Part shown: positions 1 through 45,181 of the stretch, piece by piece
How the letters are laid out: each line of letters starts with the position of its first letter
How positions within the stretch are numbered: the first letter of the stretch is position 1
NCBI RefSeq assembly: GCF_025965075.1
Contig: NZ_JAOPXQ010000224.1
Span: 1-45,181, forward strand
Origin: Aeromicrobium sp.
GTDB lineage: Bacteria; Actinomycetota; Actinomycetes; Propionibacteriales; Nocardioidaceae
Length of the DNA stretch: 45,181 bases
Direction of reading: 5' to 3'
Translations under genes and position numbers: made by a program
Notes under the pieces: model-generated
The model's input: the letters and a program-made list of their open reading frames with translations, nothing else
The model's database searches: none
What the model was told of the DNA's origin: nothing

Positions 1-722
1 CCGCGAGGCGCGACGGCGACGAGTGGGTCATCAACGGGGCGAAGACCTTCATCTCCAACGGCATCCTCGCCGACTTCGTGATCGTGGTCTGCAAGACCGA
101 TCCCGAGGCGGGACCGCTGGGATTCACCCTGATCGCCGTCGAGCGCGGCACCGAGGGCTTCGAGCGAGGCCGCAACCTCGACAAGATCGGCCTCAAGGCG
201 CAGGACACCGCCGAGCTGTTCTTCGACAACGCCCGCGTCCCGGTCAGCAACACGATCGGCGAGGAGGGCAAGGGCTTCCTGCACCTGCTCGAGAAGCTGC
301 CGCAGGAGCGCCTGACGATCTCGGTCGTCGCCGCCGCCGCGTGCCGCACGATGCTCGACATGACGCTGGACTACGTCAAGGAGCGCAGGGCGTTCGGCAA
401 GCCGATCGGCTCGTTCCAGAACTCGCGGTTCACCCTCGCCGAGCTCGAGACCGAGCAGCAGATCGCCCAGGTGTTCGTCGACCGCTCGATCACCGAGCTC
501 AACGCCGGCACCCTGACGGTCGAGGACGCCGCGATGGGCAAGTGGTGGACGACCGAGCTGCAGAAGAAGACCGCCGACCAGTGCCTGCAGCTGCACGGCG
601 GCTACGGCTACATGTCGGAGTACCCGATCTCGAAGGCATACCTCGACACTCGCATCCAGACGATCTACGGCGGCACGACCGAGATCATGAAGGAGATCGT
701 GGGACGCTCGCTGGGCGTCTGA
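1..722 (+). CDS. Acyl-CoA dehydrogenase, C-terminal part (cut by window edge)
   Basis: Flavoenzyme that introduces the alpha-beta double bond into acyl-CoA, the first step of beta-oxidation. The reading frame is open from base 3, so the start lies outside the window. Visible are the middle beta domain (KTFISNGILADFVIVVCKTD), the helical motif RRAFGKPIGSFQ and the C-terminal GGYGYMSEYPISKAY followed by IYGGTTEIMKEIVGRSL. The position that is Glu in the common IYEGT motif is Gly here, as in long-chain and isovaleryl-type family members whose base lies on another helix; I cannot place that base with certainty. It lies upstream of a MerR regulator and fadA-fadB, fitting a lipid or branched-acid degradation locus. 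The family is sure, the substrate unknown. Confidence 0.95.
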   Translation, partial: ARRDGDEWVINGAKTFISNGILADFVIVVCKTDPEAGPLGFTLIAVERGTEGFERGRNLDKIGLKAQDTAELFFDNARVPVSNTIGEEGKGFLHLLEKLPQERLTISVVAAAACRTMLDMTLDYVKERRAFGKPIGSFQNSRFTLAELETEQQIAQVFVDRSITELNAGTLTVEDAAMGKWWTTELQKKTADQCLQLHGGYGYMSEYPISKAYLDTRIQTIYGGTTEIMKEIVGRSLGV

Positions 723-787
723 CCTTCACTCCACAGCCCGCCCCTCGTCTCCTTCCAAGCGGCGAGGGCCGCGGCTATTCTGGCCGC

Positions 788-1099
788 ATGAGCGACGCGC
801 AGACCTGGACCACGATCGGCGGCATGTTCACGTTCATGCTCGCCTTCGTGGCGCTCCTCGTGCGCATGTTCGGTCAGAACCTCGATGTCCGGTTCGACGC
901 CCTGACGGCCGTGATGACGGCAGGGTTCGAGCAGGTCGACGCCAGGTTCGAGCAGGTCGATCGCCGGTTCGAGCAGGTCGATCGCCGGTTCGATCAGGTG
1001 GAGCGCCGGCTCGACCGCATCGAGGGGCGCGTCGACGCGCTCGACCGCGACGTCACGGTCATCACGCGGCGCCTGATGGGCGGGCCCGACACGGCCTAG
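788..1099 (+). CDS. Small membrane-anchored coiled-coil protein
   Basis: Predicted 103-residue protein of unknown function. It begins with a short polar stretch, then one membrane segment (roughly residues 8-26, GGMFTFMLAFVALLVRMF), then an almost purely charged heptad region with repeats of the type RFEQVDR (residues about 45-85) that should form a coiled coil. The heptads are encoded by a 21-bp tandem repeat. ATG 788 is chosen because the upstream frame overlaps the acyl-CoA dehydrogenase. It converges with the MerR gene, and the two stop codons share the palindrome CTAG (1096-1099). Similar small one-TM heptad proteins are common in actinomycetes; I infer a scaffold or oligomerising role but nothing in the sequence proves it. 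Confidence 0.7.
   Translation: MSDAQTWTTIGGMFTFMLAFVALLVRMFGQNLDVRFDALTAVMTAGFEQVDARFEQVDRRFEQVDRRFDQVERRLDRIEGRVDALDRDVTVITRRLMGGPDTA
924..1028 (+). repeat. 21-bp tandem repeat encoding heptads
   Basis: Five units begin at 924, 945, 966, 987 and 1008, spaced exactly 21 bp. The first four start GGTTCGA and read GGTTCGAGCAGGTCGAY or a close variant; the fifth (GGCTCGACC) has diverged. One unit encodes one coiled-coil heptad (RFEQVDR), so copy-number change would lengthen or shorten the coil without a frameshift. Confidence 0.9.
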
Positions 1100-1812
1100 G
1101 TGCGCCGGCGCACCGTCTCGCGCTTGGCCTCGTCGACGGCCGTCTCGTACGCCGTCACGAGGGCCTGGATCGTCAACGGCTTGAAGCGCTCGACGAGGGC
1201 CGTGATGTCCTCGGGCGGACGTCCGGACGAGCGCAGCTGGGGCCACCACATGGTGCGGAAGACCTCGGTGATCTCTTTCGCGACGGCCTTGCCGGCCTCG
1301 TCGAAGATGCGCCGCGATGCGAGGGCGACCTCGATGGGCATGTCGGTCTCGATGAACTGGATGCCGACCGCGAGGTGCGCGGGGGCCACGTGGAAGACGT
1401 CCTCGGTGGGCGTGGGCTCGACGACGCCCAGCGCGATCAGCATCTCCAGGTCGTCATCGCTGAGGGCGCGCCCGGCCCGCACCTCCAGGGCCGCACGGTC
1501 CAGCTGCTCGGGCCGGTCGGCCATCCACGGCGCAAGCAGCGTGCGGTGCAGCGCGACCTGCTCCGGGGTCGCATTGCCGGGGATGTTCTCCAGGTAGCCC
1601 TCGATCGCCGACAGCGTGAACCCGTGCGCCTGGAGCTCGCGCACGAGCTCGAGGCGAGCCAGGTGGTCAGGTCCGTAGAACCCGTTGCGACCCTCGCGGC
1701 GCGGAGGCGGGATGAGCCCGCGGCCGGCGTAGAAGCGGACGGTGCGCACCGACATGCCGACGCGCGACGCGAGCTGCTCGACGCTCATCGTCTCGGCGGG
1801 GGTCGCGATCAT
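1096..1812 (-). CDS. MerR-family transcriptional regulator
   Basis: DNA-binding regulator of about 238 residues. An N-terminal winged helix-turn-helix (MSVEQLASRVGMSVRTVRFY, then GRGLIPPPRREGRNGFY) is followed by the MerR dimerisation helix and a long C-terminal region (about residues 90-238) with no Cys cluster, so a metal sensor is unlikely; an acyl-CoA or other organic effector is more plausible by analogy with MerR regulators of fatty-acid and leucine catabolism. ATG 1812 is preferred; ATG 1788 and an upstream start at 1857 are possible, and no clear ribosome binding site is seen, while TAGTCT at 1820-1825 (minus strand) could serve as a -10 for a leaderless message. It is divergent from fadA-fadB, and the shared intergenic region holds two tandem operators. 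Confidence 0.9.
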   Translation of the reverse strand: MIATPAETMSVEQLASRVGMSVRTVRFYAGRGLIPPPRREGRNGFYGPDHLARLELVRELQAHGFTLSAIEGYLENIPGNATPEQVALHRTLLAPWMADRPEQLDRAALEVRAGRALSDDDLEMLIALGVVEPTPTEDVFHVAPAHLAVGIQFIETDMPIEVALASRRIFDEAGKAVAKEITEVFRTMWWPQLRSSGRPPEDITALVERFKPLTIQALVTAYETAVDEAKRETVRRRT

Positions 1813-1875
1813 GCTGTTGAGACTATTCCACGCCGTCCTTCGTGACGTGTGCCACACCGACCCGTCCCTTGGACT

Positions 1876-1920
1876 TTGACAGTGTTGGTGTCACAATCGA
1901 GGGTGTCACTGTTGGTGACG
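1876..1920 (+). promoter_or_regulatory. Two tandem operators in front of fadA
   Basis: Two 17-bp imperfect palindromes lie head to tail with centres exactly 27 bp apart (1885 and 1912). Site 1 has arms TGACA (1877-1881) and TGTCA (1889-1893); site 2 has arms GTCAC (1905-1909) and GTGAC (1915-1919). The central TGTTGG is shared. At six bases from the centre site 1 has A/T and site 2 has T/A, a paired change that keeps the symmetry. The likely ligand is the divergent MerR protein. TTGACA at 1876-1881 might double as a -35. Confidence 0.7.
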
Positions 1921-1949
1921 ACACTCTTCTGATCCTGTGAGGAACCCCC

Positions 1950-3167
1950 ATGACCGAGGCCTTCGTCTACGACGCCATCCGCACCCCGCGTGGTCGCGGC
2001 AAGAAGACCGGCTCACTGCACGAGGTCAAGCCGATCTCGCTCGTGACCGGCCTGATCGACGAGATCCGCACGCGCAACCCCTCCCTCGACACCGACGGCA
2101 TCGAGGATCTCGTCCTCGGCTGCGTGTCGCCGATCGGCGACCAGGGCGGCGACATCGCCAAGACCGCCGCCTCCGCGGCCGGTCTGCCCGACACCGTCGC
2201 CGGCGTGCAGCTCAACCGCTTCTGCGCCTCGGGCCTGGAGGCCGTCAACCAGGCCTCGGCCCGCGTGCGCTCCGGCTGGGAGGACCTGATCCTCGCCGGC
2301 GGCGTCGAGTCGATGAGCCGCGTGCCGATGGGCTCGGACGGCGGCGCGTGGGCCATGGACCCGCACACGGCGTTCACCAACGACTTCGTGCCCCAGGGCA
2401 TCGGCGCCGACCTCATCGCGACGATCGAGGGCTACAGCCGCCTCGACGTCGACACGTTCGCCGCCGAGTCGCAGGCGCGGGCCGCGAAGGCCATCGCGAA
2501 CGGCTACTTCGCCAACTCCGTCATCCCGGTCAAGGACGGCTCGGGCCTCACGATCCTCGACCACGACGAGTTCGTCCGCGAGGGCACGACGGCCGAGAGC
2601 CTCGGCGGCCTCCCCGCGTCGTTCGCGCAGATCGGCGACCAGGGCGGGTTCGACTCCGTTGCGCTCGAGAAGTACCACTGGGTCGAGAAGATCGACCACG
2701 TCCACCACGCCGGCAACTCCTCGGGCATCGTCGACGGCGCGGCGCTCGTGCTGCTCGGCACCGAGGCCGCCGGCGAGCGTCACGGCCTCAAGCCGCGTGC
2801 GCGCATCCTGTCGGCCGCGGTCTCGGGCTCCGAGCCCACGATCATGCTGACGGGCCCCGGACCGGCCAGCCTCAAGGCGCTCGACCGGGCCGGCCTGAGC
2901 ATCGGCGACATCGACCTGCTCGAGATCAACGAGGCCTTCGCGGCCGTCGCCCTGCGCCTCATGAAGGACCTGGGCGGCTACCCGCACGACCAGACCAACG
3001 TCAACGGCGGATCGATCGCGATGGGTCACCCCCTCGGCGCGACCGGCGCGATGATCCTCGGCACCCTGATCGACGAGCTGGAGCGTCGCGACCAGCGGTA
3101 CGGCCTGGCCACGCTGTGCGTCGGCGGCGGCATGGGTATCGCCACCGTCGTCGAGCGCCTCAGCTGA
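1950..3167 (+). CDS. fadA: Acetyl-CoA acyltransferase (thiolase)
   Basis: Thiolase of 405 residues, cleaving 3-ketoacyl-CoA to acetyl-CoA and a shortened acyl-CoA in the last step of beta-oxidation. The nucleophile is Cys92 in [12 protein letters not shown]. The C-terminal [15 protein letters not shown] holds the catalytic His (about residue 360) and CVGGGMG the second catalytic Cys (about 390). Length is normal for the family. ATG 1950 is preceded by GAGGA at 1939-1943. fadB follows after 31 bases, so the two form an operon and probably a complex (trifunctional-type alpha2beta2). Control is probably by the divergent MerR gene through the tandem operators at 1876-1920. Confidence 0.97.
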
Positions 3168-3198
3168 TCCTCCTCCCCCTTTCGAAAGAGACACACCT

Positions 3199-5388
3199 AT
3201 GACTGAAGCAGTGCGTTACGAGGCCGAGGGCGGCATCGTCAACCTCGTCCTCGACGACCCCAACCAGAGCGCCAACACGATGAACCAGGACTACGCCGAC
3301 TCGATGGCTGCCGCCGTCGACCGGCTGGCCAAGGACATCGCGAACGACCCCGAGTCGGTCAAGGGCGTCATCATCTCCTCGGCGAAGAAGACCTTCTTCG
3401 CCGGCGGTGACCTCAAGCTCATGACCCAGGCGACCCCGGCCGACGCCGAGCGCCTGTTCGACGAGGTCGAGGCCATCAAGGCCACGCTCCGCAAGCTCGA
3501 GACGATCGGCAGGCCCGTCGTCGCGGCGATCAACGGCGCGGCCCTCGGTGGCGGCCTCGAGATCGCGCTCGCGGCGCACCACCGCATCGCGGTCGACGGC
3601 GGCTACTCGGTCGGCCTGCCCGAGGCGACCCTCGGCCTGCTGCCCGGCGGTGGCGGCGTGACCCGCACGGTCCGCATGTTCGGCATCTCCGACGCGCTGA
3701 TGAAGTTCCTGCTCCAGGGCCAGCAGCTGCGTCCGTCCAAGGCGCTCGCCGAGGGACTCGTCGACGAGCTCGTCGCGACACAGGACGAGCTCCTTCCCGC
3801 CGCGAAGGCGTGGATCGAGGCCAACGTCGACAACGAGGAAGCCGCGACCCAGCCCTGGGACCGCAAGGGCTACCGGATCCCCGGCGGCACGCCGTCGACG
3901 CCGAAGTTCGCGGCGTTCCTGCCGGCGTTCCCCGCCAACCTGCGCAAGCAGACCAAGGGCGCGCCCTACAAGGCTCCGCGCAACATCATGAGCGCCGCGA
4001 TCGAGGGCTCGCAGGTCGACTTCGAGACCGCGACCCGCATCGAGTCGCGCTACCTGGTCGAGCTCATCGTCGGCCAGCAGTTCAAGAACATGACGCAGGC
4101 CTTCTTCTTCGACCTCGGTGCGATCAACGCCGGCAAGTCGCGGCCCGAGGGCATCGCGCCGACCAAGGCCGAGAAGATCGCCGTCATCGGTGCCGGCATG
4201 ATGGGCGCCGGCATCGCGTACGTCTCGGCGAAGGCCGGCTTCCAGGTCGTCCTCAAGGACGTCGAGCTCGCCGCCGCCGAGAAGGGCAAGGCGTACAGCC
4301 AGACCATCGTCGACAAGGCCGTCTCGCGTGGCCGCCTGACGCAGGAGAAGGCCGACGAGCTGCTGGCCCGCATCACCCCGACGGCGGACTACTCCGACCT
4401 CGAGGGTGCCGACTTCGTCATCGAGGCCGTCTTCGAGTCGGTCAAGCTCAAGCACGACGTGTTCGGCGAGCTGCAGAAGGTCGTCAAGCCCGACGCCCTG
4501 CTGGGCTCCAACACGTCGACGCTGCCGATCACGATCCTGGCCGATGGCGTGGAGCGCCCCGAGGACTTCATCGGGATCCACTTCTTCAGCCCCGTCGACA
4601 AGATGCCGCTGGTCGAGATCATCGCGGGTGAGAAGACCTCGGACGAGGCCATCGCCCGGGTCATCGACTACACCAAGGCGATCAAGAAGACCCCCATCGT
4701 CGTCGGCGACAGCCGTGGCTTCTTCACGAGCCGCGTCATCGGCACGTTCGTCAACGAGGGCATCGGCATGCTCGCGGAGGGCGTCTCCCCGGTCAGCATC
4801 GAGCGGGCCACGACGCAGGCCGGCTTCCCGGCTCCCGTCCTGCAGCTGACCGACGAGCTCAACATGGAGCTCATGGTCAAGATCCGCAACGAGTCCAAGG
4901 CCGCCACCGAGGAGGCCGGCGGCACGTGGGACGCCCACGCCGCCGAGAAGATCATCGACACGATGATCGAGCTGGGTCGCCCCAGCCGCCTCAAGGGCGC
5001 GGGCTTCTACGAGTATGTCGACGGCAAGCGCCAGGGACTGTGGAGCGGCCTCGCCGAGCAGTTCCCCGTCGCGGAGACGCAGCCGGCGTTCGAGGACCTC
5101 AAGGAGCGCCTGACGTTCATCATGAGCCTCGAGACGATCAAGTGCCTCGACGAGGGCGTGCTCCGCACGACCCAGGACGCCAACATCGGCTCGATCTTCG
5201 GCATCGGCTTCCCCGCCCTGCAGGGCGGTGCGATCCAGTACGTCAACGGCTACGAGGCCGCCGACGGCTCGATCGGCATCGAGGCCTTCACGGCTCGCGC
5301 GCAGGAGCTGGCCGCGACGTACGGGGACCGGTTCACCCCGCCTGCCTCGCTGCTGGAGAAGGCCAAGAACGGCGAGACGTTCGTCTGA
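3199..5388 (+). CDS. fadB: Enoyl-CoA hydratase / 3-hydroxyacyl-CoA dehydrogenase fusion
   Basis: Bifunctional beta-oxidation alpha subunit, 729 residues. The N-terminal crotonase domain (about 1-200) has the oxyanion-hole region AALGGGLEIALAAHHRIA and the second acidic motif LPEATLGLLPGGGG. The NAD-binding dehydrogenase domain starts near residue 325 with KIAVIGAGMMGAGIA; the catalytic His lies in GIHFFSPVDKMPLVEII (about residue 461). The C-terminal helical dehydrogenase domains complete the usual architecture. GAAAGAG at 3184-3190 is the ribosome binding site for ATG 3199. It is the second gene of the fadA-fadB operon and is closed by a strong terminator at 5407. Confidence 0.97.
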   Translation: MTEAVRYEAEGGIVNLVLDDPNQSANTMNQDYADSMAAAVDRLAKDIANDPESVKGVIISSAKKTFFAGGDLKLMTQATPADAERLFDEVEAIKATLRKLETIGRPVVAAINGAALGGGLEIALAAHHRIAVDGGYSVGLPEATLGLLPGGGGVTRTVRMFGISDALMKFLLQGQQLRPSKALAEGLVDELVATQDELLPAAKAWIEANVDNEEAATQPWDRKGYRIPGGTPSTPKFAAFLPAFPANLRKQTKGAPYKAPRNIMSAAIEGSQVDFETATRIESRYLVELIVGQQFKNMTQAFFFDLGAINAGKSRPEGIAPTKAEKIAVIGAGMMGAGIAYVSAKAGFQVVLKDVELAAAEKGKAYSQTIVDKAVSRGRLTQEKADELLARITPTADYSDLEGADFVIEAVFESVKLKHDVFGELQKVVKPDALLGSNTSTLPITILADGVERPEDFIGIHFFSPVDKMPLVEIIAGEKTSDEAIARVIDYTKAIKKTPIVVGDSRGFFTSRVIGTFVNEGIGMLAEGVSPVSIERATTQAGFPAPVLQLTDELNMELMVKIRNESKAATEEAGGTWDAHAAEKIIDTMIELGRPSRLKGAGFYEYVDGKRQGLWSGLAEQFPVAETQPAFEDLKERLTFIMSLETIKCLDEGVLRTTQDANIGSIFGIGFPALQGGAIQYVNGYEAADGSIGIEAFTARAQELAATYGDRFTPPASLLEKAKNGETFV

Positions 5389-5406
5389 GTCGTTCGACCG
5401 TCTGAC

Positions 5407-5446
5407 CACGACGCCCCCGGGACCGCGAGGTTCCGGGGGCGTCGTG
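5407..5446 (+). terminator. Strong hairpin terminator after fadB
   Basis: A perfect 14-bp stem (CACGACGCCCCCGG with CCGGGGGCGTCGTG) is extended by four more pairs, one of them G-T, around a GCGA tetraloop. It starts 19 bases after the fadB stop. No long T-tract follows, as is common in actinomycetes. Confidence 0.85.
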
Positions 5447-5458
5447 CGTCCCGGCGCC

Positions 5459-5605
5459 GGTGCACCAGTCGCCTCGCCGGCCCGGGAGGTGCATGAGTCG
5501 CCCCATCGGGTGAGTGGCGGTGCACGAGTCGCCTCATCGGGCGAGGTAGGGCGACTGATGCACCGCCCAGGGACGGCTGGGGCGAGGTGGGGCGACTGAC
5601 GCACC
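5459..5605. repeat. Intergenic inverted repeat array, family A
   Basis: Three forward units (from 5459, 5488 and 5519) and two inverted ones (ending about 5564 and 5605) share GGTGCANNAGTCGCC followed by YCATCGGG or a variant. The dinucleotide after GGTGCA varies between copies. Forward unit 5519 and inverted unit 5546-5564 can fold into a hairpin with arms GGTGCA..AGTCGCC and GGCGACT..TGCACC. The array sits between the fadB terminator and the iron box; a related copy is at 21711-21756. Confidence 0.8.
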
Positions 5606-5626
5606 GCCCTGCGGGGCCCGGCCCGG

Positions 5627-5640
5627 AACTTCGCGAAGTT
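5627..5640. promoter_or_regulatory. 14-bp perfect palindrome next to the iron box
   Basis: AACTTCGCGAAGTT is a perfect palindrome that abuts and overlaps the IdeR-like box by three bases. It could be a second operator upstream of the iron importer genes. Confidence 0.5.
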
Positions 5641-5656
5641 GGCTAGGCAACCCTAA
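5638..5656 (+). promoter_or_regulatory. IdeR/DtxR-type iron box
   Basis: GTTGGCTAGGCAACCCTAA matches the 19-bp IdeR/DmdR consensus TTAGGTTAGGCTAACCTAA at 14 positions. It ends 14 bases before the start of the first permease gene, the right place for iron-dependent repression. Confidence 0.8.
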
Positions 5657-5670
5657 GTTAGAGTGGGAGC

Positions 5671-6723
5671 ATGACCGTCCTTGACCGCCCGGCGAGCGCC
5701 CGCGAGGCGTCGCCGCGTCAGCGGTCGACCGCGACCCTCGCGACGGGGCTGGTGATCCTGATCGGGATCCTGGCGGTGATCTGCTTCCTCAGCATCACGT
5801 GGGGATCGCGTGGCGTCGGACCGACGACGATCTGGAAGGCGTTCGCGGACTACGACCCCGACAACGCTGCGCAGACCGTGATCCGCGAGCTCCGCGTCCC
5901 CCGCACCCTGATCGGGCTGTTCGCGGGTGCGGCCCTGGGCCTCAGCGGCGTGATCCTGCAGGGCGTGACCCGCAACCCGCTCGCCGACCCCGGAATCATG
6001 GGCATCAACGCGGGCGCAGCGGCATTCATCGTGTTCGCGATCATGGTCCTCGGAGCGCAGGACGTCAGCACCTACGTGTGGTTCGCGTTTCTCGGCGCGG
6101 GGCTCGCGACCGTCACCGTCTACGGCATCGCCTCGCTCGGCCGGGAGGGCGCGACCCCCGTCAAGCTGGCCCTCGCCGGGGCCGCCGTCACGGCGATCCT
6201 GACCTCGCTGACCTCCGCGATCGTCATGACGAACGTCGAGGCGCTCGACCAGCTCCGGTTCTGGCAGGTCGGTTCGCTCGCCGGGCGCTACTTCCCGGTC
6301 TTCTGGCAGACCGTCCCGTTCCTCGCGGTCGGCCTCCTGGTCGCGCTGGGCTCGGGCCGGGCGCTCAACGGGCTGGCCCTCGGAGAGGACCTGGCCCATG
6401 CCCTGGGCCAGCGCGTGCGGCTGACCCGCCTGGTCCTGTTCGTGACGGTCGCGGTGCTGTGCGGAGCGGCCACGGCGGCCTGCGGGCCGATCGTCTTCAT
6501 CGGCCTGATCGTGCCGCACGTGGCCCGAATGCTGTGCGGGCCCGACCACCGGTGGCTCCTGCCGTACGCCCTGGTGCTGACGCCCAGCGTCCTGCTCGCC
6601 GCCGACGTCATCGGCCGACTCGTGGTGTCGCCCGGCGAGCTGCAGGTCGGCGTCGTGCTGGGCCTGCTCGGCGCGCCGGCGTTCATCGCCCTCGTCCGCT
6701 ACCGCAGCCTGACGGAGGTGTGA
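5671..6723 (+). CDS. FecCD-type iron/siderophore ABC permease, first subunit
   Basis: Integral membrane permease of 350 residues, FecCD/BtuC family, forming half of the channel of an iron-siderophore or heme importer. A cytoplasmic start of about 25 residues is followed by about nine to ten membrane segments. Recognisable motifs are RELRVPRTLIGLFAGAALGL, GVTRNPLADPGIMGINAGAA, and near the end CGPIVFIGLIVPHVARML with GELQVGVVLGLLGAPAF. ATG 5671 is fixed by the iron box just upstream; GGGAG before it is very close to the start. The second permease gene begins five bases after its stop. Iron-repressed expression through IdeR is inferred from the box. Confidence 0.93.
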   Translation: MTVLDRPASAREASPRQRSTATLATGLVILIGILAVICFLSITWGSRGVGPTTIWKAFADYDPDNAAQTVIRELRVPRTLIGLFAGAALGLSGVILQGVTRNPLADPGIMGINAGAAAFIVFAIMVLGAQDVSTYVWFAFLGAGLATVTVYGIASLGREGATPVKLALAGAAVTAILTSLTSAIVMTNVEALDQLRFWQVGSLAGRYFPVFWQTVPFLAVGLLVALGSGRALNGLALGEDLAHALGQRVRLTRLVLFVTVAVLCGAATAACGPIVFIGLIVPHVARMLCGPDHRWLLPYALVLTPSVLLAADVIGRLVVSPGELQVGVVLGLLGAPAFIALVRYRSLTEV

Positions 6724-6728
6724 GTCGC

Positions 6729-7769
6729 ATGACGATCCAGCTCGACGCACCCGCGGTCGTCCGCGCCGGCCGTCGCTCCCGCCGGCGTCGCTCGGCCGTC
6801 GTCACCGCGGTGCTGGCCGTCGCAACGTTGGGGCTGTTCGTCCTGACCCTGATGGTGGGCAGCTTCGCGGTCTCGGTCCCCGACGTCGTGCGGTCCCTGC
6901 TGTCCCCGGGCGCCGACCCGTCGGCCGACTTCGTCGTCCGGGACCTGCGCCTGCCGACCGCCGCCACGGCCCTCGGGGTCGGGATCGCGCTGGGGATCGC
7001 CGGCACGGTGTTCCAGAAGCTCCTCGGCAACCCGCTGGCGTCACCGGACTTCGTCGGGATCTCGTCGGGGGCCAGCATGTGCGCGGTCTCGACGATCGTC
7101 CTGTTCGGTGCCAGCAGCACCGTCGTCTCCGGCTCCGCGCTGGCCGGCGCCCTCGCGACCGCCGCGCTGATCTACGTCCTGGCGTGGCGCGACGGGATCT
7201 CGGGCTACCGGTTCGTCCTGATCGGCATCGGCGTCTCCCAGCTCATGCTGTCGATCATCGGCTACATCGTGGCCCGCGCCGACATCCACGAGGCGCGCGA
7301 GGCGATGACGTGGCTCGTCGGCACGGTCGGGCTCGCCGGGACCGGCGAGCTGCGGGTCCTGCTCGGCGCGCTGATCGTGCTGGTCCCCACGGCCCTCCTG
7401 CTGGAGCGCCCGCTGCGGTCGCTCGAGCTCGGCGACGGCGCCGCCACGGCACTCGGCACCCGGGTCGAGCTGAGCCGGTTCGCCCTCCTGGCCCTGTCGA
7501 TCGTGCTGGTCGGCCTGTCGGTCGCGGTGGCCGGTCCGATCATGTTCGTCGCGCTCATCGCCGGTCCCATCGCCCAGCGGCTCGCGGGCCCCGCAAGCAG
7601 CGTGCTCGCGTCCGGGCTGGTCGGTGCCGTCATCGTCCTGGCCGCCGACCTGGTCGCTCAGCACGTCGCACCGACGGCCCTGCCGACGGGTGTCGTGACC
7701 GGCATCGTCGGCGCCCCCTACCTCATCTGGCTCCTCGCCACCGTCAACCGGGAAGGACGCGGCGGATGA
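6729..7769 (+). CDS. FecCD-type iron/siderophore ABC permease, second subunit
   Basis: Second FecCD permease, 346 residues, partner of the first in a heterodimeric channel. An Arg-rich N-terminus (RRSRRRR, about residues 16-22) precedes about nine membrane segments. Family motifs are VVRDLRLPTAATALGVGIAL, KLLGNPLASPDFVGISSGAS and AGPIMFVALIAGPIAQRL. ATG 6729 follows the upstream stop by five bases, and the stop overlaps the ATPase start (ATGA at 7766-7769), so the three genes are translationally coupled. The frame is also open far upstream, but this overlaps the first permease and is discarded. Confidence 0.93.
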   Translation: MTIQLDAPAVVRAGRRSRRRRSAVVTAVLAVATLGLFVLTLMVGSFAVSVPDVVRSLLSPGADPSADFVVRDLRLPTAATALGVGIALGIAGTVFQKLLGNPLASPDFVGISSGASMCAVSTIVLFGASSTVVSGSALAGALATAALIYVLAWRDGISGYRFVLIGIGVSQLMLSIIGYIVARADIHEAREAMTWLVGTVGLAGTGELRVLLGALIVLVPTALLLERPLRSLELGDGAATALGTRVELSRFALLALSIVLVGLSVAVAGPIMFVALIAGPIAQRLAGPASSVLASGLVGAVIVLAADLVAQHVAPTALPTGVVTGIVGAPYLIWLLATVNREGRGG

Positions 7770-8587
7770 CCTCACACGACCTGCGTGCCACCAACCTCAC
7801 GCTCGGCTACGCCGGCACCGACATCGTCAGTGACCTGGACGTCACGATCCCGGACGGCCGGATCACGGTCATCGTCGGCGCCAACGCCTGTGGCAAGTCC
7901 ACCCTGCTGCGTGGCCTGGCGCGACTCCTGCGCCCCCGTGGCGGTGAGGTCCTGCTGGACGGGAAGTCCGTGCAGGACATGCGCAGCGTCGACGTCGCCA
8001 AGGTGCTGGGCCTGCTGCCCCAGGCGCCCGTCGCGCCCGACGGCATCACGGTCGGTGACCTCGTGGGGCGCGGCCGCTATCCGCACCAGGGCTGGTTCCG
8101 TCGCTGGAGCGACGAGGACGGCCAGGCCGTCGCGGCGGCGCTCGAGGCGACCGGGACGGCCGATCTCGTCGACCGCCACATCTCCGAGCTGTCCGGCGGC
8201 CAGCGTCAGCGGGTCTGGGTCGCGATGGCGCTGGCGCAGGACACCGACCTGCTCCTGCTCGACGAGCCCACGACGTACCTCGACATCAATCACCAGGTCG
8301 AGCTGCTCGACCTGCTGACGGACCTCAACCGGGCCTCGGCCAAGACCGTCGTCATCGTGCTGCACGACCTCAACCTGGCCTGCCGCTACGCCGATCACAT
8401 CATCGCGATGAAGCAGGGCGCGATCGTCGCGGAGGGCCCGCCGCGCGAGGTCGTCACCGCGGAGGTCGTGACCGACGTCTTCGGGCTGGCGTGCGAGGTC
8501 GTGCCGGACCCGGTGAGCGGGACACCCATGGTGGTGCCCCGGGGTCGCCACCACGCGGCCCGTGAGGTCGTCGAGGCGCTGGCGTAG
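7766..8587 (+). CDS. Iron/siderophore ABC transporter ATP-binding protein
   Basis: ATPase subunit of 273 residues, FecE/FepC type. Walker A is GANACGKST (residues 38-46; the family usually has GPNGCGKST), the signature is LSGGQRQR (from about 141), and Walker B is LLLLDEPTTYLDINHQ followed by the switch His in VLHDLNLACRYAD. The start overlaps the permease stop by four bases. No substrate-binding lipoprotein or siderophore gene is next to the operon, so the receptor must be encoded elsewhere. Confidence 0.95.
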   Translation: MTSHDLRATNLTLGYAGTDIVSDLDVTIPDGRITVIVGANACGKSTLLRGLARLLRPRGGEVLLDGKSVQDMRSVDVAKVLGLLPQAPVAPDGITVGDLVGRGRYPHQGWFRRWSDEDGQAVAAALEATGTADLVDRHISELSGGQRQRVWVAMALAQDTDLLLLDEPTTYLDINHQVELLDLLTDLNRASAKTVVIVLHDLNLACRYADHIIAMKQGAIVAEGPPREVVTAEVVTDVFGLACEVVPDPVSGTPMVVPRGRHHAAREVVEALA

Positions 8588-8595
8588 CGGTCGCC

Positions 8596-8620
8596 TCCGT
8601 CCAGTGGTTGGCTGGACGGA
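8596..8620. promoter_or_regulatory. Inverted repeat ending on a start codon
   Basis: A perfect 9-bp inverted repeat, TCCGTCCAG (8596-8604) and CTGGACGGA (8612-8620), with the 7-base loop TGGTTGG. The last A is the first base of ATG 8620. It starts nine bases after the ATPase stop, so it may end the iron operon, or it may mask the next start. Confidence 0.55.
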
Positions 8621-9243
8621 TGGACGACACTGTCGAGCTCGCGATGTTCCCGCTCGGCTCGGTGCTGTTCCCGGCCATGCCGCTCGCGCTGCGGGTCTTC
8701 GAGCCGCGCTACCTGCAGATGCTGCAGGACGTCCTGCCCGACGAGACGTCCGAGTTCGGCGTCGTGCTGATCGAGCGCGGCCAGGAGGTCGGCGGCGGGG
8801 AGAAGCGCTTCGACCTCGGGACGATCGCCCAGATCGCCGACCTCAAGGTGGCCGACGGGCATCTCGCGCTGATGGGCGAGGGCACCCGACGCATCGAGGT
8901 GGTCGAGTGGCTCGCCGAGGACCCCTACCCCCGGGCCCGGGTCCGAGAGCTCCCGCCGCTGGTGTGGGACGACGCCGAGCGGGAGCGGCGCGACCAGACC
9001 GAGGCGCTCGTGCGGCGGACCCTGGCTCGGGCCAGCGAGTTCGACGACCAGGCCTGGTCGCCGAGCGTGCAGCTCAGCGCCGACCCCGTCGACGCCCTCT
9101 GGCAGCTGGCCGCGATCGCCCCACTGGGTCCGCTCGACCAGATCGGGCTGCTGCGGTGCGAGACCTCCCGCGACCTGCTCGACGCGATCTTCACCGCGAC
9201 CCAGGACGCCGGCGAGATCCTCGACGCCCGCGGCCCTGTCTAG
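8620..9243 (+). CDS. LON substrate-binding (Lon-N) domain protein
   Basis: Free-standing N-terminal domain of the Lon protease family, 207 residues, without ATPase or protease domains. The typical opening ELAMFPLGSVLFPAMPLALRVFEPRY and the block FGVVLIERGQEVGGGEKRFDLGTIAQI identify it; a mostly helical second half with RRTLARASEF follows. Such proteins are common in actinomycetes and have no settled function; substrate recognition is assumed from Lon. ATG 8620 is preferred over an in-frame TTG at 8608. There is no ribosome binding site because a hairpin fills the leader. The epimerase gene follows after nine bases. Confidence 0.9.
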   Translation: MDDTVELAMFPLGSVLFPAMPLALRVFEPRYLQMLQDVLPDETSEFGVVLIERGQEVGGGEKRFDLGTIAQIADLKVADGHLALMGEGTRRIEVVEWLAEDPYPRARVRELPPLVWDDAERERRDQTEALVRRTLARASEFDDQAWSPSVQLSADPVDALWQLAAIAPLGPLDQIGLLRCETSRDLLDAIFTATQDAGEILDARGPV

Positions 9244-9252
9244 GCTCGGACC

Positions 9253-10122
9253 ATGCTGATCCTGCGGGCCGCCGGGGGCACGGTCGAGATCTCCGAGCAC
9301 GGGGCCGAGCCGCACTCCCTGCGCGGCCCCGACGGCCACGAGTACCTGTGGCAGGCCGGGGAGGCGTGGCGCCGGCACGCGCCGATCCTCTTCCCGATCG
9401 TCGGGCGGGTGCCGGACGACACGATCACGGTGGATGGGCGCACGTATCCGCTGACGCAGCACGGCTTCGCCCGCGACCTGGAGTGGGACGTCATGGCGAC
9501 CGACGACTCGTCCGCCACGCTCCGGCTCCGCGACAGCGACGGGACGCGGGCGCGCTTCCCGTTCGGCTTCCAGCTGACGGCGCACTACGCCGTGGACGAC
9601 GACGGCCTGCTCACGACGTACGAGGTGACCAATCCCGGTGACACCCCACTGCCGGTGTCGCTCGGCTCGCACCCCGCGTTCGCCTGGCCGCTGGAGCCGG
9701 AGGCCGCCAGGACCGAGCACGTGGTCGTGTTCGACGAGCCCGAGCCGGCACCCGTCCGGCGGCTCGACCACACGCTGGTCCTGCCCGGCTCGGAGCCGAC
9801 GCCCGTCGACGGGGCGGTCCTGCGACTCGATCCGACGCTGTTCGTCGCCGACGCGATCGTCATGGACCGGGTCGTGAGCCGTGGGCTGCGCTACCTCGCG
9901 CCGTCCGGTCGGGGTGTGCGCCTGACGTGGGACGACGCGTTCGACGTCTTCGTCCTGTGGTCACCCCCGGACGGCGCGAACCTGCTGTGTCTCGAGCCCT
10001 GCGTGGGCGGCGCGGCCCCGGTCGACTTCGCCGGGGAGCTGCGCGACAAGCCCGGCGTCCGGCTGGTCGAGCCGGGTGCCACGTTCCGGGTGTCCTACCG
10101 GATCGACCCGCTCACGCCGTGA
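9253..10122 (+). CDS. Aldose 1-epimerase family protein
   Basis: Cytoplasmic mutarotase-like enzyme of 289 residues. The opening (LRAAGGTVEISEHGAEPHSL), WRRHAPILFPIVGRV and the catalytic region LTQHGFARDLEWDV (His in QHGFAR) are typical of the YihR/LacX branch; NPGDTPLPVSLGSHPAFAW carries the second conserved His. These enzymes interconvert alpha and beta anomers of sugars; the substrate here is unknown. ATG 9253 lies nine bases after the Lon-N stop, suggesting co-transcription. It converges on the permease gene with 19 bases between. Confidence 0.9.
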   Translation: MLILRAAGGTVEISEHGAEPHSLRGPDGHEYLWQAGEAWRRHAPILFPIVGRVPDDTITVDGRTYPLTQHGFARDLEWDVMATDDSSATLRLRDSDGTRARFPFGFQLTAHYAVDDDGLLTTYEVTNPGDTPLPVSLGSHPAFAWPLEPEAARTEHVVVFDEPEPAPVRRLDHTLVLPGSEPTPVDGAVLRLDPTLFVADAIVMDRVVSRGLRYLAPSGRGVRLTWDDAFDVFVLWSPPDGANLLCLEPCVGGAAPVDFAGELRDKPGVRLVEPGATFRVSYRIDPLTP

Positions 10123-10145
10123 CCCGGCGACGCCGGTGGCGTCAC
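10119..10145. terminator. Possible bidirectional hairpin between converging genes
   Basis: CCGGCG (10124-10129) and CGCCGG (10131-10136) are flanked by GTGAC (10119) and GTCAC (10141-10145); a TGGC bulge separates the outer pairs. Both converging stop codons lie in the outer arms. No T-tract is seen. Confidence 0.4.
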
Positions 10146-11635
10146 CTGACCGGCGCGACGTCCTCGTCCCCGTCGACGTCGGCCTGGCGCAGGCCACGGC
10201 CGAGCCGGGACGACCGGTAGCCGTACGCGAAGTAGACGACGAAGCCGATCGCCAGCCAGATCAGGAAGCGCACCCACGTCTCGACCGACAGGTTGACCAT
10301 GAGCCACAGGCAGGTCACGATCGACAGGATCGGGATCAGGGGCACGGCCGGCACCCGGAACGGGCGGTGCAGGTCGCTGCGGGTGCGGCGCAGGATGATG
10401 ACGCCCGCCGACACGAGCATGAACGCGAACAGGGTGCCGATGCTGACCAGCTTGGACAGCTCCGACAGGGGCACGAAGCCGGCGAGCGCGGCGACGAAGA
10501 CGCCGGTGGCGATCGTGATCCGGTAGGGCGTGCCGAACCGCGGGTGCACCTTCGCGAACGCGACGGGGAGCAGCCCGTCACGCGACATCGCGAACAGCAC
10601 CCGGGACTGACCCAGCATCAGCACGAGGATGACCGTCGTGAGTCCGGCGATGGCGCCGGTCGAGATGAGCTTGCTGGCCCACTCCAGGTCGTTGGCCTTG
10701 AACGCCTCGGCCAGCGGGGCCGCGGTGTTCATGCGCTCGTCGCTGTACTTCAGCATCCCGGTGACGACGAAGGACACCGCGGCGTACAGCACCGTCACGA
10801 TGGCCAACGAGCCGAGGATGCCGCGGGGCATGTCCCGCTGGGGGTTCTTGGTCTCCTCCGCGGACGTCGCGACGATGTCGAAGCCGATGAACGCGAAGAA
10901 CACGACCGAGGCGGCGGCGATGATGCCGTAGACCCCGAAGACCGAGGGCTCGACGCCGAACACGGACTGCAGCAGCGTCGAGTCGAGGCCCGACTCGGTC
11001 TCGGCGGGCTTCGAGTCGGGGATGAACGGGGTGTAGTTCGACAGCTTGATGAAGAACAGCCCGGCGACGATCACGAACGTCACGACGGCGACCTTCACGA
11101 TGACCAGGACGCTCGTGAAGCGTCCCGAGAGCTTGGTGCCGAGCACGCCCAGCACCGTCAGCGCCAGGACGATCGCGATCGCGCCGAAGTCGGGGGTCGC
11201 CTCGTCACCGGCGAGCCACGTCGGCAGGTCGAACAACGACTGGAGGTACGCCGACCAGCCCCGCGAGACGACGGCGGCACCCAGGGCGAGCTCGAGCACG
11301 AGGTCCCAGCCGATGATCCAGGCGATCAGCTCACCGAGGGTCGCGTAGGAGAACGTGTAGGCGCTGCCGGCGACCGGCACGGTCGAGGCGAACTCGGCGT
11401 AGCAGAGCGCCGCGAGGCCGCAGGTGATGCCGGCCAGCGCGAACGAGATCACGATCGCCGGGCCGGCGTTGCTGAACGCCTGCTCGCCGGTCAGGACGAA
11501 GATCCCGGTCCCGATCATCACGCCGACCCCGAAGACCGTCAGGTCCCACGCGGACAGCTCCTTCTTGAGCCGGTGCTCGGGCTCGTCGGTCTCCTCGATC
11601 GAGCGCTCGACGGACTTGATGCGGAACAGATCCAT
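10142..11635 (-). CDS. Amino acid permease (APC superfamily)
   Basis: Membrane transporter of about 497 residues with about 12 or 13 transmembrane segments, of the cationic amino acid transporter type. The N-terminus has RLKKELSAWDLTVFGVGVMI followed by GTGIFVLTG, the APC substrate-binding helix 1 motif; VFFAFIGFDIVATSAEETKN is the conserved helix 6 region. ATG 11635 (MDLFRIKS) is preferred because family members begin there, although ATG 11644 is in frame. The C-terminus is rich in acidic and basic residues (QADVDGDEDV). No neighbouring amino acid enzyme gene indicates the substrate. Confidence 0.93.
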   Translation of the reverse strand: MDLFRIKSVERSIEETDEPEHRLKKELSAWDLTVFGVGVMIGTGIFVLTGEQAFSNAGPAIVISFALAGITCGLAALCYAEFASTVPVAGSAYTFSYATLGELIAWIIGWDLVLELALGAAVVSRGWSAYLQSLFDLPTWLAGDEATPDFGAIAIVLALTVLGVLGTKLSGRFTSVLVIVKVAVVTFVIVAGLFFIKLSNYTPFIPDSKPAETESGLDSTLLQSVFGVEPSVFGVYGIIAAASVVFFAFIGFDIVATSAEETKNPQRDMPRGILGSLAIVTVLYAAVSFVVTGMLKYSDERMNTAAPLAEAFKANDLEWASKLISTGAIAGLTTVILVLMLGQSRVLFAMSRDGLLPVAFAKVHPRFGTPYRITIATGVFVAALAGFVPLSELSKLVSIGTLFAFMLVSAGVIILRRTRSDLHRPFRVPAVPLIPILSIVTCLWLMVNLSVETWVRFLIWLAIGFVVYFAYGYRSSRLGRGLRQADVDGDEDVAPVR

Positions 11636-11693
11636 GCGTCCCATCCTGTGTGGGCGGCCGGACGACCGCAACCGGCCCCAGGTGCTCGCCGCC

Positions 11694-12527
11694 TCAGCGG
11701 GTCTTGACGTAGCGCGCCCAGGCCAGGCAGAACGCGCCGAATGCCGCGAGCCCGATCGCGACGAGGGTCAGCAGCACGGGTCCGTACGGCTGGTCCCGCA
11801 CGGTCTTGAGCGCGTCGTCCAGGCCACCGGCCTTGTCGGAGTCGTACGACAGCGCGGCCCAGCCGAACAGGATGCCGACGACGCCGATCGCGACGCCCTT
11901 GCCGACGTAGCCGATCACGCCGACCAGGACGATCCCGGAGCCGGTCGTGCCGGTCGTCGCGGAGTCCTCGAGGTCGTGGGTGAAGCCCTGCGTGACGCCG
12001 CGGTGGACGTGACGGGCCGCGACGGCGAGGATCGCGAGACCCACGACCACGACGAGGACCCGGCCCGCCGGCGCCGACAGCAGGCTCGCCGTGAACCCCT
12101 CCTCCTTGGAGTCGCTGCCGCTGGACCCGCCCGATCCCATCGCGACGCGCGCCGCCGAGAAGGCCAGCACGGCGTAGACCACGGCCCGGCCGAGCTCGCT
12201 GGCCCGCTTGAGGTTCCGCTTGGTGTCGTCGTCCTCCGACTGGTGCCCCCACGCGGCGGTCAGCAGCTGCCACACGACGAGCGCCGCCAGGCCGACCGCG
12301 GCGATCCACAGCAGGGTCTGGCCGAACGGCTGCTCGGCGATCGTCCGCAGGGCACCGCCGCTGCTGGCGTCGCCCCCGCCGCTCCATGCGATCTGCACCG
12401 CGATCCATGCGATCAGCAGGTGCACGACCCCGTACGCCACCAGCCCGATCCGGGCCGCGGCCTTGACCGTCGTGCTGTGCCGGGCCTGCTGGCCGGCGTC
12501 CCGTCCCTGTGCTGCCATGTCTGTCAT
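11694..12527 (-). CDS. DUF1206 membrane protein
   Basis: Predicted 277-residue membrane protein with six transmembrane segments in three tandem two-helix modules, the arrangement of DUF1206. The modules begin ARIGLVAYGVVHLLIAWIAV, LGRAVVYAVLAFSAARVAMG and IVLVGVIGYVGKGVAIGVVG; each starts with a Gly-rich helix and a central Tyr or aromatic. Function is unknown for the family. ATG 12527 is supported by AAGGGAGC about seven bases upstream; the longer open frame upstream overlaps the next gene and is not used. The DUF2867 gene lies 56 bases upstream on the same strand. Confidence 0.88.
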   Translation of the reverse strand: MTDMAAQGRDAGQQARHSTTVKAAARIGLVAYGVVHLLIAWIAVQIAWSGGGDASSGGALRTIAEQPFGQTLLWIAAVGLAALVVWQLLTAAWGHQSEDDDTKRNLKRASELGRAVVYAVLAFSAARVAMGSGGSSGSDSKEEGFTASLLSAPAGRVLVVVVGLAILAVAARHVHRGVTQGFTHDLEDSATTGTTGSGIVLVGVIGYVGKGVAIGVVGILFGWAALSYDSDKAGGLDDALKTVRDQPYGPVLLTLVAIGLAAFGAFCLAWARYVKTR

Positions 12528-12583
12528 GCGTGCTCCCTTCCGAACGTCCTGATCCTGCCACCGCCGGTCCGGGAGCGCCTGTT

Positions 12584-14062
12584 CTACGCGCGTCGCTGCA
12601 GTTCCTCGGCGGCCTTCGCGATGTTGCGCTGCATCGAGCCGAACACGATGCCGTGGAACGGGAAGATCGACCACCAGTAGAGGTGGCCCAGCAGCCCCTT
12701 GGGGTGGAACAGGGCGCGGTGGTGGAACGTCGTGGTCCCACCCTCGGTCGACCCGACCTGCATCTCGAGCCAGGCCAGGCCCGGCAGCTTCATCTCGGCA
12801 CGGAGCCGCAGGAACGTACGACCGTCGGTCTCCTCGACCCGCCAGAAGTCGACGGCGTCGCCGACGGCCAGGTGGCGCGGGTTGCGCCGGCCCCGGCGGA
12901 GGCCCGGTCCGCCGACCAGCCGGTCGAGGACGCCGCGGACCCACCACGCCAGCGCCCAGGAGTACCAGCCGTTGCGGCCGCCGATGCCCTCGATGACGCT
13001 CCACAGGTGCTCGGGGCCGGCCTCGACCTCGCGGGTCCGCTCATCCTTGTAGAGCGAGCCGCCGGCCCAGTCCGGATCGGTCGGGAGCCCCTTCGCGGGG
13101 GCGCCGGCCGTCGATGCGGACGACCAGCTGGTCGGGACGTCGAGGTCCTGGATCCGGGTCAGCGCCAGCTCGACCGAGCGGTCGAACGTCGTGAGCCCCT
13201 CCGGCGGGTCCGGCACGTGCTGCTTGATGTCGGTCTCGCCCGCCACGACGGTGTTGCGCAGCGACTCGACCAGCGGGCGCGCCAGGCTCGCGGGCACCGG
13301 GGTGATCAGCCCGATCCAGTGGCTCGACAGCCCCGGTGTCAGGATCGGCACCTTGAGGATGCGCCGCTTGGGCAGCCCCGAGATCTCGGCGAAGCGCTGC
13401 ATCAGGTCGAGGTACGTCAGGACCTCCGGGCCACCGACGTCGAACCGACGGCTGACCTCCGGCGGCATGTCGGCCGACCCGACGAGGTAGCGCAGCACGT
13501 CCCGGATCGCGATCGGCTGGATGCGGGTGTTGACCCACGTCGGCGTGACCATGACCGGCAGCCGCTCGGTCAGGTAGCGGAGCATCTCGAACGATGCCGA
13601 GCCCGAGCCGATCACGACCCCGGCCTGCAGGACCGTGGTCGGGACGCCGGAGCCGAGCAGGACGTCGCCGACCTCCCCGCGCGAGCTGAGGTGCTCCGAC
13701 AGCTCCTCGTCGTCGGGGATCATCCCGCCGAGGTAGACGATGCGGCGGACCCCGGCGGCCTTGGCCTCGGTGGCGAACCGCTCGGCCATCTCCCGCTCGG
13801 TCGCGCCGAAGTCGCCGCCGGTCCCGATCGAGTGCAACAGGTAGTACAGCACGTCCACGCCGTCCATGGACGCGCGAACCTGGTGGGTGTCCGAGGCGTC
13901 ACCGACGCAGATCTCGACCGACTCGGCCCAGTCGTGCGCGCGGGCCTTGCGCTCGTCGCGCACCAGCACGCGCACGTCGTGGCCGGCCTCGAGGAGCTGG
14001 GGGACGAGGCGACCGCCGACGTACCCGGTCGAACCTGTCACGAGACTGCGGGTGCGGGGCAT
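12584..14062 (-). CDS. NAD(P)-binding protein with C-terminal DUF2867 domain
   Basis: Two-domain protein of 492 residues. The N-terminal half (1 to about 310) is an atypical extended SDR: SLVTGSTGYVGGRLVPQLLE is the dinucleotide-binding loop, DVLYYLLHSIGTG and RIVYLGGMIPDD are typical of the NmrA/YbjT branch, and the YxxxK catalytic pair is not evident. The C-terminal part (from about 330) is DUF2867, a SRPBCC-like fold with KLPGLAWLEMQV and FHPKGLLGHLYWWSIFPFH. The fusion is common in actinomycetes and often annotated only as SDR. The substrate is unknown. Confidence 0.88.
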   Translation of the reverse strand: MPRTRSLVTGSTGYVGGRLVPQLLEAGHDVRVLVRDERKARAHDWAESVEICVGDASDTHQVRASMDGVDVLYYLLHSIGTGGDFGATEREMAERFATEAKAAGVRRIVYLGGMIPDDEELSEHLSSRGEVGDVLLGSGVPTTVLQAGVVIGSGSASFEMLRYLTERLPVMVTPTWVNTRIQPIAIRDVLRYLVGSADMPPEVSRRFDVGGPEVLTYLDLMQRFAEISGLPKRRILKVPILTPGLSSHWIGLITPVPASLARPLVESLRNTVVAGETDIKQHVPDPPEGLTTFDRSVELALTRIQDLDVPTSWSSASTAGAPAKGLPTDPDWAGGSLYKDERTREVEAGPEHLWSVIEGIGGRNGWYSWALAWWVRGVLDRLVGGPGLRRGRRNPRHLAVGDAVDFWRVEETDGRTFLRLRAEMKLPGLAWLEMQVGSTEGGTTTFHHRALFHPKGLLGHLYWWSIFPFHGIVFGSMQRNIAKAAEELQRRA

Positions 14063-14108
14063 GTGTCCAGTGTGGTCGGTCCGCCCCGACCCGCACGGTG
14101 ACTCGGGC

Positions 14109-14936
14109 TCAGCCCTGCTTGCGGGCCCGCTCCTCGTACGCCGCCCGGGCTGCGGGGTCGGCGTCGGCGAGCACGCTGTCGGCGTGCATCGACCGGGTCA
14201 GCGCCTCGCGCAGGACGCGCGGCATGAGGTTGGCCGACTTCATGATGGTCTGGCTCCAGCGGGGGACCCACGTCTCGGCCCGCGGCTTGCGGATGACGCC
14301 CTCGATGACCGCGGCGACGTCGTCGGCGCTGACCGGCTTGACCCCGCGCGCGGCGGGGACGCCGGCGGACAGCTCGGTCGTGACGACGGTCGGCAGCACG
14401 AGGCTCACGTCGATGTGGTGTGGCGCCAGCTCGGAGCGCATCGCCTCGCTGAAGCCGACGACGGCGAACTTGGAGGCGGAGTACGTCGCACCGTCCGCCA
14501 CCGCGAGCCGGCCGACGGCCGAGGACACGTTGACGACGTGGCCGCGGCCACGCTCGAGCATCCCGGGCACGACGGCCTTGGTGCCATGGATGACGCCGTG
14601 CAGGTTGACGTCGACGATCGCCTGCGTGACCTCGTCGGGCTCCTTGAGCAGCGAGCCGAGCGGCATGATGCCGGCGTTGTTGACCAGGACGTCGATCGGC
14701 CCGATCGACGCGACCTCGGCCAGGAACGAGCGCCACGAGGCGGCGTCGGTGACGTCGAGCGCCCCGGCCACGGTGCCCCCGCCGATCTCGGTCGCGACGG
14801 ATCGGGCCAGCTCGGCGTCGCGGTCGCCGATCGCGACGCGGGCGCCGGCGGCGACGAGCCGCTCGGCCGTGGCGCGGCCGATGCCGCGCGCCCCGCCGGT
14901 CACGACGACGGTCAGGGTCGAGAGGTCGTTCTTCAT
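14109..14936 (-). CDS. Short-chain dehydrogenase/reductase
   Basis: Classical SDR of 275 residues. The cofactor loop is TGGARGIGRATAERL, NNAG is in LVNNAGIMPLGS, the catalytic Ser is in VVNVSSAVGRLA and the YxxxK pair is YSASK. Asp in IGDRDAEL after beta-strand 2 suggests NAD rather than NADP, but this is uncertain. The start overlaps the P450 stop (ATGA, 14933-14936), so both are made from one message. A P450 hydroxylation followed by alcohol oxidation on the same substrate is the natural reading. The C-terminal 50 residues are longer than the minimal SDR fold. Confidence 0.93.
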   Translation of the reverse strand: MKNDLSTLTVVVTGGARGIGRATAERLVAAGARVAIGDRDAELARSVATEIGGGTVAGALDVTDAASWRSFLAEVASIGPIDVLVNNAGIMPLGSLLKEPDEVTQAIVDVNLHGVIHGTKAVVPGMLERGRGHVVNVSSAVGRLAVADGATYSASKFAVVGFSEAMRSELAPHHIDVSLVLPTVVTTELSAGVPAARGVKPVSADDVAAVIEGVIRKPRAETWVPRWSQTIMKSANLMPRVLREALTRSMHADSVLADADPAARAAYEERARKQG

Positions 14937-16291
14937 GCGGTGGTCCTTCCGGGACTCAGGGGGCGCAGGTCGATGGGCTGGCCGTCCTTGGGGTACGGCA
15001 GCGAGGTGTAGCTCATGGGGGTCGTGTAGTCCGGGTCGACGGTCCACTCGAAGCGGCGCAGCAGGTGGTGGACGATCGTCTTGACCTCGGCGCCGGCGAA
15101 GAAGATGCCGAGGCACTTGTGGACGCCGCCCCCGAAGGGCTCCCACGCGTACCGGTGCACCTTGTCCTCGCGGCGGTCCTCCGCGAACCGGCTGGGGTCG
15201 AAGCGCTCGGGGTCGTCCCACAGCTCGTCCATGTGGTGCGACAGGTGCACCATGACCGCGACGAGCCGGTCGGCCGGGATCGTGCGACCCATGACGACGG
15301 TCTCCTTGACGGTCTTGCGGGCCAGGACCGGGACCGGCGGCACGAGGCGCAGGCTCTCCTTCATGACCAGGTCGAGCGACGTCAGACCCTCGAGCTGGCT
15401 CATCGTCGGATCGGCCGGCAGGCCCATCGACTCCTCGCGGCAGCGCTCCTGCCACTCGGGGTGCTGGCCGAGGAACCGCATGATCGTCGAGACCGTGATG
15501 GTCGACGTGTCGTGGGCGGCCATCAGCAGGAAGATCATGTGGTTGACGATGTCGTCGTCGCTGAACCGCTCGCCGTCCTCGGTCGTGATGTGGCACAGCA
15601 CGGAGAACAGGTCGTCGCCCTCGGCCGCCCGCTTGGTCGCGAGGTGGCGGCGCAGGAACTCCTCCAGCACGGCCCGACCGCGCAGCGCCCTGCCCCAACG
15701 GGTGCCGGGGACGTCGGCCCGGATCAGCGACGTGGCGGACTGGACGCAATCGATGAACGCGTGGTTCAGCCGGTCCATCTCCTCGCGCGACGCGAGGTCC
15801 TCGCCGCCCATGAAGATCTTCATCGCCAGGTCGAGCGTCAGCTCTTTGAGGGCCGGGTACGCCTCGAAGCCGTTGCGCGGCTGCCACTCGTCGAGGCCGC
15901 GCTCGACGGCGGGCTGGAGCGCGGCGGTGTAGCCCTCGAGCCGGTCACGGGTGAAGGCCGCCTGCATGATCCGGCGGTGCCGGTGGTGCTCTTCGAAGTC
16001 CAGCAGCATCAGCCCGCGGTCGAAGAACGGGCCGACCAGGTAGCCCCAGCCGTCGCCGCTCGCGAACGCCTTGTCGGCGTTGCGGAGCGCCGCCTCGCAC
16101 GCGTCGGGGCCCAGCAGGACGGTCCAGCGCTTGCCGATGAAGTCGATGTCGGAGACCGGGCCGTAGCCGTCGTAGTGGCGGCGCATCATGCGCAGCGGGT
16201 CGCGGATGTACGCCAGCGTGCTCCCGATGTAGGGGAGGCCTCGCTTGCGGGGTGGTGTCGTGCCGATCGTCGTGCTGGCGTCGAGTGCCAT
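14933..16291 (-). CDS. Cytochrome P450
   Basis: Heme monooxygenase of 452 residues, soluble as bacterial P450s are. The I-helix has AAHDTST, the K-helix ESLR (ExxR), and the heme-binding loop FGGGVHKCLG places the thiolate at Cys393. It needs a ferredoxin and reductase, none of which are adjacent. The overall look (opening GLPYIGSTLAYIRDPLRMMR, HHRHRRIMQAAF in the C-helix) resembles mycobacterial and Nocardioides sterol- or fatty-acid-type P450s. ATG 16291 follows AGGGGA. It is first in an operon with the SDR and divergent from the TetR gene, whose operator at 16305-16324 covers the promoter. Confidence 0.96.
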   Translation of the reverse strand: MALDASTTIGTTPPRKRGLPYIGSTLAYIRDPLRMMRRHYDGYGPVSDIDFIGKRWTVLLGPDACEAALRNADKAFASGDGWGYLVGPFFDRGLMLLDFEEHHRHRRIMQAAFTRDRLEGYTAALQPAVERGLDEWQPRNGFEAYPALKELTLDLAMKIFMGGEDLASREEMDRLNHAFIDCVQSATSLIRADVPGTRWGRALRGRAVLEEFLRRHLATKRAAEGDDLFSVLCHITTEDGERFSDDDIVNHMIFLLMAAHDTSTITVSTIMRFLGQHPEWQERCREESMGLPADPTMSQLEGLTSLDLVMKESLRLVPPVPVLARKTVKETVVMGRTIPADRLVAVMVHLSHHMDELWDDPERFDPSRFAEDRREDKVHRYAWEPFGGGVHKCLGIFFAGAEVKTIVHHLLRRFEWTVDPDYTTPMSYTSLPYPKDGQPIDLRPLSPGRTTA

Positions 16292-16304
16292 GTGGTTCCC
16301 CTAT

Positions 16305-16324
16305 CTGACAGGATGCCCTGTCAG
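16305..16324. promoter_or_regulatory. Palindromic operator between P450 and TetR genes
   Basis: CTGACAGG (16305-16312) and CCTGTCAG (16317-16324) are perfect 8-bp arms around ATGC. A third half-site, CCTGTCAA, is at 16345-16352. The site ends 14 bases from the P450 start codon; the TetR protein encoded beside it is the obvious ligand. Confidence 0.85.
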
Positions 16325-16353
16325 TTTGTGGTGTGGGCTCCCCGCCTGTCAAG

Positions 16354-16983
16354 ATGTTGGGCATGGTCGAGGTCAAGCGCAGCTACGGCGGGGTGTCCGC
16401 CGCCGATCGCTCCGCCGGTCGTCGCGCCAAGCTGCTCGAGGCGACGATCGCGGTGCTGGCCGACGGGGGCGAGACGCGCACGACGATGACCGCGATCTGC
16501 GCCCGGGCGGGCCTGACCGAGCGCTACTTCTACGAGAGCTTCGCCTCGCGGGACGAGGCCGTGCTGGCGGCGCTGGACGCCGTCGCGGTCGAGATCGCGT
16601 CGGTCGCGGTCCAGGCCGTCGCCGACACCGGCGGGGACCCGGCCGACCGTGTCCGGGCCGCGCTGAGCGCGGTCGTCTCGCTCGTCGCCTCCCAGCCGGA
16701 CAAGGGCCGGGTCGCGGTCGTCGAGTCGAGCGCGACCCCCGAGCTGCGGGCCCGCCGGCACGCCCTGCTCGGCTCGTTCGCCGAGCTCGTCGCGCACGAG
16801 GCGGCCGCGCTGTTCGGCGACGCGGCGTGGCCGGAGGACCGCGCCAGGGTGCACGGCCTGGTCTATGCCGCCGGGGTCGCCGAGCTCGTCGCGGCCTGGG
16901 TCGTCGGCGACGTCGAGCTGGAGCAGGACGAGCTCGTGGCCGCCGCGACAGACCTGTTCGTCGCGGTCGCCCGACGCCACTGA
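16354..16983 (+). CDS. TetR-family transcriptional regulator
   Basis: Repressor of about 209 residues. The N-terminal helix-turn-helix is RRAKLLEATIAVLADGG followed by TMTAICARAGLTERYFYESF, with the variable ligand-binding helical domain after it. Start choice is uncertain: ATG 16354, ATG 16363 and GTG 16333 are all in frame and none has a good ribosome binding site. The gene is divergent from the P450-SDR operon across the operator at 16305-16324; I infer repression of the operon and of itself, relieved by the P450 substrate. The OsmC gene follows 49 bases downstream. Confidence 0.93.
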   Translation: MLGMVEVKRSYGGVSAADRSAGRRAKLLEATIAVLADGGETRTTMTAICARAGLTERYFYESFASRDEAVLAALDAVAVEIASVAVQAVADTGGDPADRVRAALSAVVSLVASQPDKGRVAVVESSATPELRARRHALLGSFAELVAHEAAALFGDAAWPEDRARVHGLVYAAGVAELVAAWVVGDVELEQDELVAAATDLFVAVARRH

Positions 16984-17032
16984 CCCGGAGGCGCTAGCGT
17001 CGGGACAGGCCCCGTCCGCAGGAGGATCTGAC

Positions 17033-17464
17033 ATGTCCAGTGACACCGAGCGCTCCGTGGCGCTGACCCGCACGGGCTCGTCGCGCTACCGCGCGACCAA
17101 CGTCCGCGGCACGACGCTCGACATCGGGGACGGGTCGAGCGACGACTTCACGCCCGTCGAGCTCCTGCTCGCCGCGCTGGCGGCCTGCACCGCGATCACG
17201 GTCGATCCGATCGTGGAGCGCCGGGCCGCGCCGGACGTGTTCGACATCGCCGTGCGGGCCGACAAGATCCGTGACGAGCTCGGCAACCGATTGGTCGACA
17301 TACGGCTGCTGTTCGACGTCGCGTTCCCCGAGGGTGAGGCGGGCGACCGGGCCCGGGTGCTGCTGCCCGATGCGCTCCGTCAGGCCGAGGAGCGACTGTG
17401 CTCGGTCAGTCGCACCGTCGCGATCGGCACCCCGGTCGAGGTCGAGGTCCGCGACGCGCGCTAG
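17033..17464 (+). CDS. OsmC-family peroxiredoxin-like protein
   Basis: Small cytoplasmic protein of 143 residues, OsmC/Ohr fold, reducing organic peroxides with two cysteines. The conserved Cys pair is in ALAACTAIT (about residue 58) and ERLCSVSRTV (about 124); SSDDFTPVELLLAALAAC is the typical helix. GGAGG at 17021-17025 precedes ATG 17033. It follows the TetR gene on the same strand and may be co-transcribed. Its stop shares the palindrome CTAG (17461-17464) with the stop of the converging gene. Sub-family (OsmC, Ohr or YhfA-like) is not settled; the absence of typical Ohr motifs favours OsmC-like. Confidence 0.92.
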   Translation: MSSDTERSVALTRTGSSRYRATNVRGTTLDIGDGSSDDFTPVELLLAALAACTAITVDPIVERRAAPDVFDIAVRADKIRDELGNRLVDIRLLFDVAFPEGEAGDRARVLLPDALRQAEERLCSVSRTVAIGTPVEVEVRDAR

Positions 17465-17781
17465 GCGTGGTGGCGCAGCCGGACGTCCTCGTAGGCGAAG
17501 CAGTTCCAGAACTGGTGCGCCGGCTGCGGGGCCCCGGTGTGGCTGACCCGGCCCGGGCTCGCCGGAACGGGGGGACACGGCCGGTCGTACCAGTCGTTGC
17601 GCCGCACGAACCGGTCGTCCACGACGGTGCCGAGGTAGTGACCCTCGAGGTCCGCGGCGTCGTTGTCGTCCCAGGGGAACCAGCCGATCCAGTGGCCGTC
17701 GAGGTCGAACACATAGGGATCCGTCCAGGTGCGCCGAAACGCGACGGTGTGCCCTTCCATGTCGAACAGATAGACGCTCAT
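17461..17781 (-). CDS. Small beta-repeat protein resembling the 4-fold beta flower family
   Basis: Protein of 106 residues without signal or membrane segment. Its first two thirds consist of short strands with a recurring pattern: FDMEGHTVAF, FDLDGHWIGWF and ADLEGHYLGTVV, i.e. D-(L/M)-(E/D)-G-H-x-(V/I/L). The remaining C-terminal third is rich in Pro and ends with FAYEDVRLRHHA. From memory the pattern matches the so-called 4-fold beta flower family, whose function is unknown; only three full repeats are visible. ATG 17781 is preceded by a GGGAAGGGG run. Its stop overlaps that of OsmC within CTAG. Family assignment is moderately sure. Confidence 0.7.
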   Translation of the reverse strand: MSVYLFDMEGHTVAFRRTWTDPYVFDLDGHWIGWFPWDDNDAADLEGHYLGTVVDDRFVRRNDWYDRPCPPVPASPGRVSHTGAPQPAHQFWNCFAYEDVRLRHHA

Positions 17782-17865
17782 CCGGATCCCCTTCCCTCCC
17801 CATCGACGTTACGTCGGGCCGGGGTCGGGACGCGGGAGTTTGGTGTGCGCGCCGCAAAATTGACT

Positions 17866-17885
17866 CGAAAGGACTAGTCCGTTCG
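17866..17885 (-). terminator. Probable terminator of the ArsR-AHSA1-VOC cassette
   Basis: On the minus strand CGAACGGA and TCCTTTCG pair around CTAG with one mismatch, followed by AGTCAATTTTG, a short T-tract. It begins 15 bases after the VOC stop codon. The core GGACTAGTCC is a perfect palindrome. Confidence 0.6.
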
Positions 17886-17899
17886 GATCCGTGCCGGGA

Positions 17900-18370
17900 T
17901 CAGGAGCTCCCGTCGAAGGCGTCCTGAAGTCCCTGGATGTCGATCTTGTGCATCTGCATCATGGCGGCCTGTGCGCGCCCGGCGGCCTCCCGGTCCGGGT
18001 CGGCGAGCAGCCGCTGCAACGCGGTGGGGACGATCTGCCATGACAGGCCGAACGCGTCGACGAGCCACCCACACTGCTGCTGCGTCCCACCGCCCTCGAG
18101 CAGCGCCGCGGTGAGGTCGTCGACCTCCTGCTGGGTCTCGACGCTGACGGCCAGGGAGAACGCCTCGGTGAGCCGGTAGTGCGGGCCGCCGTTCATCAGG
18201 GTCAGGCGCTGGCCCTGCAGGCTGATCTCGGCGATGAACAGCGAGCCGTCGGGGTGGCGCTGCTCCGAGAGCAGCTCGGTGGTGTCGAACACCTCGAGGT
18301 AGCGCTGGAGCGCCGCCTCCGCGTCGTCGTCGAACCACAGGAACGGGGTGACGGTGATGTGGCTGGTCAT
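17900..18370 (-). CDS. VOC-superfamily (PhnB-like) protein
   Basis: Protein of 156 residues in the 3-demethylubiquinone-9 3-methyltransferase-like branch of the vicinal oxygen chelate fold. Features are the opening TPFLWFDDDAEAALQRYLEVF, the strand LFIAEISLQGQRLTLMNGGP and CGWLVDAFGLSWQIVPTALQ. These proteins are not methyltransferases; their role is unclear and many are stress- or antibiotic-related binding proteins. A C-terminal extension (KIDIQGLQDAF) is usual for the branch. Start 18370 overlaps the AHSA1 stop by four bases, making it the third gene of the ArsR cassette. Confidence 0.9.
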   Translation of the reverse strand: MTSHITVTPFLWFDDDAEAALQRYLEVFDTTELLSEQRHPDGSLFIAEISLQGQRLTLMNGGPHYRLTEAFSLAVSVETQQEVDDLTAALLEGGGTQQQCGWLVDAFGLSWQIVPTALQRLLADPDREAAGRAQAAMMQMHKIDIQGLQDAFDGSS

Positions 18371-18864
18371 GACTGGCCTCCGTCGACCGGGGCGTGACGG
18401 AACGTGGCGGGGGTGGCCAGGAGGGCGTCGAGCTTGTGGAACGACTGGTTCCAGCCGACCTCGCTCATCTCGCGCAGCTGATCGGAGAACGGGCCCTGCC
18501 TCAGCTCGAGCCGGGTCCCGTCGCCCTCGGGGATGAACTCGATCGACAGCGACAGGCGAGTGCCGTCCGGCAGTCCCGGCACCCCCTGCGCCTCCTCGTA
18601 GCCCACGAGCAGCTGGTTCTCGACGACCTCGGTGAACGTCGCCGACACGGGAGCCCGCCAGTCGGGGTCGTCCTTGCCGACCATCGTCAGACGCCAGTGC
18701 CCGCCGGCGCGGGCATCGACCGACACCGTGTCACGGGGCACCCCAAAGGCCAGGGGGCCGAACCACGTCGCCAGCTGGTCCGGGTCCGTGAACGCCTCGT
18801 ACACGAGCTCGGGTGGGGCGTCGAAGTAGCGCGAGATCGAGACCTCGTACGTCGCGTCAGTCAT
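18367..18864 (-). CDS. SRPBCC / AHSA1-domain protein
   Basis: Protein of 165 residues with the Aha1 C-terminal-like START fold. Typical are YEVSISRYFDAPPELVYEAF, PDQLATWFGP, ARAGGHWRL and the C-terminal GWNQSFHKLDALLA. Members bind hydrophobic ligands in a helix-grip pocket. It lies between the ArsR gene (overlap eight bases, 18857-18864) and the VOC gene (overlap four bases). The ArsR-AHSA1-VOC trio is a recurrent actinobacterial arrangement, but I know of no proven substrate. Confidence 0.92.
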   Translation of the reverse strand: MTDATYEVSISRYFDAPPELVYEAFTDPDQLATWFGPLAFGVPRDTVSVDARAGGHWRLTMVGKDDPDWRAPVSATFTEVVENQLLVGYEEAQGVPGLPDGTRLSLSIEFIPEGDGTRLELRQGPFSDQLREMSEVGWNQSFHKLDALLATPATFRHAPVDGGQS

Positions 18865-19231
18865 GGTGGATGCCTTCCGTGTCGATGGCGGCGGCCTGGT
18901 CCCGCCTCGCCTGCGTGATCTGCGCCAGATGGGCGTCGAGCCGGTCGAAGCGGTCGTCCCAGACGCCTGTCAGGTGCTCCATCCAGGACGTCGCCTCCTT
19001 CAACGGCTCGGGACGGAGGCTGTTGCTCCGCCACTGGGCCCGCCTGTCCCGGGCGATCAGGCCCGCGGCCTCCAGCACCTTGAGGTGGCGGGAGATCGCG
19101 GGCAGGCTGATCGGGAACGGCTCGGCCAGCTGCGACACGGTCGCGTCGCCCTGCCCGAGGCGGGAGAGGATCTCCCGACGGGTCGGGTCGGCGAGGGCCG
19201 AGAAGATGGTGCTCAGGTGGTCGGTGGCCAT
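18857..19231 (-). CDS. ArsR-family transcriptional regulator
   Basis: Winged-helix repressor of 124 residues. The opening ALADPTRREILSRLGQGDATVSQLAEPF and the recognition helix LPAISRHLKVLEAAGLI are typical; the metal-binding Cys motif (ELCVCDL) of true arsenic sensors is absent, so a non-metal ligand is likely, as in the SdpR/AHSA1-linked branch. ATG 19231 is chosen over the upstream in-frame start 19267, because the -10 TACGTT at 19238-19243 places transcription start exactly on this ATG, a leaderless message. The palindrome over the promoter implies autoregulation of all three genes. Confidence 0.93.
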   Translation of the reverse strand: MATDHLSTIFSALADPTRREILSRLGQGDATVSQLAEPFPISLPAISRHLKVLEAAGLIARDRRAQWRSNSLRPEPLKEATSWMEHLTGVWDDRFDRLDAHLAQITQARRDQAAAIDTEGIHHD

Positions 19232-19267
19232 GTATTTAACGTATCGGTTAAATACAGGAAATGTCAA
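19231..19267 (-). promoter_or_regulatory. Leaderless promoter with ArsR operator
   Basis: On the minus strand: -35 TTGACA (19267-19262), 18-bp spacer, -10 TACGTT (19243-19238), and the predicted start of transcription at 19231, the A of ATG. A 10-bp perfect inverted repeat, TGTATTTAAC (19231-19240) and GTTAAATACA (19247-19256), covers the -10 and half the spacer. The AT-rich site stands out in GC-rich DNA. Confidence 0.85.
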
Positions 19268-19297
19268 CGACGGGCTCCGCGGAACGCGGTGGGCGGG

Positions 19298-20155
19298 TCA
19301 GTGCAGGGACAGGCTGGGGTCGTGGGGGCCCTTGGGCTCGACCCAGAAGTCCAGCGCGAGCTCCTCCTCGGTGCCCCCGTTGAGGTAGATCGAGAAGTCC
19401 GTGACGCCGGCGGCCTCGAGCACGTCGTCGTCGATCAGGAACCGGCCGGTGTAGTCGCGGCTCGGCTGGACGAGGATCTCGTACGCCGCGTCCGCCATGA
19501 TCGCGGGTGTCCGCGAGTGTGAAACCAGGTCGGCGCCGACGACATTGCGGACCGCGGCGGTGTCGATCGCGGTCCGGGGCCACAGCGAGTTGGCGGCGAT
19601 GCCGTGCTCCCGCAGCTCCTCGCTGAGCCCCAGCGTCACGAGGCTCATGCCGAACTTGGCGATCGTGTACGCCGTGTTGGTCGCGAACCACTTGGGGTCG
19701 AGCGTGATGGGCGGCGAGAGGGTCAGGATGTGGGCGTTGTCGGACCGCTTAAGATGCTCGATCGCGGACTTGGCCAGCAGGAACGAGCCGCGGGAGTTGA
19801 TGTCGTTCATGAGGTCGTACTTCTTCATCGAGATGTCCTCGGTGCTGGACAGGTCGATCGCCGAGGCGTTGTTGACGACGATGTCGATCCCGCCGAATGC
19901 CTCCGCGGTCCGCGCGACCGCGTCGAGCACGAACGCGTCGTCCCGGATGTCACCCACCAGGGGGAGGGCATGGCCGCCGGCCGCCTCGATCGCCGCGGCC
20001 GCGGTGTGGATCGTCCCGGGGAGCAGCGGGTGGGGCTCGGTGGTCTTGGCGAGCAGGGCGACGTTGGCCCCGTCCTTCGCGGCACGGACCGCGATCGCCT
20101 CGCCGATCCCTCGGCTGCCTCCGGACATGATGATGGTCTTGCCTGCGAGTGACAT
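19298..20155 (-). CDS. SDR family oxidoreductase (HSDL2/citronellol-type)
   Basis: Short-chain dehydrogenase of 285 residues. The cofactor loop is MSGGSRGIGEAIAVRAAKDG; NNAS replaces the usual NNAG (VVNNASAIDLS), and the catalytic pair is YTIAK with Ser in LTLSPPI. AKTTEPHPLLPGTIHTAA is characteristic of the hydroxysteroid dehydrogenase-like 2 branch, linked to fatty acid or terpenol metabolism. The C-terminus LNGGTEEELALDFWVEPKG is also typical. ATG 20155 directly follows a 28-bp element (20156-20183) nearly identical to the fadA upstream site. The enoyl-CoA hydratase gene is divergent. Confidence 0.93.
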   Translation of the reverse strand: MSLAGKTIIMSGGSRGIGEAIAVRAAKDGANVALLAKTTEPHPLLPGTIHTAAAAIEAAGGHALPLVGDIRDDAFVLDAVARTAEAFGGIDIVVNNASAIDLSSTEDISMKKYDLMNDINSRGSFLLAKSAIEHLKRSDNAHILTLSPPITLDPKWFATNTAYTIAKFGMSLVTLGLSEELREHGIAANSLWPRTAIDTAAVRNVVGADLVSHSRTPAIMADAAYEILVQPSRDYTGRFLIDDDVLEAAGVTDFSIYLNGGTEEELALDFWVEPKGPHDPSLSLH

Positions 20156-20183
20156 GCCTCGATAGTGCCACCACTACTGTCAA
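20156..20183 (-). promoter_or_regulatory. Copy of the fadA upstream element at the SDR start
   Basis: Read on the minus strand it matches 1876-1903 at 23 of 28 bases, sharing blocks TTGACAGT, TGGTG, CAC and ATCGAGG at the same spacing. The dyad TGACA-7 bp-TGNCA is kept with one mismatch. CACTAT at 20162-20167 is at the right distance (-12 to -7) for a leaderless start at ATG 20155. Confidence 0.75.
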
Positions 20184-20228
20184 GGTGGCCAGGGGTCCTC
20201 TAGCCTGAGGTCACCTAGGAGGAAACAC

Positions 20229-20984
20229 ATGTCTGAATCCGTGCTGGTCGAGGACGCCGACGGCGTCCTCACGATCACCTGGAACGATCCGGAACGACTC
20301 AACGGGATGACCGGCGACATGCTCGACGCCGCCTCGGACGCCGTCGAGGGTGCCCCCGCCGGCACACGGGTCATCGTCTTCACCGGCGCCGGCCGGGCGT
20401 TCTCGACCGGGGCCCGTCTCGGCGGAGAGCTCAAGGGCACCGAGCCGATGGACGTGGCCAACCGGCTGATCCGCGCCGTGACCTCGAGCCCCGTCCCGGT
20501 CGTCGCGGCCGTCAACGGTCCCGCCGCCGGCTTCGGCTGCTCGGTCGCGCTGGCCGCCGACATCACGATCGCGAAGCAGTCGGCGTACTTCCTCCTGCCG
20601 TTCACCAACATCGGCCTGATGCCCGACGGCGGCTCGACCGCGGTCGTCGCGGCGTCGATCGGGCGGGCTCGCGCGTCCGCCATGGCGCTGCTCGGCGAGC
20701 GGCTGCCGGCGGACGAGGCGGCCCGCACGGGTCTGATCCACACCGCCGTCCCGGACGAGGAGTTCGACGCCGCGGTCGAGGGCATCGTCGCCCGCCTGGC
20801 CGCCGGCGCCTCGGTGTCCTACCGCGCGACCAAGGAGGCCATCACCGCCGCGACCCTGGGCCACCTCGACGAGGTGCTCGACCGCGAGCGGGACCTGCAG
20901 GTCGAGCTGTTTGGCACGACCGACTTCGCCGAGGGCGCGACGGCGTTCATGCAGAAGCGCGCACCGAAGTTCGTGGGGGCCTGA
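20229..20984 (+). CDS. Enoyl-CoA hydratase/isomerase family protein
   Basis: Crotonase-fold protein of 251 residues. The oxyanion hole is formed by GAGRAFSTGARLGG and AAVNGPAAGFGCSVALAADITI. The first active-site Glu position is replaced (VALAADITIA) and the second region reads LPFTNIGLMPDGGST with Asp, so it may be an isomerase or other crotonase activity rather than a classical hydratase. ATG 20229 follows a perfect AGGAGG at 20217-20222. Its stop overlaps the nitroreductase start (TGATG). It is divergent from the SDR, sharing the element at 20156-20183. Confidence 0.92.
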   Translation: MSESVLVEDADGVLTITWNDPERLNGMTGDMLDAASDAVEGAPAGTRVIVFTGAGRAFSTGARLGGELKGTEPMDVANRLIRAVTSSPVPVVAAVNGPAAGFGCSVALAADITIAKQSAYFLLPFTNIGLMPDGGSTAVVAASIGRARASAMALLGERLPADEAARTGLIHTAVPDEEFDAAVEGIVARLAAGASVSYRATKEAITAATLGHLDEVLDRERDLQVELFGTTDFAEGATAFMQKRAPKFVGA

Positions 20985-21667
20985 TGAGCACCGACTACGA
21001 CGTCATCAACCAGGTTCTGACCAACCGGCGCAGCTGCCGGGGCTACCTCGAGGACGAGGTGCCCCGCGAGACGCTCGAGCAGGTCCTCGCCGCGGCGCAG
21101 CACTCCGCGTCGTGGTGCAACACCCAGCCGTGGCAGGTCCACCTCGTCTCGGGCGAAGCCCGCGATGCCCTGTCGAAGGCCGCGGTCGAGAACGTCATCG
21201 CGACGTTCGGCCAGCCGGCCCCGTCGGACTTCCCGTTCCCCGCGGCGTACAACGGCGTGTACGACCAGCGGCGCAAGGAGGTCGGCTGGCAGCTGTACGA
21301 GGCCGTCGGCGTGCAGCGCGGCGACCGCGACGCCTCGGCGATGCAGATGCTGCGCAACTTCGAGTTCTTCGGCGCCCCGCACATCGCGATCATCACGACG
21401 GACGCCGACCTGGGCGTCTACGGTGCGATCGACTGCGGGCTGTACGTCGGCTCGTTCATGCTCGCGGCGGAGTCTCTGGGGCTCGGGACGTGCGCGCAGG
21501 CCGCGATGGGGCAGGTCGCGCCCGCGATCCGCGAGTTCCTGGCCTTGCCCGACGACCGCCGGGTCGTGTGTGGCATCGCGCTGGGCTTCCCCGACCCGGA
21601 GCACCCCACGGCGCAGTTCACGTCGACCCGAGCCGCGATCAGCGATGCGGTGACGTTCGTCGACTAG
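20984..21667 (+). CDS. Nitroreductase family protein
   Basis: FMN-dependent oxidoreductase of 227 residues. NRRSCRGYLEDEVPRETLEQ is the phosphate-binding opening (normally RRSxRxF), followed by ASWCNTQPWQVHLVSG; ESLGLGTCAQAAMGQVAP is the second FMN-contact region. These enzymes reduce nitroaromatics, quinones or enones with NAD(P)H. The start overlaps the hydratase stop by one base, so the two are coupled; a double bond or nitro group reduction in the same pathway is inferred. Transcription ends before repeat 21711-21756. Confidence 0.93.
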   Translation: MSTDYDVINQVLTNRRSCRGYLEDEVPRETLEQVLAAAQHSASWCNTQPWQVHLVSGEARDALSKAAVENVIATFGQPAPSDFPFPAAYNGVYDQRRKEVGWQLYEAVGVQRGDRDASAMQMLRNFEFFGAPHIAIITTDADLGVYGAIDCGLYVGSFMLAAESLGLGTCAQAAMGQVAPAIREFLALPDDRRVVCGIALGFPDPEHPTAQFTSTRAAISDAVTFVD

Positions 21668-21710
21668 GGGCGTCGCCGGTGGTCGTGCGTCACCCTTCCA
21701 GTGGTGGGGC

Positions 21711-21756
21711 GGTGCGACAGTCGCCCCATGTCGCCGGGATGGGCGATTCGCGCACC
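21711..21756. repeat. Intergenic inverted repeat, family A
   Basis: Arms GGTGCGACAGTCGCCCCAT (21711-21729) and ATGGGCGATTCGCGCACC (21739-21756) pair except at the variable dinucleotide, one further base and a bulge. It matches the units at 5459-5605. It lies between the converging nitroreductase and ABM genes and may end both transcripts. Confidence 0.75.
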
Positions 21757-21817
21757 GCTCACCGGGGCTGGTGGCCGGGCCAACCCGCTCAGCAGGATGC
21801 GACCGAAGGTCGTCGAG

Positions 21818-22114
21818 TCAGTCGGTCCAGGAGTCCAGCACGTCGAGGTTGCGGAAGATCGCCGGCCCGTCGCACAGCTCGGTCATGCGGGCGGCGAAGG
21901 CCGTGGTCTCGGGGCGGTTGGAGTTCTCCATCGCCGTCTCGAACGACTCGAACTCGACGATGTTGAGGTAGGTGTTGGGACGGTCCCGGTCGGCCGTGAT
22001 CGTCCCACGCAGGGCCAGGCCGCCGTCGGCCTTCTCCCGCCACTCGTCCCCGAGCGCTCTCACCTCGTCGATGCGCGTCGTGGTGAACTCAATGATCTGC
22101 ACGAACCCAGCCAT
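21818..22114 (-). CDS. Small dimeric alpha/beta barrel (ABM-like) protein
   Basis: Protein of 98 residues with the ferredoxin-like fold suggested by FVQIIEFTTTRIDEVRALGDEW at the start and YLNIVEFESFETAMENSNRP in the middle. Such proteins include monooxygenases of the ABM/EthD type and many of unknown function; no active-site residue can be assigned. ATG 22114 has a strong GAGGAGG seven bases upstream. The longer frame continuing upstream is a shadow of the next gene. Confidence 0.8.
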   Translation of the reverse strand: MAGFVQIIEFTTTRIDEVRALGDEWREKADGGLALRGTITADRDRPNTYLNIVEFESFETAMENSNRPETTAFAARMTELCDGPAIFRNLDVLDSWTD

Positions 22115-22227
22115 GTGGCCCTCCTCGGTAGAACTCGGTCCTAGCCAGCGTCGCGCGGGAGGAGGGCGAGCGGCCAGAGGCCAACGTCCTCGGGACACGA
22201 TCACACCGGCGCGCCGGGGGAGTGCGC

Positions 22228-23655
22228 TCAGCCCCGCAGGGCGCCGATGCCCAGGACGGCGGCGAGGCCCAGCGCGCTGCGGGGCTCGTAGGCCGCGGTC
22301 CACAGCCCGCCGTGGGCGGCGTTGACCGCTTCGTCCTGCCACGGCTCGGCCTGCGGCGCGGCGCCGGCGCGCAGGTCGTACGCCAGCAGCGCGGCCATCA
22401 GGGTGTTGCTCGTGGCCGGGTCGAACACCTCGACGCCGAACCGGTGCGCCCCGGCGTACGCCGCGGCGAGCGCCTTGTTCTTGACGACCGAGCGCGTGCG
22501 CGTCGCCGGCGCGACGTTGAGCGAGACCATCGAGCCGTCGTGGCGGGCCGTCGTCGCGCGCCAGCGCTGGAGCCGCTTCGCGAGCGCGTAGTTGGGGCCC
22601 TGCTGGGGGACCAGGGCGTCGCAGAGGCCCGGATCGGCGTGCGGCGGATAGTTGCGGGTCAGCAGCCGCCCCCGGCTGACGACCCGCAACGGCGTCCGCA
22701 GGACCTTGGACACGCTGCGTCGGTCGTACGCCTCGTTGGCCATGGCGACCTCCTCGGCCGGCACCGCGAACGTGTCGGTCGGCGTAGCGAGGAACGCCAG
22801 CGCCGTGTCGGGCCGGTGGTGGGTGAGGTGCTCGGCGAGCGCGTCGGCCGCCATCGAGACCCGGACGTGGGTCGCGCCGTCGGCGTAGCAGTAGTTGCCC
22901 AGCACGAGTCGACCGCCGAAGCCGTCGAGCCAGTGGGCGACCGCGGGCAGCTCGGTCAGCAGGTCGGCGCCCGAGTCGTCGTCGCCGTTGGTCACGATCC
23001 GCGCGGGCAGGTGGGTACGCCCGGCGGACTCCTCGGCGAGCGTGCGGATCCGGCCCTGGACGTCGGCGCGGGGCAGGTCGAGCGCGACGACCTCGGCACC
23101 CCACCGCAGGAGCGCGCGGTAGGGCCCCATCTCGGCGCCGGCGCCCAGCACCACGACGGTGTCCCCCTCGAGCCGCAGCCAGTCCGGGTTGTCCTGCACG
23201 GTCTGGATCGCCTCGGAGAACGAGCGGGTGACGACACCGTTGCCGACCCACACGTCGAGCTGGTCCAGCAGCGCCCTACCGCTCAGCCGCTCCCCGCGGT
23301 AGGGGACCGACAGCTCGGTCTCGGCCGGACCGGTGCCCTGGACGGTCCGGGTGTGGAACGCCTGCGTCAGGGCCGTGCGGTCGATCGCGTCGTCGAGCGG
23401 CACGTCGTTGAACCGCATGAGCTCGTGAGCGCTGCGCAGCCCGTCCGCCGCGATGCTGTGAGCGGCCGGCGCCTCACCGATCCCGGCCTCGACCGTGCGG
23501 CGGAAGTGCGTCAGGTAGTTGCGGCGCCAGTTGGTCTCGTTCTCGACCGCCCGGGCGCCGACCGGATCGGCCTTCCTCAGGGCGGCGGAGACGACGGTGC
23601 GGGCGGCGGACGACGTGCTCTCCGATGGGAACGACACTCCCTCAAGCGGGCTCAT
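22228..23655 (-). CDS. Conserved protein of unknown function with a Rossmann-like core
   Basis: Protein of 475 residues, not recognised by me. It has no signal peptide or membrane helix. The central part contains a dinucleotide- or SAM-binding motif (VVVLGAGAEMGPYRALLRWG, about residues 168-187) followed after about eight residues by VVALDLPRADV with an acidic residue at the end of strand 2, the pattern of NAD- or SAM-binding folds. N-terminal region: NETNWRRNYLTHFRRTVEAG. Downstream: LNVAPATRTRSVVKNKALAAAY. The C-terminal 80 residues are helical and Ala-rich. ATG 23655 is the first start in frame. It is followed by the small ABM-like gene, 113 bases further on the same strand. Confidence 0.75.
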   Translation of the reverse strand: MSPLEGVSFPSESTSSAARTVVSAALRKADPVGARAVENETNWRRNYLTHFRRTVEAGIGEAPAAHSIAADGLRSAHELMRFNDVPLDDAIDRTALTQAFHTRTVQGTGPAETELSVPYRGERLSGRALLDQLDVWVGNGVVTRSFSEAIQTVQDNPDWLRLEGDTVVVLGAGAEMGPYRALLRWGAEVVALDLPRADVQGRIRTLAEESAGRTHLPARIVTNGDDDSGADLLTELPAVAHWLDGFGGRLVLGNYCYADGATHVRVSMAADALAEHLTHHRPDTALAFLATPTDTFAVPAEEVAMANEAYDRRSVSKVLRTPLRVVSRGRLLTRNYPPHADPGLCDALVPQQGPNYALAKRLQRWRATTARHDGSMVSLNVAPATRTRSVVKNKALAAAYAGAHRFGVEVFDPATSNTLMAALLAYDLRAGAAPQAEPWQDEAVNAAHGGLWTAAYEPRSALGLAAVLGIGALRG

Positions 23656-23698
23656 GGCCCCCAGCCTAGGAGTGTCCTCGGGTTACTCACGAGTTCGA

Positions 23699-23743
23699 CG
23701 ACGGGCCGCGGATGCGCAGCGTGTGCGCACCCGCGGCCCGTCG
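23699..23743 (-). terminator. Long hairpin terminator after the deacetylase gene
   Basis: CGACGGGCCGCGG (23699-23711) and CCGCGGCCCGTCG (23731-23743) form a perfect 13-bp stem; after one mismatch TGCGCA pairs with TGCGCA around a 5-base loop. It begins 19 bases after the deacetylase stop on the minus strand. Confidence 0.85.
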
Positions 23744-23761
23744 AGCGGATGCCGGCTGTCG

Positions 23762-26700
23762 TCACGGCACGACCTTGACCGACTTCTTGGTGCTCGTCTT
23801 CTGGTTGAGCTCCGTCGTGCTGACGAAACGCACGCTGAGCGCGACCGTCCCCCTCTTGGTGAACACCGGCAGGGCGATCTTGACCTTGCCCTTGTTGGCC
23901 GCCTGGAGCGACGTGGTCGCGATGACCTTGCCCGCGGCGTACACCCGCAGCTCACCGACGGGCACGACCTTGGTGCCGGCGACGCTGACCCAGGTCGTGA
24001 GCTTCACCACGGTCTTGTTGACCTTGGGCCTGGTCGTGCTGCGGATGAACGACACCGTGGGGGTGGCCTTCTTGACCGTGAGCTTGACGGCCTTGGCGGT
24101 GCCCGGCCGGTAGACCGTGTTCCCCGAGTACGTCACGGAGACCGTGTGGCTCGCCACCGACAGCAGCGTGCCCGGCAGCGTCACCGCGGCCTTGCCCTTG
24201 ACGAGCTTCGCCGGCGCCAGCGCCGTGCCGTCGACCGAGACCGTGACGGTCCCCGTCGGGGTGGCCGCCTTCTTGGTGGGGGCCGGCACGGCCACGGTCG
24301 CCTTGACCGTCTTGCCGTACGTCGTGCTCGTCGTGCTCAGGGACAGCCCGACCTTGGCCGCGGTCCGCCCGGGGACCGTGACCGTCTTGAAGGCGGACTC
24401 GTTGCCGGCCTTGTCGAACGCCCTGACCTCGACCTTCGAGGCGTCATCACCCACCGCGAGCGGCCCGGACAGCGTCGCCCAGGCGCCACCGTTGATCCGT
24501 CGTTCGACCCGGTCGACCGTAGACGTCGCGTCGGTGGCCGTCACGGTCATCTTGCGGGTCGTCTTGTCGAACGTTGCCGACGAGATGACGGGCTTGACGG
24601 TGTCGACCTTGGCGGCGAGGGTCTTGGTCGCCCCCTTCTCGTCACCGTCGACGGTCCGGTAGCGCAGGGTCTGCGCGCCGTCCGGGACGTCGACCGGAGC
24701 CGTGTAGGCCTTCCAGGCCGTGCCGTCGAACGAGTACTCCAGGGTCGCCGAGGCGGCGCCGCTGGCCTTCGTCAGCGTGACCTTCGGTCGGGTGACGTAC
24801 CACCCGGCCAGGCCGTCGGGCGAGTCCTTGGCGATCGACGCGGAGGCGATCAGCGCCGCCGGCACCGCCACGGTCCCGATCTCCGAGACGTTGCCGGCCT
24901 TGTCGACGGCGCGGAACTCGATCGAGCTCGCCTCGTCACCCATCGGGAGCGGATCGGTGTACGTCACCCACTCGCCGCCGGCGGTCCGACGCTCGATCCG
25001 GTCGATGCCGGAGGTCCCGTCGGTCGCCGTCGCCTTGACCGTGCGGGTCGACGTGTCGTACGTCGGCGTGACGACCGGGTTGACCGTGTCGACCGTGAGG
25101 TCCAGCGCGTGGGCGGGCTCCTTGTCGTCGCCGTCCACGGTCCGGTAGCGCAGGGTCTGCGTGCCGTCCGGGACGTCGATGGGTCCGGTGTACGCGGTCC
25201 AGGTGTCCCCGTCGAACGAGTACTCCTGCGTCGCCGAGGCGGCGCCGCTGACCTTCGTCAGGGTGACCGTCGGCCGGGACTTGTACCAACCCGCGGCACC
25301 GTCGGGCGCGGCCGCGGAGACCGAGGCCGAGGTGATCAGGGTCGCCGGGACCGCGACGGTCGCGGTCTCCGAGACGTTCCCGGCCTTGTCGGTCGCCCGG
25401 AAGTCGACCGTCGCGGCGTCGTCACCCAGCGTGATGGGCCCGGTGTGGGCCTCCCAGCTGCCGCCGTTGACGCGCTGCTCGATCGTGTCGACCGCGGCGC
25501 CGCTGTCCGTCGCGGACGCCTCGACCTTGCGGGTCGCCTTGTCGAACGTCGAGGTGACGACGGGCTTGACCGTGTCGACCTTGAGGTCGAGCGTGTTGGT
25601 CGCCTCCTTCTCGTCACCGTCGACGACCCGGTAGCTGACCTTCTCGGTGCCGTCCGGCACCGGGATCGGTGCGGCGTACGGCGTCCAGGTCGTGCCGTCG
25701 AGCGAGTACTCGATCGTCGAGGTCGGGGTGCCGCTGACCTTCGTCAGCGTCACCTGCGGCCGGGTGAAGTACCAGCCCGCGGAGCCGTCAGGCGCTCCCG
25801 GGGTGATCGACGCGATCGAGACCAGCGCCACCGGGACCGACAGCGGGACCGTCGCCGAGACGTTCCCCGCGGCGTCGGTGGCCCGGAACTCGAGCTCAGC
25901 GGCCTCGTTGCCCGCGACCACCGGAGCCGTCACGGGCTCCCACGCCTCGGTGCCGACGACCCGCTTCTCGATCGAGGCGACGCCGGACCCGTTGGTGTCG
26001 GTCGCCGTCGCGTCGATCTTGCGGGTGGCCTTGTCGAACGTCGGGGTGACGACCGGCAGGGAGGTGTCGACCTTGACGTCGAGGGTGCGGGTCTCCTCGA
26101 CCAGGCTGCCGCTCGTGGAGCGGTAGCGCAGCGGTCCGGCGCCGTCCGGGACGCTGATCGGTGCGGTGTACGGCGTCCACGTGGTGCCGTCGAGGGAGTA
26201 CTCCGTCTGGGACGTCGCGCTGCCCGCGTCGACCGACAGCGTCACGCTCGGGTGCGTCTTGTACCAACCACCGGCGCCGTCGGGGGCCGCCGGCAGGATC
26301 GTCGCAGAGGTCTTCGGGGTCGCGTCGGTGGTGGAGAGCGAGAAGTCGTCCACCACGAGCGTGCCGTTGGAGAACATGTTGAGCCCGAAGCTGATGCCGG
26401 TGTAGCCGGCCGGGATCGCCTCGGTCGTCCACGTCGCCTGGGTGTAGTTCGCCGCAGCGGCGAAGTACGGGCTCGAGGTCCAGTACGTCCACCCGCCGGC
26501 CGCGGTCCGCAGGTACACGTCGTACTGCGTCGGGGCCGTCGAGGTGTACCAGCCCCGCAGCACGTACGACTTGCCCGGCGTGGCCGCCGGGGCGCACGTG
26601 CCGAGGTCCAGCGAGGGCAGCAGCTTGGCGTCGCCGTCCTGGTAGTCGGTGACGGTGACGCGCCCGGCGCGCTGGCCGGTGCGTCCCGGCGTCACGGTGT

Positions 26701-27679
26701 CGAGCACCGCGGTGTTGACGCCGAAGCCGCCCTTCTGCCAGCACGAGGGCAGCCCGGTCGAGCTGAGGGTCTCCATCCCGGGGTTGTTGAGTCCGCTGCC
26801 GTCCTGGGTCGGGACCGGGTCCGGGACCGTGACGACGGGCTTGACGTCCCCGCCGATCACGTCGCCGACGGTCTTGACGGTCGTGTTGTTGGAGGCGGCG
26901 CGGAGCTGCAGCCAGTCGAGGAACTCGGTGAAGACCTGTTCGGTGACCGACAGCTCGCCGCAGACGGCGCCGCAGAAGTTGTGGAACGTCAGCTGCACCC
27001 AGCCGCCGCCGGAGGATTCGGCGTTGGTCACCGAGTCCTGGAGGTCCTGCAGGGTCCACGTGCTGTCGACCTGGTCGACGGCCTTGGTCTCGTACGGCGC
27101 GGAGGGCGTGAACGACTCGGCGTACCCGCAGTCGTCGCAGCCGAAGCGGGACTTGATGTCGCCGAGGTTGCGGCCGCTGTTGTAGCCGCAGTCCCGGACC
27201 ATCTCGTCGATCGCGGTCGTGGTCTCGGCGAACGGGTACGCGAAGCTGCGCACGGCGTAGCCCCACTCCGTCAGGTTGGCGCGGTCGAGGCAGATCTGCC
27301 GCTTGGCCTCGTCGGCCGGCAGGGAGGGCAGGCTCGTGTGGTTGAGCGTGTGGCCGCCGATCTCGTGACCATCGGCGGCGAGCGAGGCGACGTTCGCCTT
27401 GGTCAGGTAGCCGGCCATGCCGACCGTGCCGGAGTTGATGTAGAACGTCCCCGCCATGTTGTGCGCCTTCATGATGTCGGCGGCCGGCATCTGGTCGGCG
27501 TTGCCGTCGTCCCACGTCAGGCTCACGACGGTGGGTGGGTCGTCCGCCGCGGCGCCGGCCGGTGAGACCACGACCAGTGGCGCGAGGGCGAGAACGATGG
27601 CGGTCCACCACGCGATCCGGATCCGGCTGCGGCGACTGGGCCGGTGGCTGACACTTGACGATGCTGTTGACGTGCTCAC
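23762..27679 (-). CDS. Secreted multidomain polysaccharide deacetylase
   Basis: Protein of 1,305 residues. A signal peptide (RIRIAWWTAIVLALAPLVVV then SPAGAAADD, about residues 20-46) precedes a NodB deacetylase domain (about 48-257): SLTWDDGNAD holds the catalytic acid and metal Asp, HTLNH (110-114) the metal His pair. A jelly-roll carbohydrate-binding-like domain (about 295-450, ending LVVDDFSLS) follows, then four tandem repeats of about 160 residues (starting near 465, 629, 791 and 953, each with a PDG-x-x-GWY motif and EYSxDGxxW), then an Ig-like domain and a Lys-rich tail (TKKSVKVVP). No LPXTG is present. GTG 27679 is chosen because GGGGAG lies six bases upstream; a start at 27748 is possible. 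The enzyme probably deacetylates cell-surface or environmental glycans. Confidence 0.93.
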   Translation of the reverse strand: MSTSTASSSVSHRPSRRSRIRIAWWTAIVLALAPLVVVSPAGAAADDPPTVVSLTWDDGNADQMPAADIMKAHNMAGTFYINSGTVGMAGYLTKANVASLAADGHEIGGHTLNHTSLPSLPADEAKRQICLDRANLTEWGYAVRSFAYPFAETTTAIDEMVRDCGYNSGRNLGDIKSRFGCDDCGYAESFTPSAPYETKAVDQVDSTWTLQDLQDSVTNAESSGGGWVQLTFHNFCGAVCGELSVTEQVFTEFLDWLQLRAASNNTTVKTVGDVIGGDVKPVVTVPDPVPTQDGSGLNNPGMETLSSTGLPSCWQKGGFGVNTAVLDTVTPGRTGQRAGRVTVTDYQDGDAKLLPSLDLGTCAPAATPGKSYVLRGWYTSTAPTQYDVYLRTAAGGWTYWTSSPYFAAAANYTQATWTTEAIPAGYTGISFGLNMFSNGTLVVDDFSLSTTDATPKTSATILPAAPDGAGGWYKTHPSVTLSVDAGSATSQTEYSLDGTTWTPYTAPISVPDGAGPLRYRSTSGSLVEETRTLDVKVDTSLPVVTPTFDKATRKIDATATDTNGSGVASIEKRVVGTEAWEPVTAPVVAGNEAAELEFRATDAAGNVSATVPLSVPVALVSIASITPGAPDGSAGWYFTRPQVTLTKVSGTPTSTIEYSLDGTTWTPYAAPIPVPDGTEKVSYRVVDGDEKEATNTLDLKVDTVKPVVTSTFDKATRKVEASATDSGAAVDTIEQRVNGGSWEAHTGPITLGDDAATVDFRATDKAGNVSETATVAVPATLITSASVSAAAPDGAAGWYKSRPTVTLTKVSGAASATQEYSFDGDTWTAYTGPIDVPDGTQTLRYRTVDGDDKEPAHALDLTVDTVNPVVTPTYDTSTRTVKATATDGTSGIDRIERRTAGGEWVTYTDPLPMGDEASSIEFRAVDKAGNVSEIGTVAVPAALIASASIAKDSPDGLAGWYVTRPKVTLTKASGAASATLEYSFDGTAWKAYTAPVDVPDGAQTLRYRTVDGDEKGATKTLAAKVDTVKPVISSATFDKTTRKMTVTATDATSTVDRVERRINGGAWATLSGPLAVGDDASKVEVRAFDKAGNESAFKTVTVPGRTAAKVGLSLSTTSTTYGKTVKATVAVPAPTKKAATPTGTVTVSVDGTALAPAKLVKGKAAVTLPGTLLSVASHTVSVTYSGNTVYRPGTAKAVKLTVKKATPTVSFIRSTTRPKVNKTVVKLTTWVSVAGTKVVPVGELRVYAAGKVIATTSLQAANKGKVKIALPVFTKRGTVALSVRFVSTTELNQKTSTKKSVKVVP

Positions 27680-27793
27680 GTTCCACTCCCCTAGGCGGAC
27701 CCACGCCCGCGGTGGATCGACAAGGCCAGCATTCGGAGTCCGCAGCACGACCCGTGGTCGATTGCGTCAGCCATGTGGTCACTTGCACCGCGG

Positions 27794-27813
27794 CCCTGCG
27801 GGATCCCGCAGGG
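27794..27813. promoter_or_regulatory. 20-bp perfect palindrome in a divergent promoter region
   Basis: CCCTGCGGGATCCCGCAGGG is a perfect 20-bp palindrome with no loop, 115 bases from the deacetylase start and 109 from the oxidoreductase start. It may be an operator or form a hairpin in either transcript. The rest of the divergent region (27680-27921) shows no other clear signal. Confidence 0.5.
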
Positions 27814-27921
27814 TCCGCAACGGGGGTGGCGGGGCGGCCCGGCAGGAGGCCGCGCGAGCCCCGCACATTCTTTTTTCGGGGTCCGACCCATCCACCGGGG
27901 GCGGGGTGACGAAGCAGGAGT

Positions 27922-29484
27922 GTGACCACGACCGCATCAGCACCCCGCACCGAGGCGCCCTGGTGGACCGGCGCCATCGCCGGCTTCCTGGCCGCCGCGT
28001 CGGGCGTCGCCGTGGGCACGGGCGTCGCGGCCCTCCTGCAGGGCGTCCCGTCACCGATCGAGTCGGTCGGCAACCGGGCGATCGACTACGCGCCGCCGTT
28101 CCTCAAGGAATTCGCGGTCAAGCAGTTCGGGACGGCGGACAAGCCGATCCTCATCGGGAGCGTCGTCGCAGCCCTGGCGCTGCTGGCGATCGTCGCCGGC
28201 GTCCTGGGTCGTCGTCGACCGCGGGTCGCGGTCGGCCTCGTCGCGCTGATCGGCGCCGTCGCGGTGCTGTGCGCCGCAATCGACCGCACCACGACCGCGA
28301 GCCGCGGGTTGACCCTCGTCCCGTCGATCCTCACGGTCGTCGTCAGCCTGGGCGCGCTGCTGCTCCTGCTCGCCAACCTCCGGGAGCGTGAGGCCGCAGC
28401 CGCCGCACACCCCCTCGGCCTGGGCCGCCGCGGCTTCCTCAAGGCGGCGGTCGGCGTCTCGGCGCTCGTCGTGGTCGGCGGCGTCGTCGGCCGGGCGTTC
28501 GGCACCGCCGCGGCGGCCGCCTCCCGTGCCGGCATCCGCCTGCCGGGTGCCGCGAGTCCCGCCCCCGCCGTCCCGTCCGGGGCGCAGGTCGACGTCAAGG
28601 GCGTCAGCGAGTTGGTGACCCCCAACCGCGACTTCTACCGGGTCGACACCGCTCTGCGCATCCCCGACGTGCCGGCCGAGGGCTGGAACCTGCGGATCCA
28701 CGGCATGGTCGACCGCGAGCTCAACCTGTCCTACCGCGATCTCATGCAGATGTCGCTCGAGGAGCACCGGGTCACCCTGACCTGCGTCTCCAACGAGGTC
28801 GGCGGACCGTACGTCGGCAACGCCCTGTGGCTCGGCGTGCGTACCGCGACGCTGCTGGAGATGGCCGGCGTGCAGCCCGGCGCCGACGCGATCAAGTCCA
28901 CCAGCGCCGACCGCTGGACCGCCGGCAGCCCGCTCGAGACCGTGACGGACGACCGCAACGCGATGGTCGCGATCGGGATGAACGGCGAGCCCCTCCCGCT
29001 GGCCCACGGCTTCCCGGCGCGGCTCGTGATCCCCGGCCTGTACGGCTTCGTGTCCGCCACCAAGTGGCTGACCGACATCGAGGTCACGCGGTTCGCGGAC
29101 TTCAAGGGCTACTGGACGACGCGGGACTACACGGCGCTCGCGCCCATCAAGTTCTCGTCCCGGATCGACGTCCCGACGTCTTTCCAGGCGTTCCCCCAGG
29201 ACCGGGTCCGCTTCGGCGGCGTCGCCTGGGCGCAGACCGTCGGCATCGCCAAGGTCGAGGTCAGCCTCGACAAGGGCGACTGGGTCGAGGCGGACCTCGC
29301 CCCCGAGGACACCGTCGAGACCTGGCGGCAGTGGAGCTACGAGTGGCGCGACGCCACCCCCGGCAACCACCAGCTCACGATCCGCGCCACCGACAAGGAC
29401 GGCACGACACAGACTTCCGAGCGGGCACGCATTCGCCCGAACGGGACGACCGGCTGGCACAGCGTCCAGTTTCGCGTCGAGTAG
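27922..29484 (+). CDS. Membrane-anchored molybdopterin-dependent oxidoreductase (sulfite oxidase family)
   Basis: Protein of 520 residues. About four membrane segments fill residues 15-155; a twin-arginine-like RRGFLKAAV (RR at 169-170) and another hydrophobic helix (176-194) follow, and the catalytic domain (about 225-415) belongs to the sulfite oxidase/YedY fold: Cys288 in [12 protein letters not shown] is the probable molybdenum ligand. The last 100 residues (from about 420) match the Mo-co dimerisation domain ([19 protein letters not shown]). GTG 27922 is preceded by AGGAG. The fasciclin lipoprotein gene follows after 29 bases, suggesting an extracytoplasmic redox complex. The substrate is unknown. 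Confidence 0.93.
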
Positions 29485-29513
29485 CACGACACCCACCCAC
29501 AAGGAGAAATTCA

Positions 29514-30167
29514 ATGCGTACTTCCACCAAGAGCTTCGCCGTCGCGGCGGTCGCGTCGCTGTCCCTGTTCACGGCTGCGTGTGGCTCGAGCGACAGCGAG
29601 GGCGCCTCGGCCCCCGCCGAGGAGACCTCCTCGGCCGCACCCATGGACGACCCGGCCGCCGACCTCGTCGGCCCGGGCTGCGCCGACTACGCCAAGGCCG
29701 TCCCCGACGGCAAGGGCTCGGTCAGCGGCATGTCGAAGGACCCGGTCGCCACGGCTGCCAGCAACAACCCGCTGCTCAAGACCCTCGTCGCGGCCGTCAG
29801 TGGCAAGCTCAACCCCGACGTCGACCTGGTCGACACGCTCAACGGTGACGAGTTCACGGTCTTCGCGCCGGTCGACGAGGCCTTCGCCAAGCTGCCTGCC
29901 AAGACCGTCAAGGCCGTCTCGGAGGAGAAGGGCGGCGCCACGCTGTCCAGCATCCTGACCTACCACGTCATCCCCGGCCAGATCGCGCCCGCCGACATCG
30001 ACGGCTCGTTCAAGACCGTCAACGGCGAGGAGCTCACGGTCTCCGGCTCGGGCGACTCGATCGACGTCGGCGACGGCCAGGCCACGGTCATCTGTGGTGG
30101 CGTCAAGACCGCCAACGCCACGGTCTACCTGATCGACTCGGTCCTCATGCCGCCCGCGGCCAAGTAG
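29514..30167 (+). CDS. Fasciclin-domain lipoprotein (MPT70/MPT83-like)
   Basis: Secreted protein of 217 residues. The signal peptide ends with the lipobox LFTAACGS (Cys22), followed by a Ser/Ala/Glu-rich linker to about residue 45, a short domain with [15 protein letters not shown], and one fasciclin domain (about 80-215: [28 protein letters not shown] and [11 protein letters not shown]). AAGGAG at 29501-29506 precedes ATG 29514. It follows the molybdopterin oxidoreductase in an apparent operon; fasciclin domains mediate surface adhesion, and here the partner may be that enzyme. Confidence 0.94.
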
Positions 30168-30183
30168 TTCAACACCCACGACC

Positions 30184-30219
30184 GGCGGGTCGGCCACCTC
30201 TGCGGATGGTCGGCCCGCC
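30184..30219 (+). terminator. Terminator after the fasciclin gene
   Basis: GGCGGGTCGGCCA (30184-30196) pairs with TGGTCGGCCCGCC (30207-30219) through 13 pairs, two of them G-T, around a 10-base loop. It starts 17 bases after the stop. Confidence 0.8.
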
Positions 30220-30251
30220 TCGTGCTGTCCCGGCCCGGCTAGGCTCCGGGG

Positions 30252-30893
30252 ATGGGATCGATCCACCTCATCCGGCACGGCCAGGCCTCGTGGGGGGCGG
30301 CGGACTACGACCAGCTGTCCGAGCTCGGCGTCCGTCAGTCCACGGCGCTCGGCACGTCGTGGGAGGCGTCCGGCTGGTCCCCGACCGAGGCGGTCGCCGG
30401 GGGGATGAAGCGACACGCCCAGACCGCGATCGCCACGATCGACGCGTGCGGGGAGGGTGACGGCTACGACGTCGATGCCGGCTGGGACGAGTACGACCAC
30501 GTCGCGCTCGCCCGGGCGCACGACCCCGACGCGGTGCACGTCGACGCCAAGGCGTTCCAGGTCGTGCTCAACGGCGCGATCGACGGATGGATGGCCGGTG
30601 ACCACGCCGACGGCGAGACGTACGTGGACTTCCGGGACCGGGTCCGCGCGGCGTTCGACGCGGTGGCCAAGCGGGCGACCTCCGGGCGTACCGTCGCGGT
30701 CTTCACGTCCGGCGGGCCCGTCGCGCAGGTCGTGTCGCACCTGCTGGCCGGTGACGACTCGCTGTTCCAGCGGCTCAACGACGTCGTGGTCAACGCCGGC
30801 GTCACGACCGTCATCGTCGGGCAGTCGGGGCCTCGCCTGCTGGCGTTCAACGAGCACGTCCACCTGCCGCGGGACATGGTGACGTTCCGCTAG
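30252..30893 (+). CDS. Histidine phosphatase family protein
   Basis: Protein of 213 residues. The N-terminal phosphate pocket is HLIRHGQASWG with the nucleophilic His9; WSPTEAVAGGMKRHAQTA supplies the second Arg/His region. Where most family members have the second catalytic His (xHGG), this one reads VFTSGGPVAQ, a variant known in a sub-branch. The enzyme probably removes phosphate from a small metabolite; specificity cannot be told. ATG 30252 has no obvious ribosome binding site. The SDR gene follows after an operator. Confidence 0.9.
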   Translation: MGSIHLIRHGQASWGAADYDQLSELGVRQSTALGTSWEASGWSPTEAVAGGMKRHAQTAIATIDACGEGDGYDVDAGWDEYDHVALARAHDPDAVHVDAKAFQVVLNGAIDGWMAGDHADGETYVDFRDRVRAAFDAVAKRATSGRTVAVFTSGGPVAQVVSHLLAGDDSLFQRLNDVVVNAGVTTVIVGQSGPRLLAFNEHVHLPRDMVTFR

Positions 30894-30909
30894 GTCAACG
30901 GGTCTCGCG

Positions 30910-30934
30910 GTTCGGATACCGGTAGTATCCGAAC
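30910..30934. promoter_or_regulatory. 25-bp palindromic operator overlapping a promoter
   Basis: GTTCGGATAC (30910-30919) and GTATCCGAAC (30925-30934) are perfect 10-bp arms around CGGTA. TAGTAT at 30923-30928 is a good -10 at leaderless distance from GTG 30936. The regulator is not in the immediate neighbourhood. Confidence 0.85.
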
Positions 30935-30935
30935 G

Positions 30936-31733
30936 GTGAAGATCGCCCCGCAGTCCCGCGTCCTGGTCACCGGAGCAGCCTCCGGCCTCGGGCTGGCCCT
31001 CGTCCACCGACTCGTCGAGCGTGGGTGCCGGGTGCTCGCGACCGACGTGCACGCCGACCGACCGTCCTCGCTCGCCGCGCTCGACGTCACCTACCGGACG
31101 CTCGACGTCACGCGGGACGTCGACTGGGCGACGGCGCACGACTGGGTCGTCGGGGAGTGGGACGGGCTCGACCACCTGTTCAACAACGCCGGCGTCGCCG
31201 CGGGCGGTCGCATCGAGCTGTCCGAGCTGGACCAGTGGCAGTGGATCGTCGACATCAACCTGCTCGGCGTCGTGCGCGGCTGCCGGACGTTCACCCCGAT
31301 GCTGAAGGCGCAGGGCAGCGGCCACATCGTCAACACGGCATCCGCCGCGGGACTGGTCCACCCGGCCCGGATGAGCGAGTACAACGCGGTCAAGGCCGCG
31401 GTGGTAGCGCTCAGCGAGACGCTGTTCCACGAGCTCAAGCCGTACGGCGTGGACGTCTCGGTCGTGTGTCCGACGTTCTTCCGGACCAACCTGACCGAGT
31501 CGCTGCGCGGCAAGGACGAGGCGTCGCAGCGGATGGCCGCCAAGCTCATCGACCGTTCGCCGGTCTCGGCCGACGACATCGCGGCGGTCGTGCTGGCCGG
31601 TGTCGAGAAGGGCCGGCACCTGATCCTGACCGACCGGAACGGCAAGGTGGCCTACGCCGCGAAGCGTTTCGCCCGCCCGCTCTACTACCGGATGATGGCC
31701 AAGGCCTCGACCAGAATGTCCAAGGGAGACTGA
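30936..31733 (+). CDS. Short-chain dehydrogenase/reductase
   Basis: Classical SDR of 265 residues: cofactor loop TGAASGLGLALVHRL, Asp in ATDVHADRPS after strand 2 (suggesting NAD), FNNAG, Ser in VNTASAAGLV and the catalytic YNAVK. The C-terminus is basic and helical (RFARPLYYRMMAKASTRM), typical of membrane-associated members. GTG 30936 starts one base after the operator, so the message is probably leaderless. The second SDR gene begins one base after its stop; the pair forms an operon acting perhaps on the same substrate. Confidence 0.93.
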   Translation: MKIAPQSRVLVTGAASGLGLALVHRLVERGCRVLATDVHADRPSSLAALDVTYRTLDVTRDVDWATAHDWVVGEWDGLDHLFNNAGVAAGGRIELSELDQWQWIVDINLLGVVRGCRTFTPMLKAQGSGHIVNTASAAGLVHPARMSEYNAVKAAVVALSETLFHELKPYGVDVSVVCPTFFRTNLTESLRGKDEASQRMAAKLIDRSPVSADDIAAVVLAGVEKGRHLILTDRNGKVAYAAKRFARPLYYRMMAKASTRMSKGD

Positions 31734-31734
31734 C

Positions 31735-32493
31735 ATGCGCAAGAACGTCCTCATCACCGGCGCGAGCTCGGGGCTCGGCGCCGGCATGGCCCGCATCCTC
31801 GCCGCGAAGGGTCACCACCTCGCACTGACCGCCCGCCGGGTCGACCGGCTCGAGGCGCTGCGCTACGAGCTGCTCGCGGCCCACCCCGACATCGAGGTCG
31901 CGGTCCACGCCCTGGACGTCAACGACCACGACGCGGTGTTCCGGGTCTTCAAGCAGGCGATCGCCGACCTCGGTGGTCTCGACCGGGTCATCGTCAATGC
32001 GGGACTCGGCAAGGGGGGCCGGATCGGCACCGGCAAGTTCCAGGCCAACAAGGAGACCGCCGAGACCAACTTCATCGCAGCGCTGGCGCAGTGCGAGGCC
32101 GCGATGGAGCACTTCTACGAGCGCAAGGCCGGTCACCTCGTCGTGATCTCCTCGATGTCGGCGATGCGCGGGATGCCGTCGTCCATGACGACGTACGCCG
32201 CAACGAAGGCCGGCATCGCGATGATCGCGGAGGGCATCCGCTCGGACCTGATCGGGCGCAAGGGTGTCGACATCAAGGTCACGACGCTCTACCCCGGTTA
32301 CATCGCCTCGGAAATGAACGAGGGAGTCCAGCAGGAGACCCGGATGATGGTGGACACCGAGACCGGCTGCCGGGCGCTGGTGAAGAAGATCGAGGCCGAG
32401 GTCGTCGACGCCGCCGTGCCGTCCTGGCCGTGGGCGCCGATCGGCCAGGTCATGAAGCACGCGCCGCTCGGCATCGTCCGCCGCATGGTCTGA
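31735..32493 (+). CDS. Short-chain dehydrogenase/reductase
   Basis: SDR of 252 residues: cofactor loop TGASSGLGAGMARIL, Arg pair in ALTARRVDRLEAL (NADP preference inferred), NAG in VIVNAGLGKGG, Ser in VVISSMSAMRG and the catalytic YAATK. The C-terminal half (TTLYPGYIASEMNEG, then APLGIVRRMV) resembles enzymes annotated as YdfG- or DltE-like. ATG 31735 follows the upstream stop by one base. The two SDRs are probably co-expressed under the 30910 operator. The 21-bp repeat array begins 13 bases after the stop. Confidence 0.93.
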   Translation: MRKNVLITGASSGLGAGMARILAAKGHHLALTARRVDRLEALRYELLAAHPDIEVAVHALDVNDHDAVFRVFKQAIADLGGLDRVIVNAGLGKGGRIGTGKFQANKETAETNFIAALAQCEAAMEHFYERKAGHLVVISSMSAMRGMPSSMTTYAATKAGIAMIAEGIRSDLIGRKGVDIKVTTLYPGYIASEMNEGVQQETRMMVDTETGCRALVKKIEAEVVDAAVPSWPWAPIGQVMKHAPLGIVRRMV

Positions 32494-32505
32494 CCCCCAC
32501 CCCTG

Positions 32506-32650
32506 GTGACGCGTGGGTTGCGCCCAGTGACGCGTGGGTTAGGGACAGTGACGCGCGGGTTGCGCCGGGCGCAACCCACTCCCCACCGGGCGTAACCCAC
32601 TCCTCAGCGGGTGCAACCCACTCCTCAGCGGGTGCAACCCACGCGTCAGC
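32506..32650. repeat. Seven-unit 21-bp inverted repeat array, family B
   Basis: Seven units tile with no gaps: three forward (32506, 32527, 32548; model GTGACGCGTGGGTTGCGCCC) and four inverted (32567, 32588, 32609, 32630), turning at TTGCGCCGGGCGCAA. The second forward unit has AGGGAC in place of GCGCCC. In the inverted units the hexamer is ACGCGT in one and AGGAGT (or AGGGGA-like) in the others. Transcribed, the array folds into a long hairpin. The last unit carries the stop codon of the gene at 32646. Confidence 0.95.
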
Positions 32651-33821
32651 GGGGGAGGTCGATGCGCAGGAAGCGGGGGCGGTAGAGGAACGGGTTGTCG
32701 TCGATCTTGCCGACGTCGGTGTTGTTCTGGCTGAACGAGACGACGACGGTGCCCTGCTTGGGCAGCAGGTCGGGGTGCGCCAGCGGCATGTAGCGCAGCG
32801 TCCCGGTCTCCTGGTCGGACGGGATCTTCGCGACGACGGGGCCGGCGACGAACGGTCCCGTGGGTCCCGGTGACGACCACACCACGAGGTCCGAGCCGAG
32901 GAACTCGTCGCGCTTGCTGACGGCATACCACCGGCCGCGCTGCTCGAAGACGCTGAGCGTCTGGGAGACGCCGCCCTGGGCCGGGATCAGCGTCGCCGCC
33001 CGGGCCGCCTGGGACTGCCAGGTGCTCCCGTCCCAGAAGCGCCAGCGCCTCGGGTCGAGGATGTCGTCGGGGCGGACCCGGGCCACCTCCAGGGAGAAGC
33101 CGAAGACGAGGTCCTCGCCGGGGGTCGCAGTGCCGTAGACGTACACCCAGCCGTCCTCGACCGTCGTCGCCGCACCCCACGTCGTCCGACCGGGATCCTC
33201 CGAGTCCGGGCCGATGTCCTTGACCTGCAGCAGCTGCGGGGTCTCGCCGCGGCGGACGATGAACAGGGCGATCGCCGGGCCGAGGTTCTCGAAGGCGGCG
33301 GCACCGTCGGGCTGGGCGGCCCCGCGCACCCGCTGTGACGCGACCCCGACGAGGTCGTAGCCCTTCTTCTCGACCTTTGCGATCGACATCGGCCAGTATC
33401 CGACCCCGTCGTCACGGTCGGGGATGAGGGCGCCGTGATCGGCCGGCAGCACGATGTCGGCACAGCGGTCGGTGAACACCAGCATCGAGTTGCGGACGAA
33501 CCGCTGCCCCGCGAACGAGGCCGCTCGAAGCGTGTCGCCGAAGACCCACAGGCGCCGGCCGTCCTGCAGCGTGACATCGGCACCGACGTCCGCGCCCTGG
33601 AAGCCGGCGTCCCCGCGCAGCTTGGAAGTCAGCGTGTTGAGATCGCCCACCGAGGTCAGCGGGGTGATCGGCAGGCACTGCGTCTCGGAGGCCCGCGGGA
33701 CGTCGGCGACCGACGGATCCCGGGGCGGGGACGCGAGCGAGATCGCGGTGAACATCACCGCCGCGGCGGGCAAGGTCACGAGCGCGACGCGCCACCGCCA
33801 CGGCACGCGCTGGATGCTCAT
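32646..33821 (-). CDS. Secreted protein with DUF4185-like beta-propeller
   Basis: Protein of about 391 residues. An N-terminal signal or anchor (RWRVALVTLPAAAVMFTAIS) is followed by an extracytoplasmic domain with DGRRLWVFGDTLRAASF, VRNSMLVFTDR, YWPMSIAKVEKKGYD, WGAATTVEDGWVYVYG and YRPRFLRIDLPR, features I recall from the DUF4185 family (five-bladed glycosidase-like propeller). No catalytic residue can be assigned. ATG 33821 is chosen over GTG 33830; the ribosome binding site is weak. Its stop lies in the family B repeat and it is divergent from the membrane protein gene. Confidence 0.8.
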   Translation of the reverse strand: MSIQRVPWRWRVALVTLPAAAVMFTAISLASPPRDPSVADVPRASETQCLPITPLTSVGDLNTLTSKLRGDAGFQGADVGADVTLQDGRRLWVFGDTLRAASFAGQRFVRNSMLVFTDRCADIVLPADHGALIPDRDDGVGYWPMSIAKVEKKGYDLVGVASQRVRGAAQPDGAAAFENLGPAIALFIVRRGETPQLLQVKDIGPDSEDPGRTTWGAATTVEDGWVYVYGTATPGEDLVFGFSLEVARVRPDDILDPRRWRFWDGSTWQSQAARAATLIPAQGGVSQTLSVFEQRGRWYAVSKRDEFLGSDLVVWSSPGPTGPFVAGPVVAKIPSDQETGTLRYMPLAHPDLLPKQGTVVVSFSQNNTDVGKIDDNPFLYRPRFLRIDLPR

Positions 33822-33859
33822 GCGGCCCACGCTTCCACACCCGCGTAGGTTCGGTGCCC

Positions 33860-34864
33860 ATGAGGGGACGCCAGCTCACCGCAGCCGTGCTGCTGGGCCT
33901 GCTGCAGCTGGTCGTCGTCGTGACGCTCGCGCTGGACGGCCCTGACGACGACACGCACGCCGCACCGGTCAGCGTCGTCGCCCCACCCGTCGTCGGCACG
34001 ACGGTCGTCGACCGGGTCAACGCCCTGCCGGGGCGACCCGTCGACGCGGTCGCGCTCTCGTCGCGGACCGTCGCGCTCGAGCGCGTCCGCACGGGACGCA
34101 GCGTCGCGGCGATCGTCGTCGACCTGCGCCGCGACACCGACACGGTGTACGTCGCGGGGGCCAACGGCACGCGGCTCAACCGGGTCGTGCGGCGCCAGAT
34201 CGCCGCGGTGGAGGCCTCGTACGGACGGACCGTGCGGGTCCGGGACCTGGTGCCGGCGCGCAGCGGCGACGGGGACCGCCGGTACGTCTACGCGCTCACC
34301 GGGCTCGGCCTGCTGGTCGGCCTGCTGTCGGCGGTCGTCATCACGTGGCACCAGGGCCCGCGGGCGCCGACGCTGGCCCGCGGCGTCCGGCGGCTCCTGG
34401 TCAACACCGCGGTGGCCGTCGTGGCCGGTGGGGTGATGGCAGCGGCGGCGGCCGGCTACTACGACGCGCCCTTCGCGCTCTGGTGGCTGGTCACCGGGCT
34501 GACGGTGCTGGCCGGCGCGACGACGATGCTGGCGCTCGAGAGCCTGTTCGGGGTCTACGGCATCGGCGTCGCGACGACCGTGCTGGTCCTGGCGGCAGCC
34601 CCGCTGGTGACCCTGGTGCACCCGCTTCTCCTCCCCGAGCCGTGGGCCTCGATCACGCCGTGGATGCCGCACGGGGCGGCGTTGATCGCCGGGACGAACG
34701 TGGCGTACTTCGGTGGCGAGCAGCTGCTCCGCCCCGTGCTGGTGCTGGTCGTGTGGTCGGCCATCTCGGTCATGACGAACGTCGTCGCCCGCCGTGAGCT
34801 CCAGCGGGACGCCGCCACCACCCCGACCACGCCCACCGCTGACGGGTCACTTCCTACCCACTGA
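33860..34864 (+). CDS. Multi-pass membrane protein (ABC-2/YhgE-like)
   Basis: Protein of 334 residues. The first membrane helix (LTAAVLLGLLQLVVVVTLAL) is followed by an extracytoplasmic stretch (about 28-135) rich in Val, Arg and Asp, then five more helices (from about 136 to 310) and a short Thr/Pro-rich tail. The layout of one helix, external domain, five helices resembles the half of YhgE/Pip or ABC-2 type export permeases, but no partner ATPase is near. ATG 33860 or GTG 33854 could start it. The 3' end overlaps the converging regulator gene by 18 bases. Confidence 0.7.
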   Translation: MRGRQLTAAVLLGLLQLVVVVTLALDGPDDDTHAAPVSVVAPPVVGTTVVDRVNALPGRPVDAVALSSRTVALERVRTGRSVAAIVVDLRRDTDTVYVAGANGTRLNRVVRRQIAAVEASYGRTVRVRDLVPARSGDGDRRYVYALTGLGLLVGLLSAVVITWHQGPRAPTLARGVRRLLVNTAVAVVAGGVMAAAAAGYYDAPFALWWLVTGLTVLAGATTMLALESLFGVYGIGVATTVLVLAAAPLVTLVHPLLLPEPWASITPWMPHGAALIAGTNVAYFGGEQLLRPVLVLVVWSAISVMTNVVARRELQRDAATTPTTPTADGSLPTH

Positions 34865-34872
34865 CGGGTCAC
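34839..34872. repeat. 12-bp direct repeat carrying two converging stop codons
   Basis: CTGACGGGTCAC occurs at 34839-34850 and 34861-34872. The TCA of the first copy (34847-34849) is the stop of the regulator gene on the minus strand; the TGA of the second (34862-34864) is the stop of the membrane protein gene. The two genes thus overlap by 18 bases within the repeat. Confidence 0.8.
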
Positions 34873-36145
34873 CGGTCGCCGGCGTGACGGCATTGCGCCA
34901 GCGGCTGACGACCGGGGCGCTGGACCCCATGAGGACCGCGGCGCGGTCGACCGGCTCGACGAGCGTCGCCCGCACGTCGGGGGCGATGCGATAGGGGCGG
35001 TGGCCGATGACGGACCCCATGACCTTGCGGAGGCGGGACACCTCGGCACGTACGGTCACGGTCCGGGCCGGGTCCCCGAACAGGTCCTCCGCCAGCTCGG
35101 ACGCCGACCGGCCCCGGGGGTGGAGCAGAAGGGCCAGCAGGATCTCGCCGTGCCGGGGCGAGAGGTCGTGGGTCCACCGGACCCCCGCGGCGTACAGCGT
35201 GACGGTCGGGGCGCCGGCCGACAGGTCCAACGTGACCTCGGTCGGGAATTCCGCCGCGTTGTCGTCGACGAGCCGCAGCAGCCAGCCGCCCGGAAGCGGC
35301 TCGGACGAGACGAGGCCGAAGCCGGCGACCCAGGCGTCCCCGCCGATGAAGCCCGCCGGCAGGGCGACCCGGTCCGGTGGCACGAATCCCGTGGCGGCGG
35401 CCGTCGTGCCCTCCGCCGACACGACCAGCGCGCGGCCGCCGAGGCGGGCCAGGACCGGGGCCGCGATCGACCGCAGGGCCTGCAGGCGCTCCTGCGCCGC
35501 CGACCGGATCTCGAGCTCGGCCAGGCGGGCGGCGAGGGTCACCATCGACAACGTGCCGGCGTGCACCGTGTGCGCCGGCCCGCTCAGGTCGACGACGCCC
35601 AGGACGCGCCCGGTCGCCGGGTCGCGCAGCGGTGCGGCGGCGCACGTCCATGGTGTGTGCGACTCGGCGAAGTGCTCGGCGGCATGGATGTGCACCGGCG
35701 CCTCGGTCACCAGGGTCGTGCCGATCGCGTTGGTCCCGACGTTGCCCTCGGTCCACGCCGACCCGCCGACGAAGCCCAGCCGGTCGGCGTGCCGCAGCAC
35801 CCCGGGCTGGCCCTCGCGCCACAGGACCCGGCCCTCGGTGTCGGCCACGACCATGAGCTGTCCCGTCGCCTCGCACGCTGGGAGCAGGTGCTGCCGCAGC
35901 AGCGGCATCAGCGGACGGAGCCCGCTGACCTCGCGCCGGCGGAGCAGCTCGTCACTGGCCAGCGGGGCGATCTCGGGTGCCCCGGCCGGGCTCATGCCCT
36001 GCGCGCGCATGCGCCGCCACGAGGCCCGGATCACCGAGCGGATCGGGCCCGAGGGGCGCTGGTCCTCCAGCACGGCCTCCCGGGTCGCGTGGGTCGCCCG
36101 GGTCCGGTCGTTCCCGTCGTACGGGGCCTGTCGGTCGGCGGACAT
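34847..36145 (-). CDS. GAF-domain transcriptional regulator (AcoR/MimR-like without AAA)
   Basis: Regulator of 432 residues. An N-terminal region (RSVIRASWRRMRAQGMSPAG) and GAF domain (about 75-210; FVGGSAWTEGNVGTNAIGTT, AEHFAESHTPWTCAAAPLRD, GVVDLSG) match the sensor part of AcoR-type activators. There is no AAA domain; the C-terminus has a winged-helix unit with LSPRHGEILLALLLHPRGRS and RTVTVRAEVSRLRKVMG, so it works on ordinary sigma-70 promoters. The family in actinomycetes often controls adjacent monooxygenases. It is divergent from the flavin monooxygenase gene, over half-sites at 36168-36196, and probably activates it. Confidence 0.88.
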   Translation of the reverse strand: MSADRQAPYDGNDRTRATHATREAVLEDQRPSGPIRSVIRASWRRMRAQGMSPAGAPEIAPLASDELLRRREVSGLRPLMPLLRQHLLPACEATGQLMVVADTEGRVLWREGQPGVLRHADRLGFVGGSAWTEGNVGTNAIGTTLVTEAPVHIHAAEHFAESHTPWTCAAAPLRDPATGRVLGVVDLSGPAHTVHAGTLSMVTLAARLAELEIRSAAQERLQALRSIAAPVLARLGGRALVVSAEGTTAAATGFVPPDRVALPAGFIGGDAWVAGFGLVSSEPLPGGWLLRLVDDNAAEFPTEVTLDLSAGAPTVTLYAAGVRWTHDLSPRHGEILLALLLHPRGRSASELAEDLFGDPARTVTVRAEVSRLRKVMGSVIGHRPYRIAPDVRATLVEPVDRAAVLMGSSAPVVSRWRNAVTPATGDPSVGRK

Positions 36146-36167
36146 GTCTCATCGTGCGGGCGCCGCG

Positions 36168-36196
36168 GTTGCGGTCCCGTTGCAACCTCCTGCAAC
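36168..36196. promoter_or_regulatory. Array of GTTGC/GCAAC half-sites
   Basis: GTTGC at 36168 and 36179 (11 bp apart) and GCAAC at 36182 and 36192 (10 bp apart) form an inverted set; GTTGCA (36179-36184) and TGCAAC (36191-36196) are perfect 6-bp arms with 6 bp between. It lies between the GAF regulator and the flavin monooxygenase genes, one helical turn spacing suggests a regulator site. Confidence 0.65.
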
Positions 36197-36261
36197 TCTG
36201 TCGCCGCCCGGACAGGTGCGATGTGCTGTGGATCACACCCGAGGAACGGAGAGAGTCGACC

Positions 36262-38079
36262 ATGACTCAGACCATCGAGCGCGGAACCGCCGCGCGTACC
36301 CCGCAGGAGCGGGTCGACCACTGGCTCGCGACCTTCGAGCACGCGCTGGCGGCCCGAGACGTCGAGGCCGCGGCGGCGTTGTTCGCGATCGACAGCTATT
36401 GGCGCGACCTCGTCGCGTTCACGTGGAACATCGCCACGGTCGAGGGTCGGGACGGCGTGGCCGACCTGCTCGGCGAGCGGCTCGCCGACACCGATCCGAC
36501 GCGGTTCGTGACGACCGAGACGCCGACCGAGGCCGACGGCGTCACCGAGGCGTGGATCGAGTTCGAGACCGCGACCGGCCGGGCCAAGGGGCACCTGCGC
36601 CTCAAGGGTGACGAGGCGTGGACCCTCTTGACGAGCCTGCGCGAGCTCAAGGGCCACGAGGAGAACCTCGGCGAGCGGCGTCCGCAGGGCGTCAGCCACG
36701 AGCTGTCCAAGGGGCGCTCGTCATGGAAGGAGGAGCGCGCCGCCGAGCAGGCCGACCTGGGCTACGGCACCCAGCCGTACGTCGTCGTGATCGGCGGTGG
36801 GCAGGGCGGCATCGCCCTCGGCGCGCGACTGCGTCAGCTGGGCGTGCCGGCGCTGGTCATCGACCGTCACGACCGGCCGGGTGACCAGTGGCGCTCGCGC
36901 TACAAGAGCCTGTGTCTGCACGACCCGGTCTGGTACGACCACCTGCCCTACCTGCCGTTCCCCAAGAACTGGCCGGTGTTCGCGCCGAAGGACAAGATCG
37001 GGGACTGGCTCGAGATGTACACCCGGGTCATGGAGGTGCCGTACTGGTCGCGCTCGACGGTCCGCGGGGCGACGTACGACGAGGCCGCCGGGGCCTGGAG
37101 CGTCACGGTCGACCGGGACGGCGAGTCGGTCGAGCTCCGGCCGACGCAGCTCGTGTTCGCGACCGGGATGTCGGGCAAGCCCAACCTGCCCGAGCTGCCC
37201 GGCATGGACGTGTTCAAGGGTGAGCAGCAGCACTCGAGCCAGCACCCGGGCCCCGAGGCGTACGCCGGCAAGAAGGTCGTCGTCATCGGGTCCAACAACT
37301 CGGCCTTCGACATCTGCGGCGCGCTGTGGGAGAACGACGCCGACGTGACGATGGTGCAGCGCTCGTCGACGCACATCGTGAAGTCCGCGTCGCTGATGGA
37401 CATCGGCCTGGGTGACCTCTACTCCGAGCGGGCCGTCGAGTCGGGGGTCACGACCGACAAGGCCGACATGATCTTCGCGTCGCTGCCCTACCGGATCATG
37501 CACGAGTTCCAGATCCCGCTCTACCAGCAGATGGCCGAGCGGGACCGCGACTTCTACGAGCGACTCGAGGCGGCGGGCTTCGACCACGACTGGGGGGACG
37601 ACGGGTCGGGCCTGTTCATGAAGTACCTGCGCCGCGGCTCGGGCTACTACATCGACGTCGGCGCCGCCGAGCTCGTCGCCGACGGGGAGGTCAAGCTCGC
37701 GCACGGCCAGGTCGACCACCTCACCGAGACCTCGGTCGTGCTCGCGGACGGCACGGAGCTCGAGGCGGACCTCGTGGTCTACGCGACGGGCTACGGCTCG
37801 ATGAACGGCTGGATCGCCGACGTCATCGACCAGGAGACCGCCGACCGGGTCGGCAAGTGCTGGGGGCTCGGCTCGGACACGACCAAGGACCCCGGTCCGT
37901 GGGAGGGCGAGCAGCGCAACATGTGGAAGCCGACGCAGGTCGACAACCTGTGGATGCACGGTGGCAACCTGCACCAGTCACGGCACTACTCGCTCTACCT
38001 CGCGCTGCAGCTCAAGGCGCGCTACGAGGGCATCCCGACCCCGGTCTACGCCCAGCAGGAGGTCCACCACCTCTCCTGA
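36262..38079 (+). CDS. Flavin-containing monooxygenase with N-terminal NTF2-like domain
   Basis: Fusion of 605 residues. An NTF2/SnoaL-like domain (about 10-135; RVDHWLATFEHALAARDVEA) precedes a flavin monooxygenase (about 170-605). The FAD motif is VVVIGGGQGGIALGARLRQL, NADPH is bound by KKVVVIGSNNSAFDICGAL, and ATGMSGKPNLPELPGMDVFK and LVVYATGYG are further family marks. It inserts one oxygen from O2 into an unknown organic substrate. ATG 36262 is preceded by GGAGAGAG. The divergent GAF regulator probably controls it. Architecture NTF2-FMO is known in actinobacteria; the N-terminal domain may shape the active site or oligomer. Confidence 0.94.
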   Translation: MTQTIERGTAARTPQERVDHWLATFEHALAARDVEAAAALFAIDSYWRDLVAFTWNIATVEGRDGVADLLGERLADTDPTRFVTTETPTEADGVTEAWIEFETATGRAKGHLRLKGDEAWTLLTSLRELKGHEENLGERRPQGVSHELSKGRSSWKEERAAEQADLGYGTQPYVVVIGGGQGGIALGARLRQLGVPALVIDRHDRPGDQWRSRYKSLCLHDPVWYDHLPYLPFPKNWPVFAPKDKIGDWLEMYTRVMEVPYWSRSTVRGATYDEAAGAWSVTVDRDGESVELRPTQLVFATGMSGKPNLPELPGMDVFKGEQQHSSQHPGPEAYAGKKVVVIGSNNSAFDICGALWENDADVTMVQRSSTHIVKSASLMDIGLGDLYSERAVESGVTTDKADMIFASLPYRIMHEFQIPLYQQMAERDRDFYERLEAAGFDHDWGDDGSGLFMKYLRRGSGYYIDVGAAELVADGEVKLAHGQVDHLTETSVVLADGTELEADLVVYATGYGSMNGWIADVIDQETADRVGKCWGLGSDTTKDPGPWEGEQRNMWKPTQVDNLWMHGGNLHQSRHYSLYLALQLKARYEGIPTPVYAQQEVHHLS

Positions 38080-38101
38080 CCTCCGCCAGGCCCACCCCAA
38101 G

Positions 38102-38192
38102 GTGACGCGTGGGTTGCACCCGGTGAGGAGTGGGTTGCGCCCGGTGACGCGCGCACTACGTCGCTCCTCACCGGGCGCAACCCACGCGTCAC
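38102..38192. repeat. Second family B 21-bp repeat array
   Basis: Forward units at 38102 (ACGCGT variant) and 38123 (AGGAGT variant) are full length, the third (38144) diverges after GTGACGCGCG; a degenerate inverted unit ends in CTCCTCAC and a full inverted unit covers 38172-38192. The same 21-bp model as at 32506-32650 applies. It lies between the stops of converging genes. Confidence 0.9.
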
Positions 38193-38204
38193 CGGGGTGG
38201 GGGG

Positions 38205-39314
38205 TCAGGTGAGGAGGGTGCGGGCGAGGGTGCCGACCTGGTCGGACTCGACGAGGAAGCCGTCGTGGCCGTGGGGCGACGCGACGACCGCGAGCGGTCC
38301 GGAGCCGGCGATCCCGTCCGCGAGCTCCTGCTGCTGGTGCAGGGGATAGAGCCGGTCCGAGTCGATCCCCGCGACGACGGTACGCGCGGTGATCCGCGCG
38401 AGCGCCGCCTCGGTGCCGCCGCGGCCGCGGCCCACGTCGTGACTGCTCATCGCCGCGCTCAGCACGACGTACGAGTTGGCGTCGAAGCGGCTCACGAGCT
38501 TGGCCCCGTGGTGCTGGAGGTAGGACTCGACGGCGTAGCGGCCGTCGGGCTGGACCTCGCGGCCGAAGCGCTCGGCCAGCTCGGCCTCGCTGCGATAGCT
38601 GATGTGCGCGATGCGCCGGGCCAGGTCGAGTCCGGCCGACGGCCCCTGCGGCCCGTCGTAGTAGTCCCCGTCGAAGTACGCCGCGTCGGCGCGGATCGCG
38701 TCGATCTGCGTCGAGGTCAGCGCGATCTGGTCGGCGGACGCCGCCGCACAGGTCGCGAGCAGGAACAGCCGCTCGACCCGCTCGGGGTGCTCGATCGCCC
38801 ACTCCAGGGCCCGCATCCCGCCCGCCGACCCGCCGATGACGCCCCGCCAGCGGGGGATGCCGAGCCGGTCGGCCAGGGCGACCTCGGCACGCACCTGGTC
38901 GCGCACCGTCAGGGCCGGGAACGACCCGCCCCACTGGAAGCCGTCGGGGTCCCGCGATGCGGGTCCGGTCGACCCCTGGCACCCGCCGAGGATGTTGGCG
39001 GCCACGACGAAGAACCGGTCGGTGTCGATCGCCTCGCCCGGCCCGACGACCGCGTCCCACCAGCCCGGCGTCGGGTGACCCGGCCCGGCCGGTCCGTGCA
39101 CGTGGCTGTCACCCGTCAGGGCGTGCAGGACCAGGACCGCGTTGGAGCCGTCGTACGTCCCCCAGGTCTCGTAGGCCAGCTGGACGTCCGGCAGCGTCAC
39201 GCCCGACTCGAGGACCAGGTCGCCGAGGTCCTCGAACGCCCGGGAACCGGCAGGATCCCCCTCCCGCCACGCACCCGTGACGAGAGAGGGATCGATGGCC
39301 GCGCTGAGTGTCAC
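38205..39314 (-). CDS. metX: Homoserine O-acetyltransferase
   Basis: Enzyme of 369 residues, alpha/beta-hydrolase fold, making O-acetylhomoserine from homoserine and acetyl-CoA in methionine synthesis. The nucleophilic Ser is in GGSAGGMRALEWAIEHPERV (usual form GGSMGGMQALEW), the oxyanion block is VLVLHALTGDSHVHGP, and the catalytic His is in SPHGHDGFLVES near the C-terminus. The start overlaps the metY stop by four bases (ATGA at 39311-39314), so it is the second gene of metY-metX. Confidence 0.96.
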   Translation of the reverse strand: MTLSAAIDPSLVTGAWREGDPAGSRAFEDLGDLVLESGVTLPDVQLAYETWGTYDGSNAVLVLHALTGDSHVHGPAGPGHPTPGWWDAVVGPGEAIDTDRFFVVAANILGGCQGSTGPASRDPDGFQWGGSFPALTVRDQVRAEVALADRLGIPRWRGVIGGSAGGMRALEWAIEHPERVERLFLLATCAAASADQIALTSTQIDAIRADAAYFDGDYYDGPQGPSAGLDLARRIAHISYRSEAELAERFGREVQPDGRYAVESYLQHHGAKLVSRFDANSYVVLSAAMSSHDVGRGRGGTEAALARITARTVVAGIDSDRLYPLHQQQELADGIAGSGPLAVVASPHGHDGFLVESDQVGTLARTLLT

Positions 39315-40600
39315 TTGGCCGCGCGGAGTCCGGCGTCGAGATCGGCGAGGATGTCGTCGATGTGCTCCAGGCCCACAGCGAGGCGCACGAGCCCGGGCGT
39401 CACGCCGGTCGCGGCGTGCTCCTCGGGCGTGCCCTGCGAGTGCGTCGTGCTGGCCGGGTGGATCGCGAGGCTGCGGACGTCACCGATGTTGGCGACGTGG
39501 CTGAACAGCTCGAGCGCGTCGATGAACGCCTTGCCGGCCTCGACCCCACCGGACAGCTCGAACGTCAGCACGGCTCCGGAGCCCTGGGGGACGTACTTGT
39601 CGGCGAGCGCCTTGTAGGGGCTGCTGTCGAGCGAGGCCCAGGTGACCTTCGCGACGTCCTCACGCGCCTCGAGCCACGCGGCCACCTTGCGGGTGTTCTC
39701 GACGTGGCGCTCGATGCGCAGGCTCAGTGTCTCGAGGCCCTGGGCCAGCAGGAACGCGCTGAACGGGCTGATCGCGGCCCCGATGTTGCGCAGGTACTGG
39801 ACCCGCAGCTTGGCGATGAACGCGGCCGGTCCGAGCGCGTCGGCGAAGACCAGGCCGTGATAGCTGGCGTCGGGGGTCGTGAAGCCGGGGAACTTGTCGC
39901 CGTGCGCGGCGTAGTCGAACGTGCCGCCGTCGATGACGACGCCGGCGACCGTGGTGCCGTGTCCGCCGATGTACTTCGTCGCGGAGTGCACGACGGTGTC
40001 GACGCCGTGCTTCAGCGGGTTGAGCAGGAACGGCGTCGCGACGGTGTTGTCGACGATGAACGGCACGCCGACCTCCTTGGCGACCGTCGAGATGGCCTCG
40101 AGGTCCAGGATGTCGCCCTTGGGGTTGCCGATCGTCTCGCCGAAGAATGCCTTGGTGTTGTCCTGCGCGGCCGCGCGCCAGGCGTCGGGGTTGTTGCTGT
40201 CCTCGACGAAGGTCACGGTGATGCCGAGCTTGGGGAACGTGTGGCGCAGCAGGCTGTCGGTGCCGCCGTAGAGGCTCGCGGAGGCGACGATGTGGTCGCC
40301 GGCCTCGGCGACGTTCGTCAGGGCGCCGGTCGTGGCGGCCTGGCCGGAGGCGAACAGCAGCGCCCCGATGCCACCCTCGAGCGCGGCGAGGCGCTGCTCG
40401 ACGGTGTCCTGCGTCGGGTTCATGATGCGGGTGTAGATGTTGCCGGGCTCGGCCAGGCTGAACAGGTCGGCAGCGTGCTGCGTGTCGCGGAACTGGTAGG
40501 ACGTCGTCTGGTAGATCGGCAGCGCCCGGGCTCCGGTCGTCGGGTCGGGCACCTGACCCGCGTGGATCTGCTTGGTCTCGAATGACCAGTTGTCGCTCAT
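39311..40600 (-). CDS. metY: O-acetylhomoserine aminocarboxypropyltransferase (sulfhydrylase)
   Basis: PLP enzyme of 429 residues that makes homocysteine from O-acetylhomoserine and sulfide. The PLP lysine is in HSATKYIGGHGT; the N-terminal SFETKQIHAGQVPDPTTGAR and YQTTSYQF are family hallmarks, and LALHPASTTHSQ-like LAIHPASTTHSQGTPEEH lies near the end. ATG 40600 is preceded by AGGAGA. First gene of the metY-metX operon. The 93-base leader (40601-40693) shows only the small hairpin CTCACCATGTGAG (40668-40680); I see no SAM riboswitch. Confidence 0.96.
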   Translation of the reverse strand: MSDNWSFETKQIHAGQVPDPTTGARALPIYQTTSYQFRDTQHAADLFSLAEPGNIYTRIMNPTQDTVEQRLAALEGGIGALLFASGQAATTGALTNVAEAGDHIVASASLYGGTDSLLRHTFPKLGITVTFVEDSNNPDAWRAAAQDNTKAFFGETIGNPKGDILDLEAISTVAKEVGVPFIVDNTVATPFLLNPLKHGVDTVVHSATKYIGGHGTTVAGVVIDGGTFDYAAHGDKFPGFTTPDASYHGLVFADALGPAAFIAKLRVQYLRNIGAAISPFSAFLLAQGLETLSLRIERHVENTRKVAAWLEAREDVAKVTWASLDSSPYKALADKYVPQGSGAVLTFELSGGVEAGKAFIDALELFSHVANIGDVRSLAIHPASTTHSQGTPEEHAATGVTPGLVRLAVGLEHIDDILADLDAGLRAAK

Positions 40601-40693
40601 GGTGTCTCCTGGGGTACGAAGGTCTGTGTCCCGAGCCTGCCAGCCTCCCGCAGATTGGGCACCCTGTCTCACCATGTGAGCGGGTCCGGAACC

Positions 40694-42022
40694 TCAGCCC
40701 ATGAAGAACGGCTGGGCGGTGCTCTCCAGCACCGACAGCCACAGGTCGCCGTCGGGGGAGACGCTGTGCGACCCGGCCGTGACGAACGGGATCGGGACGT
40801 TGACGAAGCGGTGTCGCCGGCGCCCGACGACCATGTCGGTACGCCCGGCCATCGCGGCGTGGACCGCGGTCTGCGCCAGGCGGGCGCAGTAGACCGAGTC
40901 GGAGGCGTCGGCGGGGACCGACCGGATCGCGTAGCCGGGGTTGAAGTAGCGCATCGTGAGCGGCTGGGCGCGGTTGGCGAAGTCCTTGCCGATCTGCTCG
41001 CGCAGGAAGCCCGCGATGTCGCCGAGGACCGCGTTGCCGCTGGCGTCGGTACGATCGCTCGCCGGGATCAGGTCCTGGCCGGCGCCCTCCGCCAGGACGA
41101 TGACGGCGCTGCCCTTCTCCGCGACGCGCGCGGCCAGCAGCGCCAGCAGGCCGTTGTCCCCGTCGAGTGAGAAGTCGACCTCCGGGATCAGGACGAAGTC
41201 GGCGTCGTGGTTGGCCAGCGCGGCGTAGCAGGCGATGAAGCCGGCGTGTCGGCCCATGACCTTGACGATCCCGACGCCGCCGACGGCCGCCTCGACCTCG
41301 ACCCGCGCGGCCTTGATCGACTCGGCGGCCTTGGCGAACGCCGTCGAGAAGCCGAAGCTCTGCCCGATGTGCGGGATGTCGTTGTCGATCGTCTTGGGGA
41401 CGCCGACGATCCCGATCGACAGCCCGCGGCGCTCGATCTCGGTGCCGATGTCGTGGGCGCCGCGCATCGAGCCGTCGCCGCCGATGACCATGAGGATGTC
41501 GATGCCGACCTCGACGAGCCGGTCCACGATCGCGACGGGGTCCTGCGCCCCGCGCGAGGAGCCCAGGATCGTGCCGCCGCGCTCGTTGATCCGAGAGACG
41601 TACTCCGGCGTCAGCGTCACGACGTCGTGGCCGTTGGCCTCGATCAGGCCGGCGTAGCCGTGCTGGAAGCCGACGACGTCGCGGACGCCGTAGTGCGTGT
41701 GCAGCTCCAGCACGATGGCCCGGATGACGTCGTTGAGGCCCGGGCAGAGCCCGCCGCACGTCACGACGCCGACCCGGGTCGTGGCGGGGTCGAAGAAGAT
41801 CCGTCGCCGCGGTCCGCCCGCCTCGAACGTCGGCAGCTCGGCCAGCGGGACGCCGCGCGCCGCGATCAGCTCGAGCGTGTCGTCGTACAGGATCCGGTCG
41901 GTCTCGCCGACGTAGTACTCGTTGGTCTCGCGACCACCGACGTACAGGGCGAGGGGGCTGTCGAGCGTGCTCGCGCCGAGGGAGCGGACCTGGAGATCGT
42001 CGAGGGTGACCACCCGCCCCAT
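40694..42022 (-). CDS. 6-phosphofructokinase (PPi-PFK-like, probably ATP-dependent)
   Basis: Glycolytic kinase of 442 residues, longer than the 320-residue bacterial PfkA. Motifs are GVVTCGGLCPGLNDVIR, ERGGTILGSSRG, IGGDGSMRGA, VGVPKTIDNDIP and VKVMGRHAGF. GGDG (not GGDD) indicates ATP as donor, whereas PKTIDND with Lys is the pyrophosphate-family form; this combination is known in plant and trypanosome type ATP-PFK and their bacterial relatives. The start context is MGRVVTLDDL at 42022. It is likely monocistronic, 93 bases upstream of metY. Confidence 0.93.
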   Translation of the reverse strand: MGRVVTLDDLQVRSLGASTLDSPLALYVGGRETNEYYVGETDRILYDDTLELIAARGVPLAELPTFEAGGPRRRIFFDPATTRVGVVTCGGLCPGLNDVIRAIVLELHTHYGVRDVVGFQHGYAGLIEANGHDVVTLTPEYVSRINERGGTILGSSRGAQDPVAIVDRLVEVGIDILMVIGGDGSMRGAHDIGTEIERRGLSIGIVGVPKTIDNDIPHIGQSFGFSTAFAKAAESIKAARVEVEAAVGGVGIVKVMGRHAGFIACYAALANHDADFVLIPEVDFSLDGDNGLLALLAARVAEKGSAVIVLAEGAGQDLIPASDRTDASGNAVLGDIAGFLREQIGKDFANRAQPLTMRYFNPGYAIRSVPADASDSVYCARLAQTAVHAAMAGRTDMVVGRRRHRFVNVPIPFVTAGSHSVSPDGDLWLSVLESTAQPFFMG

Positions 42023-42068
42023 GCTATCCGAGGGAATCCTCAGGTTTTGCCGGGCTTCCGGCCGGTTC

Positions 42069-42566
42069 TCAGGGCGTGATGACCAGGCACGTCGACGTCG
42101 CGGTCGCCAGCAGGCGCCCCTGTGCGTCCTTGATGTCGGCCTCGACGAACGCCGCCCGCGACCCGGGCTTGGTGACCCGGCCGGTCGCGACGACGCGGCC
42201 CGTGTCGCTCGAGATGCCGCGCAGGAAGCTCACGTTGAGGTCGAGCGAGGTGTACGCCGTGCCGACCGGCAGCGTCGTCTGCACCGCGCAGCCGCACACC
42301 GAGTCGAGCAGCGTCGCGAAGAAGCCGCCGTGGACCGAGCCGATGGGGTTGTAGTGCGACTCGTCCGGCACCGCGGCCATGACCGCGGTGCCGGTGGAGA
42401 CCTCGACGATCTCGAGGTTGATGTGGCTCGCGATCGGCGGGGGCGGGATCGTGCCGTCGACCATGGCCTGGAGGTAGTCGAGCCCGCTCATGGTCAACGC
42501 CTGCAGCGCCTGCGGCCGGGGGTCGACCCACGTGATGGTCTTGCTCTGCTGCGTCAGCTCGGTCAT
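42069..42566 (-). CDS. PaaI-type hotdog thioesterase
   Basis: Acyl-CoA thioesterase of 165 residues. NPIGSVHGGFFATLLDSVCGCAV is the catalytic hotdog helix, followed by TSLDLNVSFLRGIS and a C-terminal GRLLATATSTCLVI. ATG 42566 is chosen because AGAGG stands seven bases before it; the start at 42617 would lie in the promoter region. It hydrolyses a CoA thioester of unknown acyl group. It is divergent from the HxlR regulator. Confidence 0.92.
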   Translation of the reverse strand: MTELTQQSKTITWVDPRPQALQALTMSGLDYLQAMVDGTIPPPPIASHINLEIVEVSTGTAVMAAVPDESHYNPIGSVHGGFFATLLDSVCGCAVQTTLPVGTAYTSLDLNVSFLRGISSDTGRVVATGRVTKPGSRAAFVEADIKDAQGRLLATATSTCLVITP

Positions 42567-42590
42567 GGCGGCCTCTTTCGGTGCGGATCC

Positions 42591-42606
42591 GGATACCGTA
42601 GCATCT
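42591..42606. promoter_or_regulatory. Possible operator between thioesterase and HxlR genes
   Basis: GGATAC (42591-42596) and GCATCT (42601-42606), four bases apart, form an imperfect palindrome (two mismatches of six). GGATAC also occurs in the perfect operator at 30910-30934, but spacing differs. CGGATCCG at 42584-42591 is a further palindrome. Confidence 0.4.
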
Positions 42607-42638
42607 AAGTCTGCCATCCAAACTCAGAGGTGACGCAC

Positions 42639-43109
42639 GTGACCTGGTCCGACTATGACTCGACGAGCTGCTCCATCGCGCGCACGGCGCAGGTCCTGGG
42701 CGACCGCTGGGCGGTCCTCGTGGTCCGTGACCTGTTCAACGGCGTGCGTCGGTTCGACGCGCTGCAGGCCCACCTCGGCATCGCCCGGGACGTGCTGACC
42801 AAGCGGCTCGCGCTGCTGGTCGACGAGGGCCTGGCCGTGCGGCGGCCGGTCGCGGTGCCGGGCGAGCGCACCCGGCACGAGTACGTCCTGACGCCCGCCG
42901 GCCGCGACCTGCGGGTCGTCATGATCGCGCTGATGGACTGGGGCGACCGCCACCGCGCGGGCCAGGACGGCCCCCCGATGCAGATCCGGCACCGCGACTG
43001 CGGCGCCCCGGTCCACGCGCACCTGGTCTGCGACGAGGGCCACGAGATCGTGCCGGCGACCCGCACCGAGCTCGTGCCGCTGGACGGCGCCCGGCTCCGC
43101 AGCGCCTAG
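42639..43109 (+). CDS. HxlR-family transcriptional regulator
   Basis: Winged-helix regulator of 156 residues: CSIARTAQVLGDRWAVLVVR is the hallmark N-terminus, FDALQAHLGIARDVLTKRLA the recognition part, followed by EYVLTPAGRDL. Beyond the domain (from about residue 105) is a Cys/His-rich tail, RHRDCGAPVHAHLVCDEGHE, that may bind a metal. GTG 42639 is chosen because AGAGG lies eight bases upstream; GTG 42630 would overlap that site. It is divergent from the thioesterase gene and probably regulates it. Confidence 0.92.
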   Translation: MTWSDYDSTSCSIARTAQVLGDRWAVLVVRDLFNGVRRFDALQAHLGIARDVLTKRLALLVDEGLAVRRPVAVPGERTRHEYVLTPAGRDLRVVMIALMDWGDRHRAGQDGPPMQIRHRDCGAPVHAHLVCDEGHEIVPATRTELVPLDGARLRSA

Positions 43110-43125
43110 CGTCCCCGGGCGGTCG

Positions 43126-44610
43126 CTAGGCGTACACGTAGTCCTCGAGTGGGAACGACCGTGCCTCGCGGAACGCGTTGAGCGTCGAGGTCGGGCGCAG
43201 CAACGTGGCCTCGCCGTGCTGGTTGAAGTAGTAGCTCCGCGACGTCGCGCAGCTGCCCTGCACGAACACCGAGTCGGTCAGGTTGGCGGTCATCCGGTCC
43301 AAGAACGCGGTGTTGGCCCGCTCGGTGACCTCGAACGTCGTCGCGCCTCGCCGCGCGACCTCCGACAGCAGCCGGTCCATGTGCAGCATCTGCGACTCGA
43401 TCGTCGTGAAGTAGGACAACCCGGAGTAGGAGTACGGGCTGTTGAGCGAGATGAAGTTGGGGAATCCCGGCACGGCGACGCCCTCGTACGCCTGGAAGCG
43501 GCGCTCGCGCCAGAACTTCCCGAGGTCGACCCCGCCGCGCCCGATGACCTCGAACGCCGGGAAGTTGGTGTCCCACAGGTTGAACCCCGTCGCCAGCACC
43601 AGGGTGTCGATCTCGGTCCGACCGCCGTCGGTCGTGACGATCGCGTCGGGCTCGATCCTGGCGATGGGGGTCGTCTCGAGACGCACGTGGGGCCGGTTGA
43701 AGGTCGGGAAGTACGTGTTGGAGAACGTCGGCCGCTTGCAGCCGAACGAGTAGTCCGGCGTCAGCTGCTCCCGGGTCGCGGGATCGTCGACCTGGCGGCG
43801 CAGGTGGCGCAGCGCGAGCTTCTCGACGCCGCGGTTGAGCGCCTTGGCCCGGCGATAGCGCAGCACGCCGCTGACCATGATCGCCTCGAGGATCCCCGAC
43901 CCGACGGTTCGGACGAGGCGCTGCGTCAGGGGCGCACGGGCGTACAGCCGCTGCAGCCACCGCGGGACCGCACCGTCCTGCTTGGGCGTGACCCAGATGG
44001 CGGTGCGCTGGAACACCGTGAGCGCGGCCAGCCGTGGCGCGATCTCGGGGATCAGCTGCACCGCGGTCGCGCCCGTGCCGATCACCGCGGCCCGGCGCCC
44101 GTCGAGGTCGAGGTCGTCGTCCCACTGCGTCGTGTGCACGACCGCGCCGGCGAACGACTCGATCCCCTCGATGTCCGGCAGCCGGGGCTGAGACAGGAAG
44201 CCCGTCGCGGTCAGCAGGAGCCGGGCGTGGACCCGCTCGCCGCCGGCGATGCCGACGGACCAGTGGCTGCGGTCCTCGTCCCACACGGCGCCCTCGACGA
44301 CGGTGTCGAAGCGCATGTGGCGGCGGACGTCGTACTTGTGCGCGACGTGGGCCGCGTACTGCTTGAGCTCGGCGCCCGGCGCGTAGAGGCGGGACCAGTA
44401 CGGATTGGGCTCGAACGAGTACGAGTACGTCGACGACGGGATGTCGACCGCCAGGCCGGGGTAGCGGTTGACGTGCCACGTGCCGCCGAGGTCCGACTCG
44501 CGCTCGAGGATCAGCAGGTCGTGCAGGCCGAGGCGGTGCAGCTGGATCGCGGCGCCGATGCCGCCGAAGCCTGCACCGACGATCACGGCGTCGTGGACGG
44601 TCCCGGGCAT
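43126..44610 (-). CDS. Flavoprotein (Baeyer-Villiger-type) monooxygenase
   Basis: Enzyme of 494 residues. FAD-binding VIVGAGFGGIGAAIQLHRLG is at the N-terminus, the NADPH motif is AAVIGTGATAVQLIPEIA, and FAGAVVHTTQWDDD fits the Baeyer-Villiger pattern FxGxxxHxxxW(P/D), marking type I. It converts a ketone to an ester or lactone. The C-terminus (FREARSFPLEDYVYA) is typical of actinobacterial members. AAGGAG precedes ATG 44610 by about eight bases, and the operator at 44620-44648 just upstream implies control by a repressor outside the window. Confidence 0.95.
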   Translation of the reverse strand: MPGTVHDAVIVGAGFGGIGAAIQLHRLGLHDLLILERESDLGGTWHVNRYPGLAVDIPSSTYSYSFEPNPYWSRLYAPGAELKQYAAHVAHKYDVRRHMRFDTVVEGAVWDEDRSHWSVGIAGGERVHARLLLTATGFLSQPRLPDIEGIESFAGAVVHTTQWDDDLDLDGRRAAVIGTGATAVQLIPEIAPRLAALTVFQRTAIWVTPKQDGAVPRWLQRLYARAPLTQRLVRTVGSGILEAIMVSGVLRYRRAKALNRGVEKLALRHLRRQVDDPATREQLTPDYSFGCKRPTFSNTYFPTFNRPHVRLETTPIARIEPDAIVTTDGGRTEIDTLVLATGFNLWDTNFPAFEVIGRGGVDLGKFWRERRFQAYEGVAVPGFPNFISLNSPYSYSGLSYFTTIESQMLHMDRLLSEVARRGATTFEVTERANTAFLDRMTANLTDSVFVQGSCATSRSYYFNQHGEATLLRPTSTLNAFREARSFPLEDYVYA

Positions 44611-44619
44611 GGGCGCTCC

Positions 44620-44648
44620 TTGTTCAGATAATGTGACTATCTGAACAA
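44620..44648. promoter_or_regulatory. 29-bp TetR-type operator upstream of the monooxygenase
   Basis: TTGTTCAGATA (44620-44630) and TATCTGAACAA (44638-44648) are perfect 11-bp arms around ATGTGAC. On the minus strand it reaches into the AAGGAG of the monooxygenase gene; on the plus strand it is 27 bases from the SIMPL gene. No matching regulator gene is in view. Confidence 0.85.
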
Positions 44649-44675
44649 TAGCCGACCTTCGGGCAGGATGACGGC

Positions 44676-45181
44676 ATGACGCTCGAGATCACGGTCCGCG
44701 GCACGGCCGAGCAGCACCACCCGGCGGAGCGCGCGACCGTGACGCTGGCGGCCGCGATCGAGGGCTCCGACAAGCGCCAGGTGTTCACCGACGCCGTGGC
44801 GATCCAGGAGCCCCTGGCCGGCCAGCTCAAGGACCTCGTGGGGCTGCAGGCGGTGCAGACCTGGTCGAGCGACCAGGTGCGTGTCTTCAGTCACCGGCCG
44901 TGGGTCGGCGACGGCGAGCGCGGCGACATGGTCCACGTCGCTCGCGTGCAGGTCCGTGCCGAGTTCACCGACTTCGAGCGGCTCAGCGGCTTCCTCGACT
45001 ACTGGTCGGGGATCGAGGGCGTCGAGATCGGCGGCATCGGCTGGGACGTCACGACCAAGAACCGGCGCAGCTACGAGGCCGAGGTGCGCAAGGCCGCCGT
45101 CGACGACGCCGTCGCCAAGGCGCAGTCGTACGCCAACGCGGTCCGCCGCGGCAAGGTCACGGCGGTCCAGCTCGCCGACCC
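44676..45181 (+). CDS. SIMPL-domain (DUF541) protein, N-terminal part (cut by window edge)
   Basis: Open to the window end, 168 codons seen. The opening LEITVRGTAEQHHPAERATV and the later YEAEVRKAAVDDAVAKAQSY with ANAVRRGKVTAVQLADP are typical of the SIMPL (kinase-interacting, DUF541) family, which includes bacterial periplasmic oxidative-stress proteins and cytosolic relatives. No signal peptide is seen. ATG 44676 is used; ATG 44668 is in another frame. The gene is divergent from the monooxygenase with the palindrome between them. Function unknown. Confidence 0.85.
   Translation, partial: MTLEITVRGTAEQHHPAERATVTLAAAIEGSDKRQVFTDAVAIQEPLAGQLKDLVGLQAVQTWSSDQVRVFSHRPWVGDGERGDMVHVARVQVRAEFTDFERLSGFLDYWSGIEGVEIGGIGWDVTTKNRRSYEAEVRKAAVDDAVAKAQSYANAVRRGKVTAVQLAD

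Follow-up and report, generated by a model that had tools for sequence, protein, structure and literature searches.

Two inverted repeat arrays between converging genes

The window, by which we mean the whole 45,181-nucleotide stretch of Aeromicrobium sp. DNA analysed here, contains two arrays of short repeats, each situated between the ends of converging genes. We use the term array for an inverted set of short units, denote the two unit orientations by > and <, and refer to the unit dialect of the window arrays as D1. The features are as follows.

31735-32493, + strand: SDR-family oxidoreductase gene (NF006099 above cut-off), neighbour of array 1
32505-32567, + strand: array 1 left arm, > units at 32505-32525, 32526-32546 and 32547-32567
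32567-32650, - strand: array 1 right arm, < units at 32567-32587, 32588-32608, 32609-32629 and 32630-32650
32646-33821, - strand: DUF4185 protein gene, converging neighbour of array 1
36262-38079, + strand: flavin-binding monooxygenase-like protein gene, converging neighbour of array 2
38101-38151, + strand: array 2 left arm, full > units at 38101-38121 and 38122-38142 and a cut-off > unit at 38143-38151
38152-38163, no strand: array 2 centre, 12 bp
38164-38193, - strand: array 2 right arm, a cut-off < unit at 38164-38172 and a full < unit at 38173-38193
38205-39314, - strand: MetX homoserine O-acetyltransferase gene, converging neighbour of array 2

Array 1 (32505-32650) consists of seven 21-bp units in the order >>><<<<, which agrees with the first-pass annotation of three units in one orientation and four in the other. 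That annotation also described the units as tiling without spacers; this holds for most of the array, except that units three and four share one base. The left arm has the same sense as the + strand gene that ends at 32493, and the stop codon of the - strand gene at 32646-33821 is the TGA of the outermost < unit. The D1 unit is GGTGACGCGTGGGTTGCGCCC, in which the GACGCG position is alternatively GAGGAG. The two alternative cores that had been reported, ACGCGT and AGGAGT, both occur, and the units of array 1 are 0-3 letters away from the degenerate consensus. Array 2 (38101-38193) is made of the same unit, as had been claimed for a second array near 38102, but it is less regular than that description implied, with cut-off units in both arms and a 12-bp centre. 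Our gene calls agree with the earlier placement of both arrays between converging genes.

When a 19-mer of the unit was searched at ≤3 mismatches, the window yielded seven matches against 0.08 expected, and none of 100 shuffles reached seven. RNA folding of arrays 1 and 2 was stronger than that of 200 dinucleotide shuffles (z = -5.2 and -10.5, respectively). Across positions 32300-38400, Rfam 15 models gave no match at gathering score, and a scan for intrinsic terminators (a hairpin followed by a T run) found none inside either array. The lone terminator-like site in this interval, at 32708-32721, is outside both arrays, with 1.1 such sites expected. We rejected a coding repeat as an explanation because the arrays are located between the stop codons of two called genes; the open frames that cross them are only overlapping mechanical ORFs.

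Dispersal, placement and dialects of the arrays

The window's own genome (G000; 3.15 Mb in 286 contigs, 92% complete) contains 63 D1 matches at ≤3 mismatches, compared with 2 for the reversed pattern, and D1 is present at 15 sites on 14 contigs. Searching with the exact core pattern detected D1 in 5 of 49 Aeromicrobium genomes (G000, G008, G033, G034, and G064). Units repeat every 21 bp in G000, G034, and G064 and every 22 bp in G008 and G033. Among the 58 relatives searched, six more genomes each have a single match with 2 mismatches. These counts bear out the first-pass proposal of a dispersed, palindromic, REP/BIME-like family of actinobacteria, and the 15 sites in G000 mean that the two window arrays are not its only copies.

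Beyond Aeromicrobium, D1 matches are nearly all single among the matches listed. Two D1-like matches are located 52 bp apart in Galactobacter caseinivorans (L149), which belongs to another actinobacterial family. Eighteen viral contigs have one unit match each, and three plasmid records have weak matches (29-31%) to the nuclease described below. We set aside spread by plasmids or phages, for which these weak nuclease matches and single unit matches were the support.

We surveyed the placement of arrays in loci fetched around them from seven genomes, a set of 122 arrays with at least two units. The order > then < was not violated once among units with ≤3 mismatches, although one-armed arrays, which make up 33 of 98 clusters in the arm-comparison set, satisfy this rule trivially. 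Weak matches (4-5 mismatches), which are outside the 122-array count, break the order in a few arrays (L264, L265, and L237). Of 210 outer arms, 160 lie ≤60 nt from a gene end, with gene and unit running in the same sense; in 29 of these 160, the gene stops at the TGA of the unit itself. For another 36 outer arms, neither the start nor the end of a called gene falls within 60 nt, and the remaining 14 are next to something else. Among gene pairs called by our own script, some of whose non-converging cases may be calling errors, the 117 pairs that bear an array comprise 73 converging, 22 ++, 21 --, and 1 diverging, whereas 859 array-free pairs from the same regions comprise 94 converging, 302 ++, 310 --, and 153 diverging (Fisher P = 3e-33 for the converging excess). 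The arrays thus lie mainly at converging gene ends, in the survey as in the window.

In other species, the 3' ends of metX and of the SDR gene carry arrays of like build composed of different units. The unit of the D2 dialect, GASGAGTCRCGYACGG, has 86 matches in G029, 75 in G012, 1 in G064, and 2 in G032. The unit of the D3 dialect, GCGAGAGACTTTGTT, has 40 matches in G004, 15 in G032, 11 in G002, and 9 in G030. Neither unit was found in the remaining genomes of the 49 Aeromicrobium. The arrays of G029 and G004 have the same order and gene-end context as those of D1. At the first window junction, G000 and G064 carry D1 arrays, G029 and G012 carry D2 arrays, and G025 and G027 are array-free, their two stop codons being just 4 and 5 bp apart. 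The single comparison of a junction with empty sites revealed no recognisable target duplication. Among all arrays collected, 19 groups have a flanking gene in common between genomes, 9 of them of mixed dialect, under a rule by which one shared gene on one side sufficed and one group was joined through the nuclease gene itself. The many arrays at shared junctions could alternatively be old, immobile arrays that change in place.

Unit likeness is 0.857 between neighbours within an arm, 0.843 between other units of the arm, and 0.794 between different loci. When opposed units across the arms were compared with other cross-arm pairs, the difference was +0.020 counting from the outside (P = 3e-4) and -0.006 counting from the centre (P = 0.40). 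This mirror test being weak from the outside and absent from the centre, we rejected hairpin pairing as a conserved feature. Where an array has two arms, their lengths tend to rise together (rho = 0.35, P = 0.004, n = 65).

A predicted nuclease gene flanked by arms of matching dialect

In six genomes, which represent three dialects, a gene encoding a protein of about 310 amino acids (here called the nuclease, after its predicted fold) is positioned between the two arms of one array. In G000, this gene is found at C157:32000-32920, outside the window, and its arms are D1. A genus-wide search detected the nuclease in 21 of 49 genomes, at 26 loci. We scored arms at ≤5 mismatches to each locus' own unit and found both of them, with at least one > unit upstream and at least one < unit downstream, at 22 of the 23 nuclease loci of three close groups. 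At the 23rd locus (G008, L270 4305-9284), other genes, including an ISL3 transposase, part the nuclease gene from the right arm; the transposase reaches to that arm. The right arm starts at or near the nuclease stop codon, and several loci have this stop codon within the arm itself. Upstream of the nuclease start, a TGTGGA motif is present within the left arm at all 23 loci (L434-L451 and L455-L459), at a distance of -49 to -52 in 21 loci and of -37 and -39 in the other two; it may be a promoter, an operator, or a cut site.

Across the family and the genus, inverted flanks beyond all 100 shuffles were detected in 47 of 56 nuclease rows; two places are listed twice among these rows, so the count of distinct places is 45 of 54. 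The corresponding numbers are 16 of 587 for control genes and 16 of 30 for nuclease loci phylum-wide. Detectable inverted flanks were absent at 9 of the 56 nuclease loci from the family and genus and at 14 of the 30 from the phylum. Homologues were identified in 219 of 294 Nocardioidaceae genomes at E 1e-20 with a distant family member as the query, and in 130 of 396 genomes of the phylum by a profile search at 1e-15. Seven genomes of 5-6 Mb from one genus (G352, G388, G410, G464, G674, G690, and G705) have at least five nuclease matches each.

An AlphaFold2 model of the protein, built from 48 sequences, had a pLDDT of 89.5 and a pTM of 0.87. Residues 195-297 of the model superpose on the catalytic domain of I-Bth0305I (3r3p; Z 10.2, rmsd 2.5 over 93 residues) and on Vsr (1cw0; Z 8.5). 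Residues 2-190 superpose on AbiEi from Streptococcus agalactiae (6y8q_A; Z 9.2), with an rmsd of 8.7 over 174 residues, so this match holds domain by domain at best. Foldseek ranked AbiEi (6y8q_A) first (E 2.6e-5) and returned I-Bth0305I at just E 1.6. At the profile level, PADLOC AbiEi models matched down to E 4e-17, and the match to I-Bth0305I (3r3p) had an E value of 7e-4. At E ≤0.01, 28 of 48 family members matched DUF559 and 35 matched MTES_1575, mostly faintly, and the Pfam matches of the six proteins tested first were below the curated cut-offs. By model and profiles, the linked protein joins an AbiEi-antitoxin fold to a nuclease fold of the Vsr/I-Bth0305I kind, and it is a probable DNA-cutting enzyme. 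In the available text of earlier studies, MTES_1575 is described as a Vsr-family REase domain (PMC3710099), and EDxHD homing endonucleases are described as combining a nuclease with DNA-reading parts and having long targets (PMC3943268). AbiEi is likewise described there as binding two 23-bp inverted repeats, and Rv2827c four (PMC7319586); binding of this kind would suit a reader of 21-22-bp inverted units.

All five D1 genomes hold a nuclease with D1 arms, and none of the other loci found has a D1-armed nuclease. The single D1-like match of G023 is an arm of that genome's own nuclease. A nuclease with D2 arms occurs in G029 and G012, and one with D3 arms in G004, G032, and G002. In G030 (84% complete), the 9 D3 matches come without any nuclease match. 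Two nucleases, at sites A and B, occur together in five genomes, each with a dialect of its own. Across 23 nucleases, the more alike two nucleases are, the more alike are their units (Mantel r = 0.72, P = 1e-4, with unit consensus read off by eye and shared ancestry uncorrected), and the right 12 nt of the unit alone gave r = 0.68. Mean unit identity is 0.50 between the two nucleases of one genome (n = 5) and 0.53 for random pairs of different type; across genomes, it is 0.73 within nuclease type B and 0.71 within type A. The dialect follows the lineage of the nuclease, not the host.

Using nuclease flanks to predict dispersed copies succeeded in three of six tries, all on partial sequence. 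For site A of G029, the prediction recovered five to six units arrayed at L397 10385-10541 as well as a lone unit at L405, with 0 matches for the reversed control. In 400 kb of G020 chosen regardless of arrays, a >><<< array is located between converging genes (L498), and its units supply both stop codons. Three more single-unit matches in G020 fall within genes; here the reversed pattern produced 10 matches at 3 mismatches. The nuclease of G009 is more distant, and 400 kb of this genome contain three >< hairpins, each about 67 bp long, between converging genes (L511, L519, and L524); the reversed control gave 6 matches at 6 mismatches. Since the reversed controls of G020 and G009 gave matches, only paired or arrayed matches were counted. 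The predicted dialects without a match were those of site B in G034 (139 kb), site B in G064 (138 kb), and site A in G012 (7.9 kb). In G061, the unit at metX, which was observed first, equals the arms of the G061 nuclease.

Downstream of metX, G028, G005, and G065 (L322, L323, and L324) have single hairpins of other sequence, which resemble the one-hairpin type of distant nucleases. G008, a D1 genome, has repeats of a further kind, GGGTCAGTACTGACGG, downstream of metX (L307).

Possible working of the system and its relation to known repeat families

The arrays are dispersed, fixed in orientation, and biased toward gene ends; they occur in dialects, share their dialect with the arms of a nuclease gene, and diverge together with the nuclease. 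From this association we infer binding, cutting, and movement, and we consider it fairly probable that the arrays are non-autonomous dispersed copies of the recognition repeat of their cognate AbiEi-nuclease, spread and homogenised by the enzyme. In the working that we propose, the AbiEi-like part would read the 21-22-bp unit, a pair of the protein would occupy inverted units, and the Vsr/homing-endonuclease-like part would nick or cut at the units or at a similar target. Repair templated by another array would plant new arrays and overwrite old ones, so the dialect would be uniform per genome and would change with the enzyme. Tandem slippage would lengthen the arms. Insertions would persist mainly between converging genes, where the TGA of the unit may supply a stop to the incoming gene; survival where no promoter lies, together with closure of the frame by the TGA, would account for the orientation and the converging context. 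The predicted transcript can fold into a long hairpin and may also end both transcripts.

With confidence that is about evenly balanced, we go further and propose a selfish system unrelated to RAYT, in which an AbiEi reader joined to a Vsr/EDxHD nuclease spreads and rewrites species-specific arrays at converging gene ends through homing-like cut-and-copy, and which is old, inherited vertically at fixed sites, and present across much of the Actinomycetota. That the repeat family differs by species and matches the nuclease-flanking repeats points to an undescribed selfish repeat system in actinobacteria.

The arrays might instead serve the host as bidirectional terminators or 3'-end roadblocks, either as hairpins or bound by protein, with the nuclease gene a passenger that uses such signals at its borders. 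The converging context, the beginning of arrays directly after stop codons, the strong hairpins, and the correlated arm lengths are all consistent with this explanation. However, a hairpin requires no shared sequence, yet units from different loci resemble one another (0.79) and, from one species to another, change all together, and opposed units are barely more alike than other cross-arm pairs (+0.020 from the outside and -0.006 from the centre). The arrays also contain no U-tract terminator, two species are array-free at the first window junction, and the two dialects of one genome follow two nucleases. We therefore regard a terminator role as unlikely. The presence of arrays at junctions is patchy among close species, and arrays are mostly at gene ends rather than promoters (160 of 210 arms), both of which argue against host-used operators or landmarks of the AbiEi-nuclease that serve autoregulation, a role in the chromosome or in repair, or self-marking that wards off the nuclease and are kept by selection for binding, not by movement. 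We find this explanation quite improbable, even though PMC7319586 describes AbiEi proteins as binding to inverted repeats in the promoter of their own gene, and the left arm and TGTGGA have a fixed place before the nuclease start at 23 of 23 loci.

Inverted ends around a gene and dispersed gene-free copies would also be expected of MITE-type elements mobilised by a DDE transposase or by an enzyme outside our searches. Against this, the recurring gene between the arms is the AbiEi-nuclease wherever an armed one was found, and the single junction that we compared with empty sites showed no recognisable target duplication; we give this explanation very little weight. Scarcely credible, in our view, is the idea that the units are signals for short-range uptake or recombination of DNA in species-specific dialects, similar to DNA uptake sequences: the dialects and the inverted pairs at gene ends would fit such signals, but the density is low (15 sites in the 3.1 Mb of the window's own genome) and the link to a nuclease gene bearing the same arms is tight.

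The first-pass annotation had suggested dispersal by a RAYT-type enzyme. We rejected a RAYT/Y1 transposase as the mover because Y1_Tnp (PF01797) had no match at E ≤0.001 in any of the 49 genus genomes, compared with 5 of 14 control genomes; the linked enzyme is the AbiEi-Vsr-type nuclease. What stands of the original reading is the dispersed REP/BIME-like family at converging ends, without the RAYT enzyme. The resemblance to REPIN-RAYT systems is otherwise considerable: short palindromic repeats lie outside genes as inverted pairs, scattered across the genome, the enzyme gene is flanked by its own repeat class (here with another enzyme, at 22 of 23 loci), several enzymes per genome each have their own class, and repeat and enzyme co-diverge. 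In the available text of PMC3116915 and PMC8266576, RAYTs are described as single-copy enzyme genes with their own repeat class, several per genome, that co-diverge with it. Unlike REPIN-RAYT systems, the arrays here are accompanied by an AbiEi-Vsr-like nuclease instead of a Y1/HUH transposase (49 genomes), and their arms are tandem 21-22-bp units with a strong bias to converging gene ends. Because the transposase is absent and the enzyme is of another fold, the arrays are not a member of the REPIN-RAYT class.

On the structural model, the C-terminal 100 residues share a predicted fold with Vsr and with EDxHD homing endonucleases (I-Bth0305I), and the probable nuclease would likewise be paired with a DNA-reading part, as the available text of PMC3943268 describes for the latter. 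In contrast to those enzymes, the gene here is free-standing and has an AbiEi-type reader, flanking inverted arrays, and many gene-free copies. Residues 2-190 share fold and profile with AbiEi antitoxins (type IV AbiE and Rv2827c), and the inverted units are comparable to the pairs of 23-bp inverted repeats that AbiEi binds according to the available text of PMC7319586. Here, unlike in AbiEi antitoxins, this part is predicted to be fused to a nuclease, and the repeats are dispersed over the genome.

In the open-access literature, we found no report that joins AbiEi, DUF559, or MTES_1575 proteins with dispersed repeats, none that pairs DUF559 with inverted repeats in actinobacteria, and none that pairs AbiEi with DUF559. 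MIRU of mycobacteria are small actinobacterial repeats linked to stop codons, but they differ from the arrays described here in unit size, sequence, inverted build, and nuclease link. We regard the system as new in its parts, though it would be less so if another enzyme proves to be the mover. If our reading is true, it would represent a second, independent solution of the type "enzyme plus dispersed palindrome," and REPIN-RAYT would be one case of a general way of life. It would also give a role to a very common but unassigned actinobacterial family (DUF559/MTES_1575 with an AbiEi-like front) and explain species-specific repeats at converging gene ends. Furthermore, it would provide natural pairs of enzyme and site that differ in specificity from one close relative to the next, and the dialect pairs would allow in vitro tests.

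Individual arrays of G034 differ from the common build. At L254 4592-5073, 17 > units stand against 6 < units, and most of the > units are nearly identical; this lopsidedness is recent growth of one arm only. At L250 4517-6002, a carbon-nitrogen hydrolase (nitrilase-like) gene is positioned between >>>>>>>>< and <<<<<<<<<. The G000 locus with the same flanking genes (L235) has a contiguous >><< array without the hydrolase gene, so the arms may also bracket cargo genes.
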